Origin: Pseudovibrio exalbescens
GTDB lineage: Bacteria > Pseudomonadota > Alphaproteobacteria > Rhizobiales > Stappiaceae
Direction: 5' to 3'
Assembly: GCF_028737195.1 (NCBI RefSeq)
Contig: NZ_JAQZAJ010000001.1
Span: 434,001-498,000 of the forward strand
DNA: 64,000 bases
Shown here: piece after piece, positions 1 through 64,000 of the stretch
Layout of the letters: the number at the start of each line of letters is the position of its first letter
Position numbering within the stretch: position 1 is the first letter of the stretch
Program-made: the position numbers and the translations under genes
Notes under the pieces: model-generated
Seen by the model: the letters and a program-made list of their open reading frames with translations, nothing else
What the model was told of the DNA's origin: nothing
Database searches by the model: none

Positions 1-810
1 GCGGATGTGACCGTAGTTGAGATGATGAGCCAGATCATGCCGGTGGAAGACCCGGAAATCTCTGCTCTTGCCAAGAAGAACATGGAAAAGCAGGGCATCA
101 AGTTTGTGCTTGAAGCCAAGGTTTCCAAGGTCGAGAAGGGCAATGGTCAGATTACGGCAACGGTTGAGACCAAGGACGGCAAGACACAGCAGATCACAGC
201 TGAAAAGCTGATTTCTGCGGTTGGCGTTGTTGGCAACATTGAGAGCCTTGGTCTTGAGGAAGTTGGCGTCAAGACCGAACGTGGCTGTGTGGTAATCGAC
301 GGTTATGGCCGCACAAACGTGCCGGGCATCTATGCGATCGGCGACGTTGCAGGCCCTCCAATGCTGGCGCACAAGGCAGAGCACGAAGGTGTGATCTGCA
401 TCGAGAACATCGCCGGTCTGCATGTTCATCCAATGGACAAGGGGCAGATCCCGGGCTGTACCTACTGTAATCCTCAGGTGGCTTCGGTCGGTCTTACCGA
501 GCCTAAAGCCAAGGAAGCAGGTTATGAGGTCAAGGTTGGTCGCTTCCCATTCATGGGGAACGGCAAGGCGATTGCTCTTGGTGAGCCAGAAGGCCTCGTA
601 AAGACGATCTTCGACGCAAAGACCGGTCAGCTTCTGGGTGCCCACATGGTTGGTGCTGAGGTAACCGAGCTCATTCAGGGCTTTGTTGTTGCCATGGGTC
701 TTGAGACCACTGAAGAAGACCTGATGCACACCGTGTTCCCGCATCCAACACTCTCTGAAATGATGAAGGAAAGTGTTCTTGATGCGTACGGACGTGCGTT
801 GAACATGTAA
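1..810 (+). CDS. lpdA: Dihydrolipoamide dehydrogenase (E3), C-terminal part
   Basis: The gene is cut by the window edge: the reading frame is open from base 1 and ends at a TAA, leaving about 269 C-terminal residues. E3 is the FAD flavoprotein that reoxidises dihydrolipoyl groups of 2-oxoacid dehydrogenases with NAD+. The remaining part shows the end of the NAD domain, the second FAD motif (GIYAIGDVAGPPMLAHKA) and the dimerisation domain with the catalytic His-Glu in FPHPTLSEMM near the C-terminus. The CxxxxC redox disulfide lies upstream and cannot be checked. With lipA 560 bases downstream this is the usual tail of an alphaproteobacterial pyruvate dehydrogenase cluster, so the copy most likely serves PDH. 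Confidence 0.96.
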   Translation, partial: ADVTVVEMMSQIMPVEDPEISALAKKNMEKQGIKFVLEAKVSKVEKGNGQITATVETKDGKTQQITAEKLISAVGVVGNIESLGLEEVGVKTERGCVVIDGYGRTNVPGIYAIGDVAGPPMLAHKAEHEGVICIENIAGLHVHPMDKGQIPGCTYCNPQVASVGLTEPKAKEAGYEVKVGRFPFMGNGKAIALGEPEGLVKTIFDAKTGQLLGAHMVGAEVTELIQGFVVAMGLETTEEDLMHTVFPHPTLSEMMKESVLDAYGRALNM

Positions 811-816
811 GTTGTG

Positions 817-848
817 ATGCCCACCTGTTGTTTGCAGCGGGTGGGCAT
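817..848 (+). terminator. Hairpin after lpdA, no clear T-tract
   Basis: A perfect 9-bp stem (ATGCCCACC at 817-825 pairs with 840-848) starts seven bases after the lpdA stop. No run of T follows on either strand, so it is a weak candidate for intrinsic termination and may instead protect the 3' end of the PDH transcript. Confidence 0.35.
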
Positions 849-1055
849 GACGTTGCTTGGACGTTCATCAATGGCGTGTACTTCGGTGAATGGCTCAAGC
901 GAGGTACTCATTGATCTGGCGAATTGAACCGCCAAATGAGGTTCTGCCGTGTTCCGGCGGGTCGGTTTGTGATCGACAGGCCGCATAAAGTGGTGGTGCC
1001 GGGTCCGCTCATCAAATGCTATGTGTTTGGGCGAGTTGAGCTACGGAGAATGTAA

Positions 1056-1292
1056 ATGGGTATCTTTCTTTGGATTATTGTCGGTCTTATTGCTGGGTTT
1101 ATTGCGCATCGGGTTTTCGACAGTCGCGGCGGTATGATCGGTAGCCTGGTTCTTGGTCTAGTTGGAGCCCTTGTTGGAGGGTATCTGGCAAATATCTTGA
1201 ATCTTAATGTAACTGGCGGGTTTATTGATCAGCTGATCATAGCTACCTGCGGGGCTGTTCTCTTGTTGTTTTTGAAGCGCAAGGTGTTTTAG
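1056..1292 (+). CDS. GlsB/YeaQ/YmgE-family small membrane protein
   Basis: A 78-residue, very hydrophobic protein with three predicted membrane segments (about residues 2-18, 27-47 and 55-73) separated by glycine-rich turns, ending in a basic KRK tail. Size and the pattern GLIAGFIAH...GGMIGSLVLGLVGALVGGYLA match the GlsB/YeaQ/YmgE (transglycosylase-associated) family, which is linked to general stress responses but has no settled biochemical activity. The ATG is preceded by a GGAG about eight bases upstream. It sits between lpdA and lipA, and nothing in its sequence suggests a role in lipoate metabolism. Confidence 0.85.
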   Translation: MGIFLWIIVGLIAGFIAHRVFDSRGGMIGSLVLGLVGALVGGYLANILNLNVTGGFIDQLIIATCGAVLLLFLKRKVF

Positions 1293-1374
1293 GTCCCTGT
1301 TTCCCGGCCGGTTTGTAAATTGCATAGGGTGTTCGGAGAGAAGGGGCCTTGACCTTTCGCTCTGAAAGCAGCAT

Positions 1375-2400
1375 GTGAGTGCCATGGTCACCATCGTAGA
1401 TACACTGAATAAGCCAAACGCAAAGCCAGCGACACCAGCTGCAGTAAATGCAGAGATCGCAGGTGAGAAGGACGCGCGTCCACGCCACCCGGAAAAGGCA
1501 CACCGCCCGGACAACCCGGTGCAGCGCAAGCCCAAGTGGATCCGTGTGAAAGCGCCCACATCCCCTGTCTATCGGGAAACGCATGAGCTTGTTCGCGAAA
1601 AAAAGCTCGTTACCGTTTGTGAAGAGGCTGGCTGCCCCAACATTGGTGAGTGCTGGTCAAAGAAGCACGCAAGTTTCATGATCCTTGGCGATACGTGCAC
1701 CCGTGCTTGTGCGTTTTGTAACGTGCGTACCGGTATGCCGGGCGCTGTTGATGAAACCGAACCTCAGCATATCGCCGAAGCGGTTCAGACCATGGGTTTG
1801 GAACATGTTGTGATCACTTCAGTGGACCGCGATGACCTTGATGATGGTGGTGCCACGCACTTTGCCAATGTGATCAAGGCTATCCGCGAGGTATCTCCAA
1901 ACACGACCATCGAAGTGCTGACACCTGACTTCCTGCGCAAGGATGGGGCACTGGAAATCGTTGTGAACGCAAAGCCAGACGTGTTTAACCACAATCTGGA
2001 AACTGTGCCTTCCAACTATTTGAAAGTTCGTCCGGGCGCGCGCTACTTCCACTCCATCCGTCTGTTGCAACGGGTGAAGGAGATCGATCCGAACATGTTT
2101 ACCAAGTCGGGTATCATGGTCGGTCTTGGGGAAGAGCGGAACGAAGTTCTGCAGCTCATGGACGATCTTCGCAGCGCTGATGTTGATTTTCTTACTGTTG
2201 GTCAGTATCTGCAGCCAACCAAGAAGCACCATCCAGTCATGAAATTCGTGACGCCGGAAGAGTTCAAGGCGTATGAGCGCATTGCTTACTCAAAGGGCTT
2301 CCTGAAAGTCTCTGCAAGCCCACTTACCAGGTCATCGCACCATGCTGGCGAAGACTTTGAAGACCTGAAGAAGGCGCGCGCAGCCAAGCTGGGGAACTGA
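1375..2400 (+). CDS. lipA: Lipoyl synthase
   Basis: Radical-SAM enzyme that inserts two sulfurs into octanoyl groups bound to E2 and GcvH proteins. Both iron-sulfur motifs are present: the auxiliary cluster [12 protein letters not shown] and the radical-SAM CTRACAFC. The C-terminal RSSHHAGE includes the conserved serine that ligates the auxiliary cluster. The length (341 residues) is slightly above average because of an alanine/proline-rich N-terminal extension. The GTG start at 1375 has a GAAAG seven bases upstream; the in-frame ATG at 1384 is an alternative. It follows the E3 gene of pyruvate dehydrogenase, a lipoyl-dependent complex, so the cofactor enzyme and its client are encoded together. 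Confidence 0.97.
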
Positions 2401-2422
2401 GTCCTCAGCAAGAGTTGAAGAC

Positions 2423-2448
2423 GGCCACGCCTTGCGCGTGGCCTTTTT
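2423..2448 (+). terminator. Intrinsic terminator after lipA
   Basis: An 8-bp GC-rich stem (GGCCACGC with GCGTGGCC, 5-base loop) is followed directly by TTTTT. It lies 23 bases after the lipA stop and separates lipA from coq10. Confidence 0.85.
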
Positions 2449-2591
2449 GTATTTACATTTTTTCATGTAACTAGTCGCATCATGGCATGTGGACAGTGCG
2501 AACTGATGATCGGCCACGTGTTGGCAGTCAGGCTTTCCTGAAGTATGTCAGGGCGCAGAATGCGAACGGAAGAAGGCTTCGGTAGACGATT

Positions 2592-3050
2592 ATGCCGTCA
2601 TTCAAGACAGTACACCGTGTTCAACATACAGCAGAGGATATGTTCCATCTCGTTGCTGATATTGAACAGTACCCGCGATTTGTTCCGCTTTGTCAGAACC
2701 TTGTGGTCCGTGGACGACGCCCTTTGGAGGCGGAACGGGAAGTGCTGATCGCCGATATGACGGTGGCTTACAAGGTGGTGAAGGAGACTTTCACCAGCCG
2801 AGTTACTCTTGATCCGTCGAATCTGGAGATTCTCGTTGAGTACCTTGACGGGCCCTTCAAGCATCTTGAGAACCGTTGGAACTTCCTATCTCCAGAAGAT
2901 CACCTCTGCGATATCTCGTTCTACATTGACTATGAGTTCAAGAGCCGAACGCTCGGGGCTTTGATGGGAACGATGTTTGATCGTGCTTTTCGAAAGTTCT
3001 CTGAAGCCTTCGAAGCACGGGCAGATGAGGTTTATGGCGCTGCTGCCTGA
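2592..3050 (+). CDS. Coq10/RatA-family START-domain protein
   Basis: A 152-residue single-domain protein of the SRPBCC (START-like) fold. The pattern LVADIEQYPRFVPLCQ near residue 20 and the C-terminal LGALMGTMFDRAFRKFSEAFEARA are typical of the Coq10/RatA group. In mitochondria Coq10 binds ubiquinone and is needed for respiration; enterobacterial RatA has been described as a ribosome-associated toxin. In alphaproteobacteria, next to lipA, the ubiquinone-binding role is the more likely one, by inference. It has its own unit after the lipA terminator and converges on the minus-strand genes that follow. Confidence 0.88.
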   Translation: MPSFKTVHRVQHTAEDMFHLVADIEQYPRFVPLCQNLVVRGRRPLEAEREVLIADMTVAYKVVKETFTSRVTLDPSNLEILVEYLDGPFKHLENRWNFLSPEDHLCDISFYIDYEFKSRTLGALMGTMFDRAFRKFSEAFEARADEVYGAAA

Positions 3051-3085
3051 GGTGTGTCCTCCCGCTCTATACAGAGCGGAAAGCG

Positions 3086-3568
3086 TCAGGGCCTTGCATC
3101 ATATGGTTGCGTTGGCAGAAGGGGGCTTTCTTCTTCCTTCTTCGAGCCAAGGCTGCGATCGTTGAACGTTTTTCGAATGGCCTCAAACCGGTTCTTACGA
3201 TCGGTTGTTATGTTCCGGGCGTTGAGCATGGCGTCTTCCAAGGAAACATAAACGCCGACTTGACGCAGGCTGACATGCTCAGTTGGATTGTCGCACAGGA
3301 TATCCCAGCGTCCATTCTTGTGACCCTCCAACGTGACCTGCCGACCAGATTGCTCTTCCCATTTCGACCAGACCACTGTGTAGGGGCGCAGCCAGAAGTT
3401 CGAGCCGCAGATCTTGACACGCTTGTGGCCATCCTTTGCCACGCTGAACATCTTGTGGCTGCCGACAAACTCACCTTCATTATCTCGTGAAATCATATAG
3501 ACCTCCGAAGCAAGGCCGGAGGTCGAAAACAGTGCGCCGAACAGAGCAAGGGCGAAAAGACGCTTCAT
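3086..3568 (-). CDS. Secreted protein of unknown function
   Basis: I do not recognise this 160-residue protein. A clear signal peptide is visible (MKRLFALALFGALFSTSGLA, cleavage probably after the alanine at 20). The mature part is small and mixed-charge, with two cysteines (in VKICGSNFW and DILCDNPTE) that could form a disulfide in the periplasm, and a basic C-terminal tail. It is downstream of cinA on the same strand with a 70-base gap that holds an inverted repeat. Signal peptide, intact frame and ATG support a real gene; the function is open. Confidence 0.65.
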   Translation of the reverse strand: MKRLFALALFGALFSTSGLASEVYMISRDNEGEFVGSHKMFSVAKDGHKRVKICGSNFWLRPYTVVWSKWEEQSGRQVTLEGHKNGRWDILCDNPTEHVSLRQVGVYVSLEDAMLNARNITTDRKNRFEAIRKTFNDRSLGSKKEEESPLLPTQPYDARP

Positions 3569-3573
3569 AAAAT

Positions 3574-3608
3574 ATCCAGTAAAATATTCGGTAGTATTTA
3601 CACTGGAT
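3574..3608. repeat. Imperfect inverted repeat upstream of the secreted protein gene
   Basis: ATCCAGT at 3574-3580 is matched by ACTGGAT at 3602-3608, with further partial pairing of the AT-rich inner part. It lies between the cinA stop and the start of the downstream gene and could be an operator or an RNA hairpin. No known binding consensus is recognised. Confidence 0.4.
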
Positions 3609-3638
3609 GAAGCATAGGCATGCTGTGTTTTGAAAGGG

Positions 3639-4139
3639 TTAAGATTGCTCTGCGGCGATCTTTAGCAGTTTTATGGCCGTGGCTACTGATTTGTGTCGGA
3701 TAACTTCGCGGCCAAGGTCGCCGAAGCGAGCTTCTTCATGGTGCTCGAAGCCACTGCTAGCCTTTACGGCAAAATGCACAAGGCCGACTGGCTTGTCGGG
3801 TGAGCCGCCGCCAGGGCCCGCGATGCCAGTAATGGAAACAGCGATCTGGGCACGGGCACGGCCGAGGGCGCCATGAGCCATGGCGAGAGCCACCTGTTTG
3901 CTTACAGCGCCGTGTTCCTCAAGAAGGGGCAGGGGGACGCCGATCATTTCATTTTTTGCTTCGTTGGAATAAGTGACAAAGCCTCTGTCGACCACGGCTG
4001 AAGAGCCCGCGATTTCCGTAAGCAGTCCGGCCACGAGGCCGCCCGTGCATGATTCTGCTGTAGCGATCATCAGAGACTTTTCGGCGCATAGTGCAATGAG
4101 TTGTTCTGCCTGCGGCCGCAATGAAACAAGGTCTGTCAT
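3639..4139 (-). CDS. pncC: CinA C-terminal domain protein, nicotinamide-nucleotide amidase
   Basis: A 166-residue protein made only of the CinA C-terminal domain, which in characterised members deamidates NMN to nicotinate mononucleotide in pyridine nucleotide recycling. Family signatures are ATAESCTGGLVAGLLTEIAGSS near residue 28 and SITGIAGPGGGSPDKPVGLV near residue 105. The N-terminal molybdopterin-binding-like domain of full-length CinA is absent, as is common for stand-alone PncC. It begins 7 bases after ispDF on the same strand, so the two are very probably co-transcribed, the usual order in this group of bacteria. Confidence 0.92.
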   Translation of the reverse strand: MTDLVSLRPQAEQLIALCAEKSLMIATAESCTGGLVAGLLTEIAGSSAVVDRGFVTYSNEAKNEMIGVPLPLLEEHGAVSKQVALAMAHGALGRARAQIAVSITGIAGPGGGSPDKPVGLVHFAVKASSGFEHHEEARFGDLGREVIRHKSVATAIKLLKIAAEQS

Positions 4140-4146
4140 TTGAACC

Positions 4147-5418
4147 CTACCAATCTTCGTTGCCTGGGAGGCGGATAGTGGCGGTCGCCATGGATGCTAT
4201 GCCTTCTTCTCGCCCAGTAAAGCCGAGTTTTTCGGAGGTGGTTGCTTTTACGGCTACCCGTTCGATTGGCAGCTCGCAGATCTCTGAGATGCGAGCGCGC
4301 ATTGCATCGCGATACGGCCCTATCTTGGGGCTTTCGCAAATGATCGTGCAGTCAAGATGCGCGATGCGTCCCCCGCGCTCTGTAACCTTGTCGACGGCAT
4401 ACTTAAGAAACTGGTCTGATGCTGCGCCCTTCCACTGCGGATCAGAAGGGGGGAAGTGAGATCCGATATCGCCATCTGCCAATGCACCAAAGATGGCGTC
4501 GGTTATGGCATGAAGAGCCACATCCGCATCCGAATGCCCCTTGAGCTTCATCGTGTGCGGGATGGAGATGCCGCCAAGGATCACAGCGTCCCCCTTTTCA
4601 AAGGCATGAACGTCGTAGCCCGAGCCGACACGAATATCCGAGAGCATGAGAGTGTTCTCCATTGCCACCTTCTGACGTGCAAGTTCCATATCACGAGGGG
4701 TTGTGAGTTTCACGTTGGCGCTATCACCCTCAACGATCAGGACCGGTATGCCGACATGCTCCATGAGGGCGGTGTCGTCGGTAAAGTCGTTGCGGTTTTC
4801 TGCGTTTACCTGTCGATGAGCCCCTGATATTGCATCAAAGTCGAACCCTTGCGGCGTCTGTGCGCTCCAGATGCGTGTGCGATCAATGGTGCCCGCAATG
4901 GTTCCATCATCGCCTCTGCTTTTGAGAGTGTCGCTGACTTTTGTTGAGGGCAGGACGGCTTTACTGCCATTTTTGAGCTGATTGACTACCCTATTAATGA
5001 CGTCCTGAGTGATAAAGGGACGGACCCCGTCATGAATGAGGACAAAGTCAGGGGAAAGCTCCGCCAACGCGGCGAGGCCGAGACGAACGGATTCTTGGCG
5101 CTCCCTCCCGCCTACAACAGGGGGAAGAAGCTTGTGGCTCTCCAAAGACAGGGTGGCCTTTTCATAAAGGTCAAAGTCATCTGCATGAATAACGCAGAGA
5201 ACCCGGGAAACGTGCTCGTTGTCGATGAACTTTTGACAAGTGCGTTGCAAAACCGACTGCCCGGCTAAATCCCGATATTGCTTGGGACTGGAGTCAGTAT
5301 CGGTCAACATGCGGGAGCCACGGCCTGCGGCCACAACCAGCGCGACAATCTGCGGTTCTTGGGTCAAGAGCTGTCTTCGTCCTTTGTCTGTTGCAGGCAT
5401 GCCATGCAGGGCCTTCAT
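4147..5418 (-). CDS. ispDF: Bifunctional IspD/IspF isoprenoid enzyme
   Basis: Fusion of two enzymes of the MEP isoprenoid pathway, 423 residues. The N-terminal half is the cytidylyltransferase IspD (VVAAGRGSRM with a downstream SPKQY, and LIHDGVRPF), which makes CDP-methylerythritol. The C-terminal half is the cyclodiphosphate synthase IspF, with metal-binding GSGYDVHAF and GHSDADVALHAITDAIFGA. They flank the step done by IspE. The fusion is typical of alpha- and some epsilonproteobacteria. The first residues (MKALHGMPATDKG) are variable, and the in-frame ATG at codon 7 is an alternative start. The gene is divergent from dusB and heads the ispDF-cinA unit. Confidence 0.97.
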   Translation of the reverse strand: MKALHGMPATDKGRRQLLTQEPQIVALVVAAGRGSRMLTDTDSSPKQYRDLAGQSVLQRTCQKFIDNEHVSRVLCVIHADDFDLYEKATLSLESHKLLPPVVGGRERQESVRLGLAALAELSPDFVLIHDGVRPFITQDVINRVVNQLKNGSKAVLPSTKVSDTLKSRGDDGTIAGTIDRTRIWSAQTPQGFDFDAISGAHRQVNAENRNDFTDDTALMEHVGIPVLIVEGDSANVKLTTPRDMELARQKVAMENTLMLSDIRVGSGYDVHAFEKGDAVILGGISIPHTMKLKGHSDADVALHAITDAIFGALADGDIGSHFPPSDPQWKGAASDQFLKYAVDKVTERGGRIAHLDCTIICESPKIGPYRDAMRARISEICELPIERVAVKATTSEKLGFTGREEGIASMATATIRLPGNEDW

Positions 5419-5549
5419 GCGCCAGTGGCCGCTTGTTCTTGGTGTTTTATTGGCTTATTCGGAGCGCTTGCTCAATACGCTGAGTGAGTATGAAGTGGAA
5501 ATCGTCTGCTTGATTATTAAGAGTGATTACATTATAGGCAAATAATGCA

Positions 5550-6593
5550 ATGCATACGGAATGTGCAGAATCTTTCGGCGCTCAGAAAACAACCATGACA
5601 CTCATCGGCACGATCCCTCTTAGAAACAGGTGCGTTCTAGCGCCGATGTCAGGTGTGACTGACTTGCCGTTTCGCCAGCTTGCCTGGCGTTTTGGCGCCG
5701 GCCTCGTGGTGAGCGAGATGGTAGCCAGCGAGGCGTTGGTAACAGGGCACCCGGAATCCTTGATGCGCGCAGAAGGGGAAGGGATTTCTCCGCACGTCAT
5801 TCAGCTTGCAGGCCGAGAGGCGCATTGGATGGGTGAGGGCGCGCGGTTGGCTGAAGCAGCTGGTGCTGACATCATCGACATCAACATGGGATGCCCTGCC
5901 AAAAAAGTGACAAGCGGTTACTCTGGTTCAGCGCTCATGAAAGATCTTGACCATGCTTTGACATTGGTCGAGGCCACAATAGCTGCCGTGAAGGTGCCCG
6001 TTACCTTGAAGATGCGGCTTGGCTGGGATGAGAATTCCATTAATGCGCCTGAACTTGCGCGCCGTGCAGTGGATGCCGGTGTGCAGATGATTACGGTGCA
6101 TGGGCGTACGCGCAGCCAGTTCTATAAGGGCAAAGCCGACTGGGAAGCGATTGCCATGGTGCGCGAGGTCGTTGATGTGCCTCTGGTCGCCAACGGCGAT
6201 TGTTGCAGTTTTGATGATGCGACCGAGATGCTGCAAAAGTCAGGCGCGGACATGGTGATGGTGGGTCGCGGTGCTTATGGGCGGCCATGGTTATCCGGGC
6301 ATGTTGGGCACTTCCTTGAATCTGGGGAGCGGCTTGAAGCGCCAAAGGGCAAGGATCTGGCAGATTTGGTTGTAGAGCACTACGACGCCATGCTGGATCA
6401 TTATCCGGGCGATATCGGGCTTCGATCAGCGCGTAAGCATATTGGCTGGTACATTGAGGCCAATCTTGAAAAGGCACAGGTGTCGGGTGCTGTCATGAAG
6501 CAGCTAATGACGTCGCAAGATCCGGATTGGGTTCGGATGACTCTTCACCAACTTTTTTCCGACAATACAAACTATGTGCGGAGTGCTGCATAA
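5550..6593 (+). CDS. dusB: tRNA-dihydrouridine synthase
   Basis: FMN-dependent TIM-barrel enzyme reducing uridines of the tRNA D-loop. The motifs [32 protein letters not shown] with the catalytic cysteine, and [12 protein letters not shown] are all present. The family is also called NifR3 because it commonly precedes ntrBC. The upstream ATG gives 347 residues; the later in-frame ATG at 5595 (MTLIGTIPL) fits the usual family N-terminus better and may be the true start. Its stop codon overlaps the ntrB start by one base (TAATG), which indicates translational coupling in a dusB-ntrB-ntrC operon. Confidence 0.95.
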
Positions 6594-7720
6594 TGAATGA
6601 CGTTTCTCGGGCAGCTGGTGCAAAGGGGCTCGGCACCACAGGGCAGCAGGTTCTGGATTCACTGCCGCACCCCGTGGTGGTTGTCGGAGAAGACGAAAAA
6701 ATAAGCCGGGCAAATGCCGCCGCGGAGGCTTTCTTTCAAGCAAGCCTCGCAGTCCTGCAGCGTCATGACCTTTCTTACTTCGTACCGTTTGGCAGCCCGC
6801 TCTTGAGCTTGATTGCTCAGGTACGCGAGCGCGGGGCGCCGGTAAATGAGTACAAGGTTGATATCGGCTCGCCTCGCATTGGGTCGGAAAAACTTGTCGA
6901 CATTCACGCTTCGCCTTTAAGCGATCAGCCAGGGTCGGTTGTGCTGCTCTTTCAGGAGCGCACGATGGCTGAGAAATTGGACAAGCAGCTCACCTCTCGA
7001 GGTGCTGCGCGCACTGTTACTGGCCTTGCGGCCATGTTGGCACATGAAATCAAGAACCCGCTTTCGGGCATTCGTGGTGCAGCACAACTCCTGGAAAGTT
7101 CGGCGGACGAGAATGACCGGGCTCTTACGCGCCTCATCATGGAGGAGACCGATCGGATCGTGAAACTGGTGGATCGTATGGAAGTGTTTTCCGATGAGCG
7201 GCCGATTGATCGCGAGCCAGTCAACATCCACGTGGTTCTGGATCGGGTGAAGCAGGTTGCGGAGAACGGCTTTGCCAAAGACATTCGGATTGTCGAAAAG
7301 TATGACCCTTCATTGCCGCCGGTTTATGCCAACAAAGATCAACTCATTCAGGTGTTCCTGAACTTAGTCAAGAATGCAGGTGAGGCGCTATCGGCTTCTT
7401 CGGATGCGGAGATTACAATAACAACAGCTTTCAGACCTGGTGTTCGCCTCTCTGTCCCGGGCGCGCGGGAGCGTGTCAGCCTGCCACTTGAGTTCTGCGT
7501 CAAGGACAACGGACCGGGCGTACCACAGGACCTTTTACCTCATCTCTTTGAGCCTTTCATTACGACAAAAACAAACGGATCGGGGCTTGGCTTGGCGCTG
7601 GTTGCGAAAATTGTAGGAGACCATGGTGGTGTCATCGAGTGTGACAGTACCGGGCGGGGAACAACGTTTCGCATTCTCATGCCGGCCTTTTCAGCTTCAG
7701 ATGCCGTTACAGAGGAATAG
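6593..7720 (+). CDS. ntrB: Nitrogen regulation sensor kinase NtrB
   Basis: Soluble histidine kinase that phosphorylates NtrC under nitrogen limitation and is controlled by PII proteins in the family. About 375 residues: an N-terminal PAS domain, the dimerisation domain with phospho-acceptor His151 in [18 protein letters not shown], the N box near [13 protein letters not shown], and G boxes DNGPGVP and GSGLGLALV. No membrane segment is visible. The ATG at 6593 was chosen because it overlaps the dusB stop; the frame stays open further upstream but only inside dusB. NtrC starts 12 bases downstream. Confidence 0.95.
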
Positions 7721-7732
7721 GAATAATCAGCG

Positions 7733-9172
7733 ATGCCAAGCGGGACTATTCTTGTCGCCGATGATGATGCGGCGATCCGCACCGTTTTGAATCAAGCGCT
7801 CTCCCGTGCCGGTTACACGGTACGCCTCACATCCAATGCCACGACCTTGTGGCGATGGGTGAGTTCTGGAGAGGGGGATCTGGTTATCTCGGATGTGGTG
7901 ATGCCGGACGAAAACGCGTTCGATGTGTTGCCACGTATTCGAAAGCTGCGTCCGGAATTGCCTGTGATCATTATGAGTGCCCAGAATACATTCATGACCG
8001 CAATAAAGGCCTCAGAGCAGGGCGCCTACGAATATTTGCCAAAGCCCTTTGACCTCAAGGAGCTCACAAACATCGTTGGGCGTGCCTTGGCAGAGCCCAA
8101 GTCCCGCCGGGTGCCCGCGGGAGAAGAGGGGCAGGACAACATTCCTCTGGTGGGGCGTTCTCCTGCAATGCAGGAGATTTACCGCGTTCTGGCGCGGCTT
8201 ATGCAGACCGACCTCACCGTGATGATCAATGGTGAAAGTGGTACGGGTAAGGAACTTGTAGCCCGAGCGCTGCATGATTATGGCAAGCGCCGAAATGGAC
8301 CCTTTGTCGCTGTGAATATGGCGGCCATTCCGCGGGATTTGATCGAGTCCGAACTGTTTGGGCACGAGAAAGGCGCGTTCACAGGGGCTCAGGCGCGTTC
8401 GTCCGGGCGGTTTGAACAAGCTGACGGCGGTACGCTGTTTCTGGACGAAATTGGCGACATGCCAATGGAAGCGCAAACGCGTTTGCTCCGTGTGCTTCAG
8501 CAAGGTGAATACACCACCGTTGGGGGGCGTACCCCCATCAAGACGGATGTGCGCATCATTGCCGCCACCAACAAGGATTTGCAGCACTTGATTGCGCAGG
8601 GGCTGTTTCGCGAGGACTTGTACTTCCGCTTGAACGTGGTCCCAATCCGCTTGCCACCTCTCAGAGAGCGTACCGAAGATATCCCTGATCTGGTGCGCCA
8701 TTTCTTCTCTTTTGCGCAAAAGGAAGGGCTCCCATCCAAGCAAATCGAGTTGAATGCACTGGAAAAATTGCGCCGCTATCGCTGGCCTGGCAACGTGCGT
8801 GAGCTGGAGAATCTGGTTCGCCGTTTGGCCGCCTTGTACCCACAAGACGTTATCACCTCCAGTCTGATCGATCTGGAGTTGAGCCAGCCAGCCATGGCGC
8901 AGTCCAGTGACGAGAGTGCTGCCGACAAAGACCTGAGCAGCGCGGTCGAGAGATTTATGGGAGAATACTTCGGCAGCTTCGGTGATGATCTGCCACCTCC
9001 AGGCCTCTATCATCGTATCCTGCGAGAAGTTGAGTATCCGCTTATCTCAGCGACCTTGGCAGCCACCCGAGGCAACCAAATCAAGGCCGCAGAACTCTTG
9101 GGCGTGAATCGAAACACCTTGCGCAAGAAAATTCGTGATCTCGATGTTCAGGTTATCAGGACATCCAGATAA
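7733..9172 (+). CDS. ntrC: Nitrogen regulator NtrC, sigma54-dependent activator
   Basis: Response regulator of 479 residues activating RNA polymerase-sigma54 at nitrogen assimilation promoters. Domain order is complete: receiver with Asp54 in [11 protein letters not shown] and the conserved Lys in [11 protein letters not shown]+ domain with Walker A GESGTGKE, the sigma54-contact loop GAFTGA and Walker [12 protein letters not shown]; and a Fis-type helix-turn-helix at the C-terminus ([18 protein letters not shown]). The unit ends in a hairpin 40 bases downstream, so NtrYX is probably transcribed separately even though it follows on the same strand. Confidence 0.97.
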
Positions 9173-9212
9173 GGCCCTGATCTCGTTGGGAGAGCTAGAC
9201 AATTTCTTGATG

Positions 9213-9248
9213 AGGCCGCTTTCTGAGCTTTGGTAGCGGCCTTCTTTT
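9213..9248 (+). terminator. Terminator after ntrC
   Basis: An 8-bp stem (AGGCCGCT with AGCGGCCT, 14-base loop) is followed by TCTTTT. The T-tract is interrupted, so termination may be partial and allow some read-through to ntrY. Confidence 0.65.
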
Positions 9249-9348
9249 CCCCAGTGTCATCCGCATGAATAACCGGGTGTCGCGCATCGGCAACATGTGT
9301 GCTAATGATGCAACTGTATTTCGTAGTTTTTAGGTATCCCACGACACG

Positions 9349-11622
9349 TTGCGCATGATTTTCAAAGCAAACCAACAAAAAACCGAACGTAAATCTGGTT
9401 TGATGGGGCACCGAGCACGCTTGGCTGGGTTGCTCGTGGTCATTGTTTCTCTTTTGTCGATTGGGATCTCCTTCACAGTCCTTATGGGACTGACCCCGAT
9501 CGTCCCCAATGCAAATGTTGTCTATGCCGCGCTTGTGTTGAACAGCGTGCTGGTGGCTTTGCTTGTCGGCCTGATCATGTGGGAGTTTTTCAAGCTCCTT
9601 AAAGCGCGCCGGCGTGGGCGCGCTGCAGCTCGGCTTCATGTGCGCATCGTCACGATGTTTTCTCTCGTGGCAGCCATTCCTGCAATTCTCGTGGCAGTTG
9701 TTGCGACAATCACGCTTGATCAGGGGCTGGATCGATGGTTCGAGCAGAGGACGCGTCAGATCATCGGCAATGCTCAGTCCGTTGCCGCGGCATACGTTCA
9801 AGAGCATGGCAATGTACTCCGCAGTACGTTGATCGCGATGGTCAATGATGTGGATCTCAACCGAAACGCTTACCACTACGAGCCGTCTCGTTTTGACCGC
9901 TTTTTCGAGACCCAGACATGGGTGCGCGGGTTGCTCGCCGCCTATATTTTAGAGCGCGACGGGACAGTGGTTACGCGGGTGTTGCGCGATCCGGATGTCG
10001 AGCCCTTGCTGCCTCCAGAAATTGCCATGGAACAAGCGCAGGCGGGCGCTCCCGTTTTGATTGCGCCTGGTGTTTCGAACCTTGTTGGCGGCGTCATGAA
10101 ACTCACCGCCTATGACGATCTCTATCTATATGTGACAAGAGCGCTCGACCCGCGTGTGGTTGAATACCAGCGTCTGGCAGAGGCGGGGATCAACGAGTAC
10201 GCCGAGCTTGAGGCGCGCCGGTTCGGGGTGCAGCTTGCCTTTGCTCTGGTTTACGTTGGGGTGGCGCTTGTCTTGCTGTTGTCTTCCATCTGGGTGGGCT
10301 TTGGCTTTGCCAACAACCTCGTAAAGCCGATCCGAAATCTGATTGGCGCGGCGGATCAGGTTTCGCAGGGCAATTACCTTGTTGAAGTTGAAACCGACAA
10401 GGCAGCTGGTGACCTGTCAAACCTTGGCACCACGTTCAACAACATGACCTCGCAGCTGCGCGGACAGCGCGCCGCACTGCTGGCCGCAAATGATCAGATT
10501 GACAAGCGCCGCAGGTTTACCGAAGCGGTGCTTTCTGGCGTTTCTTCTGGCGTCATCGGTATTGATGATGAAGGCCACATTACCCTGATCAACCGTTCAG
10601 CCTTGAATCTCTTGGATCAAGATGAGAACGAGTTGCTTGAAAGGCCGATTGCAGAAGCGGTGATTGAACTCAATGATGCCGTGGAAGAGGCTCTCAATGG
10701 CCGCGGGGATCATCGTAAATACGCTCAGGTTTCGCTGGTTCGAAATGGCCGAGAGCGAACTGTCAATGTTCGCGTGACAACGGAAGAAGCAACCCGGTCT
10801 GAGCACGGTTTTGTTGTGACACTTGATGACATCACAGACCTTGTGGCCGCGCAGCGCAATTCGGCTTGGGCAGATGTGGCTCGTCGTATCGCGCACGAGA
10901 TCAAGAACCCGCTGACACCGATTCAGCTTTCGGCAGAACGTATTCGCCGCCGCTACGGCAAACGCATCAGTGAAGACGACCGGCAGGTCTTTGACCAATG
11001 CGTGGACACCATCGTCCGTCAGGTGGGAGACATTGGCCGCATGGTCGATGAGTTTTCTTCGTTCGCCCGCATGCCGAAGCCGAAGATAGAGCAGGGCGAT
11101 CTTCGCGCTATGGTGCGCGAAACAGCCTTCATGCTTTCCGTCTCGAACTCCGAAATGCAGATCAAGACAGAGTTGCCAGAAGAGCCGGTGCTCGCTCAGT
11201 TTGATAGCCGCTTGGTCGGGCAGGCCGTTGGAAATGTGATCAAGAACGCGACCGAAGCTGTCGAAGCGTTTCTTGAACAGACTGACACCGAGGAGAAGGG
11301 CGAGATCCGTGTCCGCCTTTATGAGCAAGGCGACAACCGCGTGATTGAGGTGATCGACAACGGAATCGGTCTGCCTTCGGAACAGCGCACCAGATTGCTT
11401 GAGCCATACATGACAACCCGAGAAAAAGGGACTGGTCTGGGCCTCGCGATTGTACGAAAAATTATGGAAGATCATGGCGGGGGGATCGAGCTGCTTGATG
11501 CGCCTGCCGTTAGCCGAGGGGGGCATGGGGCTATGGTCCGATTGACACTAGCTGCATCTCTCAACCCATCCAGTGAATCCAATCGGACAGAAGAAGTGGT
11601 GGATACAAGCCATGGCAAGTGA
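9349..11622 (+). CDS. ntrY: Membrane-bound sensor kinase NtrY
   Basis: 757-residue histidine kinase. The N-terminus has three or more membrane helices (about residues 25-45, 55-80, 100-125), then a periplasmic region of about 150 residues and another helix near residue 300, followed by HAMP, PAS (SGVIGIDDEGHITLINRSA) and kinase core with His516 in [21 protein letters not shown] box VIKNATEAVEAF and G boxes DNGIGLP and GTGLGLAIV. In the family NtrY works with NtrX in nitrogen, redox and envelope responses; the signal is not settled. Its last 11 bases overlap ntrX, so the two are translationally coupled. Confidence 0.95.
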   Translation: MRMIFKANQQKTERKSGLMGHRARLAGLLVVIVSLLSIGISFTVLMGLTPIVPNANVVYAALVLNSVLVALLVGLIMWEFFKLLKARRRGRAAARLHVRIVTMFSLVAAIPAILVAVVATITLDQGLDRWFEQRTRQIIGNAQSVAAAYVQEHGNVLRSTLIAMVNDVDLNRNAYHYEPSRFDRFFETQTWVRGLLAAYILERDGTVVTRVLRDPDVEPLLPPEIAMEQAQAGAPVLIAPGVSNLVGGVMKLTAYDDLYLYVTRALDPRVVEYQRLAEAGINEYAELEARRFGVQLAFALVYVGVALVLLLSSIWVGFGFANNLVKPIRNLIGAADQVSQGNYLVEVETDKAAGDLSNLGTTFNNMTSQLRGQRAALLAANDQIDKRRRFTEAVLSGVSSGVIGIDDEGHITLINRSALNLLDQDENELLERPIAEAVIELNDAVEEALNGRGDHRKYAQVSLVRNGRERTVNVRVTTEEATRSEHGFVVTLDDITDLVAAQRNSAWADVARRIAHEIKNPLTPIQLSAERIRRRYGKRISEDDRQVFDQCVDTIVRQVGDIGRMVDEFSSFARMPKPKIEQGDLRAMVRETAFMLSVSNSEMQIKTELPEEPVLAQFDSRLVGQAVGNVIKNATEAVEAFLEQTDTEEKGEIRVRLYEQGDNRVIEVIDNGIGLPSEQRTRLLEPYMTTREKGTGLGLAIVRKIMEDHGGGIELLDAPAVSRGGHGAMVRLTLAASLNPSSESNRTEEVVDTSHGK

Positions 11623-12979
11623 CATTCTTATTGTGGACGATGAAGCCGATATCCGTGACCTTATCGCGGGTATCCTAGATGATGACGGCTATTCAGCACG
11701 CACTGCTGGCGACAGCGATAGCGCGTTGGAGGCCATTGCCGAAAGGCGCCCGTCGCTCGTCATTCTTGACATATGGCTTCAAGGAAGCCGCCTGGACGGA
11801 TTGGAGTTGCTTGATATCATCAAGCAGCAAAACCCTGATCTGCCGGTGGTCATCATCTCCGGTCATGGCAACATCGAAACAGCCGTATCGGCAATCAAGC
11901 GCGGCGCTTACGACTACATCGAAAAGCCTTTCAAGGCGGATCGACTGGTGCTGATCGTTGAACGCGCCCTTGAGGCTTCGAGCCTGAAGCGTGAGATCAA
12001 GGAGCTGAAGCAGCGCAGTGCGGATGCCGCTCAGCTCGTCGGCTCTTCGGCGGCCATGAACAGTCTGCGCAACACCATTGAACGCATTGCGATGACAAAC
12101 AGCCGCGTCCTTATCAACGGCCCGTCCGGGGCAGGTAAGGAGTTGGTAGCACGGACCATTCACGAATCCTCTTCCCGCTCTAAGGCCCCGTTTGTGGTGA
12201 TGAGTGCTGCTAACATCACACCAGAGCGCATGGAGGAAGAGCTGTTCGGGATTGAGGAGACCGACAGCCAGCCACGAAAAGTTGGCGCACTGGAGGAGGC
12301 GCACGGTGGAACGCTCTATCTCGATGAGATCAGCGATATGCCGCGCGAAACTCAGAACAAGATCCTGCGCGTTCTTGTCGACCAGAATTTTTCTCGTGTC
12401 GGTGGATCTTCCAAAGTGAAGGTTGATGTTCGTATTTTGTCTTCAAGTGCGAGCAACCTGGAAAGCGAGGTCGCGGAAGGACGGTTCCGAGAAGATCTTT
12501 ATCATCGCCTCGGTGTTGTGCCGATCCGTGTGCCGGCACTGGAAGAGCGCCGCGAGGACATCCCGCAGCTCATCCATTATTTCATGCAGCAGATCTCTAA
12601 TTCCACTGGCTTGCCGATGCGCCGAATTGGGGAAGACGCTATGGCGGTTTTGCAAACCCATGACTGGCCTGGCAACATCCGGCAGTTGCGGAACAACGTG
12701 GAACGCCTGATGATCTTGACCCGCGGAGAACCGGATGCAGTGATCACGGCCGACCTTCTGCCCTCTGAGGTGGCGTCAACACTGCCAAGTATGCCGGGTG
12801 CTGGTGGCAACACAGAGCTGATGTCCTTGCCATTGCGAGAGGCCAGAGAGCAGTTTGAGCGCGAATATCTCAAGGCGCAGGTCAGCCGTTTTGGGGGCAA
12901 TATTTCGCGGACTGCGGAATATGTTGGCATGGAGCGTTCAGCGCTACACAGAAAGCTGAAATCGCTCGGACTTTCATGA
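11612..12979 (+). CDS. ntrX: Response regulator NtrX
   Basis: NtrC-family regulator of 455 residues paired with NtrY. Receiver domain with Asp53 in VILDIWLQGS and the Lys of YIEKPFK; AAA+ domain with Walker A-like NGPSGAGKELVART and Walker B GGTLYLDEISDMP; C-terminal Fis helix-turn-helix (NISRTAEYVGMERSALHRKL). At the place where NtrC has GAFTGA this protein reads EETDSQPRKVGALEEAH, so the sigma54-contact loop is missing, as in other alphaproteobacterial NtrX proteins. It therefore probably acts on DNA without driving sigma54 open-complex formation. The ATG at 11612, inside the end of ntrY, gives the family N-terminus MASDILIVDDE. Confidence 0.94.
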   Translation: MASDILIVDDEADIRDLIAGILDDDGYSARTAGDSDSALEAIAERRPSLVILDIWLQGSRLDGLELLDIIKQQNPDLPVVIISGHGNIETAVSAIKRGAYDYIEKPFKADRLVLIVERALEASSLKREIKELKQRSADAAQLVGSSAAMNSLRNTIERIAMTNSRVLINGPSGAGKELVARTIHESSSRSKAPFVVMSAANITPERMEEELFGIEETDSQPRKVGALEEAHGGTLYLDEISDMPRETQNKILRVLVDQNFSRVGGSSKVKVDVRILSSSASNLESEVAEGRFREDLYHRLGVVPIRVPALEERREDIPQLIHYFMQQISNSTGLPMRRIGEDAMAVLQTHDWPGNIRQLRNNVERLMILTRGEPDAVITADLLPSEVASTLPSMPGAGGNTELMSLPLREAREQFEREYLKAQVSRFGGNISRTAEYVGMERSALHRKLKSLGLS

Positions 12980-13020
12980 TAGGGTCGCGAGCAATGACTC
13001 GCGAATTGTAGGACAAAGCA

Positions 13021-14397
13021 ATGAAAGTCGTGATTTGCGGTGCCGGGCAGGTTGGCTACGGCATCGCCGAAAAATTGGCTTCTGAGCAGAACGATGTATC
13101 CGTTATCGATACATCGCCTCAGCTGGTGAATGTTATTCGCGATACTCTGGATGTGCGGGGTTTTGTGGGCCACGGTGCGCATCCGGATGTGCTTGCGCAG
13201 GCAGGTGCGGCGGACGCGGACATGATCATCGCCGTTACGCTCTACGACGAGGTCAACATGGTGGCCTGTCAGGTCGCGCACTCCTTGTTCAACGTGCCGA
13301 CCAAAGTCTCTCGCGTGCGTGCTCAAAGTTATCTGGAAAGCCGGTATAGCGACCTGTTCTCCAGAGAGAACATGCCGATCGACGTTATCATTTCGCCGGA
13401 AATCGAAGTGGGAGAGATGGTGCTGCGGCGCTTGTCGCTGCCTGGTGCCATGGAAACGGTTCGGTTTGCCGATGACCGTGTTGTGGTCGTCGGCATCGAT
13501 TGTCAAGCAGACTGCCCGGTGGTTGATACACCGCTGAGGCAGCTGACAGACCTGTTCCCAGATCTCAAATCGACCGTGGTTGGTATCTTCCGTGACGGTC
13601 AGATTTTTGTTCCGCACAGCAGTGATATGATGCGCGAAGGGGACCTGGTCTATGTATGTTGTGAGCGCGAACAAGTGCGCAGAACGCTTGGTATTTTCGG
13701 TCACGAAGAGCCAGAGGCCAGCCGCGTCATCATTGCTGGTGGTGGCAATATCGGTTCCTACGTAGCCCGCCGTCTCGAAAGCCGCCAGGTCAGAACCAAG
13801 GTGAAAATCATTGAGCAGTCCCGCGAGCGCGCGATGAGTATTGCCGATGAGCTGCGCCGGACGGTTGTTCTGCACGGCAGTGCTTTGGACCAGGTGCTGC
13901 TTCAGGAGGCGGATGTAGAAGATGCGGACATGATGGTTGCCTTGACCAACGAGGATGAGGTCAACATCTTGTCGTGCGTTATGGCCAAGAAGCTGGGCTG
14001 TGAGCGCAACTTAACGCTTTTGAACAACTCCAGCTATCCGGCATTTGCGCATGCGTTGGGCATCGATACCTTCGTTAATCCACGTCAAGTGACGATCTCG
14101 AAGATCTTGCAGCACGTGCGTCGTGGCCGTATCCGCTCTGTTCACTCGCTGCAAAATGGTGTTGCTGAGGTTATTGAGGCAGAAGCTCTGGAAACATCGC
14201 CGCTCGTAGGACAGCCTCTCCGCGAAGTTGAGCTATCAGAAGGCATTCGCATTGGTGCGATCTACCGTAATGGCGAAGTCTTGCCGCCAAGTGGAGAAGA
14301 CAAAGTTCGCGCAAATGACCGTGTTGTTATTTTCGCTCTGGCCGAGCGCGTACGACAGGTTGAGCAGATGTTCCGTGTATCACTTGAGTTTTTCTAG
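13021..14397 (+). CDS. trkA: Trk potassium uptake regulatory subunit TrkA
   Basis: Cytoplasmic NAD(H)-binding peripheral subunit gating Trk/Ktr potassium channels. 458 residues in two repeats of RCK_N plus RCK_C: first Rossmann motif VICGAGQVGYGIAEKL at the start, second VIIAGGGNIGSYVARRL near residue 236. The channel subunit TrkH is not in the window. The gene follows ntrX by about 40 bases and ntrYX-trkA-hfq-hflX is a conserved order in this class, so it probably shares the ntrYX transcript. Confidence 0.95.
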   Translation: MKVVICGAGQVGYGIAEKLASEQNDVSVIDTSPQLVNVIRDTLDVRGFVGHGAHPDVLAQAGAADADMIIAVTLYDEVNMVACQVAHSLFNVPTKVSRVRAQSYLESRYSDLFSRENMPIDVIISPEIEVGEMVLRRLSLPGAMETVRFADDRVVVVGIDCQADCPVVDTPLRQLTDLFPDLKSTVVGIFRDGQIFVPHSSDMMREGDLVYVCCEREQVRRTLGIFGHEEPEASRVIIAGGGNIGSYVARRLESRQVRTKVKIIEQSRERAMSIADELRRTVVLHGSALDQVLLQEADVEDADMMVALTNEDEVNILSCVMAKKLGCERNLTLLNNSSYPAFAHALGIDTFVNPRQVTISKILQHVRRGRIRSVHSLQNGVAEVIEAEALETSPLVGQPLREVELSEGIRIGAIYRNGEVLPPSGEDKVRANDRVVIFALAERVRQVEQMFRVSLEFF

Positions 14398-14549
14398 GAT
14401 AACGATGAGTGTATAACAGCACTGCTTGATGTAGAACTTCTGTAAAATGCCAACTGCTCTGGGATGATCGGGTAATGTTTCACTAGGAATGCCATGGCGC
14501 TTCCTTGGTGCCTTTACCCGGTTCCAATAAGATCAATCAGGAGAAACCG

Positions 14550-15422
14550 ATGAGCAGGGTTGCATATGTCAATGGCCAGTACGTGCCCCACTCACGGGCA
14601 GCGGTCCATATTGAAGACAGGGGATACCAGTTCGCAGATGGCGTTTATGAGGTCTGCGAAATCTGGAAGGGACAAATCGTTGATCAGACGGAGCACTTGG
14701 AGCGACTGGACCGTTCTCTAAGAGAGTTGGCTATTCGTGCTCCAATGGCACGAGGCGCGCTCATCAGGGTCATGAGAGAAGTGATAGAGCGCAATCGCGT
14801 CAAGGATGGTCTGATCTATATTCAGGTTACCCGCGGGGTTGCGCGTCGTGATCATTACTTCCCGCCCGAGGATACGCCGCCTTCAATTGTGATGACCGCC
14901 AAGTCAGTCTCTGCCACGAAGAATGAGGCAGCGGCAGAGCAGGGCGTTTCAGTAATCACGACTCCTGAGAATCGCTGGGCCAGGGTTGATATTAAAACCG
15001 TAGGTCTTTTGCCTAATGTACTTGCTAAACAAAAGGCTAAGGAAGCTGGGGCAAAAGAAGCCTGGTTTGTGGATAAAGACGGGTTCGTAACCGAGGGTGG
15101 TTCTACTAATGCATGGATCGTTCTTAATGATGGGACACTTGTCACTCGTCCGGCGGACCACGGCATTTTGAGGGGTATTACACGCTCTGTTGTGATGAAA
15201 CTGGCGGAAATGAAGGGTATTTCTGTTCAAGAGCGTGCTTTTACCGTAGAAGAGGCCAAGTCGGCACGGGAAGCGTTTATCACGGCTGCGTCTGCACTTG
15301 TAATGCCGGTGACCAGAATTGACGATACAGTTATCGCAAATGGGGCACCGGGCTCGATTGCAAGGGACTTGAGAAAAACGTTTCATGACGCGGCTGAGTT
15401 GATTAAACTCGGCGGTGCCTGA
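14550..15422 (+). CDS. dat: D-amino-acid aminotransferase
   Basis: Fold-type IV PLP enzyme of 290 residues interconverting D-amino acids and 2-oxo acids, typically D-alanine and D-glutamate for peptidoglycan. Signatures: IEDRGYQFADGVYEV near residue 26, the PLP-lysine region DIKTVGLLPNVLAKQKAKEA, and EGGSTNAWIV. The start with CAGGAGAAACCG immediately upstream was preferred to an in-frame start 45 bases earlier. Branched-chain aminotransferases share the fold, but the pattern here is closer to D-amino-acid transaminases. Base composition is slightly more AT-rich than in trkA. Confidence 0.88.
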   Translation: MSRVAYVNGQYVPHSRAAVHIEDRGYQFADGVYEVCEIWKGQIVDQTEHLERLDRSLRELAIRAPMARGALIRVMREVIERNRVKDGLIYIQVTRGVARRDHYFPPEDTPPSIVMTAKSVSATKNEAAAEQGVSVITTPENRWARVDIKTVGLLPNVLAKQKAKEAGAKEAWFVDKDGFVTEGGSTNAWIVLNDGTLVTRPADHGILRGITRSVVMKLAEMKGISVQERAFTVEEAKSAREAFITAASALVMPVTRIDDTVIANGAPGSIARDLRKTFHDAAELIKLGGA

Positions 15423-15591
15423 AGCGTAAGCTTCTTGGGGGCAATAACAAACTAAAGGTATTTCGGCGGTTCCAATCTAACTCGGGCAATTCTTGTGTTT
15501 GTTGGCGTCAGAGGGAGCCGTTTGAGGATGGGAACATTAAACACAGTGGATGCCGCGGCCGCGTCCGCTGAGAAATAGGATAATAAGAGAG

Positions 15592-15849
15592 ATGGCTGAC
15601 CGCGCTCAAAATCTTCAAGACACATTTTTGAATCATGTTCGTAAGCAGAAGACACCGCTTACAATTTTCTTGATCAACGGCGTCAAACTGCAGGGCGTCG
15701 TCACTTGGTTTGACAATTTCTGCGTATTGCTGCGTCGGGACGGACACTCCCAGCTCGTGTACAAACACGCAATCTCCACAATCATGCCAAACACGCCAGT
15801 ACAATTGTTCGATCCTCAGGACGAAGAAGGCGAAAAAGCAGGAGGCTGA
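15592..15849 (+). CDS. hfq: RNA chaperone Hfq
   Basis: Hexameric Sm-like protein that binds A/U-rich RNA and promotes pairing of small RNAs with mRNAs. 85 residues with Sm1 ([20 protein letters not shown]) and Sm2 ([10 protein letters not shown]) motifs intact and a short acidic tail. The ATG at 15592 with an upstream AATAAGAGAG was chosen over a more distant in-frame start. The stop is followed at once by the hflX TTG start, forming the classic hfq-hflX pair. Its presence is relevant to the candidate small-RNA array at about 57.1 kb. Confidence 0.98.
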
Positions 15850-17310
15850 TTGAAGCCCCAATCCCCAAAAGACACCGGCCTCTCGCGCAAAGATTTGGAT
15901 GCGAATGTTGAGGCCGGTGAAACCGAGGTGACCCGGGGAACCCGGTCTCTCGTTGTCGTACCTGTTATCAGTTCGCGGGCGTACTCCTCCGCAAAATCCA
16001 ACGAGCGTCCTTTCGGGGCCGGGCGCAGCGATGCAGCGCGCCTTGAAGAGGCCGTTGGCTTGGCCGCAGCCATTGAGCTGGACATTGTTTCCTCAGGTCT
16101 TGTCAAACTCAACACCATTAAGCCGGGTACTCTGATTGGGTCTGGCAAGGTTGAAGAAATCCGTCTTCAGGTGGAGATGGAAGACATCGCCTTGGTGGTG
16201 GTGGATCATCCTCTTTCTCCGATCCAGCAGAGAAATCTGGAGCGCGAGTGGAAGGCAAAAGTGATCGACCGGACAGGCTTGATCCTTGAGATCTTTGGTG
16301 AGCGTGCTCAGACAAAGGAAGGCCGCCTTCAGGTGGAACTGGCCCATCTCACATGGCAAAAGAGCCGTTTGGTGCGCTCCTGGACCCACTTGGAGCGACA
16401 GCGCGGTGGATTGGGCTTCGTTGGTGGTCCCGGCGAAACCCAGATCGAGGCGGACAGGCGCATCATTCAGGAACGCATCGCGCGCCTGCAAAAAGAACTG
16501 GAACAGGTTCAGCGCACTCGTGCCCTCCATCGCAAACAGCGCAAGAAAGTGCCGCATCCGGTGGTTGCCTTTGTTGGCTATACCAATGCTGGCAAATCGA
16601 CGCTTTTTAATCGGCTAACAAACTCGGAGGTATTTGCAAAAAACCTCTTGTTTGCGACCCTTGATCCAACGCTGCGGCGCCTGAAGCTGCCTCATGGCAA
16701 AGAGGTTATTCTTTCGGACACTGTGGGCTTCATTTCAGAGTTGCCGCACAATCTGGTGGCGGCGTTCCGTGCTACGCTGGAAGAAGTCATTGAGGCGGAT
16801 ATTGTGCTTCATGTGCGCGACATCGCCCATGAGGATACCAAGGCGCAAGCCGCGGATGTCGACGAGACGCTTGAGCTGTTGGGTCTGAAGGTTTCAGAAG
16901 CTGATCACGTGATCGAAGTTTGGAACAAGATTGACCTGCTGGATGAAGGTTACCGTGAGCGTCTTCTGGAAGTGAACAGCGCGGATGAGGGGGCGATTGC
17001 CGTCTCTGCCATATCAGGGGACGGGACGGATGTTCTTCTCGAGCGCATTGAGGCGCGGCTGACGGAAAAGCTGGACTCTGTCTCCATGAGCCTGCCTCTT
17101 AGTGCTGGCGCTGAGTTGGCTTGGCTCTACCAGCATTGTGAGGTGTTGGAGCGTGAGGATGGTGAGGAGGCCATTCATCTGGTGGTTCGAGTTCCCGATG
17201 CGCACCGGGAGCCCGTCCGCAAGCGCTATGCCAAGTACTTCGATGGTGAAGTTGAGCTTGATATGCCCGATGAGAATGCGGGTGGCAACCAAGGCTACTC
17301 ACCCATCTAG
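15850..17310 (+). CDS. hflX: Ribosome-associated GTPase HflX
   Basis: GTPase that binds the large ribosomal subunit and can split stalled or stress-damaged ribosomes. 486 residues: N-terminal nucleotide-binding-like domain with a glycine-rich loop (RQRGGLGFVGGPGETQIE), a coiled coil, then the G domain with Walker A GYTNAGKSTLF near residue 243, DTVGFISELPHNLV and NKIDLL. A TTG start directly abuts the hfq stop and is preceded by GGAGG inside the end of hfq, so translation is coupled. It runs convergently into mazG with 17 bases between stops. Confidence 0.96.
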   Translation: MKPQSPKDTGLSRKDLDANVEAGETEVTRGTRSLVVVPVISSRAYSSAKSNERPFGAGRSDAARLEEAVGLAAAIELDIVSSGLVKLNTIKPGTLIGSGKVEEIRLQVEMEDIALVVVDHPLSPIQQRNLEREWKAKVIDRTGLILEIFGERAQTKEGRLQVELAHLTWQKSRLVRSWTHLERQRGGLGFVGGPGETQIEADRRIIQERIARLQKELEQVQRTRALHRKQRKKVPHPVVAFVGYTNAGKSTLFNRLTNSEVFAKNLLFATLDPTLRRLKLPHGKEVILSDTVGFISELPHNLVAAFRATLEEVIEADIVLHVRDIAHEDTKAQAADVDETLELLGLKVSEADHVIEVWNKIDLLDEGYRERLLEVNSADEGAIAVSAISGDGTDVLLERIEARLTEKLDSVSMSLPLSAGAELAWLYQHCEVLEREDGEEAIHLVVRVPDAHREPVRKRYAKYFDGEVELDMPDENAGGNQGYSPI

Positions 17311-17327
17311 CGAGGCTCAGAAGGCGG

Positions 17328-18149
17328 CTATTTTTTCTTTGCAGCCTGCCAGTAAGCTTCCATTTCATCGAGAGAGAGGTCGGCAAGTTGCCGACCTTCT
17401 TCATTTGCTCCGCGTTCAATGTGCTCGAAACGCGCTCTGAACTTCCTGTTGGTGCGTTTAAGGGCTTCTTCGGGTGAAATGTCCAGATGTCGTGCCAAGT
17501 TTGCTACGGCGAAGAGCACATCCCCGAGTTCGTCTTCCAGTTTATCGCGATCCGGCGTATCTGCGTAAACCTCGTCAGAGAGTTCCTCGAATTCTTCTTT
17601 GATCTTCTCAAGAACCGGGCCGGCTGCTCCCCAATCGAAACCTACAGTGGACGCTTTGCGTTGCAGTTTGTCTGCTTCTGTAAGGGCGGGAAAAGCGGTG
17701 GGGACGCTGTCCAGAAAGTGTTCTTGCTTTTCTGGTAGCCCCATTGCGGCGCGGCGCCGACTTTTTTCCGCGCGTTCCTCAGCCTTGATGCGTGCCCACA
17801 TGCCATTTTCCATGCCGGTCGCGCGCGCTTCCTCATCTCCGAATACATGCGGGTGTCGGCGGATCATTTTGGTGGTGACAGCCTCAACTACATCTGAGAA
17901 CTCGAAACTGTTCTCTTCCTCCGCCATGCGGGAATGGTAGACGACTTGCAGAAGAAGGTCGCCAAGCTCTTCGCGCAGCTCATCCATGTCACCGTTCTGG
18001 ATTGCCTCCGCCACCTCATAGGCTTCCTCAATTGTGTAGGGTGCGATGGTCTCAAAAGTCTGCTCGAGGTCCCATGGGCAGCCTGTTTCAGGAGTTCTGA
18101 GAGCGCGCATTATTTCAATGAGGCGGGAGATGTCGCGGCTTGGAGTCAT
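17328..18149 (-). CDS. mazG: Nucleoside triphosphate pyrophosphohydrolase MazG
   Basis: All-alpha NTP pyrophosphohydrolase of 273 residues, the full two-domain length of E. coli MazG. The N-terminal repeat has CPWDLEQTFETIAPYTIEEAYEV split over two helices with the metal-binding ELGDLLLQVVYHSRM; the C-terminal repeat has KLEDELGDVLFAVANLARHL. It hydrolyses non-canonical or excess NTPs to NMP and PPi. It is the last gene of the conserved hfq-hflX-mazG neighbourhood but on the opposite strand. Confidence 0.94.
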   Translation of the reverse strand: MTPSRDISRLIEIMRALRTPETGCPWDLEQTFETIAPYTIEEAYEVAEAIQNGDMDELREELGDLLLQVVYHSRMAEEENSFEFSDVVEAVTTKMIRRHPHVFGDEEARATGMENGMWARIKAEERAEKSRRRAAMGLPEKQEHFLDSVPTAFPALTEADKLQRKASTVGFDWGAAGPVLEKIKEEFEELSDEVYADTPDRDKLEDELGDVLFAVANLARHLDISPEEALKRTNRKFRARFEHIERGANEEGRQLADLSLDEMEAYWQAAKKK

Positions 18150-18544
18150 GATTTGATTTAAGATCCGGGAAAATGAGTGATTTCACGGCACACTATCAGC
18201 ATGAAATGGCCGAGACCAGTGTCGATTACCTAGTGGTTGACCTCTGGTGATAAAGTTCAACTTTATTACATAATTTCAAAGGGATGTATGGGTTATTTAG
18301 TGTGATACCTGCATATTCGAGTGTGGCGCTCAGAGATTGCTTTTGGATGTCGATCATGTAGCTTAAAGTTGCATATCTAACGTCGCGATTGTAGTTATAT
18401 AGGCTAAGCACTTCATGTGATTTCTTGGGATTTTGGTGGGTTCGGTGGATGGCCTTGGATGGAATGCAAGAATGGCATGCTATGGTTCCTTAACTTGAGG
18501 CAGTCGATAATCCTTTCTGTGCTTCTAGTTGAGGGGACCTTGAA
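18150..18544. other. AT-rich intergenic region upstream of the RutR-like gene
   Basis: This 395-base stretch holds the divergent promoters of mazG and the TetR-family gene. A 25-codon ORF (18173-18250) with a weak ribosome site and an imperfect TTGACC/GGTGA element near 18237 are visible, but neither is convincing. No RNA gene or terminator is recognised. Confidence 0.5.
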
Positions 18545-19177
18545 ATGAAAAATGGTGGTTCCAACGGTGACAAAACGCGCATTCAAAAAATCAATCGTGC
18601 GCGGATCATAGAGGCGGCGCTACAAACCTTTTCCCGGTCAGGTTTTCATGGTGCTACGCTAGATGAAGTAGCGGAAGCAGCGGGCATGTCCAAGTCCAAT
18701 ATGCTCTACTATTACCGGTCCAAGAAGGAGCTCTATGAAGCGGTAATGGAGCATATTCTTGAAGGTTGGTTGGAGCCATTGGAGCGTCTGCACAAGGACG
18801 ATGATCCAGAAGAAGCGCTTGGTAGTTACATCGAAGAAAAGCTTCAGCTGTCTATCGATCACCCGGAAGCATCACGGTTGTTTGCCAATGAGGTTCTGCA
18901 GGGTGCGGGAGTGGTTGGAGACGTTCTCAAGGGATCACTAAAGAAGCTTGTTGATGAGAAAGCTGCCGTGTTGAGGGCTTGGATGCGAGCCGGCAAGATG
19001 CGGACCCTTGATCCTTATCATGTAATCTTTATGGTGTGGGCCACAACCCAGCATTACTCGGATTTTGATGTGCAGATCAAAGCCATTACCGGTAAGGGGC
19101 TGGCAAACAACTCTTTTGCGCGGGAGGCGAAACGTACGCTCAAGACCGTGCTTTTAAATGGACTTTTAGTGCGATGA
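18545..19177 (+). CDS. RutR-like TetR-family transcriptional regulator
   Basis: 210-residue TetR-type repressor: N-terminal helix-turn-helix around residues 30-60 (GATLDEVAEAAGMSKSNMLYYY) and a C-terminal domain whose signature VIFMVWATTQHYSDF matches RutR, the uracil/thymine-responsive regulator of pyrimidine degradation. The match in the ligand-binding half is good, but no rut or pyd gene is in the window, so ligand and targets are unproven. The ATG is preceded by GAGGGGACC. The stop overlaps the next start (ATGA), so it is co-translated with arfB, an unrelated function. Confidence 0.85.
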   Translation: MKNGGSNGDKTRIQKINRARIIEAALQTFSRSGFHGATLDEVAEAAGMSKSNMLYYYRSKKELYEAVMEHILEGWLEPLERLHKDDDPEEALGSYIEEKLQLSIDHPEASRLFANEVLQGAGVVGDVLKGSLKKLVDEKAAVLRAWMRAGKMRTLDPYHVIFMVWATTQHYSDFDVQIKAITGKGLANNSFAREAKRTLKTVLLNGLLVR

Positions 19178-19611
19178 CTGAACAACGCCTTCTCGACGTC
19201 GGGGACGGCTATCATATCGACAAGGACGACATTCACCTGGATTTCATTCGCGCATCAGGACCAGGCGGTCAGAACGTCAACAAGGTGTCATCGGCAGTGC
19301 AATTGCGCTTTGACCTTGCTGGCAACACAAGCTTGAAAGAAGGCCACAAGGCAAGATTGGCGCGTGCTGCGGGCAGTCGTCTCACAAATTCGGGTGAAAT
19401 TGTCCTCACAGCAGATCGGTTTCGGACACAGGAGCGAAACCGTGAAGATGCTTTTGAGCGGTTGTTTGCACTCATCCGGCAGGCAGGTTACGTGCCTAAA
19501 GTACGCAAGGCAACTCGACCGACGCTTGCCTCCAAGAAGAGGCGCCTGGAAGGCAAGAAACAACGATCTTCCACGAAAAAAATGAGAAGCCGGAAAACCA
19601 TTGAGTACTAG
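19174..19611 (+). CDS. arfB: Alternative ribosome-rescue factor ArfB (YaeJ)
   Basis: Stop-codon-independent peptidyl-tRNA hydrolase that frees ribosomes stalled at the end of broken mRNAs. 145 residues with catalytic GGQ at 31-33 in GPGGQNVNKVSSAVQLRF and a long basic C-terminal tail (KKRRLEGKKQRSSTKKMRSRK) that in the family enters the empty mRNA channel. It lacks the codon-recognition domain of true release factors. Its start overlaps the stop of the RutR-like gene by four bases. Confidence 0.95.
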   Translation: MTEQRLLDVGDGYHIDKDDIHLDFIRASGPGGQNVNKVSSAVQLRFDLAGNTSLKEGHKARLARAAGSRLTNSGEIVLTADRFRTQERNREDAFERLFALIRQAGYVPKVRKATRPTLASKKRRLEGKKQRSSTKKMRSRKTIEY

Positions 19612-19732
19612 ATGTAGTCAATCCTGTTCATTCTACGGCTGATGCACATTTCCCACTCCACTTAAGATGAGGCTCTAAGGGCCATAGGAGCTTTCGGCAG
19701 AAAGGCTCGGGTTAGGGGAGTGTTGCAGCCAC

Positions 19733-20365
19733 ATGCCTTTGCGCGAAGATCCATACTATGCTGCGGAGGTTCTGTATCGAAGCCGCTTTTCACTTATTTT
19801 GATCAGGCCGGCAGAAGAACATCGGCTTGGCGCTCTGTCCAGATGGCTGGGAAGACAGCCCGCATCAGCAGTGCTTTGTCAGTTTGAGGCTGTGTCGGAC
19901 GAATGCCGCAAAGACTTTATACTGGGTCCGTCCGTTGCAATTGAAAGTCATGTGTTTGATGAGCGCCGAAGCCGGATTCCTATCAAGAGACTGGCCCGTC
20001 ATATCAAGCGTACGGGAGCTTCTGCACTGGCCGTTCTTGTGCCGGTTTCAGAGCGGACTTTAGACCGAAGCCTTGAGCTTTACGAAGATCTCACTTCGCT
20101 TGGTATTCCCTGCTGTTTGAACCTCAGGGGTGGTTTGGCGCGAGTTGGTCAGGTGCTCAGGAGTGGTAAGGCAGGAAGATCGCTAACGTGCTTGCGCGGA
20201 GTGCCCACACCTGCATTGCTTGGCGAGATTTTGGAGGATGCTCACTGCGGAACGCTTGGCCCAATCTACCCAAGCACACTGTCGCGTTTGAATGGGAACA
20301 CTTCAACGCCAAAGCAGGGCCTGCTCGCAACGGTGTGCAGCGGTCCTGAGCTCAAAGGAGTTTGA
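19733..20365 (+). CDS. Hypothetical protein, 210 residues
   Basis: I do not recognise a family. The frame is intact for 210 residues with no signal peptide or membrane segment. Visible features are alternating beta/alpha patterns (SRFSLILIRPAEEH, ALAVLVPVSERTLDRS), six or seven cysteines without a metal-site spacing, and an arginine-rich composition. The start (ATG after GCAGCCAC) has a poor ribosome site, so the true start may differ. It lies between arfB and the convergent aroQ. Codon use resembles the neighbours. It could be a lineage-restricted gene. Confidence 0.55.
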   Translation: MPLREDPYYAAEVLYRSRFSLILIRPAEEHRLGALSRWLGRQPASAVLCQFEAVSDECRKDFILGPSVAIESHVFDERRSRIPIKRLARHIKRTGASALAVLVPVSERTLDRSLELYEDLTSLGIPCCLNLRGGLARVGQVLRSGKAGRSLTCLRGVPTPALLGEILEDAHCGTLGPIYPSTLSRLNGNTSTPKQGLLATVCSGPELKGV

Positions 20366-20478
20366 GCGTCTCGAAGCAAATCTTATTGTTTGCATCAGGC
20401 AAGCCGTCGCGGCTCCAGCTATGTGCAGAAAGAAAAGGACAGTTGCTGTCCAGTGTCTCTTCATTGGCAGGCAGGGGA

Positions 20479-20919
20479 TCAATCAGCCAATAAGGGCGCT
20501 ACTGCATCGATTGCGAGTATGTAACCGTGCGGGCCCAAGCCGCAGATCATGCCTACAGCCTGTTTCGAAACGTAGGATGTGTGCCGAAACTCTTCACGCT
20601 GGTGAATGTTTGAGAGATGCACCTCAATGACAGGGCGTTCAACGCTGGCAATTGCGTCCATTATTGCAATCGAAGTATGCGTATAGGCACCCGCATTCAG
20701 CACAATACCTGTGTTTGTTGCACGGGTCTCGTGAATCCAGTCGATGAGCTGACCTTCGTGATTTGATTGCTTACACTCTACGTCGAGGCCCAAAGAGGCC
20801 CCGTGCTTGTGGCAGGCCTGTTCCAGTTCCGGCAGCGTGGTCTTGCCATACACTTCAGGTTGGCGCAGGCCGAGCAGGTTCAGATTTGGGCCGTTCAGGA
20901 CCAGCACTTTCTTCGACAT
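20479..20919 (-). CDS. aroQ: Type II 3-dehydroquinate dehydratase
   Basis: Third enzyme of the shikimate pathway, a flavodoxin-like dodecamer. 146 residues: LVLNGPNLNLLGLRQPEVYG at the N-terminus (with the catalytic Tyr), CKQSNHEGQLIDWIH, LNAGAYTHTSIAI, and VEVHLSNIH-type EVHLSNIHQREEFRHTSY with the catalytic His. In many alphaproteobacteria aroQ is followed by accB-accC for acetyl-CoA carboxylase; here the downstream neighbour is an unrelated convergent gene, so that linkage is broken. Confidence 0.96.
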   Translation of the reverse strand: MSKKVLVLNGPNLNLLGLRQPEVYGKTTLPELEQACHKHGASLGLDVECKQSNHEGQLIDWIHETRATNTGIVLNAGAYTHTSIAIMDAIASVERPVIEVHLSNIHQREEFRHTSYVSKQAVGMICGLGPHGYILAIDAVAPLLAD

Positions 20920-21024
20920 TTTCGATGGACCGCTTGCGTTTTAAGATGTTTTGACAGAACAGCATTTGCTCCTAAGAGTTCTACACTGCCGACCATCTGG
21001 TTAAAAGAGTGTTTTGCAGCTGGT

Positions 21025-21618
21025 TTATGCCAACTTTGCACCAAGTGTTGTTGTAATTTCATCCTCCACGATTTCAAGAGCGGTCTCTCGCGTGAGGTTT
21101 GTCTGGGGCATTGAGGAGACGTCCATGATGGTGAAGCACGCACTGATGAGCTTCCATGCCGCTTTATCCGGTTCCATCCGTCGTTCGAACTCTCCAGTCT
21201 CGATGCCCCGACGTATGACTGAGGCAACAGCTTTCTGCGTGTCGTTGTTCACCTGCGCAAAGACCTCTGCCATCTCCGGTGAGCGCTGTGCCTCATCTGC
21301 GGCGGACATCCAGATGCGTATCTCAAGTTCTTCACCGTGCTCCGGATAGCTGGCCAACAGCTTTCTGATGGCAGCCTTTGGTGTCAATTCCTCTGCCTCT
21401 GCCACCAGCTTATTGAAGCCTTTTTCGTTGGAGTATTGAAAGGCGGCGCATTTTAGTTCAGTGAGTGATGAGAAGTGGTGGTGCAGGAGACCGGTCGCCG
21501 CACCTAATTCCTTGGCTATGGCCCTAGCTGTAAGGCCAGCAAAGCCGTTTTCTCCCGCCAGTTTTATCGTCGCTTCAAGGATTGCGCGGCGGCGTTCCTC
21601 TTTCGGCATGTAGGACAT
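21025..21618 (-). CDS. TetR/BetI-type transcriptional regulator
   Basis: TetR-family protein of about 197 residues from the ATG at 21618 (MSYMPKEERRR); the frame is open 16 codons further but that stretch looks non-coding. The helix-turn-helix is ARAIAKELGAATGLLHHHF, and the C-terminal part (EIRIWMSAADEAQRSPEM, FTIMDVSSMP) fits the BetI-like ligand-binding domain. It is divergent from a MATE exporter with a perfect palindrome between them, the standard arrangement of a repressor controlling itself and an efflux pump. The inducer is unknown. Confidence 0.88.
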   Translation of the reverse strand: MSYMPKEERRRAILEATIKLAGENGFAGLTARAIAKELGAATGLLHHHFSSLTELKCAAFQYSNEKGFNKLVAEAEELTPKAAIRKLLASYPEHGEELEIRIWMSAADEAQRSPEMAEVFAQVNNDTQKAVASVIRRGIETGEFERRMEPDKAAWKLISACFTIMDVSSMPQTNLTRETALEIVEDEITTTLGAKLA

Positions 21619-21672
21619 TTTATTTCCTGAACACTTGACCAATTTCAAATTTGAGCATATGTCCAAGTTGTC

Positions 21673-21688
21673 TTGAACATCTGTTCAA
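21673..21688. promoter_or_regulatory. Perfect palindrome, probable TetR operator
   Basis: TTGAACATCTGTTCAA is a perfect 7-bp inverted repeat with a 2-base spacer in the 149-base divergent region between the TetR gene and the MATE gene. A shorter palindrome (TCAAATTTGA) lies at 21645-21654, nearer the regulator start. Spacing and symmetry fit a TetR dimer; binding is inferred. Confidence 0.6.
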
Positions 21689-21767
21689 AACACTAGGTCA
21701 TAGAACCAAGTCAGGTCAATTCTTAAGAGCCGAGTGACCCAGTTCCGCACAGCTGGAGAGCGAAAAC

Positions 21768-23126
21768 ATGTCGAATAATGCAAAAATAACAACCGCCGAA
21801 CCGTTTGGCTTGTTCGCGCGATTTGCCGTTCCAGCCATCCTGGGCCTGATCGCTGTCCAATCTGCCTTCATGGTTGATGGCATTTTTGTCGGGAACTATG
21901 TTGGGCCAATCGCACTGGCTGCCATCAATCTCATGTTGCCTTTTTTCGCGTTGTTCATGGGCGTGACCATCATGCTCGTGGTAGGGGCAGCTGTTATCTG
22001 TGGCAAGTTCTTAGGGGAACGGAAGACAGGGGATGCGGCTCAGGTTTTTACAAAAGCGTTTATCTCTGTTCAGGCATTCGCGTTTCTGTTTATGGTGCTG
22101 TGCTTTTTTGGCGCGAACACGTTAGCAGGGCTGCTGGGTGCCGATGGAGACGTTTCCAGCCTTGTGGTTTCCTATATCCGGGTTGTCGCGCTGTTCCTGC
22201 CGTTGTTTGCGGCCTCCATGGCTCTTTGCATCTTTGTTCGGGTTGACGGCCGTCCCGGGTTTGCACTCGGGGCTATGTTGAGCGGCGCTGCGCTCAACGT
22301 TGTTCTTGATGCTCTTCTGATTGCCTGGCTTGATATGGGAATAGTTGGGGCGGCTTTGGCAACCGGTATCGCGCAGGTTTTGGCTACCGCGATCTTGGCA
22401 ACGCATTTGCTGCGCAAACAGTCCCTGCTCAGATTTGTTAAACCGAAGGGGTCTTGGCGCGTTATCGGGCGGGCTGCGTTCAACGGACTGTCCGAGTTTG
22501 TTAACGAGAGTTCTGCTGGCGTCGTAGCCTTTGTGTTCAACTGGATCTTGATGCTGGAGTATGGTGCAGAGGGCGTCGCAGCCTTTACAATTGTAAACTA
22601 CATCCTGTTTCTAGGGATCATGGTGTTCTACGGGGTCAGTGAAGCGCTGGGTCCCTTGGTGAGCATCAATTATGGAGCACGGTTGCCCGAACGCATTCTG
22701 ACATTCCTTGGCTTTGGTGTTGCCACCAATGTCTTGGCGGGTCTTTGCATTATTGTGCTTCTTCTGAGTGTTCCTGAGGTCCTGGTTGGCGTTTTCTTGA
22801 GGGATGGCAGCACGCAGACACTTGACCTGACGCTCGGCTTCATTGCCGTAGTCTGGCCGGTTTTTTTGTTCAACGGCATAAACATCGCGCTTTCTGGTTA
22901 CTTCACCGGTATGCAGTGCGCGGGCCAATCTGCTGTGGTTGCTGCGCTCAGGGCGCTGGTGCTACCCGTGCCGCTGATCTTCATTGCAGCGTACTATTGG
23001 GGCCCCACAGGTGCGTTTGTTGCGCTACCTCTGGCTGAGGCCATGACCTTGGGAATTGCTTTGTTGATGCTTTGGTCCAAGTTGCCCAAGCGGCTTGTCG
23101 GCTCTGTTGCCCCAGCGGCTGCCTAG
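21768..23126 (+). CDS. MATE-family efflux transporter
   Basis: 452-residue inner-membrane protein with about twelve hydrophobic helices in two repeats, each beginning with the MATE pattern (VPAILGLIAVQSAFMVDGIF near residue 20 and the matching region near residue 240). MATE proteins export drugs or metabolites using sodium or proton gradients; the substrate cannot be read from sequence. Similarity seems closest to the MepA/NorM-like bacterial branch. It is divergent from a TetR regulator, so it is probably induced by its own substrate. An AGAGCGAAAAC precedes the ATG. Confidence 0.92.
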   Translation: MSNNAKITTAEPFGLFARFAVPAILGLIAVQSAFMVDGIFVGNYVGPIALAAINLMLPFFALFMGVTIMLVVGAAVICGKFLGERKTGDAAQVFTKAFISVQAFAFLFMVLCFFGANTLAGLLGADGDVSSLVVSYIRVVALFLPLFAASMALCIFVRVDGRPGFALGAMLSGAALNVVLDALLIAWLDMGIVGAALATGIAQVLATAILATHLLRKQSLLRFVKPKGSWRVIGRAAFNGLSEFVNESSAGVVAFVFNWILMLEYGAEGVAAFTIVNYILFLGIMVFYGVSEALGPLVSINYGARLPERILTFLGFGVATNVLAGLCIIVLLLSVPEVLVGVFLRDGSTQTLDLTLGFIAVVWPVFLFNGINIALSGYFTGMQCAGQSAVVAALRALVLPVPLIFIAAYYWGPTGAFVALPLAEAMTLGIALLMLWSKLPKRLVGSVAPAAA

Positions 23127-23294
23127 TGAATAGAAGAGGTAGTGGCTTACCGTTGAGCTTAACGCCGAAGCACTTGATGATTTCTCTGGCGGCAAAATTG
23201 CCGAAAAGAATAATTGCCTTGTTGTCTAAGTGAAAATGCGGCCTTATCTGCTGTGAAATATTATCACAAGTTGAAGTCGTGGAACCACCGACAA

Positions 23295-24632
23295 ATGAGC
23301 CACATTTTCCCTCGACATACCGCCATGCAACTGCCACGTGCCGTGAAGGGTGACGGGTGTTACATCATCGACCAGAACGGCAAACGTTATCTGGATGCAT
23401 CGGGTGGAGCTGCCGTCTCCTGCCTTGGTCACTCCAACGAAGCGGTTCGCGACGCCATAAAAGCACAGGTAGACCGGATCGCCTTTGCTCATACAGGTTT
23501 CTTTACCAGTGAGCCTGCAGAAGAACTGGCAGATCTGCTTGCTTCCAAAGCACCAGAAAACCTTGATAGGGTATACTTGGTTTCTGGTGGGTCAGAGGCT
23601 ACGGAGGCCGCGATCAAGCTGGCGCGCCAGTATCATGTTGAAAAGGGTGATGTGAGGCGTAGCCGGATTATTGCTCGTCTTCAAAGCTATCACGGCAATA
23701 CTCTCGGCTCGTTGGCAGCAGGGGGCAACATGTGGCGGCGTGAGCCGTTTGAGCCGCTGCTGGTCGACATGTCCCATATCGATCCTTGCTACGCGTATCG
23801 TCACAAGCGCGACGACGAATCCATTGAAGACTACGGCATGCGTGCTGCCAATGCGCTTGAAGAGGAGATTTTGCGGGTAGGACCGGAAACGGTAGCCGCA
23901 TTTATTGCAGAGCCTGTTGTTGGCGCAACCATGGGCGCTGTTCCGCCCGTGCCGGGATATCTTCGCCGCATCCGCGAAATCTGTGACACCTATGGTGTCC
24001 TGCTGATCCTCGATGAGGTTATGTGTGGCATGGGCCGAACGGGTTATCTTTTTGCCTGTGAGGCGGATAAGGTTACGCCAGACATCCTGTGCATGGCCAA
24101 GGGGCTGGGGGCTGGGTATCAGCCGATCGGCGCGATGATGTGCTCATCTGAGATCTATAGTGCCATTGAAAATGGTTCAGGGTTCTTCCAACATGGCCAT
24201 ACCTATGTTGGCCACCCGACGGCCGCAGCTGCCGCGTTGGCAGTCTTCAAGCAGTTGAGTGCGGCCGAAACCATGCCTGCGGTAAACATAGCCAGTCAGA
24301 AGCTGTTTGCTGCTTTGCGCGCGCGCTTTGGTGACCACCCACATATTGGCGATATTCGGGGGCGGGGCTTGTTCATTGGTCTGGAGCTGGTATGGAACCG
24401 GGAAACCAAAGAACCGTTCGTACCTGCCTTGAAGCTCAATGCGCGGGTTAAGAAACATGCCTTTGCCAATGGTCTTGTTTGCTATCCCATGGGAGGGACC
24501 ATCGATGGCAAGCACGGTGACCACATTCTGTTGGCGCCTCCGTTCATCATTGAAGATCAGCAGATTGAAGAGATCATGGACCGGCTTGATGTTGCTTTGA
24601 AGGTCAGTCTTGAAGAAGCAGGCATGCCATGA
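23295..24632 (+). CDS. Class III PLP-dependent aminotransferase
   Basis: Fold-type I aminotransferase (omega-aminotransferase group), 445 residues from the ATG at 23295. It shows the substrate-domain pattern YLVSGGSEATEAAIKLARQY, LQSYHGNTLGSLA, LILDEVMCGMGRTG with the PLP aspartate, and the Schiff-base lysine Lys269 in CMAKGLGAGYQPIGAMM. The class acts on amino groups distal or beta to the carboxylate. The frame is open upstream to 23214 but that part looks like leader. Its end overlaps the following BKACE gene by four bases, so the two proteins probably act in one pathway, with the transaminase yielding a beta-keto acid. The substrate is unproven. Confidence 0.9.
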   Translation: MSHIFPRHTAMQLPRAVKGDGCYIIDQNGKRYLDASGGAAVSCLGHSNEAVRDAIKAQVDRIAFAHTGFFTSEPAEELADLLASKAPENLDRVYLVSGGSEATEAAIKLARQYHVEKGDVRRSRIIARLQSYHGNTLGSLAAGGNMWRREPFEPLLVDMSHIDPCYAYRHKRDDESIEDYGMRAANALEEEILRVGPETVAAFIAEPVVGATMGAVPPVPGYLRRIREICDTYGVLLILDEVMCGMGRTGYLFACEADKVTPDILCMAKGLGAGYQPIGAMMCSSEIYSAIENGSGFFQHGHTYVGHPTAAAAALAVFKQLSAAETMPAVNIASQKLFAALRARFGDHPHIGDIRGRGLFIGLELVWNRETKEPFVPALKLNARVKKHAFANGLVCYPMGGTIDGKHGDHILLAPPFIIEDQQIEEIMDRLDVALKVSLEEAGMP

Positions 24633-25456
24633 GCAATGTTCGGCTGATCATGTGTGCGCCGAACGGAGCTCGGCGAACCAAAGAGGACCATCCTGCAATC
24701 CCGATTGATATTGCCGAGAGTATTGCTGCTTCTCAAGAAGCCGTAGCAGCCGGGGCGCAGGCAATTCATCTGCACGTGCGTGATGAGGAAGGGCGGCACA
24801 CCCTTGATGGCGCGCGCTATGCAGAGCTGCTTCAGGAGTTCAAGCTTCAACTGCCAGACGCCGTCTGTCAGATCACAACGGAAGCGGCTGGCGTGTTTTC
24901 GCCGCAGCAACAGGCTGCGGCAGTAGAACAGGCGATGCCGGAAGCTGTTTCGGTGGCCCTATCGGAAATGGCCAGTGACCCTGCAGTTGCTGCGAGGTTT
25001 TACGGCTTCGCACGAGAGGCCGGTATCGCGCTTCAACACATCCTTTATAGCCCGGCGGATCTTCAGTCCTTGTTGCGGCTTCAACAAGAAAACATCGTTC
25101 CAAGTGGCTTTGGAACCTGCCTATTCGTGTTGGGACGCTATTCAACCGGGCAGCAAAGCAGGCCTCCAGACTTGCTTTCTTTCTTTCATGCGAAAAAAGA
25201 GGGTGGCCAGACTGAGTGGTCAAAACCTTTTATGCTCTGTGCCTTTGGTCAAGCAGAAACAGCTTGTTTAGCGGCGTCTTTCACTATGGGCGGAAATGCT
25301 CGTGTGGGGTTTGAAAACAGCTTGTGGCATGCGGATGGGCGCATTGCCAAGAACAATGCGGAGCGCGTTGCCGCTGTTGCCGACATTCGTCAAAAGCTGG
25401 GGTTTTCGGCCCCCAAAGACAGAGAGCAAGTGCTGTCCATGCTGGGCAAGGACTAG
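24629..25456 (+). CDS. Beta-keto acid cleavage enzyme (BKACE/Kce, DUF849 family)
   Basis: 275-residue TIM-barrel protein of the BKACE family, which condenses a beta-keto acid with acetyl-CoA and splits it into acetoacetate and an acyl-CoA; the founding member acts on 3-keto-5-aminohexanoate in lysine fermentation. The zinc-ligand motif AIHLHVRDEEGRHTLDG (His47, His49), QITTEAAG near residue 80 and the C-terminal GGNARVGFENSLW are visible. Lysine-fermentation partners (aminomutases, kdd, kal/kat) are absent, so another substrate is likely. Overlap with the aminotransferase gene (ATGA) indicates a two-enzyme module. Confidence 0.9.
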   Translation: MSNVRLIMCAPNGARRTKEDHPAIPIDIAESIAASQEAVAAGAQAIHLHVRDEEGRHTLDGARYAELLQEFKLQLPDAVCQITTEAAGVFSPQQQAAAVEQAMPEAVSVALSEMASDPAVAARFYGFAREAGIALQHILYSPADLQSLLRLQQENIVPSGFGTCLFVLGRYSTGQQSRPPDLLSFFHAKKEGGQTEWSKPFMLCAFGQAETACLAASFTMGGNARVGFENSLWHADGRIAKNNAERVAAVADIRQKLGFSAPKDREQVLSMLGKD

Positions 25457-25466
25457 TGACCTAAAA

Positions 25467-25502
25467 TTAAAAAAAAGGCCGGTCTATCTTGGGTCCGGCC
25501 TT
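25467..25502. terminator. Bidirectional terminator between BKACE gene and pflA
   Basis: An 8-bp stem (AAGGCCGG with CCGGCCTT, 12-base loop). On the minus strand, the direction of pflBA, it is followed by a long T-rich tail; on the plus strand the tail is short (TTCTTG). It therefore mainly ends pflBA transcription. Confidence 0.8.
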
Positions 25503-25527
25503 CTTGAAACTCTATGTGGGAGCGTTC

Positions 25528-26262
25528 TTAGTGAACGTTCAAACCATATTTGCGGAAGGTGTCGCGGGCAGCTTCAGTTTGCTCATGGGAGGGTGCTTCC
25601 GTATCATTGAGTTGGTACTTCATGCCGAGTTCATCCCACTTGTTTTCACCCATCTTGTGGAATGGCAGTACGTCCACGCGGGTGACGTTACCAAGTTCTG
25701 AGACGAATTTCGCGATGCCCTCAATGTTCTCTTGGGCGTCCGTAAGACCTGGAACCAGAACAAAGCGGACCCAAACCTCTTTTTTCTCAGCAGCAAGGCG
25801 CTTTGCGAATTCAAGCGTCGGCTCGACCTCGACACCTGTTACGTGTTTATAGGTCGCAGGTACCCATGACTTGATGTCCAGAAGGAACAGATCGATCAGA
25901 TCCATCAGCTCCTCGTCCACCTTCTTGCCAAGATAGCCAGAGGTGTCGACCGCAGTGTGCACGCCCATTTGCTTGGCGCCCCACAACAAGGTCTTCAAGA
26001 ACTGAGGTTGGGCGAGGGGCTCTCCACCACTCACTGTCAATCCGCCGCCGCCGGTTTGGAAGTAGGTGCGATAGCTGGCTACATCCTTCAGAAGCTTATA
26101 GGCAGAGGTCTTTTCGCCCCGTTTCATTTTCATGGTGTCGGGGTTGTGACAGTACAGGCAGCGAAGTGGGCAGCCAGAGACGAACACGATGTACCGGAGA
26201 CCCGGTCCATCGACGCTACCGCCAGTTTCTACTGAGTGTACATAGCCTTCGATGTCTTCCAT
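25528..26262 (-). CDS. pflA: Pyruvate formate-lyase activating enzyme
   Basis: Radical-SAM glycyl-radical activase of 244 residues. The cluster motif Cys31-x3-Cys35-x2-Cys38 lies in SGCPLRCLYCHNPDT, followed by the SAM-binding GGGGLTVSGGEPLAQP. It abstracts a hydrogen from the C-terminal glycine of PflB. The length fits the short PflA class without an extra ferredoxin domain. It lies 98 bases downstream of pflB on the same strand, with a strong hairpin between them, and is followed by a terminator. Confidence 0.97.
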   Translation of the reverse strand: MEDIEGYVHSVETGGSVDGPGLRYIVFVSGCPLRCLYCHNPDTMKMKRGEKTSAYKLLKDVASYRTYFQTGGGGLTVSGGEPLAQPQFLKTLLWGAKQMGVHTAVDTSGYLGKKVDEELMDLIDLFLLDIKSWVPATYKHVTGVEVEPTLEFAKRLAAEKKEVWVRFVLVPGLTDAQENIEGIAKFVSELGNVTRVDVLPFHKMGENKWDELGMKYQLNDTEAPSHEQTEAARDTFRKYGLNVH

Positions 26263-26299
26263 GGGGATGCACCTTAGAACAAATGGGGCCGAATAAGAA

Positions 26300-26332
26300 C
26301 GGGGAGCGCGATGAAATTCACCGCGCTCCCCG
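26300..26332 (-). other. Strong intercistronic hairpin between pflB and pflA
   Basis: A perfect 11-bp GC-rich stem (CGGGGAGCGCG with CGCGCTCCCCG, 11-base loop) begins 28 bases after the pflB stop. The bases that follow on the minus strand (GTTCTTATTC) are not a clean T-tract, so it may act as a partial terminator or as a 3' stabiliser of pflB mRNA. Confidence 0.7.
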
Positions 26333-26360
26333 CTTTAGAGCACTTGGTGCTTTATTTTGA

Positions 26361-28652
<2,292 letters not shown>

Positions 28653-28783
28653 CTTATTTTCCCTCATTCTTGCAGTTCGGCGCGATCGACCACAAAACAC
28701 CCATCCTCGGATCTGTAGTGCAACGCCTTAGCTGCGTTCCAATGCTTGGTGACCCCAATTTACGCTTCTGCGGGGGCTGTAAC

Positions 28784-28797
28784 TTGATCTAGGTCAA
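28784..28797 (-). promoter_or_regulatory. FNR/Anr-type box upstream of pflB
   Basis: TTGATCTAGGTCAA (TTGACCTAGATCAA on the pflB strand) matches the FNR/FixK consensus TTGAT-N4-ATCAA at nine of ten positions. It lies 132 bases upstream of the pflB start, a suitable place for activation from about -41 if the leader is around 90 bases long. Oxygen-controlled expression of pflBA is inferred. Confidence 0.75.
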
Positions 28798-29223
28798 CAG
28801 TAAGCCGGGTAGCAGGGATGCGCGAAATGCAGACCATGTTCATGCAAAAGTATACCAACGCTGTGCTGTTTAATCTTATTCTAAAGTATGTAATCAATAA
28901 AAATGGCAGAATTCAGCCGAATTTATTTTTGTTGTTTGGATTTTTCTAAGTGTAATTACTGGAGTTAGAATGATTTGAAACTGTCATATATTAAAATTTG
29001 GCCAATTCTAATGTATACGATGCCACATTTAAACGGTTTTAGCTTAGGGGAATATGCGTAAATGGAAGATATGCAAATGAGTCGTATCTGCCATGCAAAA
29101 ACTGAAATATCTTGAATCGGGCCGTAAATGGACGCCAGGGGTGGAAAATAAGAGGTATGACTACGTAGGATTTGCCTAAACAGCGCGATTCAGATGCCTT
29201 ATCTCTAAGCCTTTCAGAGACCC
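28798..29223. other. AT-rich intergenic region, no gene recognised
   Basis: About 430 bases between the pflB promoter and the terminator of the aldo/keto reductase gene. It is distinctly AT-rich at 28850-29060. The longest open frames are short (for example 28 codons from an ATG near 29093) and none has a convincing ribosome site. Upstream pflB control elements may extend here; no RNA structure is recognised. Confidence 0.5.
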
Positions 29224-29257
29224 AAAAAAAAGCCAGCCCGCGTTCGGGCCAGCTTTA
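29224..29257 (-). terminator. Terminator of the aldo/keto reductase gene
   Basis: A GC-rich hairpin (AGCCAGCCCG and CGGGCCAGCT arms around CGTT, two mismatched positions) is followed on the minus strand by eight T. It lies 37 bases after the stop of the gene at 29294. Confidence 0.85.
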
Positions 29258-29293
29258 AAGAAGGCTTGTTCGTAAAGGCGATCAGACTAGAAC

Positions 29294-30340
29294 CTACTTC
29301 CTTGATGGTCCTTCACGCTCTGCAGATTGGGCCCAGATGTTTATGTCCGCATCTTTTGCATACTTATCAATCAGGGTTAGCTCCTCTTCAGAGAACTCAA
29401 GCTTCTGGATTGCACCGACGCAATCGGATACCTGCTCTGGTCGACTGGCACCAATGAGGGCTGATGTGACACGGCCACCGCGAAGAACCCATGCCAGTGC
29501 CATCTGAGCCAATGTCTGGCCACGGCTTGCGGCAATGTCATTAAGTGCCCGAATGCTCGCCAGAGTTTCTTCTTTCAAGAAACCTTGAGGCAGGGACTTG
29601 CCTTGAGCGACGCGACTTTCTTCCGGAATACCGCCAAGGTATTTGGTGGTCAGCATACCCTGCGCCAGCGGCGAGAACACAATGCTGCCGACACCTTCCT
29701 CATCAAGCGTGTCGAGCAGCCCATCTTCCTCAACCCAGCGGTTCAACATGGAATAGCTTGGCTGATGAATAAGAAGCGGGGTGCCAAGCTGCTTCAATAT
29801 GGCAATTGCCTCTTTTGTTCGCTGGGCGTTGTAGGAGGAGATACCAATATAGAGGGCCTTGCCCTGGCGCACGATCTGGTCCAGTGCGCCCATTGTTTCT
29901 TCAAGTGGAGTTTCAGGATCAAAGCGGTGGGAGTAGAAAATGTCGACGTAGTCCAGCCCCATGCGTTTTAATGATTGGTCCAGACTGGAGACAAGATACT
30001 TGCGGCTGCCCCACTCACCATATGGGCCGGGCCACATGTCATATCCGGCCTTTGAGGAAATGATCATCTCATCTCGGTAGCCACGGAAGTCCTCGCGCAG
30101 GATCTGCCCGAATGCTTCTTCAGCTGATCCTTTCGGTGGGCCGTAGTTATTTGCAAGATCAAAATGAGTGATGCCGGCGTCAAATGCGGTTTGGCAGATC
30201 GCGCGCTTGTTTGCATGTGGGAAGTCTTCCCCAAAGTTGTGCCAGAAACCAAGCGAGATCGCCGGGAGCTTTAAGCCGCTTTTCCCGCATCGGTTGTATT
30301 TCATGGTGTCGTAGCGCTGGTCAGATGGGATATACCCCAT
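29294..30340 (-). CDS. Aldo/keto reductase, YghZ-like (L-glyceraldehyde 3-phosphate reductase)
   Basis: 348-residue NADPH-dependent TIM-barrel reductase. Close to E. coli YghZ/Gpr: CGKSGLKLPAISLGFWHNFG, HFDLANNYGPPKGSAEEAFG with the catalytic Asp and Tyr, KAGYDMWPGPYGEWGSRKYL with the catalytic Lys, and VTSALIGASRPEQV. YghZ detoxifies L-glyceraldehyde 3-phosphate and reduces methylglyoxal. The exact substrate here is inferred. The first ATG gives MGYIPSDQRYDTMKYN, and the internal ATG at codon 13 is an alternative. It lies 34 bases downstream of xthA on the same strand and probably shares its transcript. Confidence 0.93.
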   Translation of the reverse strand: MGYIPSDQRYDTMKYNRCGKSGLKLPAISLGFWHNFGEDFPHANKRAICQTAFDAGITHFDLANNYGPPKGSAEEAFGQILREDFRGYRDEMIISSKAGYDMWPGPYGEWGSRKYLVSSLDQSLKRMGLDYVDIFYSHRFDPETPLEETMGALDQIVRQGKALYIGISSYNAQRTKEAIAILKQLGTPLLIHQPSYSMLNRWVEEDGLLDTLDEEGVGSIVFSPLAQGMLTTKYLGGIPEESRVAQGKSLPQGFLKEETLASIRALNDIAASRGQTLAQMALAWVLRGGRVTSALIGASRPEQVSDCVGAIQKLEFSEEELTLIDKYAKDADINIWAQSAEREGPSRK

Positions 30341-30374
30341 GGCAGTTGCTCCCTGAATGCTTGCTAGAAAATGA

Positions 30375-31157
30375 TTACGCGGCGAGGTTCACCCAGACCG
30401 GTACGTGGTCGGATGGCTTTTCCCAGTCTCGAACATGTTTGTCGATGCCGGTACCCGTCATAATACTTGCGGCCTCGGGCGACAGAAGGAGATGATCAAT
30501 TCGGATGCCGTTATTTTTTTGCCAAGCACCAGCCTGGTAGTCCCAGAAGGTGTAGACACCTGCATCCTTGTTGGTTGCGCGGATTGCCTCGGTGAAGCCC
30601 AAATTTAGGAGCGCGCGGAACTTGGCGCGGCTTTCCGGTTGGAAGAGGGCGTCGCCGACCCAAGCTTCCGGTTTGGCGGCGTCTTCAGGCTGAGGGATCA
30701 CATTGTAGTCACCCAGCAATATGAATGCCTCTTCCTTCTTCAGTGTCTCCATGGCATGGGCGTGAAGGCGATCCATCCAGCTCAATTTGTATGGGAACTT
30801 TTCGGTCTCAATCGGATTGCCGTTTGGCAGGTAAAGGCAACCAAAACGGACCGGCTGCGTGTCGCCAGCGACCACACCTTCGATGTACCGGGCTTGCTCG
30901 TCGCTGTCGTCACCCGGCAAGCGTCGATTGACTTCCTCAAACGGGCGTTTGGAGAGCAGGGCTACGCCATTGAAGCCTTTCTGGCCATGGGTCTCAAGAT
31001 TATAGCCAAGCTCTTCAAAGGGCTGTCGTGGAAAGTTCTCGTCCACTGATTTGATTTCCTGAAAACATGCAATGTCCGGGCTTTCTTCTTTTAGCCACGT
31101 CAGAACAGTCTCAAGGCGCGCTTTGACGCCGTTGATGTTCCAGCTTGCAATTTTCAT
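30375..31157 (-). CDS. xthA: Exodeoxyribonuclease III (AP endonuclease)
   Basis: Repair enzyme of 260 residues cutting DNA at abasic sites and removing blocked 3' ends. Metal and catalytic motifs: KIASWNINGVKAR at the N-terminus, CFQEIKS with the metal-binding Glu, LLGDYNVIPQPED, and C-terminal IRIDHLLLSPEA and KPSDHVPVWV with the catalytic His. The ATG at 31157, preceded by GAGGG, matches the family start; the frame is open 29 codons upstream. It sits between erpA and the aldo/keto reductase gene. Confidence 0.96.
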   Translation of the reverse strand: MKIASWNINGVKARLETVLTWLKEESPDIACFQEIKSVDENFPRQPFEELGYNLETHGQKGFNGVALLSKRPFEEVNRRLPGDDSDEQARYIEGVVAGDTQPVRFGCLYLPNGNPIETEKFPYKLSWMDRLHAHAMETLKKEEAFILLGDYNVIPQPEDAAKPEAWVGDALFQPESRAKFRALLNLGFTEAIRATNKDAGVYTFWDYQAGAWQKNNGIRIDHLLLSPEAASIMTGTGIDKHVRDWEKPSDHVPVWVNLAA

Positions 31158-31276
31158 GGGAGCCCTCATCGTTTTCGAACCTGTGATTTGTACAGGGTTT
31201 CTACCACGTAAACGAAAGAGGGTGGAAGTGGAGTGAGAGGGCACTGCCCAACCAATTTGGTCGGGCAGCCGAATTG

Positions 31277-31609
31277 TCAGATGGAAAAGCTTGTTCCGCA
31301 GCCACAGCCCGCAGTTGCCTGAGGGTTTTTGATCTGGAAAGACTGTCCCATGATGTCATTGACGAAGTCGATGGTGGAGCCGTCCATGTACTGCACGGAG
31401 ATCGGGTCGATCAATACCGTTGCGCCGTCTTGCTGCAAGATAAGGTCATCCTCCTCGCGAGAAGTCACGAGGTCGTATTTGTATTGGAAGCCGGAGCATC
31501 CGCCACCTTCAACGCTTACACGCAGGACGGTGCCATCCGGCTCATTAGAGAGAATCTTGGCTACGCGTTTGATCGCTGCATCTGTGATAGCCACTGGTGT
31601 TTCGCTCAT
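31277..31609 (-). CDS. erpA: A-type iron-sulfur carrier ErpA
   Basis: 110-residue A-type carrier delivering iron-sulfur clusters to apoproteins such as IspG in bacteria that depend on the MEP pathway, which this one does (ispDF). The three conserved cysteines are in GGGCSGFQYKYD and the C-terminal GCGCGTSF. The ATG at 31609 gives MSETPVAIT; the frame extends 11 codons upstream. Its clients include radical-SAM enzymes such as LipA and PflA in this window. It is divergent from dgt. Confidence 0.94.
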   Translation of the reverse strand: MSETPVAITDAAIKRVAKILSNEPDGTVLRVSVEGGGCSGFQYKYDLVTSREEDDLILQQDGATVLIDPISVQYMDGSTIDFVNDIMGQSFQIKNPQATAGCGCGTSFSI

Positions 31610-31808
31610 TCTCTTAGTTCCCGTCGAGGCTATAGTGCCCAATCTCTTGTAGTTTCAGCCTGTATCTGTTTTACCTGAGGCAAATCACCTCAGGATTCTG
31701 GGGAGGCTGTCACCTATCGGTTTCATTGATGAACTACCTCAATAGGTATGTGTCTCAGAGCAAAGCGTCAATGCCCTTAAAAGGTGTTGCATTGGGGGAA
31801 ATGAACAA

Positions 31809-33026
31809 ATGACCGTTACACTTGGATATGGCGCGCAGCCCCGTGCTGCCTATGCTGTTGACCCCAACCTCACACGCGATCGGCTTTTTCCCGAGGCTTC
31901 AAGCCCGACGCGTACTCCGTTCCAGCGCGATCGTGATCGGATCATCCATTCCACCGCATTCCGCCGGCTCAAGCACAAGACCCAGGTCTTTGTTTATCAT
32001 GAGGGGGATCACTTCCGTACGAGGCTTACGCATACTATTGAGGTTTCGCAGATCGCTCGTTCGCTCGCAAGAGCGTTGCGTCTTGATGAGGACTTGGCAG
32101 AATGCCTGGCGCTTGCCCACGACCTCGGCCATACGCCGTTTGGTCATGAGGGGGAGGATGTGATGCACGAGTGCATGCAAGGCCATGGTGGATTTGATCA
32201 CAATGCTCAGTCATTGCGGATTGTGACGGATCTTGAGCGTCGCTATGCGCAGTTTGATGGCCTGAACCTCTCGTGGGAGACGTTAGAGGGTCTTGTGAAG
32301 CACAATGGGCCTATTACGGACAGGGCAGGGAATGCTGTTGGCAAGCTGGCAAAAAACGGAATTCCATTCGCGATTCAAGAATATGCGAAGCGTCAGGATT
32401 TGATGTTGTGGTCCTGGCCGAGTGCGGAAGCACAGGTGGCGGCAATTGCCGATGACATTGCCTATGATGCGCATGATCTTGACGATGGTCTGCGCGCGGG
32501 TCTTTTGAGCTTTGATGCGATGCATGAGGTTCCATTGCTCGATGAAATCCTGACGGAAGTAGATACGCTTCATCCAGGGCTTGAGGATGGACGCCGGATC
32601 CATGAGATGGTGCGCCGTTGCATTACACGTATGGTCGAAGATGTCATCTCTGAGAGCATCCGCCGATTGGAGCTACTTGCGCCAAGTCGCGTTGATGAAA
32701 TTCGCTTTGCAGATCATGCGGTGGTCTCGTTTTCAAGCGATATGGCCAAGAAGGAAAAGGCTTTAAAGGCTTTTCTTTTCCAGAATTTGTATCGTCATCC
32801 AGATGTTCTTGAGGTGCGAAAGAAAGTTGCGCAGGTAACGCGTGATCTTTTTGATCTCTACATGAAAAAGCCGATAAAAATGCCAGAGCCGTGGTCTGAA
32901 GGGTTGGCTGGCATGGATTCCACCTACATTGCGCGACGCGTTTGCGATTTTATTGCTGGAATGACAGACCGTTACGCAATCGACGAGCACCGCAGATTAT
33001 TTGACGATACGCCAGATTTGCGCTAG
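31809..33026 (+). CDS. dgt: Deoxyguanosinetriphosphate triphosphohydrolase-like protein
   Basis: HD-domain dNTPase of 405 residues hydrolysing dNTPs to deoxynucleosides and triphosphate. The metal site is [16 protein letters not shown] followed by [19 protein letters not shown], and [17 protein letters not shown] near residue 215. Bacterial homologues of this length often act on several dNTPs rather than dGTP only. The ATG is preceded by GGGGGAAATGAACAA. erpA / dgt-argS is a conserved order in rhizobia-like bacteria. Confidence 0.93.
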
Positions 33027-33122
33027 TGCCGCCAAGCAAACAAAAAATCTATCCTGCCTTAGTGGCTGCTGGGGAGCCTTCAGCGCGGGCAGGGTGGCAG
33101 ACACACATTTAGGCTAGAAACA

Positions 33123-34877
33123 ATGAACATCTTCGCAGATTTTGCTGAGCGGATAAGTGCGGTTGTTGCTGCGCTTGGGTTGGAACCGGAAGCGGGAGCG
33201 CTTGACCTCTCCCGAGTAACGGTTGAACCGCCGCGAGATGCTGCACATGGTGATTTGGCGACGAACGCTGCCATGGTGCTCTCCAAGCAGTTGAAGATGA
33301 AGCCGCGCGATCTTGCTGAGAAGATCGCTGAAGGTCTGCGCTCTGACAGCGACGTAGCTGCTGTTGATGTTGCCGGGCCAGGCTTCATCAACATCCGCGT
33401 CAATCCAGTCGTCTGGTCCCGTGTGCTGGGCGCTGTTGTCTCTGCTAGACAGAATTTTGGCCGCTCAGCTCGCGGGCAAAACACCAAGGTGAACGTTGAG
33501 TATGTCTCAGCCAACCCGACAGGGCCCATGCATGTGGGGCACACCCGTGGGGCCGTGGTCGGTGATGCGCTCGCCAACCTCCTTTCATTTGCCGGTTACG
33601 ATGTAACCCGTGAATACCTCATCAACGATGCGGGCTCTCAGATCGACGTTCTGGCACAATCTGCATACCTTAGGTATCTGGAAGCCCTTGGCGAAGATAT
33701 TGGCGAGATACCAGAGGGCTTGTACCCTGGTGAGTATCTGATCCCGGTTGGGCAATCCTTGAAGGAAGAGTTCGGCGCGTCTTTTAAAGACAAGCCTGAA
33801 GCAGAGCGCCATGCCTTTTTGAAGGATTTTACTGTCTCCAAGATGATGGAGATGATCAAGGCCGACCTCGATCTTCTCAATGTGCATCACGATGTGTTCT
33901 ACTCTGAAAAGTCGATGCATGGTGAGGGGAAGGCCATCGACCTGACGCTCGACTCCTTGCGTGCGCGTGATCTGGTTTATCAAGGCACCTTGCCGCCCCC
34001 TAAAGGCGAGTTGCCAGATGACTGGGAAGATCGCGAGCAGACACTGTTCCGCTCTTCCAACTATGGCGATGATATCGACCGACCGCTGGTAAAGTCTGAT
34101 GGCAGCTACACTTACTTTGCCGCCGATGTTGCCTACTTCAAGGACAAACTCGATCGTGGTTTCAAGGAAATGATCTTCATCCTTGGTGCAGACCATGCGG
34201 GCTATGTAAAGCGTCTTGAAGCTGTGGGCCGTGCCGTTTCCGGTGGTTCTGCAGAGGTGATTTGTCGTCTGTGCCAGTTGGTAAAGCTCTTCCGCGCTGG
34301 TGAGCCAGTCAAGATGTCCAAACGCTCGGGTAACTTCGTAACTCTTCGCGATGTTGTGGAAGAAGTTGGAAGAGATCCTGTGCGTTTCATGATGCTTTAT
34401 AGAAAAAATGACGCACATCTGGACTTTGACTTCCAGAAAGTTACGGAGCAGTCAAAAGACAATCCCGTCTTTTACGTGCAGTATGGTCACGCCCGCTGTA
34501 AGTCCGTTCTACGCCAGGCTGCCGAAGAGTTAGGCGGGCTTTCTGTTTTTCCTGAAGGTCTTAGAGCTGCTGACTATGCTTTGCTGGAGGATGAAGGTGA
34601 GCAAAATATCATTGCTAAACTTGCTCAATGGCCTCGGATAGTTGACGGCGCAGCTGAAGCTCACGAACCTCACAGGGTGGCGTTTTATCTTTACGAGCTG
34701 GCAAGTGCACTTCACGGACACTGGTCAAAAGGCAAGGAAAAGCCGCAATTACGCTTTATTAATGATAAAAAGCCAGAATTAACCTTGGCTCGACTCGCAT
34801 TGGTATATGCGGTTTCCCAAGTGATCGCTTCCGGCCTGAAGGTACTGGGTGTGGATGCTCCTGAGGAAATGCGATAG
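33123..34877 (+). CDS. argS: Arginyl-tRNA synthetase
   Basis: Class I aminoacyl-tRNA synthetase, 584 residues. The N-terminal Add-1 domain is followed by [20 protein letters not shown] with the HIGH-like motif (HVGH), and [14 protein letters not shown] carries KMSKS. The C-terminal DALR anticodon-binding domain ends in [11 protein letters not shown]. All parts are complete. The gene is 96 bases after dgt and is followed by a stem-loop and the SPOR protein gene. Confidence 0.97.
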
Positions 34878-34906
34878 TGCAGTCAATGACTTAGTGTATC
34901 AGAGTA

Positions 34907-34938
34907 CAGAGGTTCGCGGTATTGGTCGCGAGCCTCTG
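34907..34938 (+). other. Stem-loop between argS and the SPOR-protein gene
   Basis: A 12-bp stem (34907-34918 with 34927-34938) with an 8-base loop. Its single non-Watson-Crick position is a G-U pair on the plus strand and an A-C mismatch on the minus strand, which supports function in plus-strand RNA. Only CTTTA follows, so it is a partial terminator or a processing site. Confidence 0.5.
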
Positions 34939-34961
34939 CTTTAGGGGAAGACTTCGCTGCT

Positions 34962-37844
34962 ATGTCCAAACGCACCGACTACGATATTCCGGGTGGCGCG
35001 CAACCAGCACCTGAAAAGAACACAGGACAGCAAGGCTGGGTGCCTGACGAAGATCCGTTGGTGGAATTGGCCCGCATCGTAGGCGAGAGCGCCACACGTT
35101 ACCGCCCAAGCTCTCGTTTGGATGATGGTACCCCTGACAGCATTTTACCGCCGCCACCAACAAGTACACCGGCCGAGACACCAAACTCCGATCCATTCGC
35201 CGCTTTGGATGCCGCGTTTCGCAATCTGGGGACTCCAGCAGAACAGGAAGTAACGCCTGAAGAGCAGGCAGCTCAGAGCTCAGATGAGCGGGTTGATGCG
35301 CCATCACCGTTGCGCGTTTCGGAATCGCCGCGAGCTACTTCTCCGTACGTCCCGCCCGTTGAAACTGGTGAGCCGTTTGATCCCGAGCGTTTTGTAGCGA
35401 ATGAACCATTCGTCGCGCCGCCTGCTCCGAATGACAGCGCACCTGAAGTTTACGCATCACCAGCGCCATCTGTTGAGCTCCCAACCCATCGTGAAGCGCA
35501 GCTGGAAGTGGCCGAAGCTTCGTCTGCTGATCCGCGCTCCGGTGATACGTTTTATGAGTATGGCGTAGACGAGCAGCCTCAGTCGCCGTCGTCTACACAC
35601 GATTTTTCGGCGAGTTCTGCCAGTTCGCAGCCGTCCCCAGCCAAGCCTGCTGAAGTAGAGGGGCCTGTTTCTGCGGCGGCTAGTGCTTCGTCAACAACTT
35701 ACGCAGCTTTTGAGCCTGAAGTCTTTCCAGAGTCTGAAGTCTCTCCTGAAATGCCTGCTGAGCCAAATTTTGGCGAGCCGGAAGAGCCTGTAGCGCCAGC
35801 CTTGGTTGGGGATGCAGCGGCTCGTCCTAACGAGCCGAACTTTGACTTTGAAGCCGAACTTTCTCGTGACCTGGAAAGCAGCCTGGCTGCAAGCCTTGGC
35901 GGAGAAAAGTCTTCCGACGTTGCTGAGCCGGTTATAGAACCGCCTCTGCCTGAACAGCCAAGTGTGAGCGCGCCAAACGCGGCTGCTCCAACCGTCGCGG
36001 CACACGTACCTGTTACGACTGCGCCGGGTGCTGGTGTTGCGGCCAGTTCTAATGAGGTGACCGGTGCTTATGAGTTGGGATCGGGCATTGAGCCAACAAG
36101 ACCTCAAGCAGTCGACCTGCGTTCCTCCCTTGACGAAACGCACCAGCATCCAGGCGAGTTGGACACTCCAGCCCCCTCTAGCGGTTTCACTCCTGACTTC
36201 GGTCAGTTTGAGTTGGACACGAAGGGCGAAGATGAGACTGCCGTTTCTCCGATACCTCTGGAGCCAGCGTCAGTGCGCGCTGCTCCAGAAGTGCCGGAGT
36301 TTGAAGCCGATCTTCTTGCAGAGCTGAATGCGCGGCACGTGTACGATACTGGTAACAACGCACCTGAGGTTTCGGTAGAGCAAAGCGCGTCAGAGGAACA
36401 GAGTGCACCTGATCCGCTGGCAAGTTTTGAAGATGAGTTGATTGCCTCAATGGATCGCAGTGCCATTGAACGACCTCTTGCAGATGCGCAGGACGACGAG
36501 CTGTTTGCCCCTCCGGGTTACTCCGCCGCGCAGATGAAGAAGGACGAGGAAGATATTGATGAAATGACTTGGCCAGCTGCTGCCGAGCACATTTCAAACA
36601 GTGAGTACGACGACAACGAAGATCAAACACCACCTCCGCAAGGATATGATCTGGATGCGGTTGCGCAGGCCATGCGCGCCGAGGATCCGTCCTTGAATGG
36701 AGAAGGCATTTTGCCGGCTGTCGCGCCCGCTGCTGCCACGCAGAGCGCCTATGACGAGGAAGAGGAAGCTCTTCGCAAGAGCGGTGGTTTGAAACGCGGC
36801 CTGTTGGCGGCGGCATCCATTGGCGGTGTACTCATCCTCGGCGGTGCAGGGTACTTTGTGCTCGGCCTCGGCGGTGAGGTTGCAGACAGCACTCCTCCGC
36901 GCATCATTCTGGCCGAAAACACTCCGATGAAAGAGTTCCCGGATCCGGCTGAGCAACCCTCGGACAAAAATCAGGCTCAGATCCTTCTTCCAAACAGCAG
37001 TCAGGAAGCTCCAGAGGGCGAACGGATGTTGCCTCGGGACACCGCGAGGGTAGATCCTCTGCCACCTGCACCTGATGCAGAGGCGGAAGAAAATAACGCT
37101 CTGATCGTCAATACACCAAAGCGTGTTCGCACCGTTGTTGTGCGCCCGGACGGGACAATCGTTTCTGCAGACAGCCTGTCTGAAAACGCCCAGCAGGACA
37201 GCACGCGTTTGTTGTCACAGCAGCAGACGGCTTCGCTCGGTACCATTGGCAGTGATGCCTCTGGTTCTGGCAACCAGCCAACCGTTGGGGCGTTCTCTGG
37301 AACGACGCAGGCACAATCTTCGTCTCTTGGTATTCGCAGTACCTCACAAGAGCCTGCGACACCTGCGCCTTCGAATCCGTTTGACGTTTCTGCGCAAAAT
37401 GGCGACGAAGAGGTGACTGAAGTTGCACCTGAAGCAATTGTAGAGGCAACGCCTCGCATCAAGCCAGAGGTTCCGGCAACTCAGGTTGCCTCCGCTTCGT
37501 TTAGCGGTAACACCTCAGGACCACTTGTGCTTAGCCCAACCGCCGCACCTCCTGCGCCAGCTGCCGCTGCTCCATCTGTTGGAGGCTCAATACCGGCTGG
37601 GGCGTACATTGTTCAGGTTTCCTCTGTGCGCACGCAGCAAGAGGCGAATGGCGAAATTCGTAGCCTTAGAAACCGTTTCCCAAGCCTGATGTCGGGCGTA
37701 AACCCTGTCGTGGTGCGTGCTGATCTTGGTGACAAAGGGATTTTCTACCGGGTGAGAATTCCGTTTGACGGGCAGGGCAGCGCCAACCAGTTCTGCACAG
37801 ATCTGAAAAATGCTGGTGGGGATTGCTTCGTTCGCCGGAACTAA
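34962..37844 (+). CDS. SPOR-domain membrane protein with very long acidic cytoplasmic part
   Basis: 960-residue bitopic protein. Residues 1-605 are low-complexity, rich in Ala, Pro, Glu and Ser, and probably disordered in the cytoplasm. One membrane helix follows at about 610-632 (GLLAAASIGGVLILGGAGYF), preceded by a basic KRG. A periplasmic linker of about 245 residues rich in Thr, Ser and Pro comes next, then a C-terminal SPOR domain from about residue 878 (GAYIVQVSSVRTQQEANGEI), the fold that binds denuded septal glycan. The architecture is FtsN-like but the cytoplasmic part is far longer than in FtsN. Position between argS and nagZ is conserved in related bacteria. A divisome role is inferred. 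Confidence 0.85.
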   Translation: MSKRTDYDIPGGAQPAPEKNTGQQGWVPDEDPLVELARIVGESATRYRPSSRLDDGTPDSILPPPPTSTPAETPNSDPFAALDAAFRNLGTPAEQEVTPEEQAAQSSDERVDAPSPLRVSESPRATSPYVPPVETGEPFDPERFVANEPFVAPPAPNDSAPEVYASPAPSVELPTHREAQLEVAEASSADPRSGDTFYEYGVDEQPQSPSSTHDFSASSASSQPSPAKPAEVEGPVSAAASASSTTYAAFEPEVFPESEVSPEMPAEPNFGEPEEPVAPALVGDAAARPNEPNFDFEAELSRDLESSLAASLGGEKSSDVAEPVIEPPLPEQPSVSAPNAAAPTVAAHVPVTTAPGAGVAASSNEVTGAYELGSGIEPTRPQAVDLRSSLDETHQHPGELDTPAPSSGFTPDFGQFELDTKGEDETAVSPIPLEPASVRAAPEVPEFEADLLAELNARHVYDTGNNAPEVSVEQSASEEQSAPDPLASFEDELIASMDRSAIERPLADAQDDELFAPPGYSAAQMKKDEEDIDEMTWPAAAEHISNSEYDDNEDQTPPPQGYDLDAVAQAMRAEDPSLNGEGILPAVAPAAATQSAYDEEEEALRKSGGLKRGLLAAASIGGVLILGGAGYFVLGLGGEVADSTPPRIILAENTPMKEFPDPAEQPSDKNQAQILLPNSSQEAPEGERMLPRDTARVDPLPPAPDAEAEENNALIVNTPKRVRTVVVRPDGTIVSADSLSENAQQDSTRLLSQQQTASLGTIGSDASGSGNQPTVGAFSGTTQAQSSSLGIRSTSQEPATPAPSNPFDVSAQNGDEEVTEVAPEAIVEATPRIKPEVPATQVASASFSGNTSGPLVLSPTAAPPAPAAAAPSVGGSIPAGAYIVQVSSVRTQQEANGEIRSLRNRFPSLMSGVNPVVVRADLGDKGIFYRVRIPFDGQGSANQFCTDLKNAGGDCFVRRN

Positions 37845-37895
37845 GCTGCTCTCTTGCTTGACGCGGCGGACGCGTCAAGCTACCCCGAATGGGTA

Positions 37896-38924
37896 ATGAG
37901 CTACAAAACCTTTATCAGTGGATGCGCGGGCACCTCACTTTCCGAGGATGAGATCGATTTCTTCAAGACTGAAAAGCCTTGGGGTTTGATCGTTTTTGCG
38001 CGCAACATAGACACCCCAGAACAGATTTCACACCTTACTTCTCAGTTTCGCATGGCTGTGAAACGAGAAGATGCACCTGTTTTCATAGATCAGGAAGGCG
38101 GGCGTGTTCGCCGCCTTCGGCCGCCGCATTGGCCGGAGTATCCGGCCATGGGAAAGCTCGCTCGCCTTTGGGACGTAGACCCGGAGAAGGCCAAGCGAGC
38201 CGTATACCTCCAGAGCTATCTGATGGGTATTGATCTGATTTCCCTCGGGATTACAGTCAATTGCCTCCCGGTTCTTGATGTGCGCACTGAAGGGGCGAGC
38301 GATATCGTCGGAGACAGGTCCTATGGGACCAGCCCGGATGTTGTCATCGCGCTTGGTCGTGCCGCTATCGATGGAACACTTGCAGCTGGCGTTGTTCCGG
38401 TCATGAAGCACATGCCGGGTCACGGCCGGGCGCTTGTTGACAGCCACCTTGAACTCCCGAGAGTGAAAGCGGCTTTGGCGGAACTCGAAACAAAGGATTT
38501 CGTTCCCTTCAAGGCGCTCGCGGATTGTCCAATGGCCATGACTGCTCACATTGTTTTTGAGGCGATCGATCCTGACAATCCGGTAACGCAGTCACCCTGC
38601 GCCATTTCTGAAGTGTTGCGCGGGAAACTGGGGTTTCAAGGATGCCTGTTGAGCGATGATATCTCTATGAAGGCACTTGGTGGTGATGTTGAGCAACGGG
38701 TAAAGCTCATCATTGAGGCCGGGTGTGACATGGTCTTGCATTGCAACGGCGATATGCAAGAAATGGTGGCAGTGGCACGGGCTGTGCCATGGGCGAAGGA
38801 TGGCTGCTTCATGCGGGCTAATGAAGCAATGCAATCTGCTCTGGCACCACAGCCTGTGGCGAATGCTTCAGGGCTTAGAGATGAATTTGAGGAACTGGTC
38901 CGTCAGGCTGGGGAGCTGACCTAA
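37896..38924 (+). CDS. nagZ: Beta-N-acetylhexosaminidase NagZ
   Basis: Glycoside hydrolase family 3 enzyme of peptidoglycan recycling, removing GlcNAc from anhydro-muropeptides in the cytoplasm. 342 residues: FIDQEGGRVRRLRPPHWPEY near residue 60, the family catalytic loop KHMPGHGRALVDSHLELP with the unusual catalytic His, and the nucleophile Asp in LLSDDISMKALGG. The ATG at 37896 (MSYKTFISGCAG) is preferred; the frame opens 14 codons earlier. It ends three bases before scpA and is downstream of the SPOR protein gene. Confidence 0.95.
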   Translation: MSYKTFISGCAGTSLSEDEIDFFKTEKPWGLIVFARNIDTPEQISHLTSQFRMAVKREDAPVFIDQEGGRVRRLRPPHWPEYPAMGKLARLWDVDPEKAKRAVYLQSYLMGIDLISLGITVNCLPVLDVRTEGASDIVGDRSYGTSPDVVIALGRAAIDGTLAAGVVPVMKHMPGHGRALVDSHLELPRVKAALAELETKDFVPFKALADCPMAMTAHIVFEAIDPDNPVTQSPCAISEVLRGKLGFQGCLLSDDISMKALGGDVEQRVKLIIEAGCDMVLHCNGDMQEMVAVARAVPWAKDGCFMRANEAMQSALAPQPVANASGLRDEFEELVRQAGELT

Positions 38925-38927
38925 TAT

Positions 38928-39791
38928 ATGTCTGATACGTCCATCGCAGAAGGTGGGGCGACGGAGGTTCAGGATGATTTTCTGACCCCTTCAGCGCCGG
39001 AAAACGCCGGGTTGTCCGAGCCGAGCCTTCGCGTGGATGTGGAGGGCTTTGAGGGGCCGTTGGACCTGCTCCTTACACTTGCACGTTCGCAAAAGGTGGA
39101 CATTACCAAAGTTTCCATTTTGCAGCTGACTGAGCAGTATCTTTCGTTTGTTCGCGAAGCGCGGCGCTTACGCCTTGAACTCGCAGCGGACTATCTGGTT
39201 ATGGCAGCTTGGCTTGCCTATCTGAAATCGCGTTTGCTTTTGCCGGTCGAAAGCTCTGACGACGAACCGAGTGGCGAGGAACTGGCCGCGGCTCTGGCCT
39301 TCAGATTGCAACGTCTTGAGGCAATGCGTGACGCTGCTGCCAAATTGATGAACCTGGACCGGCTTCGGCGTGACGTCTTTCCTCGCGGGACGCCGGAAAC
39401 AGTTTCGATCGAAAAAACCAGTGTCTGGTCTGCAAGCCTTTATGATTTGCTCACGGCGTATGCTTCTCAGCGCCAACGGAGCTCGGTAACATCAGTGCAC
39501 TATGAGAAGCGCCAAGTCTGGTCGCTTCAAGAAGCGCGGGCACTGTTACAGCGGCTGATTGGCGCTGCGGCCGACTGGACACCCATTGATCGCTTTCTGC
39601 TGCAATATATGGACGACCCGCGACAGCGCTCGACAATTTTGGCGTCCACCTTTTCTGCCAGTCTGGAGTTGGTTCGGGAGGGGCAAATCGAGCTTCAGCA
39701 ATCGGAACCATTTGAACGGCTCTATATGCGCTCCAGGCCGAAATCACCCGAGGCCGACGAGCAAGCACAAGAGCAGGGGGTACTTGAATGA
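38928..39791 (+). CDS. scpA: Segregation and condensation protein A
   Basis: Kleisin subunit of the SMC-ScpAB condensin complex that organises the chromosome. 287 residues: a variable acidic N-terminus, then the kleisin core VEGFEGPLDLLLTLARSQKVDI and LAADYLVMAAWLAYLKSRLLLP, and a C-terminal winged helix that binds the SMC head. It overlaps scpB by four bases (ATGA). The SMC gene is not in the window. Confidence 0.95.
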   Translation: MSDTSIAEGGATEVQDDFLTPSAPENAGLSEPSLRVDVEGFEGPLDLLLTLARSQKVDITKVSILQLTEQYLSFVREARRLRLELAADYLVMAAWLAYLKSRLLLPVESSDDEPSGEELAAALAFRLQRLEAMRDAAAKLMNLDRLRRDVFPRGTPETVSIEKTSVWSASLYDLLTAYASQRQRSSVTSVHYEKRQVWSLQEARALLQRLIGAAADWTPIDRFLLQYMDDPRQRSTILASTFSASLELVREGQIELQQSEPFERLYMRSRPKSPEADEQAQEQGVLE

Positions 39792-40546
39792 GCAAGACTT
39801 CAGGTAGCGTTAGCGAGACGGCTAATCCTTTCGAATTGCCACTCAATGATGAAGCTTTTTTTGAGGCAGTAGATCTGCAGCGCAAGATCGAAGCGATCCT
39901 GTTTGCCTCTGCCGAACCAATAGGCACAAGCGAGCTTTCTGAGCGTCTGCGGGCTGCCAAGCGCGACGTGGAAGCTGCCATGGATGTTTTGGTTGAGCAC
40001 TACGCCAAGCGCGGCGTTGTACTGCGAAAGATTGCGGAACGTTGGGCCTTCAGAACGGCTGATGATCTTAAGCACGTGCTCCACAGGGAAGCTGTCGAGC
40101 AAAAACGACTTTCCCGTGCAGCGCTGGAGACACTTGCTATCATTGCATTTCACCAGCCTGTGACCCGAGCAGAGATTGAAGAAATTCGGGGCGTTTCTAC
40201 ATCAAAGGGTACGCTGGATGTTCTGATGGAAACGGGGTGGGTGCGAATGCGCGGACGCCGGCGGACACCAGGGCGACCAGTTACTTACGGAACAACAACT
40301 GAATTCCTTGATCACTTTGGCCTTGAAAGTATCCGTGACCTGCCGGGACTGGATGAACTGAAAGGGTCCGGGCTTCTGGACAGCGCGATTCCGGCCAGCT
40401 TCAAGGTGCCGGTGCCAGACGACAATGCGGAACTCTCCGAGGATGAAGATCCGTTGGATGAGGACGATCTTTTTGCCCTGTCAGAGAGCGAAGAGGAAGG
40501 CGGCGCTACGGAAAGCAAGGCGAACAAGGGTGATGCTTTGAAGTGA
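39788..40546 (+). CDS. scpB: Segregation and condensation protein B
   Basis: Winged-helix partner of ScpA. 252 residues with two winged-helix domains: KIEAILFASAEPIGTSELSERL near residue 30 and LSRAALETLAIIAFHQPVTRAEIE near residue 115, followed by GRPVTYGTTTEFLDHFGL. The last 60 residues are a long acidic tail (EDEDPLDEDDLF), common in alphaproteobacterial ScpB and probably disordered. It is translationally coupled to scpA. Confidence 0.95.
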   Translation: MSKTSGSVSETANPFELPLNDEAFFEAVDLQRKIEAILFASAEPIGTSELSERLRAAKRDVEAAMDVLVEHYAKRGVVLRKIAERWAFRTADDLKHVLHREAVEQKRLSRAALETLAIIAFHQPVTRAEIEEIRGVSTSKGTLDVLMETGWVRMRGRRRTPGRPVTYGTTTEFLDHFGLESIRDLPGLDELKGSGLLDSAIPASFKVPVPDDNAELSEDEDPLDEDDLFALSESEEEGGATESKANKGDALK

Positions 40547-40621
40547 ACCAGGTCAGGCCGGTTGACCTAAACGGCCAGCTGGGGCATGAGGGGCGTAAAC
40601 TAAGGTAAACTTGGAGACCCC

Positions 40622-41662
40622 ATGGCGCGGTTAGCGTTTGAGCACATAAGCCACTCCTATGGCACTCTTCCTGCCGTCAACGATGTGTCCTTAAGTCTTT
40701 CTTCTGGCGAAGTTCTCTGTCTTCTGGGCCATTCGGGCTGCGGTAAGACAACCTTGCTGCGCATCGCGGCAGGCGTCGTTCGCCAAGAAGGCGGGCGGGT
40801 TCTGCTGAACGGCGAGGTCGTTGCTGACGATGCACGGTATCTACCGCCAGAACAGCGCGGTGTGGGCCTCATGTTCCAAGACTACGCTTTGTTCCCGCAT
40901 CTTACGATCCTTGATAACGTGCTTTTTGGCTTGAAGAGCTTGCCCGCAGTTGAAGCGCGGAGCAGGGCAATGGACGCGCTCAACATGGTCGGCCTGGCCC
41001 GCTATGCGAATGAATATCCGCATGGTCTGTCCGGTGGAGAACAGCAACGCGCAGCGCTTGCCCGTGCCATGGCACCGAAACCTCATACGTTGCTTATGGA
41101 TGAACCCTTTTCAGGTCTTGATAGCCGGTTGCGCGATGATGTGCGTCAGCACACGCTCGATATGATCCGCAAGCAGGGAGCGACCGCCGTGGTGGTCACC
41201 CACGATCCCGAGGAGGCTTTGCGTGTTGCGGACCGCATAGCTCTTATGAGCGCTGGTAAAGTGGTGCAAGTGGGAACCCCTGAAGAGATCTACTTCCGAC
41301 CAGTCAACCTTTTCTGTGCCCGATTCTTCTCAGATCTCAACGAGGTTGAAGCTGTGGTCAAGAACAAAACGGTGAACACACCATTAGGTTCTTTTGAAGC
41401 CTCAGAATTTGAAGAGGGTGATTCAGTTCTTATCTGTGTAAGGCCTCATCATGTTCGCACCCAGCGAGAAGCAGGGCCTCTGACCCAGCGTGGAACGGTA
41501 CTAAAGCGCAATATGGCAGGAGAGGTTGACCTGTTAGAAGTCAAGGTAGAGGGCTTGGACAAGCCAATTCGGGTTCGAACCAGCGATGTTTTGCAGTTTT
41601 CTGCTGGTGAACAGGTGAATTTCGCCGTGGATCAGAGGGATGTGCTTGTTTTTTCAAGGTGA
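40622..41662 (+). CDS. ABC transporter ATP-binding protein, Fe3+/polyamine type, orphan
   Basis: 346-residue nucleotide-binding subunit: Walker A GHSGCGKTTLL, Q-loop MFQDYALFPHLT, signature LSGGEQQRAALARAM, Walker B TLLMDEPFSGLDS, H-loop VVTHDPEEA, and a C-terminal TOBE-like regulatory domain from about residue 280. This layout belongs to the FbpC/PotA/CysA group of importers. No permease or binding-protein gene is next to it: scpB precedes and tatA follows. The partner must be encoded elsewhere. An AACTTGGAGACCC precedes the ATG. Confidence 0.88.
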   Translation: MARLAFEHISHSYGTLPAVNDVSLSLSSGEVLCLLGHSGCGKTTLLRIAAGVVRQEGGRVLLNGEVVADDARYLPPEQRGVGLMFQDYALFPHLTILDNVLFGLKSLPAVEARSRAMDALNMVGLARYANEYPHGLSGGEQQRAALARAMAPKPHTLLMDEPFSGLDSRLRDDVRQHTLDMIRKQGATAVVVTHDPEEALRVADRIALMSAGKVVQVGTPEEIYFRPVNLFCARFFSDLNEVEAVVKNKTVNTPLGSFEASEFEEGDSVLICVRPHHVRTQREAGPLTQRGTVLKRNMAGEVDLLEVKVEGLDKPIRVRTSDVLQFSAGEQVNFAVDQRDVLVFSR

Positions 41663-41772
41663 TCCTGACAGATCTTGTGTTTAGGAGTTTGGGCTAGCTC
41701 TACCCCTTGCAAGAGGCGGTATGTTAATCTGACTCATGGAAATGAATAGTCCAAGAAACAGGAGTTTGGTCT

Positions 41773-42027
41773 ATGGGCTCTATTGGTATTTGGCAGATCG
41801 TCATCATCGCAGTGGTTGTGGTGCTGTTGTTCGGTCGCGGTAAGATTTCCGAGCTGATGGGTGACGTCGCTAAGGGAATCAATAGTTTCAAAAAAGGCCT
41901 GAAGGATGATGCTCAAGAGGCGGCTTCCGAGGAGAAAGAACCGAAGGTTCTGGACCACAAGGCCTCAGAGACCGTTTCTCCTCAGTCCAGCGCTGAAAAG
42001 ACCGGCGACCAGACCAAGGCGAGCTAA
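41773..42027 (+). CDS. tatA: Sec-independent protein translocase TatA
   Basis: Pore-forming subunit of the Tat pathway, which exports folded proteins. 84 residues: one N-terminal membrane helix ([20 protein letters not shown]), the hinge and amphipathic helix ([20 protein letters not shown]), and a charged tail. The FGRGK hinge and KKGL are diagnostic. It is the first gene of tatABC. Confidence 0.96.
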
Positions 42028-42111
42028 GACCGTACTCCGTCGGTCTGCGGCCATCGCGGCCGCAGATGTGGGTTCGGCTGGCGTCGTGTATTTTGAAAGC
42101 GGCTTGAGTAC

Positions 42112-42606
42112 ATGTTCGATATCTCCTGGACAGAATTGCTGCTCGTTGGTGTGGTAGCAATCATCGTTGTGGGGCCCAAGGAATTGCCCGGTATGCTGAG
42201 AACACTCGGCAAGACAATTGGTACTGTGCGACGCATGGCGGGTGATTTTCAGTCCACGTTCAATGATGCGATCAAAGAAGCTGAAAAGCAGGCCGGTATC
42301 GATGAGATGCGTCGCAAAGCGGATGCCGCCCAAAACTTTGATCCGCTGGGGGATTTGAAGAAGTCTCTTTCTGAAGAAGAGCGTGAACTCAAAAAGAGCA
42401 TTGAAGCCAAGCCTGACACATCAACAAAATCCGACGCCCCCAAGAGCGAAGCGTCTGATGATAGCGTGAATGGAGTCAGCAGTGTTCCGGTCGCTGCGCC
42501 AACAGTTCAAGAGGCTCCAGAGCCCGTGCTCTCGACTGATTCTGTAGAGGGATCAAACTCTTCCAAGAAAACTCATAAATCTGCTGGAGGGGAAGCGCAT
42601 GAGTGA
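42112..42606 (+). CDS. tatB: Sec-independent protein translocase TatB
   Basis: 164-residue Tat receptor subunit: membrane helix MFDISWTELLLVGVVAIIVV, the Gly-Pro-Lys-Glu-Leu-Pro hinge characteristic of TatB, a long amphipathic helix (residues 25-90) and a Ser/Pro-rich disordered tail. It overlaps tatC by eight bases, so the two are coupled. Confidence 0.96.
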   Translation: MFDISWTELLLVGVVAIIVVGPKELPGMLRTLGKTIGTVRRMAGDFQSTFNDAIKEAEKQAGIDEMRRKADAAQNFDPLGDLKKSLSEEERELKKSIEAKPDTSTKSDAPKSEASDDSVNGVSSVPVAAPTVQEAPEPVLSTDSVEGSNSSKKTHKSAGGEAHE

Positions 42607-43390
42607 AAACGAGATCGAAGCCTCGCGCGCTCCTTTGATTGAGCACTTGATTGAGCTGCGTTCACGTCTCGTGAAGTCGGTGATTGCACTATCCATTGCG
42701 TTCATCATCTGCTTCATCTTTGCAACGGATGTGTTCAATATTCTGATCTGGCCTTACGAGCGGGCTGCAGGTGCATCACGGTCCATTGAGCTGATCTATA
42801 CAGCGCCACAGGAGTACTTCTTCACTCAAATGAAGCTGGCTTTGTTCGGAGCGCTGTTCGTGTCATTCCCGGTTGTTGCAACGCAGATTTACATGTTCAT
42901 GGCACCCGGGCTTTACAAGCACGAAAAGCGCGCATTCCTGCCATATCTGTTCGCGACCCCAATCCTTTTCGGCATCGGTGCGGCTCTGGTTTATTTCCTG
43001 ATCATGCCAATGGCCATGCAGTTCTTCCTGTCCATGGAACAAGCTGGCGGAGAAGGGAAGGCAGCCATTCAGTTGCTGCCGCGCGTGAGTGAATATCTCA
43101 GCCTGATCATGGTGCTGATTTTTGCCTTTGGTTTGGTCTTTCAGCTTCCTGTTGTGCTGACACTTCTGGGGCGGGCAGGAATGGTGAGTGCTGATACGCT
43201 CAAGTCCAAGCGCAAATATGCCATTGTGATTGCGTTTGCAGCTGCTGCAATTTTAACACCTCCTGATCCGATTTCGCAGATCGGTCTTGCGCTTCCCACT
43301 TTGCTTCTCTACGAAGTCTCAATCTATTGTGTTCGGCTCGTCGAGCGAAAGCGGGAACGGCAGGATGACCAGGACGAACAAGACGCCTGA
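42599..43390 (+). CDS. tatC: Sec-independent protein translocase TatC
   Basis: Core Tat receptor, 263 residues with six membrane helices. Conserved elements: APLIEHLIELRSRLVKSV at the N-terminus, FFTQMKLALFGALFVSFPVV, the periplasmic loop after YFLIMPMAMQFFL, and ILTPPDPISQIGLALPTLLLYEVS. The C-terminus is charged (ERKRERQDDQDEQD). Together with TatA and TatB it is a complete Tat system. Confidence 0.97.
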   Translation: MSENEIEASRAPLIEHLIELRSRLVKSVIALSIAFIICFIFATDVFNILIWPYERAAGASRSIELIYTAPQEYFFTQMKLALFGALFVSFPVVATQIYMFMAPGLYKHEKRAFLPYLFATPILFGIGAALVYFLIMPMAMQFFLSMEQAGGEGKAAIQLLPRVSEYLSLIMVLIFAFGLVFQLPVVLTLLGRAGMVSADTLKSKRKYAIVIAFAAAAILTPPDPISQIGLALPTLLLYEVSIYCVRLVERKRERQDDQDEQDA

Positions 43391-43451
43391 TCATTTTGGT
43401 TTCTAAGCTCCGGCGGGCACAACTACCAACCCTGCCGGGACTAAGATAGCC

Positions 43452-44726
43452 ATGTTTGACATCAGATGGATACGCGAGAACCCAGAGGCTTTTGATGCCG
43501 GTCTGAAGGCTCGCGATCACGAGCCACGTGCTGCACAACTCCTTGAACTGGATGATGCGCGCCGATCTCATGTCACCAAACTTCAAGAGGCGCAGCAGCG
43601 CCGCAACTCCGCATCAAAGGAAATTGGCAAGGCCAAGGCTTCTGGTGATGAGGAAGGCGCGCAGGCGCTCATGAAGGAGGTCGCCGAGATCAAGGCGTTC
43701 ATCCAGGCCGGTGAAGAAGAAGAACGCAAGCTCGACGCAGCGCTTCAGGAAGCTCTCAGCAGAATCCCGAATATCGGTCTTTCTGACGTGCCAGTGGGTG
43801 CGGATGAGAACGACAACGTTGAGCTTCACATGTGGGGCGAAAAGCCGTCTTTCGATTTCACCCCGAAGGAACATTACGAGCTGGGCGAAGCGCAGGGCGG
43901 AATGGACTTTGAGACCGCCGCGAAACTCTCCGGCTCAAGGTTCACCGTGCTGAAAGGCCAGATTGCACGTCTGGAGCGTGCTCTGGGCCAGTTCATGATC
44001 GACCTGCATACGGAAGAGCACGGTTACTTGGAGGTTTCTCCGCCGCTGCTGGTTCGTGATGAAGCGTTGTTTGGTACGGGTCAGCTGCCGAAGTTTGCGG
44101 ACGATCTTTTCCGGGCTACCGAAGGCCGTTGGCTGATTCCGACTGCGGAAGTACCGCTTACCAATATGGTTGCCGGTGAGATCCTCGATTCCACCGCACT
44201 GCCAATCCGCGTTACGGGCCTGACCTATTGTTTCCGTTCTGAAGCGGGTTCTGCGGGCCGCGATGTACGCGGCATGCTTCGTCAACACCAGTTTGAAAAG
44301 TGCGAGCTTGTTTCCATCACAGATGTGGACAGTTCTTTGGATGAACTGGAACGCATGCGGGAATGCGCGGAGAAAGTTCTTCAAAAGCTCGGTCTTCATT
44401 ATCGTGTCATGACCCTATGTACGGGTGATATGGGCTTCAGTGCGCGCAAGACCTATGACATTGAAGTTTGGCTGCCGGGGCAGGATGCTTATCGTGAGAT
44501 TTCATCTTGCTCTGTCTGTGGGGACTTCCAGGCACGCCGCATGAATGCCCGCTACCGTGTTGACGGTGACAAGGCGCTTCAGTTTGCACACACCCTCAAC
44601 GGGTCTGGTGTTGCTGTAGGGCGCTGCTTGATCGCCGTTCTAGAGAACTATCAACAGGCTGACGGCTCTATTGTGGTGCCGGAAGTGCTGCGGCCATACA
44701 TGAATGGCCTTGAGAAAATCGGATAA
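43452..44726 (+). CDS. serS: Seryl-tRNA synthetase
   Basis: Class II aminoacyl-tRNA synthetase, 424 residues. The N-terminal coiled-coil arm (residues 30-105) contacts the long variable arm of tRNA-Ser. Class II motifs: [11 protein letters not shown] (motif 1), [22 protein letters not shown] split around FRSEAG (motif 2), and [19 protein letters not shown] (motif 3). It opens the tight run serS-surE-pcm. Confidence 0.97.
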
Positions 44727-44744
44727 TTTGAGGACTGACGCGCA

Positions 44745-45512
44745 ATGCGGATTTTGCTTACGAACGATGATGGAATTCATGCCGATGGTTTGGCGGCACT
44801 TGAGCGCATTGCGCATCAGCTATCCGATGATGTGTGGGTTGTTGCACCGGAAACGGACCAAAGTGGCGTTTCCCACTCGCTTTCACTAAACGACCCACTG
44901 CGCTTGCGCGAGATTGAAGACAAGAAGTTCGCACTGCGGGGCACGCCGACTGACTGCGTGATCATGGGTGTAAAGAAGGTTCTGGATACGCCTCCGGATC
45001 TGGTTCTTTCCGGCATCAATCGCGGTGTGAACATTGCCGATGACATTACCTATTCCGGTACCGTCGCCGGTGCGATAGAAGGCACGCTTCTGGGTATTCC
45101 TTCTATTGCGCTTTCCCAACACTATCGGTTCGGTGAAGATGCAGGGCCAAACTATGATCCAGCTGAAGCGCACGGCCCAGGCCTGCTAAAGCAGCTGCTT
45201 TCATTCGACTTGCCGCGGGACACGCTGCTCAACATCAACTTCCCGAAACGCAGTCCTGAAGAGGTGGAAGGCGTTCGTGTGGTGCCGCAAGGCAAGCGTC
45301 CAGCGGACTCCATGTATATCGAGAGCCGCAAAGACGGGCGCGGCAATCCATACCATTGGCTTGCATTCAACAATCGCTGGTTTGCAGGCGACGCGGGTAC
45401 CGATATTGAAGCTATTCAACAGGGCTACATTTCGGTGACACCTTTGCACCTCAATCTAACGGCTCGTGAATTGATGGCCTCCCTCGATGAAACATTGAGG
45501 GGCGCTCTCTAG
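44745..45512 (+). CDS. surE: 5'/3'-nucleotidase SurE
   Basis: Metal-dependent survival protein hydrolysing nucleoside monophosphates and short polyphosphates. 255 residues: [16 protein letters not shown] with the metal-binding Asp pair, [16 protein letters not shown], and [25 protein letters not shown] divided over the active site. It starts 18 bases after serS and precedes pcm, the surE-pcm pair found in many proteobacteria and linked to stress survival. Confidence 0.96.
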
Positions 45513-45537
45513 ACGCTCTCCCGCATGGGGAGCGGTC

Positions 45538-46251
45538 TTGGACAGGATGGCAATGGACCAAACCGATCTTTCAGAGGTTCCAGGGGCGGCAGAAGCTCAT
45601 GAAGCGGAACGGGAACGGCGCGCAGCGTGGGTTATGGATCTGCGTTCAAACGGCGTTTCCGATTATGCTGTTCTTGGTGCCTTGGAAGCGGTTGATCGGC
45701 GCATGTTCCTCTATGCCAAGCATCAGGCGCTTGCCTATGCCGACAGGGCGTTTCCGATCGATTGCGGCCAGATGAGCACGCCGCCATCCATGACCGGAAA
45801 AATTTGCGGCCTCATGGAGCTTAAAGGCGACCACCGCGTTTTGGAGATTGGCACAGGCTCGGGCTATCAGAGCGCAATCCTCTCGAAGTTGGTAGGTGAG
45901 GTTGTGACGTTGGAGCGTTACAGAACTTTGGCTCAACTGGCCGAAGACCGAATTCGCTCCTCACGGATCACAAACGTAACCGTGTTGCATGCGGATGGCC
46001 TTTCTGCGGTCAGCGATGAAGAGGAGCGGGGGCAGTTCGATCGAATCCTTCTCAATGGATGTGTCGATCGATTGCCGGGTTTTTTGCTCGATGAACTCTT
46101 ACCCGGGGGCAAAATATATGTCCCAATTCGGGGCGAGGGGCGCTTACCGATTCTAACGGTATTTGAAAAGGCCGGAAGATCCACAGAGCAGAAACCTCTT
46201 GGAGCCTTTCGCTTTTTGCCTCTGACACCGGGTATCGCGGCAAAGCTTTAG
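45538..46251 (+). CDS. pcm: Protein-L-isoaspartate O-methyltransferase
   Basis: SAM-dependent enzyme starting repair of isoaspartyl residues in aged proteins. About 237 residues; motif I is HRVLEIGTGSGYQSAILSKL, preceded by CGQMSTPPSMTGKICGLMEL and followed by DRILLNGC. Three in-frame starts are close together: TTG 45538, ATG 45547 and ATG 45553; the last has AGGA five bases upstream and may be the true one. It follows surE by 25 bases. Confidence 0.94.
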   Translation: MDRMAMDQTDLSEVPGAAEAHEAERERRAAWVMDLRSNGVSDYAVLGALEAVDRRMFLYAKHQALAYADRAFPIDCGQMSTPPSMTGKICGLMELKGDHRVLEIGTGSGYQSAILSKLVGEVVTLERYRTLAQLAEDRIRSSRITNVTVLHADGLSAVSDEEERGQFDRILLNGCVDRLPGFLLDELLPGGKIYVPIRGEGRLPILTVFEKAGRSTEQKPLGAFRFLPLTPGIAAKL

Positions 46252-46341
46252 CTAAACAATTTCTTAAATTAAGCAAATATCAACCGTAGTTGGACTACAA
46301 AAAACTAGAGTTTGCCTTTTCTAGTTTTGTGTGGGGCGGTT

Positions 46342-48093
46342 ATGCTTTCCAAATCTGAGTCTTCTAAAAAGCTAAAGCGCGGCGTAGCTGCTTGCGCGTT
46401 GATCGTGGCGACTGGCCTTGCTGGCTGCAGCTCGCGCATTGATCGCTTCGAGGTCTCTGAATACGAGAACCAGTCGCTTCCACCTGCAGCGCAGGTCAAG
46501 GCGCAAGAGTTGACTTCTGCGCCAACACAAGTGGCGTCTTTGCCGCCGGTCTCTGAGCCGTCGGAACCAATTACAACAAGTTCACTGCAGCCCATTGCAA
46601 GTGCACCTCAAAGCTCCGCGTGGCAGCCGGACTTCTCGTCTAGCTATGCGGCTGCTGAAGGTTCACAGCGCGGTTCGTTTCCATCAGCATCGCTTCAGCG
46701 CAGTGCGAGCCAACGCGTTCCTGCAAGCCTTGCCAAGGCTCCAGACAAGAACCTCGGTTGGCAGGCGAAAGGCGGGTCGATTGTCGTGCTTCAGCGCGGA
46801 GAGACCCTCGACAGTCTAGCCCGTAAACACAACGTTCCTGCTGCTGCCATCATGCACGCAAACAGGGTGACTTCTCCCTCGGCATTCAAGGCCGGAGACA
46901 GTGTTATCATCCCGGTGCGGGAGCAAACCCTGCAAGCTTTCAACTCACCTCAGGTGGCAACTAATCCATCGAACGTATCTAGTAGCGGGATTGTACCCAG
47001 CTCCGAGACGGCCAGTCTCGCGGTTGCCACTGATACGGACCTGATTCAGGCAGAACGCCAAGAGTTTGGAGCACAGTTGGCGCAGTTGCGCTTACCGCCT
47101 GGTAATGTTGGGCAGCCGTCCAGTGCGGGTCAGCAAACCTATCAGCCGCAATACCAACAGCCTGCGCCTGTCTATCGGCAGCCGGTTCAGCAGCAGCCAT
47201 TGCAGCCAACCTACCAACCACAACGTGGTCAGCAGGCGGCTAATCCGCCAGTGTTTCAAAATCAGCAACCGGTCTACCAAGAACGGACTGTGAAGATTAC
47301 TGCGTTGCCAAAGTCCAAACCAGGAACAATGCAAGTCGCACAGACCGTTACCCAGCCGGTGTCTTTGGCGGGCATTTCGGCGGTCCCTGAGCCAAAGCGT
47401 GTCGGTTCGGTTGCAGCGCCTACACAGCCAGTACAGGTCGCCCGTGCACCTCAACCTGAAACGGTTCAGCGTCAAACACAGCCGACAGTTACGGCTCAGC
47501 CCGCCGTGGCATCATCGAGAGTGAACTCGTCTGGTGTGCGCCAAGTATCCACCTCAACGGTTTCTCAGCCGGTACAGCGTGTAAGTGCTCCTGCGACCCA
47601 GATGGAGGTAGCTCCAGCTGTTCAGCGTGTCGAGCCAGTGCAACAGGCACAGCCTCAACAGGCAGAGGAGGTGAAAACCGCCTCTTTGAACCCGCAGGAA
47701 GGTACGGAACCAAAACGCTTCTTCCGTTGGCCTGTAAGTGGTCGGATCATTTCCGACTTTGGCCCGAAGCCGGGCGGCGCACATAATGACGGGATCAACC
47801 TTGCTGTTCCGGAAGGAACAGAGATCAAGGCGACTGAAGATGGCACTATTGTCTATTCCGGTAATGAGCTGAAAGGCTTCGGTAATCTGGTTTTGATCCG
47901 TCACTCCAATGGCTGGGTGTCAGCTTACGCCCACAACAGCGAACTTCTGGTCCGCCGGGGAGATTCAGTGCGGCGTGGTCAGGTTATCGCCAAGGCAGGC
48001 GCGACGGGATCGGTATCTCAGCCTCAGCTTCACTTTGAGCTGCGCAAGGACAACAAGCCCGTTGATCCATTGCAGCACCTGCCAAATTCCTAG
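46342..48093 (+). CDS. LysM/M23 lipoprotein with degenerate peptidase site (NlpD-like)
   Basis: 583-residue lipoprotein: signal sequence with lipobox LAGC (Cys29), a Ser/Ala-rich linker, a LysM domain at about 142-192 (VVLQRGETLDSLARKHNVPA), a Gln/Pro-rich linker of about 270 residues, and a C-terminal LytM/M23 domain from about 470. Where active enzymes have HxGxD this one reads NDGIN (482-486), so both zinc ligands there are lost, while His531 and His564 remain. It is therefore probably not a hydrolase but an amidase activator like NlpD or EnvC in cell separation. Position after surE-pcm matches nlpD in E. coli, supporting the call. The frame opens 10 codons earlier. Confidence 0.88.
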   Translation: MLSKSESSKKLKRGVAACALIVATGLAGCSSRIDRFEVSEYENQSLPPAAQVKAQELTSAPTQVASLPPVSEPSEPITTSSLQPIASAPQSSAWQPDFSSSYAAAEGSQRGSFPSASLQRSASQRVPASLAKAPDKNLGWQAKGGSIVVLQRGETLDSLARKHNVPAAAIMHANRVTSPSAFKAGDSVIIPVREQTLQAFNSPQVATNPSNVSSSGIVPSSETASLAVATDTDLIQAERQEFGAQLAQLRLPPGNVGQPSSAGQQTYQPQYQQPAPVYRQPVQQQPLQPTYQPQRGQQAANPPVFQNQQPVYQERTVKITALPKSKPGTMQVAQTVTQPVSLAGISAVPEPKRVGSVAAPTQPVQVARAPQPETVQRQTQPTVTAQPAVASSRVNSSGVRQVSTSTVSQPVQRVSAPATQMEVAPAVQRVEPVQQAQPQQAEEVKTASLNPQEGTEPKRFFRWPVSGRIISDFGPKPGGAHNDGINLAVPEGTEIKATEDGTIVYSGNELKGFGNLVLIRHSNGWVSAYAHNSELLVRRGDSVRRGQVIAKAGATGSVSQPQLHFELRKDNKPVDPLQHLPNS

Positions 48094-48112
48094 TTGCGAG
48101 AAGTTTGATTTG

Positions 48113-48143
48113 AAAAAGGCGGCCCTTATGGAGCCGCCTTTTT
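48113..48143. terminator. Bidirectional terminator after the NlpD-like gene
   Basis: A perfect 11-bp stem (AAAAAGGCGGC with GCCGCCTTTTT) gives T-tracts on both strands. It lies 20 bases after the M23 lipoprotein stop and 45 bases from the convergent DUF815 gene, so it can end both. Confidence 0.88.
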
Positions 48144-48187
48144 CATATCTCCAGGTAGATTACAGTGTCTGATGGCAGGCCTGAGAC

Positions 48188-49069
48188 CTACGATAGGTTT
48201 TGGCCCAGTCGGCCCGCCAGATCCTGGATGAACTGCCACGCAACTCGGCCTGATCGTGCGCCTCGTGTTGTGGACCATTCAAGCGCCTGCGTGCGCAACT
48301 CCTTTTCGTCGATCTTCAATCCGTATTGGGCTACATAACCGGAGATCATCTCCAAATAGTCCTCCTGCGAGCACTTGTGGAAGCCGAGCCAAAGACCGAA
48401 TCGATCTGACAAGGAGACCTTTTCTTCCACGGCTTCCCCGGGGTGAATGGCAGTGGAGCGTTCGTTTTCCATCATATCGCGCGGCAGCAGGTGCCGCCTG
48501 TTAGACGTCGCATAAAACAAGACATTTTCAGGCCGTCCCTCAATGCCGCCCTCCAGTGCAGCTTTCAAGCTTTTGTAGGTGGCGTCATCACCATCGAAAG
48601 ACAGATCATCGCAAAAGACAATGAAACGGAACGCGCTATCGCGAAGCCGACTCAAGAGGTCGGGTAGGGTGCTTATGTCTTCCCGGTGAATTTCGATGAG
48701 TTTAAGGGCAGGGGTGTTTTCTGGCCGATCTTCATTGATGCTCGCGTGTATCGCTTTGACCAGCGACGATTTTCCCATACCACGAGCGCCCCACAGGAGC
48801 GCATTGTTCGCAGGAAGGCCTCTGGCAAAGCGCTGTGTATTGTCAAAAAGAGCAGTTTTAGAATGATTTACGGCCTTTAACAGGTCAAGTGGTACCTTGT
48901 TTACTCTTGCTACAGGTTGTACCCCTTTTGGCAAGGGGTGCCAGATGAAAGCATCTGCGGCCTCAAAATCTGGCGGCCTGTCTTCTTGCGGGACAGCGCG
49001 TTCAACGAGTGAAAGAAGTCGGTCAAGTCGCTCGGTCAGAGCAGTAAAATCGGCGTTCTGATTTGTCAT
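48188..49069 (-). CDS. DUF815 AAA-type ATPase
   Basis: 293-residue P-loop ATPase of the DUF815 family. Walker A is GARGMGKSSLVKAI near residue 95, Walker B FIVFCDDLSFDGDD near residue 148, with a sensor-like YATSNRRHLLPRDMMENE and a lid region RFGLWLGFHKCSQEDYLEMI. The function is not established; it resembles loader-type AAA proteins. It is convergent with the NlpD-like gene and divergent from yajC-secDF, a place it commonly holds in alphaproteobacteria. Confidence 0.85.
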   Translation of the reverse strand: MTNQNADFTALTERLDRLLSLVERAVPQEDRPPDFEAADAFIWHPLPKGVQPVARVNKVPLDLLKAVNHSKTALFDNTQRFARGLPANNALLWGARGMGKSSLVKAIHASINEDRPENTPALKLIEIHREDISTLPDLLSRLRDSAFRFIVFCDDLSFDGDDATYKSLKAALEGGIEGRPENVLFYATSNRRHLLPRDMMENERSTAIHPGEAVEEKVSLSDRFGLWLGFHKCSQEDYLEMISGYVAQYGLKIDEKELRTQALEWSTTRGARSGRVAWQFIQDLAGRLGQNLS

Positions 49070-49353
49070 ATTCTGGAAGTCTTATGATTTGAGTTGGCCG
49101 GCTGCGGTTGCTCACAACATAAATTTTCAGAGAACAAGCATCGCGGCAATATTTCGATGCCACAAGCACTAGCATGTCGGTTGTGGCTGGGGAAAGTCCT
49201 CTTGAGAGCCGCAAAATCTTGAAAACATTGTTATGGCTTGTATAGTCCGGCGCAAACTAACCGATTTCGGTTGAACGGGGCCACAAAGCCTTTACATAAA
49301 CCGGTGGTTTGAACTCCCGCTGCAGTTGGCAGTTTCGGGCTAAGGAGAAGAGA

Positions 49354-49683
49354 ATGTTTATTACCCCCGCCTACGCGCAGAGTGCTGGTGGCGCACCGGA
49401 CATGCTGATGTCCATCCTTCCATTCATCCTGATCTTCGTGATCATGTGGTTTTTGATCATCCGACCACAGCGTCAGCGCATGAAGGCACATCAGGAGTTG
49501 GTCAACAATCTGCGCCGTGGGGATACCATCGTTACTTCTGGCGGTCTGATTGGTAAGGTATCCAAAGTAGTCGACGATAACGAAATTCAGGTCGACATTG
49601 CTGAGAACGTCCGAATTCGCGTTGTGCGTGCAATGGTTCAAGAAGTCCGCTCCAAGTCTGAGCCGGTAAAAGAAGGCGAATAA
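49354..49683 (+). CDS. yajC: Preprotein translocase subunit YajC
   Basis: 109-residue accessory protein of the SecDF-YajC complex. A short N-terminus (MFITPAYAQSAGG) is followed by one membrane helix (SILPFILIFVIMWFLIIRPQ) and a soluble domain with RRGDTIVTSGGLIGKVSKV. The ATG at 49354 preceded by AAGGAGAAGAGA was chosen over an upstream in-frame start. It leads the yajC-secD-secF unit. Confidence 0.96.
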   Translation: MFITPAYAQSAGGAPDMLMSILPFILIFVIMWFLIIRPQRQRMKAHQELVNNLRRGDTIVTSGGLIGKVSKVVDDNEIQVDIAENVRIRVVRAMVQEVRSKSEPVKEGE

Positions 49684-49774
49684 GCCGCTTCTTGATTGCA
49701 ACTTTGAACTCTCCGTAGGCGTATGGACTTTGTCGATACGCGTGCGGGGAGTTTCCTAAACCAGGCAGAGAAAC

Positions 49775-51382
49775 ATGCTTTATTTCGCGCGTTGGAAGAT
49801 CGCCTTGATCCTCCTCGTTGTCCTAGCCGGCGTTTTGGCAACACTGCCAAATTTCTTCTCGAAGTCTACGCTTGAGAGTTGGCCCGATTTCCTGCCCAAA
49901 CGGCAGATTGTATTGGGTCTTGATCTTCAAGGGGGCGCATATCTGCTCTATGAAGTCGATAGTGAAGACTACAAGCAGCAGCAATTCCGCCAATTGGTTG
50001 GCAATGTTCGCCAAGCGCTTCGTGAAAATCCCCGCATTGGCTACACCGGGCTGGGTATTCAAGGAGATTCGGTGCAGGTGCGCATTCGTGATGCCGCCAA
50101 GATCGATGAAGCGCGCGCCCGCCTGAACGAGCAGTTGAACCCACTGAACACCGGCGTTTTTGGCGGTCAGACAGTGAATGAGTTCCAGCTCGATGACCAA
50201 GGCGATGGTCTTTTCCGGTTTACGTTCACTGATGATGGTTTGCAGCAGCGCCTCGCGAAGGTCGTTGAACAGTCCATCGAGGTTATTCGCCGCCGCGTTG
50301 ACGAACTTGGTACAACCGAGCCAAGCATTCAGCGTCAGGGCACCGACCGTATTCTCGTGGAGGCTCCGGGTGAAAGCGATCCGCAGCGTCTCAAGGATAT
50401 CATCGGCCAGACTGCTCAGTTGACGTTCCATTTGGTTGACGATTCCATGTCTCCCTCGCAGGCGCTCCAGTCCCGCCCTCCGGCAGGTACAATGATCGTC
50501 TATGGAGTGGAGGATCAACTTCCGTACCTTCTTGACGAAACACCGCTGTTGACTGGTGAAGAGCTTCAGGACGCCTCGGTTGCTTTTGACCAGCAAACCA
50601 ATGAGCCGGTAGTGAACTTCCGCTTCAACACCGCTGGTGCGCGCAAGTTCGCGGATGTGACCCGTCAGAACGTAAATCGTCCTTTCGCAATCGTTTTGGA
50701 TAACGAGGTTATCTCTGCCCCGGTAATTCGTGAGCCAATCACAGGCGGCTCTGGACAGATTTCCGGCAGCTTTACCGTGGAAGGCGCTGACAACCTTGCC
50801 GTCCTGCTGCGCGCTGGTGCGTTGCCGGCAAAGCTCAATGTGATCGAAGAGCGTTCCGTCGGTCCGGGTCTTGGTGCTGACTCCATTGAGAGCGGTAAAA
50901 TCGCGTCCTACGTTGGTGCTGCAGCAGTCGTGATCTTCATGATTCTGACCTATGGCGTCTTCGGGGTCATGTCGAACGTTGCACTGTTTGCGAACGTGAC
51001 ATTGATCTTCGGCGTTCTGACAACACTTCAAGCCACGCTTACGCTACCTGGTATCGCAGGTATCGTGCTCACAGTCGGTATGGCTGTGGATGCGAACGTG
51101 TTGATCTATGAACGTATTCGCGAGGAAATGCGGGCAGGGCGCTCCGCCGTGAGTGCCATCGATGCGGGCTATCAGCGTGCCATGGGAACCATTCTTGATG
51201 CGAACATCACGACCCTTGTTGCAGCACTGATCCTGTTCTTCATCGGTTCCGGTCCAGTGAAGGGCTTCGCCGTTACCTTGATGGTTGGTATTTTCACGAC
51301 GGTGTTCTCCGCGGTGACGTTCTCGCGCTTCCTGGTGTCCACGTGGTATCGCCGCAAGCGCCCATCTACATTGCCGATCTGA
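49775..51382 (+). CDS. secD: Protein translocase subunit SecD
   Basis: RND-superfamily component that uses proton motive force to pull preproteins out of the Sec channel. 535 residues: membrane helix 1 near residue 5, DLQGGAYLLYEVD, a large periplasmic P1 domain, the conserved LGTTEPSIQRQGTDRILVE split over the domain, then five helices in the C-terminal third with GMAVDANVLIYERIREEMR. The gene is complete and the secF start follows 14 bases after its stop. Confidence 0.97.
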   Translation: MLYFARWKIALILLVVLAGVLATLPNFFSKSTLESWPDFLPKRQIVLGLDLQGGAYLLYEVDSEDYKQQQFRQLVGNVRQALRENPRIGYTGLGIQGDSVQVRIRDAAKIDEARARLNEQLNPLNTGVFGGQTVNEFQLDDQGDGLFRFTFTDDGLQQRLAKVVEQSIEVIRRRVDELGTTEPSIQRQGTDRILVEAPGESDPQRLKDIIGQTAQLTFHLVDDSMSPSQALQSRPPAGTMIVYGVEDQLPYLLDETPLLTGEELQDASVAFDQQTNEPVVNFRFNTAGARKFADVTRQNVNRPFAIVLDNEVISAPVIREPITGGSGQISGSFTVEGADNLAVLLRAGALPAKLNVIEERSVGPGLGADSIESGKIASYVGAAAVVIFMILTYGVFGVMSNVALFANVTLIFGVLTTLQATLTLPGIAGIVLTVGMAVDANVLIYERIREEMRAGRSAVSAIDAGYQRAMGTILDANITTLVAALILFFIGSGPVKGFAVTLMVGIFTTVFSAVTFSRFLVSTWYRRKRPSTLPI

Positions 51383-51396
51383 TCTGGAGACAAAAA

Positions 51397-52335
51397 ATGA
51401 AATTGCTACGACTGGTCCCAGATAAGACCAACCTTCGTTTCATGAGCTGGCGGCGCGTGAGCTACCCGTTTACGGCTTTTGTTGCGATTGCCTCTATCGC
51501 GCTGTTTCTGACGGTCGGCCTCAACTATGGTATCGACTTCAAGGGCGGCTCCCTGATTGAGATCAAGACCACCGATGGGCCTGCGAATATTGGCGAAATC
51601 CGCGGCAAGCTCGGCGACTTGAATCTCGGTGATATTCAGGTGCAGGAGTTCGGAAGCCCCGAGGAGGTGCTCATTCGTATTGAGCATCAGGGCGATGCAG
51701 ATGCCGATCAACAGGAAGTCTTGACCAACGTGCGTCAAGCTCTTGGAGAAAATGTAGAGTTCCGCCGTACAGAAATTGTGGGGCCTCGTGTTTCCGGCGA
51801 GCTGGCTCAAGCGGGCATCATGGCTGTTGGCGGTGCTTTGGTATTGATCCTGTTCTACATCTGGATCCGCTTTGAGTGGCACTTTGCGGTTGGGGCTATT
51901 CTGACGACCTTGAACGATATCATCGTGACCATCGGCTTGTTCTCACTGCTCCAGCTGGACTTCACATTGTCCAGTATTGCTGCCGTCCTAACGATCCTTG
52001 GTTACTCCTTGAACGATACCGTGGTTGTCTACGACCGCGTGCGTGAGAACTTGCGCCGCTACAAGAAACTGCCCCTTGATGAGCTGCTGGACCGCTCCAT
52101 CAACGAGACACTGGCGCGTACGGTGAACACGTCTCTCACCACCTTGTTGGCGTTGTTTGCGCTCTACATCTTTGGTGGGGAGGTCATTCAGTCCTTCGTT
52201 CTTGCCATGATCTTCGGTGTCGTTATCGGCACTTACTCCTCGGTCTTCCTGGCATGTCCATTCCTCATCATGCTGAAGCTGCGACCATCGGCTTTCCGCA
52301 AGGAAGAGGACGACAACAAGGCCATTCAGGCCTAA
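51397..52335 (+). CDS. secF: Protein translocase subunit SecF
   Basis: Partner of SecD, 312 residues, six membrane helices. Signatures: GIDFKGGSLIEIKT near residue 45, IVGPRVSGELAQAGIMAV, and GYSLNDTVVVYDRVRENLR with the conserved Asp of the RND core. The ATG at 51397 with CTGGAGACAAAA upstream fits; a longer frame starts inside secD. It is followed by the NDUFAF3-like gene 12 bases downstream. Confidence 0.97.
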   Translation: MKLLRLVPDKTNLRFMSWRRVSYPFTAFVAIASIALFLTVGLNYGIDFKGGSLIEIKTTDGPANIGEIRGKLGDLNLGDIQVQEFGSPEEVLIRIEHQGDADADQQEVLTNVRQALGENVEFRRTEIVGPRVSGELAQAGIMAVGGALVLILFYIWIRFEWHFAVGAILTTLNDIIVTIGLFSLLQLDFTLSSIAAVLTILGYSLNDTVVVYDRVRENLRRYKKLPLDELLDRSINETLARTVNTSLTTLLALFALYIFGGEVIQSFVLAMIFGVVIGTYSSVFLACPFLIMLKLRPSAFRKEEDDNKAIQA

Positions 52336-52347
52336 GGAGACAAGAGA

Positions 52348-52746
52348 TTGGCAAAACGCGGCGAACCCCTGATCATTCGAGATGCTCACCTTCCGCAACA
52401 GGTCGAACTGTCGGCCTATGGGGAAGGCGGCTTCCGGTTCGCCGACATGTCTCATCGCGGCTCCCTGTTAAGTGTGCCTTCAGGTACCTATGGCTGGGAG
52501 CCGTCGACCTTCGAAGATATTACATTGAAATCTCTTCAGCGGGTGCTGGATGAGAGCGAGCAATTGGAAGTGCTCCTGATTGGAACAGGGAACAGCCTTG
52601 TACCGTTTTCCGATGCTTTCAAAGCACCTTTCCGCGAGCAAGGCATTATGGTTGACAGCATGTCGACCGGAGCTGCCGTTCGCACATTCAACGTTCTTTT
52701 TTCCGAAAAGCGGGCCATCGCAGCGGCATTCCTCGCCGTCGATTGA
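52348..52746 (+). CDS. Mth938-like protein, NDUFAF3 homologue
   Basis: 132-residue protein of the Mth938/DUF498 fold, to which the mitochondrial complex I assembly factor NDUFAF3 belongs. Recognisable parts are YGEGGFRFADMSHRGSLLSV, LEVLLIGTGNSLVPFSDAF and STGAAVRTFNVLFSEKRAIA. It starts with TTG after an AAGGAGA site, 12 bases after secF, and precedes a squalene/phytoene synthase-like gene. Linkage of this family to secDF is a known pattern in alphaproteobacteria and suggests a role in insertion or assembly of membrane complexes; a role in complex I here is inferred. Confidence 0.86.
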   Translation: MAKRGEPLIIRDAHLPQQVELSAYGEGGFRFADMSHRGSLLSVPSGTYGWEPSTFEDITLKSLQRVLDESEQLEVLLIGTGNSLVPFSDAFKAPFREQGIMVDSMSTGAAVRTFNVLFSEKRAIAAAFLAVD

Positions 52747-52778
52747 GGCGGCCTGACCTGTTGGCTTGAGGAGCCCGC

Positions 52779-53633
52779 ATGGACCACGCGACTTATTGCG
52801 CCGAAGTGGTGCGTAAATTCGATTATCCTCGATACCTGAGTGTTCTTTATGCCCCGCGTGAAGCGCGGGACGCCCTGATGGCGCTTTATGCGTTTTCATC
52901 AGAGATCGCGCGCGTGCGCGAACTGGTGCGTGAAGCATTGCCCGGCGAGATGCGTTTGCAATGGTGGCGTGACACCTTGGCCGGACAAGGGCACGGATCT
53001 GTCGGCGACAATCCTGTGGCTGCGGCGCTTCTGCAAGCGATCGATACACATGATCTGCCAGTAGAGGCATTTTTGCGTCTCATCGATGCTCGGGTTTTTG
53101 ATCTTTACAACGATCCGATGCCGAGCCAACAGGACCTTGAAGGGTATGCTGGAGAGACCAGCTCAGTCCTTCTTCAACTCGCTTCACTCGTTCTGAATCG
53201 CGATCTGTCAGGCCGCGCGTTTGCGGATGCCTGTGGCCACGGCGGTGTTGCCTATGCCATGGTGGGCCTTGTACGCGCGCTGCCTTGGCATGCTGCGCGC
53301 CAGCAGTGTTTCCTCCCTAAAGACCTTTTGGAAAAGCATGGGGTCTCCTCAACCGAGATGTTTCGCGGCAATTCAACACCTGAACTCACAAGCGCGGTGG
53401 AGGAGTTTCTGGGCATTGCCCAGATTCACTACGGTAAAGCACAGGTTGCCTTGAAAGAAACACCCAGCGTTGCTGCGCCTGCATTTCTTGTGCTCACGAG
53501 CGTGCCTGCACAGCTAAATATCCTGACAGCAGATGATGTGGATTATCTCAAGCCTGGAAAGAGTGAGTCACCGCTCAAGCTGCACTGGACCTATTGGAAG
53601 GGCGTGCGCGCCTTGAAAAAACTGATGGCCTAG
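52779..53633 (+). CDS. Squalene/phytoene synthase-like protein, NDUFAF6 type
   Basis: 284-residue all-alpha trans-isoprenyl synthase fold. Both metal-binding motifs of true synthases are degraded: the first, normally an Asp-rich DxxxD after YAFxR, reads YAFSSEIARVRE (residues 37-48), and the second, normally RDxxED, reads RALPWHAARQQCFLP. The Asp residues that hold magnesium are therefore missing. This pattern is that of NDUFAF6, a mitochondrial complex I assembly factor, not of carotenoid or hopanoid enzymes. It directly follows the NDUFAF3-like gene. An AGGAGCCCGC precedes the ATG. Confidence 0.85.
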   Translation: MDHATYCAEVVRKFDYPRYLSVLYAPREARDALMALYAFSSEIARVRELVREALPGEMRLQWWRDTLAGQGHGSVGDNPVAAALLQAIDTHDLPVEAFLRLIDARVFDLYNDPMPSQQDLEGYAGETSSVLLQLASLVLNRDLSGRAFADACGHGGVAYAMVGLVRALPWHAARQQCFLPKDLLEKHGVSSTEMFRGNSTPELTSAVEEFLGIAQIHYGKAQVALKETPSVAAPAFLVLTSVPAQLNILTADDVDYLKPGKSESPLKLHWTYWKGVRALKKLMA

Positions 53634-53657
53634 ATGGCCGATACGCTGGAGTTTTGA

Positions 53658-54602
53658 ATGCCTGATTTGGATGGGGATATAGAGCTCAAGCAGTTCTTTG
53701 ATGCGGATGATCTTGATCGAATACTCGCTTTGGAAGCCGCCTGCGAAGCTCATGATGGGGCTGCGCTAAAGCTGGAGCTGGACTACAAGCGAAGCCTTGC
53801 CAGCACACGTCCCGAGGAGGACATGGTCACCGGCATCAACGAGTTCTTCTATATGTTTGAGGGCGAGCTGATTGGCTACCTTGGCCTTTGTGGATTTGGC
53901 GGCGCCGCAGCTCCCGTTGAAGCGAACGGCATGGTGCATCCTGACTATCGCAGGAAGGGTGTTTTCTCAAAGTTGGTACGCCTTTCCATCCAAGAATGGC
54001 GTCGGCGTGGGTCATCGAAACTCTTGATGCTCAGTGACCGTCACTCAGAGAGCGGTCAGGCCTTTCTGAAAGGGTTTGGCGCGACCTACTCCTTCTCAGA
54101 GTATGAAATGGTACTTGTGGGAACTGCAGGTTTTGAAGAGCAAGATGTGGCTTCGGACCTAACCTTGCGGATCGCCATGGCAGAAGATGCTGACGAGATC
54201 GCACGTCAAAATGCGATTTATTTTGGCGCCGCAAGGTCTGCTCAAACCACTGCGGAGGTGCGTGTTGAGGAGGCGCTTGGGTTTAAAGTGGATCCGGCGC
54301 AGGAGGCCAAGCGCGGCATGAGCATCTTTCTGGCGGAGGTGAACGGTCAGGTCGTCGGGAAGATCAATCTTGAACGCAGCTCCAACCCTGCAGGCATTTT
54401 TGGCCTTGGCGTTCTTCCACCTCACCGAAACAAGGGATATGGCCGGGCAATTCTTACCAAGGGGGTCCAGAAGCTACATGAGTTGGGCATACAAGATGTT
54501 TTGCTTCAGGTGGCTCCTGATAATGAAAACGCGCTTAATTTGTATCGGTCTGTTGGCTTTCAGGAAACATCGACCATGGATTACTTCGAGTACCCCGGTT
54601 AG
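53658..54602 (+). CDS. GNAT-family N-acetyltransferase with two GNAT domains
   Basis: 314-residue protein with two tandem GNAT folds. The first (residues 1-165) has VHPDYRRKGVFSKLVRLSIQ at the acetyl-CoA loop; the second (residues 170-314) has LGVLPPHRNKGYGRAILTKG and ends in NALNLYRSVGFQETSTMDYF. Substrate unknown; the C-terminal domain resembles mycothiol synthase- and RimI-like acetyltransferases. It follows the NDUFAF6-like gene by 24 bases and may be the last gene of the sec operon. A terminator follows. Confidence 0.86.
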   Translation: MPDLDGDIELKQFFDADDLDRILALEAACEAHDGAALKLELDYKRSLASTRPEEDMVTGINEFFYMFEGELIGYLGLCGFGGAAAPVEANGMVHPDYRRKGVFSKLVRLSIQEWRRRGSSKLLMLSDRHSESGQAFLKGFGATYSFSEYEMVLVGTAGFEEQDVASDLTLRIAMAEDADEIARQNAIYFGAARSAQTTAEVRVEEALGFKVDPAQEAKRGMSIFLAEVNGQVVGKINLERSSNPAGIFGLGVLPPHRNKGYGRAILTKGVQKLHELGIQDVLLQVAPDNENALNLYRSVGFQETSTMDYFEYPG

Positions 54603-54630
54603 GTGAACTCGATTATCCGGTTTAAATCGC

Positions 54631-54665
54631 AAAAAGCCCCTCTGCATGGCAGAGAGGCTTTTTTG
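54631..54665. terminator. Bidirectional terminator between GNAT gene and trmFO
   Basis: The hairpin AAAAAGCCCCTCTGC / GCAGAGAGGCTTTTT with one mismatch and a 3-base loop gives T-tracts on both strands and separates two convergent genes. Confidence 0.88.
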
Positions 54666-54684
54666 TTTCTCATGTACACCAAGC

Positions 54685-56088
54685 TTAGTGGCCGGTCTTT
54701 GCGATCCACCCTTCAAAAGCAGTAAGGCCGCGTTTTGACATGGCCTGCTTCCTGGCGCGGCTTTTTTCTTTGCCACGCAAGCGCTTGCCATCTTCTGTCT
54801 TCGGCAACTCTTCCAATGGTGGCAGCAAGCCGAAGTTGATGTTCATTGGCTGGAAGGAGCGGGGCCCTTCGTTATCAGTGCGCGAAATATGGCCGCCAGT
54901 AATATGGTTCAGAATCGCACCCATGGCCGAAGTCGCTGGCGGCAGCTCCATGGTTTCACCAAGGAGCTCGTGAACAGCGAACAGGCCAGCAAGGCACCCA
55001 ACTGCCGTGGACTCTACATAGCCTTCACAGCCAGTGATCTGCCCTGCAAAGCGCACATGCGGCGCCGCCTTGAGCTGTAGTTGCTCTGTCAGCAGCTTTG
55101 GCGAGTTCAGGAAGGTGTTGCGATGCAGACCGCCAAGACGGGCAAACTGAGCGTTTTCCAAGCCTGGAATCATGCGGAAGACATCGGTCTGAATGCCGTA
55201 CTTCAACTTGGTTTGGAAGCCGACCATGTTGTAGAGCGTGCCCAACGCGTTGTCCTGGCGAAGCTGAACGACCGCATAAGGCTTCACCTCCGGGTCGTGG
55301 GCATTTGTCAGACCCATGGGTTTCAATGGACCGTGGCGCAGCGTTTCGCGTCCGCGTTCCGCCATAACCTCGATTGGCAAGCAGCCATCAAAGTATGGGG
55401 TGTTTGCTTCCCATTCCTTGAAATCGGTCTTTTCACCACTGATCAAAGCATCAATGAATGCTTCATATTGCTCCTTGGTCATGGGGCAGTTGATGTAGTC
55501 CTTGCCGGTCCCACCCGGGCCAACCTTATCATAGCGTGACTGGAACCAGGCAACATCCATGTTGATGCTGTCTTTATGCACGATCGGTGCAATGGCATCG
55601 AAGAAAGCCAGTGCATCTGTATCGGTGTGCTTGAGAATGCTTTCGCTCAACGACGGCGAAGTGAGCGGGCCTGTTGCGAGAATGACTTGTCCCCATTCTT
55701 GCGGTGGTACACCGGGCACTTCCTCACGGCGAACCTCGATTAGGGGATGGTCTTCAATCGCTTTCTGAACCGCTTGAGAGAAACCATCTCGGTCCACTGC
55801 GAGTGCGCCACCTGCCGGGACCTGGTGCGCGTCAGCGCAGCTCATGATGAGAGATTTGGCCATGCGCAGTTCCGCATGCAGCATGCCCACAGCATTGTTT
55901 GCGGCATCGTCAGAGCGGAAGGAGTTGGAGCAAACAAGCTCTGCCAGTCCTTCTGTCTGGTGCGCATCAGTCTTGCGGTGTGGGCGCATTTCATGAAGTA
56001 CGACGGGATGGCCTTTTTGCGCGATTTGCCATGCGGCCTCTGATCCGGCAAGGCCGCCGCCGACCACGTGAATTGGTTTTTCTGTCAT
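54685..56088 (-). CDS. trmFO: tRNA U54 methyltransferase, folate/FAD-dependent
   Basis: Flavoprotein making ribothymidine at tRNA position 54 using methylenetetrahydrofolate. 467 residues: FAD-binding [17 protein letters not shown] at the N-terminus, [31 protein letters not shown], the family region [18 protein letters not shown], and the C-terminal [20 protein letters not shown]. The start at 56088 ([12 protein letters not shown]) was chosen because the upstream extension of 46 codons is unlike the family. The gene is alone on its strand here. Confidence 0.95.
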
Positions 56089-56295
56089 TCCGAGTCCAGT
56101 TGGTACAATAAGATGGAGGCGCAGCGTGTGCGCTCTCTCTGCGGGCCTGACTTCAGACCTCAGTCGTCCAAGGCTTACACACAGCCATGATTTGTTGCCC
56201 TTGATTACAGCGCAAACCTGTCGCATGCAATAATTTGAATAGCCAACCGGGATATGCTGTCCCTCGGTTTCTTCGTCAAGTCTTGGAGTTCTTAG

Positions 56296-56949
56296 TTGAA
56301 GCAGATTCGCTTAGGCCTGATTTCGGCCCTGTCCGCGTGCGCTGTTCTTGCCGGGTGCATGACCTTGGCCGGGACCAATCCGAGCACGTGGTATAGCTCC
56401 ATGAATGGCCGGGAGCCCTCAGGAAACCGGATCTATATCTGCCATGGTTTTGGTTGCACCTACAAGACCGTGGTAGCTTTCTCTGAAAAGGACCGAAAAG
56501 CGCTGGCGCGGATCTTCAGCAAAGGCAAGGCGTCGTCTCCCTCAGCAGAGCGTGAAGCTCTCTCAAAGGCGATCATCTGGCAGGAGAGGCGCGTTGGGCG
56601 CATTGTTGGCTCTTCAAAAGACATAGGTGGTCTTGATATGCGCAATTCTGGCGTACGAGGCCAAATGGATTGCATTGATGAGGCAACTAACACGACCAGT
56701 TTGCTCATCTACGCTCAAGAACAAGGTTTCTTGAAACACCATACGGTCTCTCGCCCGGTAGCGCGTGGTTTCTTCCTTGATGGACGCTATCCGCACGCGA
56801 CGGCGGTTATCACTGAAAAAGAGAAAGGGGTACAGTGGGCAGTGGACAGCTGGCGTCTCGCCAATGCAATGCCGCCGGATGTAATGCTCCTGGAAAAATG
56901 GTTCCGTGTTCGATCCAGTGAGCTGGAGGTTCCTCGACCTGAGAGTTGA
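56296..56949 (+). CDS. Lipoprotein with possible transglutaminase-like Cys-His-Asp site
   Basis: I do not recognise a named family. 217 residues: lipoprotein signal with lipobox LAGC (Cys21), then a soluble domain. Three residues are placed as in transglutaminase-like cysteine proteases: Cys126 in [11 protein letters not shown] at a helix start, His167 in YPHATAVI on a strand, and Asp184 in WAVDSW. The order Cys-His-Asp, the DCIDEA context and the aromatic neighbours support this, but it is inference. It starts with TTG at 56296, with GGAG eight bases upstream. It is next to the hairpin array on the opposite strand. Confidence 0.7.
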
Positions 56950-57021
56950 TCCGCAAAGGCGCGCGCTGGCCAGTGCCAAGGGTGCTAAGCCTCAAACAAA
57001 TCACGTCAAAAATTTGTCCTG

Positions 57022-57184
57022 AAAAAGCGAACGCCCGCCGGTGGGAGGAATCGGCGGGCGTAACTCTTGTACGACGAAATTGGGAGGAGGTATCGCCGTA
57101 CGCTTTTGCCTTTGGGTATGGGAGGAGGTTACCCGCAGGCTATGTTTTGACGCTTGGGGTTTGGGAGGAGGTCCCCGTTGCGTC
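57022..57184 (-). ncRNA. Tandem CCUCCUCCC-loop hairpin array (cuckoo/CcsR-like small RNA)
   Basis: On the minus strand four stem-loops follow one another. Hairpin 1: 57149-57184, stem GACGC/GCGTC plus GGGG/CCCC, loop ACCTCCTCCCAAA. Hairpin 2: 57114-57134, stem GGGTA/TACCC, loop ACCTCCTCCCA. Hairpin 3: 57069-57101, 9-bp stem, loop TACCTCCTCCCAATT. Hairpin 4: 57032-57060, perfect 9-bp stem CGCCCGCCG/CGGCGGGCG, loop ATTCCTCCCAC, followed after five bases by TTTTT. Loop motifs recur every 38-43 bases. The variable base pair of hairpin 3 is G-U on the minus strand but A-C on the plus strand, and the T-tract is on the minus side, so the RNA is minus-strand. C-rich loops of this kind define a stress-induced alphaproteobacterial small-RNA family. 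The loops can pair with Shine-Dalgarno sequences. The 57185-57430 leader contains no ORF above about 30 codons. Confidence 0.78.
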
Positions 57185-57430
57185 TGAAAAAAGATATAGA
57201 ACAGTTCTTGGATTATTGCACCACATCATTGTGCATGTCAGATATGCATTAGCAGCATGGCAATCCAAAAGACGTATTTTTATGAACTGCGACAAATGGT
57301 GCAATTCCGGGATTTATTCTTGGAATACAACAAAATACGGACCAATAAAATGCATGCCTTATCTCATGAATCCCTAGGATTCGCAGGAATTTTCGGCGTG
57401 TGAATATTTCTCTATATTGTGCACATGCGA

Positions 57431-57457
57431 AAAACCCCGGAAACGATCCGGGGTTTT
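57431..57457. terminator. Terminator of uvrA
   Basis: A perfect 10-bp stem (AAAACCCCGG with CCGGGGTTTT, 7-base loop) with T-tracts on both strands, 37 bases beyond the uvrA stop. A run of nine G (57473-57481) lies between it and uvrA. It isolates the small-RNA array from uvrA transcription. Confidence 0.88.
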
Positions 57458-57494
57458 AATCAGGTACTTTTAGGGGGGGGGCAGCTACGGGTTG

Positions 57495-60431
<2,937 letters not shown>

Positions 60432-60844
60432 TTGCCCTTCCCGGGTATGGCGGCCTGCGTGGTTTGGCGGTTCATGCAGATAGCAATCTGTGTCTGTTTT
60501 TGTCGAGGGGCAGGCTAGAGGGATGCGTTGGTGAAAAATTTAACTGGAACATATACGGAACACACTACAGCATTCAAGGGATTTCTTGGAGGCTTTATAA
60601 TTGACCGCCACCAAAGAAAAGGGTGTTGCCGCGCCGCGTCAATCCCGGTTATATTTAGAACAATGTGTGAACAACCTCCGGTCGCTGCGCGCTCCAACAG
60701 GTGTTCAGCCTCCCTCGTGTGGACAAGACAGGCTGTGAAGAGCTCGCCGTTTGCTACCTTGGTTCGGAATAGATAGGTTGCGCAAAAGATTTTTGAATAT
60801 GGCGATGGCGCATTTGCGCTCGCCAAGACTTGCAGGAGTTTTAA
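60432..60844. other. Divergent uvrA/ssb promoter region
   Basis: These 413 bases carry the LexA-type box at 60547-60561 and the ribosome site CAGGAG of ssb just before 60845. Frames of about 80 codons exist but have no family resemblance or ribosome site, so I treat the region as regulatory. No RNA gene is seen. Confidence 0.6.
60547..60561 (-). promoter_or_regulatory. LexA (SOS) box of alphaproteobacterial type
   Basis: GAACATATACGGAAC, which reads GTTC-N7-GTTC on the uvrA strand, is an exact match to the alphaproteobacterial LexA direct repeat. It lies 116 bases upstream of uvrA and 284 bases from ssb, so uvrA is the likely SOS-controlled gene. Confidence 0.8.
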
Positions 60845-61396
60845 ATGGCGGGAAGCGTCAACAAGGTCATTCTCGTAGGTAATCTGGGAGCTGATCCAGA
60901 AGTGCGCCGCATGCAGGATGGTCGCCCAGTGGTGAACCTACGCATTGCCACCTCTGAAAGCTGGCGCGACCGTGGCACCGGTGAACGTCGTGAGCGCACG
61001 GAATGGCACCGGGTTGTTGTCTTTAATGAAGGTCTTGCGAAAGTGGCTGAGCAGTACTTGCGCAAGGGCTCCAAGGTTTACATCGAAGGCCAAATTCAAA
61101 CTCGCAAGTGGCAGGATCAGGGCGGTCAGGACCGCTATTCTACTGAGATTGTGCTGCAGGGCTTCAACTCCACGCTGACCATGTTGGACGGTCGCGGTGA
61201 AGGCGGCGGCCAAGGTGGTGGCTTTGGCGGCGGTCAAGGCGGCGACTTCGGTGGCGGTGGTGGAAGCGGCTATGGCGGTGACTTTGACGGAGGCCAGGGT
61301 GGCAGTCAGGGCGGCGGCTTTGGCGGTGGAGGCCAGCAAGGCGGCGGCGGCTTTGGCGGCCCCGGCGGCGGAATGGACGACGAGATTCCGTTCTAA
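60845..61396 (+). CDS. ssb: Single-stranded DNA-binding protein
   Basis: 183-residue SSB: N-terminal OB fold ([38 protein letters not shown]), a glycine-rich linker of about 65 residues, and the acidic C-terminal tip MDDEIPF that recruits partner proteins. A good ribosome site (CAGGAG) precedes the ATG. The glycine-rich linker is a coding low-complexity repeat. A strong terminator follows. Confidence 0.98.
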
Positions 61397-61420
61397 GGTT
61401 TCGCACAACAGTACTTTTTG

Positions 61421-61452
61421 AGCCTTGCACCTTCGGGTGCAGGGCTTTTTTA
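61421..61452 (+). terminator. Terminator of ssb
   Basis: An 11-bp stem with one G-U pair (AGCCTTGCACC with GGTGCAGGGCT) closed by a stable TTCG tetraloop and followed by TTTTT. It starts 24 bases after the ssb stop. Confidence 0.92.
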
Positions 61453-61549
61453 TTTCGTTCGCCAGAACACAGCACGAAGTGAAGAGCTGCGTGCACGACG
61501 CCACGAAATTCATCTGATAAGCAAAAGTCGGGAATTTGGAGGAGGAGAG

Positions 61550-61624
61550 TGGCACGCCCAAGGGGAATCGAACCCCTGTTTCCGCCGTGAAAGGGCGGCG
61601 TCCTAACCGCTAGACGATGGGCGC
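61550..61624 (-). tRNA. tRNA-Glu (anticodon TTC)
   Basis: A 75-base cloverleaf on the minus strand including an encoded CCA end. Acceptor stem GCGCCCA/TGGGCGT begins with a G-U pair, the D-loop is TAGCGGTTAGGA, the anticodon stem-loop is CCGCC-CTTTCAC-GGCGG with anticodon TTC at 61589-61591, and the T arm is GGGGTTCGATTCCCC. Discriminator base G. It stands between ssb and gloA. Confidence 0.96.
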
Positions 61625-61842
61625 ACTCTGTTCGAACCGTGGGCGTTAGGAGCACCCCGTTCGTTTGTGTGGGGCGGTTTATATTCAGATTGCCGTTGGC
61701 TGGCAATAGTCAGTCCAACAAAAATCCACAGTTTGAAATAAAAAAAGATAACCTATTGAAATTGCAAGGGAAGGGGCGTTGATAATTCGCATAGAAAAAG
61801 CGCGACTGATCAGCCGCGCCCTCTCGTTCAGATCAGGACCTG

Positions 61843-62283
61843 TTACCAAGTGCCGGTGTTGGCCATGGATGCCCATGGTTCTTGAGGCTCAATGGGCCCA
61901 TCCTTCTGGATCAGCTCGATGGAGATGCCATCTGGTGACTTGATAAAGGCCATATAGCCGTCACGTGGCGGGCGGTTGATGGTTACACCTTTGCCCTGCA
62001 GTTCAGCACATGTCTTGTAAATATCGTCCACCATGTAGGCGAGGTGACCAAAGTTACGCCCTCCGGTGTATTCCTCCGGATCCCAGTTGTAGGTCAGCTC
62101 GAGCAAGGGTGCTTTGGTCTCACTTGCGGTCTCCTTGTCTTGGGGCGCAGCCAGGAAGACAAGAGTGAAACGACCCTTTTCGCTTTCGGAGCGACGTACT
62201 TCTTCAAGGCCGAGCTTGTTGCAATAGAAATCGAGGGACTCGTCCAGATCTTTGACCCGAACCATCGTATGTAGGTAACGCAT
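61843..62283 (-). CDS. gloA: Lactoylglutathione lyase (glyoxalase I)
   Basis: 146-residue VOC-fold enzyme turning the methylglyoxal-glutathione hemithioacetal into S-lactoylglutathione. Metal-binding parts are MRYLHTMVRVKDLDESLDFY (His ligand), LVFLAAP..LELTYNWDPEEYTGG (Glu), NFGHLAYMVDDIY (His) and DGISIELIQKDG (Glu). The pattern is of the nickel-type bacterial GloA. Together with the YghZ-like reductase at 29.3 kb it gives a second route against methylglyoxal. Single gene on its strand. Confidence 0.96.
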   Translation of the reverse strand: MRYLHTMVRVKDLDESLDFYCNKLGLEEVRRSESEKGRFTLVFLAAPQDKETASETKAPLLELTYNWDPEEYTGGRNFGHLAYMVDDIYKTCAELQGKGVTINRPPRDGYMAFIKSPDGISIELIQKDGPIEPQEPWASMANTGTW

Positions 62284-62719
62284 TAAGTCAGCCCTTTATT
62301 TGGAGTGAGATACTGTTACGCTCTGGGAATATAAAAGAGCGCGGCTGGATATCAATGCATGCTAAAGTGAAGCAGGTGACCTTTAGGGTAAAACCATGAG
62401 AAAGCACCTTCCGCTAAAGTCACTTTCGCAGAATAAACTGGTTAATACGAAGTGATCCACAAACTTACCCTGATCTATCCACCAATTCAGGATGTGTAGG
62501 ATGTGCTAATCTTGTAATCAGTACTCCATAAGACCTACTGGATCTTGTGCCTACTGTGAGAAAAAGAACAAAACAGCAGGGGATCATTTAAGCTTTTTTA
62601 ATTTTTCATCTGGAGCAGCCGTTGGCGAATGATATCCTCGAAGGCGAGGAATCAATCAGGATCGCATTCCCTGTACGGACTGATTGGTCTTGATGCGGCA
62701 ACGACTACGGGGCATTAAA
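62284..62719. other. Divergent gloA / cold-shock gene leader
   Basis: These 436 bases hold both promoters. The half next to the cold-shock gene is AT-rich, with a TTTTTTAATTTTTC run near 62594 and a small hairpin (TCCTCG/CGAGGA) at 62635-62650 that would lie in its 5' leader. Long structured leaders are common in cold-shock mRNAs. No gene is recognised. Confidence 0.55.
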
Positions 62720-63301
62720 ATGGCTATAAAAACGACGCCTGAAACAGGTTTCGTTGAAGATGTGAGCGACGACGTAGCAGTTGACGTTCTGCAGATTGGC
62801 GGAACGATCAAGTGGTTCGACGTCGGCAAAGGCTTCGGATTCATAAAACCAGATAACGATTTGCCGGATGTACTGTTGCATGTGACTTGCTTACGTCGGG
62901 ATGGTTTTCAGACAGCATACGAAGGGGCCCGTGTTGTCTGTGAAGTTCTGAATCGACCACGCGGCTTGCAGGCAATGCGCATTTTGTCCATGGACGAAAG
63001 CACAGCTGTTCATCCGTCACAGCTTCCTCCATCGCGTACACACGTGCAGGTGGTTCCGGAAGGTGGTTTTGTAGAGGCTGAGGTGAAGTGGTTTAACCGG
63101 GTAAAGGGCTTCGGCTTCCTGACCCGTGGTGAAGGCACTGAAGACATTTTCATTCACATGGAAACACTGCGGCGCTATGGCATCACCGAGCTACGTCCTG
63201 GGCAAAAGGTTCAGGTTCGTTTTGGCGATGGCCCAAAGGGCAAGATGGCAGCAGAGGTACGTCCGATGGGACTGGGGATTCATATTCCTGCCTCTCATTG
63301 A
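62720..63301 (+). CDS. Protein with two cold-shock domains
   Basis: 193-residue protein with two CSDs: residues about 27-90, with KWFDVGKGFGFIKPD and VLLHVT replacing the usual VFVH, and about 122-188, with KWFNRVKGFGFLTRGEGTEDIFIHME. Both contain RNP1-type aromatic motifs that bind single-stranded RNA or DNA. Double-CSD proteins of this type are typical of alphaproteobacteria and work as RNA chaperones in cold or stationary phase. The ATG at 62720 (MAIKTTPETG) was preferred to an in-frame start 12 codons upstream. Confidence 0.92.
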   Translation: MAIKTTPETGFVEDVSDDVAVDVLQIGGTIKWFDVGKGFGFIKPDNDLPDVLLHVTCLRRDGFQTAYEGARVVCEVLNRPRGLQAMRILSMDESTAVHPSQLPPSRTHVQVVPEGGFVEAEVKWFNRVKGFGFLTRGEGTEDIFIHMETLRRYGITELRPGQKVQVRFGDGPKGKMAAEVRPMGLGIHIPASH

Positions 63302-63418
63302 TGCTTTGTAGCGACTGGAAACTTTTCTTTCAGAGGCCGAAAGAGAACTCCAGTCGTTCTGGCCAGTCCGTTTCAGCTTGGCGGCACGAAACTGATTGGC
63401 AGCGTAAAGTGAAAAGAG

Positions 63419-63898
63419 TTGAGTTTGATCCGTTCTATCCTTGGTAGCTTTGGGATTTTGGTTGCTCTATGGGCGACGCTGTTCTCTTCATGGGCATCTG
63501 AGGTGAAAGTGCGCGAGCTCGATCTGGTGACTGCGCGGGGAACCTACGCGTTCACTGTCGAACTTGCGGAAACACCTGAGGCTCGCGGGAAGGGTCTCAT
63601 GTATCGCAAGAGCCTGCCTGAGAACCACGGCATGCTTTTCATTTTCGAGCGCACCCGGGATCAGCTTTTTTGGATGAAGAACACGCCTCTGCCCTTGGAC
63701 ATCATCTTTTTGACGGATGATTGGCGTGTACACCACGTTCATGAGAATGCAGAGCCCTTTTCTGAGTCTGTAATCTCATCACGCGGGCCCGTTCGCTACG
63801 TTGTGGAGTTCGAGGCAGGTATGGCTGCTCGCACCGGCTTGAGCCGTGGTGATCAGTTCCGCTTGGGCGTTGAGGTTTCTGAAGTGCCAACCCGATAG
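63419..63898 (+). CDS. DUF192 secreted protein
   Basis: 159-residue protein with a signal sequence (residues 1-27) and one DUF192 domain: ETPEARGKGLMYRKSLPENHG, MLFIFERTRDQLFWMKNTPLPLDIIFL, and GLSRGDQFRLG at the end. Function unknown; the fold is a small beta barrel found in many bacteria and archaea. The start is TTG at 63419; the second TTG at 63425 is an alternative. A terminator follows. Confidence 0.88.
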   Translation: MSLIRSILGSFGILVALWATLFSSWASEVKVRELDLVTARGTYAFTVELAETPEARGKGLMYRKSLPENHGMLFIFERTRDQLFWMKNTPLPLDIIFLTDDWRVHHVHENAEPFSESVISSRGPVRYVVEFEAGMAARTGLSRGDQFRLGVEVSEVPTR

Positions 63899-63921
63899 TA
63901 GTCAACGACGGGTAGAAATTT

Positions 63922-63947
63922 AAAAGGCCGCTTGAGAGCGGCCTTTT
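63922..63947. terminator. Bidirectional terminator after the DUF192 gene
   Basis: A perfect 10-bp stem (AAAAGGCCGC with GCGGCCTTTT, 6-base loop) with T-tracts on both strands, 24 bases after the DUF192 stop. Confidence 0.9.
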
Positions 63948-64000
63948 GTATCTAGATCCGGTTCAGGCGGGCTTAGACCTCAGTATTGCGCTGAGAGAGC

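Follow-up and report, generated by a model that had tools for sequence, protein, structure and literature searches.

The interval between uvrA and trmFO of Pseudovibrio exalbescens very probably carries a stand-alone gene for a small RNA of about 165-170 nt, belonging to the alpha-r14 (NfeR1) branch of the cuckoo class, with four anti-Shine-Dalgarno loops and a last hairpin that is also the terminator. The array was analysed within a 64,000-nt stretch of contig NZ_JAQZAJ010000001.1 (hereafter, the window), and its structure, conservation, family match, synteny and conserved upstream box can all be read from the sequence itself.

Four motif-bearing hairpins on the minus strand

The nine-base motif GGGAGGAGG occurs at 57082, 57120 and 57163 and at no other place in the window, with a fourth, shorter copy, GGGAGG, at 57043; these are the positions given in a preliminary description of this DNA. 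None of 100 dinucleotide-shuffled versions of the window contained three copies of the full motif, and none of 2000 shuffled versions of the 201-nt region did. Between 57082 and 57171 the minus-strand reading of the three full copies is CCTCCTCCC. From 57184 to 57023 the minus strand forms four hairpins, of which three display CCUCCUCCC and one UCCUCCC in the loop, the last being a terminator stem:

57149..57184, minus strand: hairpin 1, CCUCCUCCC loop at 57163-57171 (MFE fold and loop accessibility)
57108..57140, minus strand: hairpin 2, CCUCCUCCC loop at 57120-57128, first hairpin of the Rfam family RF02344
57069..57101, minus strand: hairpin 3, CCUCCUCCC loop at 57082-57090, second hairpin of RF02344
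57023..57068, minus strand: hairpin 4, UCCUCCC loop at 57043-57049, stem CGCCCGCCG/CGGCGGGCG, third hairpin of RF02344

The predicted fold of the minus strand (57010-57190) has an energy of -64.5 kcal/mol (z = -6.4), with the motif in every loop and 0 of 200 shuffles folding as well, while the plus strand of the same region reached a z of only -2.0 and was matched by 4 of 200 shuffles. Within the predicted transcript, all four loop motifs were open, with mean unpaired probabilities of 0.992-0.999. The fold and the open loops confirm the separate minus-strand stem-loops that had been proposed, and two finer details hold as well, namely a G-U pair in hairpin 3 that is possible on the minus strand only and a U-rich tract (CUUUUU) directly after hairpin 4. 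The proposal that the motif occupies all four loops is correct in its full nine-base form for three of them; the terminal loop has only UCCUCCC. Internal loops or bulges interrupt the stems of hairpins 1, 2 and 4. Together with the CUUUUU tract, hairpin 4 is an intrinsic terminator that bears the motif, in agreement with the preliminary description; our terminator scan was limited to loops of ≤8 nt and was unable to report it. In the genus alignment, 10 of the 14 pairs of helix 5, which we counted as evidence for hairpin 4, were invariant.

Conservation and covariation among relatives

RF02344 matches (E ≤ 0.01) were present in 61 of the 81 genomes searched, this one included, and lay above the family threshold in 32; none was found in 14 control genomes. 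A third match within this genome, at 29.8 bits, has no TCCTCCC loop, so weak matches to the family are unreliable. Across the order, a triple-motif pattern was found in 127 of 397 genomes and its reversed control in 6 (counted by hand), some of the matches (e.g. in G157, G275, G322 and G409) looking like simple repeats.

Within the genus, the array adjoins uvrA in 15 of the 16 genomes searched (again including this one); G010 has uvrA and no array downstream of it. Both trmFO and a small flanking ORF were found at 14 of the 15 loci, the exception being L152, and the number of loops was four at 14 loci and five at one (L177). All 61 motif copies at these 15 loci were closed as hairpin loops by at least five pairs, compared with 192 of 1220 (16%) when the flanks were shuffled; this count excludes a fifth CCTCC match at L174, which lies 3' of the terminator there.

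Covariation was assessed in an alignment of 12 of the 15 loci, comprising 11 distinct rows (L152, L177 and L178, which diverged too far or had five loops, were excluded); this same alignment had also supplied the structure tested. Standard pairs filled 92.9% of pair cells over the 11 distinct rows, against 86.7% in shuffles, none of 500 being as high, and 26-49% when pairing partners were slid. Double-sided changes were seen at 14 of 43 pairs (shuffle mean 5.7; matched by 0 of 500 shuffles), and hairpin 3 displays such changes against the nearest relative, G011. The count of further pair types, 35 versus a shuffle mean of 33.2 and reached in 85 of 500 shuffles, was not above chance. The closed motifs and double-sided changes bear out the earlier statement that loops are conserved while stems differ, and conservation of the hairpins in relatives, on which the preliminary description had made its proposal depend, was found together with compensatory changes in the stems.

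Family assignment

In a permissive Rfam scan, RF02344 (alpha-r14) matched 57026-57146 with 56.6 bits (E = 1.3e-9), 2.2 bits below the curated gathering score of 58.8, a score that no member from the genus exceeded (best 57.2 bits). RF02791 (CcsR1) reached 13.9 bits (E = 1.4) in the same scan, against a threshold of 65.3. At default thresholds the window returned a tRNA and nothing else, and the plasmid collection gave no match. The remaining sub-threshold Rfam matches were dismissed, the one to PsrR1 being the uvrA-side stem. Because the RF02344 match spans hairpins 2, 3 and 4, hairpin 1, which sits upstream of the match start at 57146, is an addition on the 5' side.

Judged by its sequence, the array is a cuckoo-class anti-Shine-Dalgarno RNA whose nearest family is alpha-r14 (NfeR1), not CcsR. 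It has four successive hairpins, within the two to four of the class, each exposing the anti-Shine-Dalgarno motif in its loop, and among relatives the loops are conserved and the helices are unconserved in sequence yet paired. Alpha-r14 RNAs are described as having three hairpins with an identical CCUCCUCCC anti-Shine-Dalgarno motif and differing stems (PMC10746234); the window array has four. From the earlier cuckoo/CcsR-type assignment, we retain the cuckoo class and a minus-strand RNA and drop the CcsR branch, and the covariance-model search proposed with it yielded RF02344 at a score slightly under its threshold and CcsR1 at 13.9 bits only.

The four-hairpin form had been regarded as a new variant. 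This does not hold, since SmelA075 and SmelA099, with three and four CCUCCUCCC hairpins respectively and variable stems, were described in 2011 (Reinkensmeier et al. 2011, PMC3927594). With SmelA099 and a range of two to four hairpins for the cuckoo motif in print (PMC4504443), a four-loop RNA is of a known kind. An open frame for hfq (15541-15849, plus strand) is present in the window, as had been pointed out; it lends no support, as the founding alpha-r14 member, NfeR1, is described as a 123-nt, Hfq-independent RNA (PMC10746234).

Candidate promoter region and upstream box

Two candidate elements precede the array:

57194..57199, minus strand: candidate -10 element CTATAT, identical to the published NfeR1 -10
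57233..57257, minus strand: LysR/LsrB-like box TGCTGCTAATGCATATCTGACATGC, one mismatch to TGCA-N6-GCAT, conserved in the genus

The putative start of transcription lies near 57187. Many relatives have TATAAA in place of CTATAT. The NfeR1 promoter is described as combining an LsrB box, TGCA-N6-GCAT, at -72 to -60 with CTTAGAC-N17-CTATAT as -35 and -10 elements, and as being activated by LsrB and repressed by NtrC. In the window, the first 14 bases of the box, TGCTGCTAATGCAT at 57257-57244, lie at about -70 to -57 from the putative start. By eye, no CTTAGAC with a 17-nt spacer was seen before CTATAT, and a consensus promoter scan gave a single report (CTGACA-18-AATAAT at 57241-57212), which is at chance level.

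The extended box lies 86-89 nt 5' of the first motif at all 15 genus loci, from which its consensus was drawn by eye, making that count circular, and it occurs without mismatch in 11 of 14 relatives from the same genus that supplied the consensus; only other genera therefore test it. There, at ≤3 mismatches, it preceded 11 of 16 arrays called stand-alone (shuffles 11%) and 9 of 46 called DUF1127-linked (shuffles 11-13% across both groups), the DUF1127 call being a rough text match that took in at least the stand-alone L043, L044 and L046 and missed the DUF1127-linked L051. Several boxes of the stand-alone arrays of other genera lie at 88-89 nt; six of these belong to a single genus and do not count as independent observations. 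The stricter 14-base box was found at 8 of 57 arrays, with 1.5 expected.

Genomic neighbourhood and the DUF1127 partner

The array lies in a conserved interval marked by the following features:

57495..60431, minus strand: uvrA (NF001503, 1609.5 bits), lying 5' of the array in the same orientation
54685..56226, minus strand: trmFO (NF003739, 676.7 bits), far flank of the interval
56296..56949, plus strand: flanking ORF, lipoprotein-like by eye, without Pfam match, syntenic marker
57430..57458, strand not given: GC-rich stem-loop, flanked by T runs on either side, that separates uvrA from the array, seen by eye

The stem-loop at 57430..57458 is likely the uvrA terminator; the terminator scan did not report it.

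Neither the window nor any of 14 genus loci yielded a DUF1127 ORF (best E = 0.17), and such genes were present elsewhere in all eight genus genomes searched. The earlier remark that no DUF1127 gene is nearby is thus true of this genus, but sister genera have one in the same interval. Among the best-match loci of other genera (L042-L071, with about 1.5 kb of flank each), uvrA appeared in the flank of 18 of 30. In the uvrA-trmFO interval of sister genera, small ORFs end 22-43 nt before the motif array, as they do at L072 (Alphaproteobacteria bacterium AO1-B) and L073 (isolate HF-Dia03), and six proteins from L043, L050, L072 and L073 are DUF1127 (Pfam E = 4.9e-11 to 1e-15). Across L043-L073, the uvrA-trmFO interval of sister genera holds arrays preceded by one or two DUF1127 ORFs.

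Since DUF1127 genes stand upstream of arrays in the same interval of sister genera, their absence here is probably a loss. The simplest reading of these sequences would be a CIN1-type interval in which this genus lost or relocated DUF1127, or of which only a stand-alone second array was kept. Clusters of at least three motifs occur at only 4 of 80 named uvrA loci (L072, L073, L077 and L083), with two motifs at two more, so the position beside uvrA is not general but local to this family.

Predicted targets

Targets of the window RNA are predictions from base complementarity. The pattern GGGAGGA-N3-11-ATG had 103 matches in the genome, a few of them overlapping or inside arrays, against 20 for the reversed pattern, an excess to be expected of Shine-Dalgarno sites anyway. 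Of the 37 GGGAGGAGG copies that the genome contains, 30 were inspected for a nearby start codon. Three of these form the array; among the remaining 27, a start codon 4-13 nt downstream opens an ORF of >100 aa in 12 cases. A Pfam scan of seven of the 12 gave a thioesterase, a GNAT protein, a LacI-type regulator, a hexapeptide-repeat protein, an alpha/beta hydrolase, a chemoreceptor and a flavin/ferredoxin reductase, which we take to be PaaE-like.

Predicted loop-target duplexes for five candidates ranged from -20.7 to -23.8 kcal/mol, excluding the cost of opening the partners, and at one site the array duplex reached -21.2 versus -15.4 for an assumed 16S tail sequence. Of 16 genus genomes, 11 keep at least seven complementary bases at the PaaE-like gene and 2 do so at the hexapeptide-repeat gene; G010 is without the array, yet retains GGGAGGA before its PaaE-like gene. 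As ribosome-binding sites are conserved anyway, conservation of the target sites is not decisive.

One tested NfeR1 target in Sinorhizobium meliloti is described as ntrB. The window contains dusB at 5604-6497 (TIGR00737), with the start of ntrB from about 6593, some 50 kb from the array; ntrB is named by its position after dusB only, and a 60-aa piece from G011 had no NCBIfam match. The leader of this gene in the window has a GGAG match only (-8.5 kcal/mol), and ntrB is not supported as a target here. Its leaders in relatives have GAGGAG in G002, G005 and G007, AGGAG in G003 and G013 and GGGAGG in the outgroup G071; in G011 and G012 the first start has no match of ≥4.

Loop number varies among arrays

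The most surprising result was a by-product of the analysis: the number of loops is variable. A second array of this genome has six TCCTCCC copies, its last hairpin being nested in a long terminator-like stem:

G000:C20:226173-232284 (L187): array near 2912-3092, minus strand, preceded by a 59-aa ORF

By eye this ORF had been suspected to be a DUF1127 gene, which was not confirmed, with no Pfam or NCBIfam family found for it. In one other genus, three loci (L225, L226 and L227, in genomes G245, G264 and G412) have nine CCUCCUCCC-type hairpins in a row, ending in a stem that resembles a terminator; every motif is unpaired in L226, and in L225 and L227 eight of the nine are unpaired throughout. 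A nine-motif array of G223 at G223:C11:600895-601218 was identified by its coordinates. Seven triple matches on one strand were found in 10 of 13 genomes of that other genus, match positions having been established for G223, G245 and G264 only. L223 (around G058:C6:917492-917790) has eight consecutive motif hairpins with all motifs unpaired.

Several other arrangements were observed alongside these. Motif runs in G027 and G046 look by eye like tandem three-hairpin units. At L155, L158, L165 and L173, another array of the genus has about five motif hairpins, a CATGC-rich upstream region and a last hairpin nested in a terminator-like stem. A single CUCUCCUCCC-loop hairpin within a longer stem occurs in three genus genomes (L189 at G000:C20:103353-103487, L176 and L184).

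The six copies of L187 and the eight to nine hairpins elsewhere exceed the two to four given in the published summary of the motif (PMC4504443). No array of more than four loops was named in the literature searched, which did not extend to the paper that defines the cuckoo family or to that on CcaF1, and such arrays may be in print. A tentative generalisation, which we put forward as a conjecture rather less probable than not, is that cuckoo RNAs are modular arrays of evolving valency, mostly with three loops, with four to five at the uvrA locus, five to six motif copies elsewhere in the genus and eight to nine in single arrays of other genera. The uvrA-locus array would then have lost its DUF1127 partner and stand alone under an LsrB-like box, and loop number would tune how many ribosome-binding sites a single RNA occupies under stress.

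Proposed mode of action and alternative explanations

We propose that transcription from a vegetative-type promoter, coupled to a LysR/LsrB-like activator box, would yield a four-hairpin RNA presenting four redundant anti-Shine-Dalgarno loops, with the last hairpin also terminating transcription. On a set of mRNAs, the exposed CCUCCUCCC loops may base-pair to G-rich ribosome-binding sites, of GGGAGGA or longer, and would block translation there, and several equal loops would provide redundancy and higher avidity. Transcription, LsrB control and target silencing are inferred from NfeR1, in which three loops are reported to silence mRNAs redundantly by covering ribosome-binding sites (PMC10746234). 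By the same analogy, we accept anti-Shine-Dalgarno action, one of the modes suggested earlier, as the likely one.

Four other explanations were weighed. Chance repeats of GC-rich DNA have a negligible probability, being contradicted by the motif shuffles, the accessibility of the loops, the covariation within the genus and the closure of motif hairpins, and we rejected them on shuffle statistics and conservation. It is also very improbable that the GGGAGGAGG copies lie in a translated plus-strand frame or act as its ribosome-binding sites. A 143-aa ORF (56946-57377) is indeed open in the window and over 94 aligned residues in L169, and some plus-strand frame spanning the array is open in L152, L161, L169 and L174. 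In 11 of 14 relatives, among them the closest (G011), stops nevertheless interrupt the aligned translation of the 143-aa ORF; the L152 and L178 alignments were uninformative, and substitutions track the stems. Translation of this frame had been named as evidence that would count against the small RNA; the stops speak against such translation, and we rejected a coding role on these grounds.

An RNA of the CcsR type, cut by RNase E from the 3' UTR of a longer mRNA and maturing into several shorter RNAs, appears quite unlikely. Its parent mRNA would ancestrally have been that of DUF1127 and here perhaps that of uvrA, which lies upstream on the same strand; DUF1127 ORFs directly 5' of arrays in the same interval of sister genera favour it, and Rhodobacter CcsR1-4 are described as originating in this way. 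The lack of DUF1127 in the window and at 14 genus loci, the terminator-like stem seen by eye between uvrA and the array, the conserved upstream box at a fixed distance and the RF02791 score far below threshold count against it; the score and the lack of DUF1127 led us to reject it as the primary reading. Somewhat less unlikely, but still improbable, is a sponge that mainly titrates some carrier of GGAGG, be it a class of mRNAs, a small RNA or a protein, instead of silencing individual mRNAs. Four loops would raise its titration capacity, and several equal loops in one RNA, up to eight or nine in other genera, are in keeping with it, but the three-loop NfeR1 is reported to silence specific mRNAs. 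The stand-alone anti-Shine-Dalgarno RNA is the reading we prefer over all four.

The array is a well-supported addition to a broad class of anti-Shine-Dalgarno RNAs, and it shows one chromosomal interval in two states, with the DUF1127 partner gene and lacking it. What makes the array interesting is the way loop number and gene surroundings change among relatives. The arrays of eight to nine loops pose a testable question, namely whether loop number sets both the strength and the breadth of silencing, as it would for a multivalent inhibitor.

Comparison with known systems

The cuckoo family is described as having two to four hairpins with a conserved loop motif and helices without sequence conservation, often adjoining a small DUF1127 gene (Reinkensmeier and Giegerich 2015), and the window array resembles it in hairpin number, loops and helices. 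At the CIN1 locus, small DUF1127 genes are described as paired with CcsR-like RNAs (PMC10253847). Unlike CIN1 and cuckoo loci, the window array has no DUF1127 gene beside it, though one is present in the same interval of sister genera.

CcsR1-4 of Rhodobacter sphaeroides are described as processed from a DUF1127 mRNA with an RpoHI/RpoHII promoter. The window array differs in that the CcsR model gives it 13.9 bits only and in that the CcsRs are cut from that mRNA; by family name (RF02791), the two have a CCUCCUCCC-motif RNA in common. RS0680a is presumably CcsR1, in which case the CcsRs would have two loops each.

Compared by description and not by sequence, SmelA099 is like the window array in its four CCUCCUCCC hairpins with variable stems, and SmelA075 has three such hairpins to the four found here. 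The closest likeness is to NfeR1 of Sinorhizobium meliloti, with which the array shares CCUCCUCCC loops on divergent stems, a GC-rich last hairpin that bears the motif, a candidate CTATAT -10 element and, roughly -70 to -57 from the putative start, a candidate box resembling TGCA-N6-GCAT; it differs from NfeR1 in having four hairpins rather than three, a sub-threshold Rfam score, a promoter without the CTTAGAC -35 element and a weak match to ntrB.
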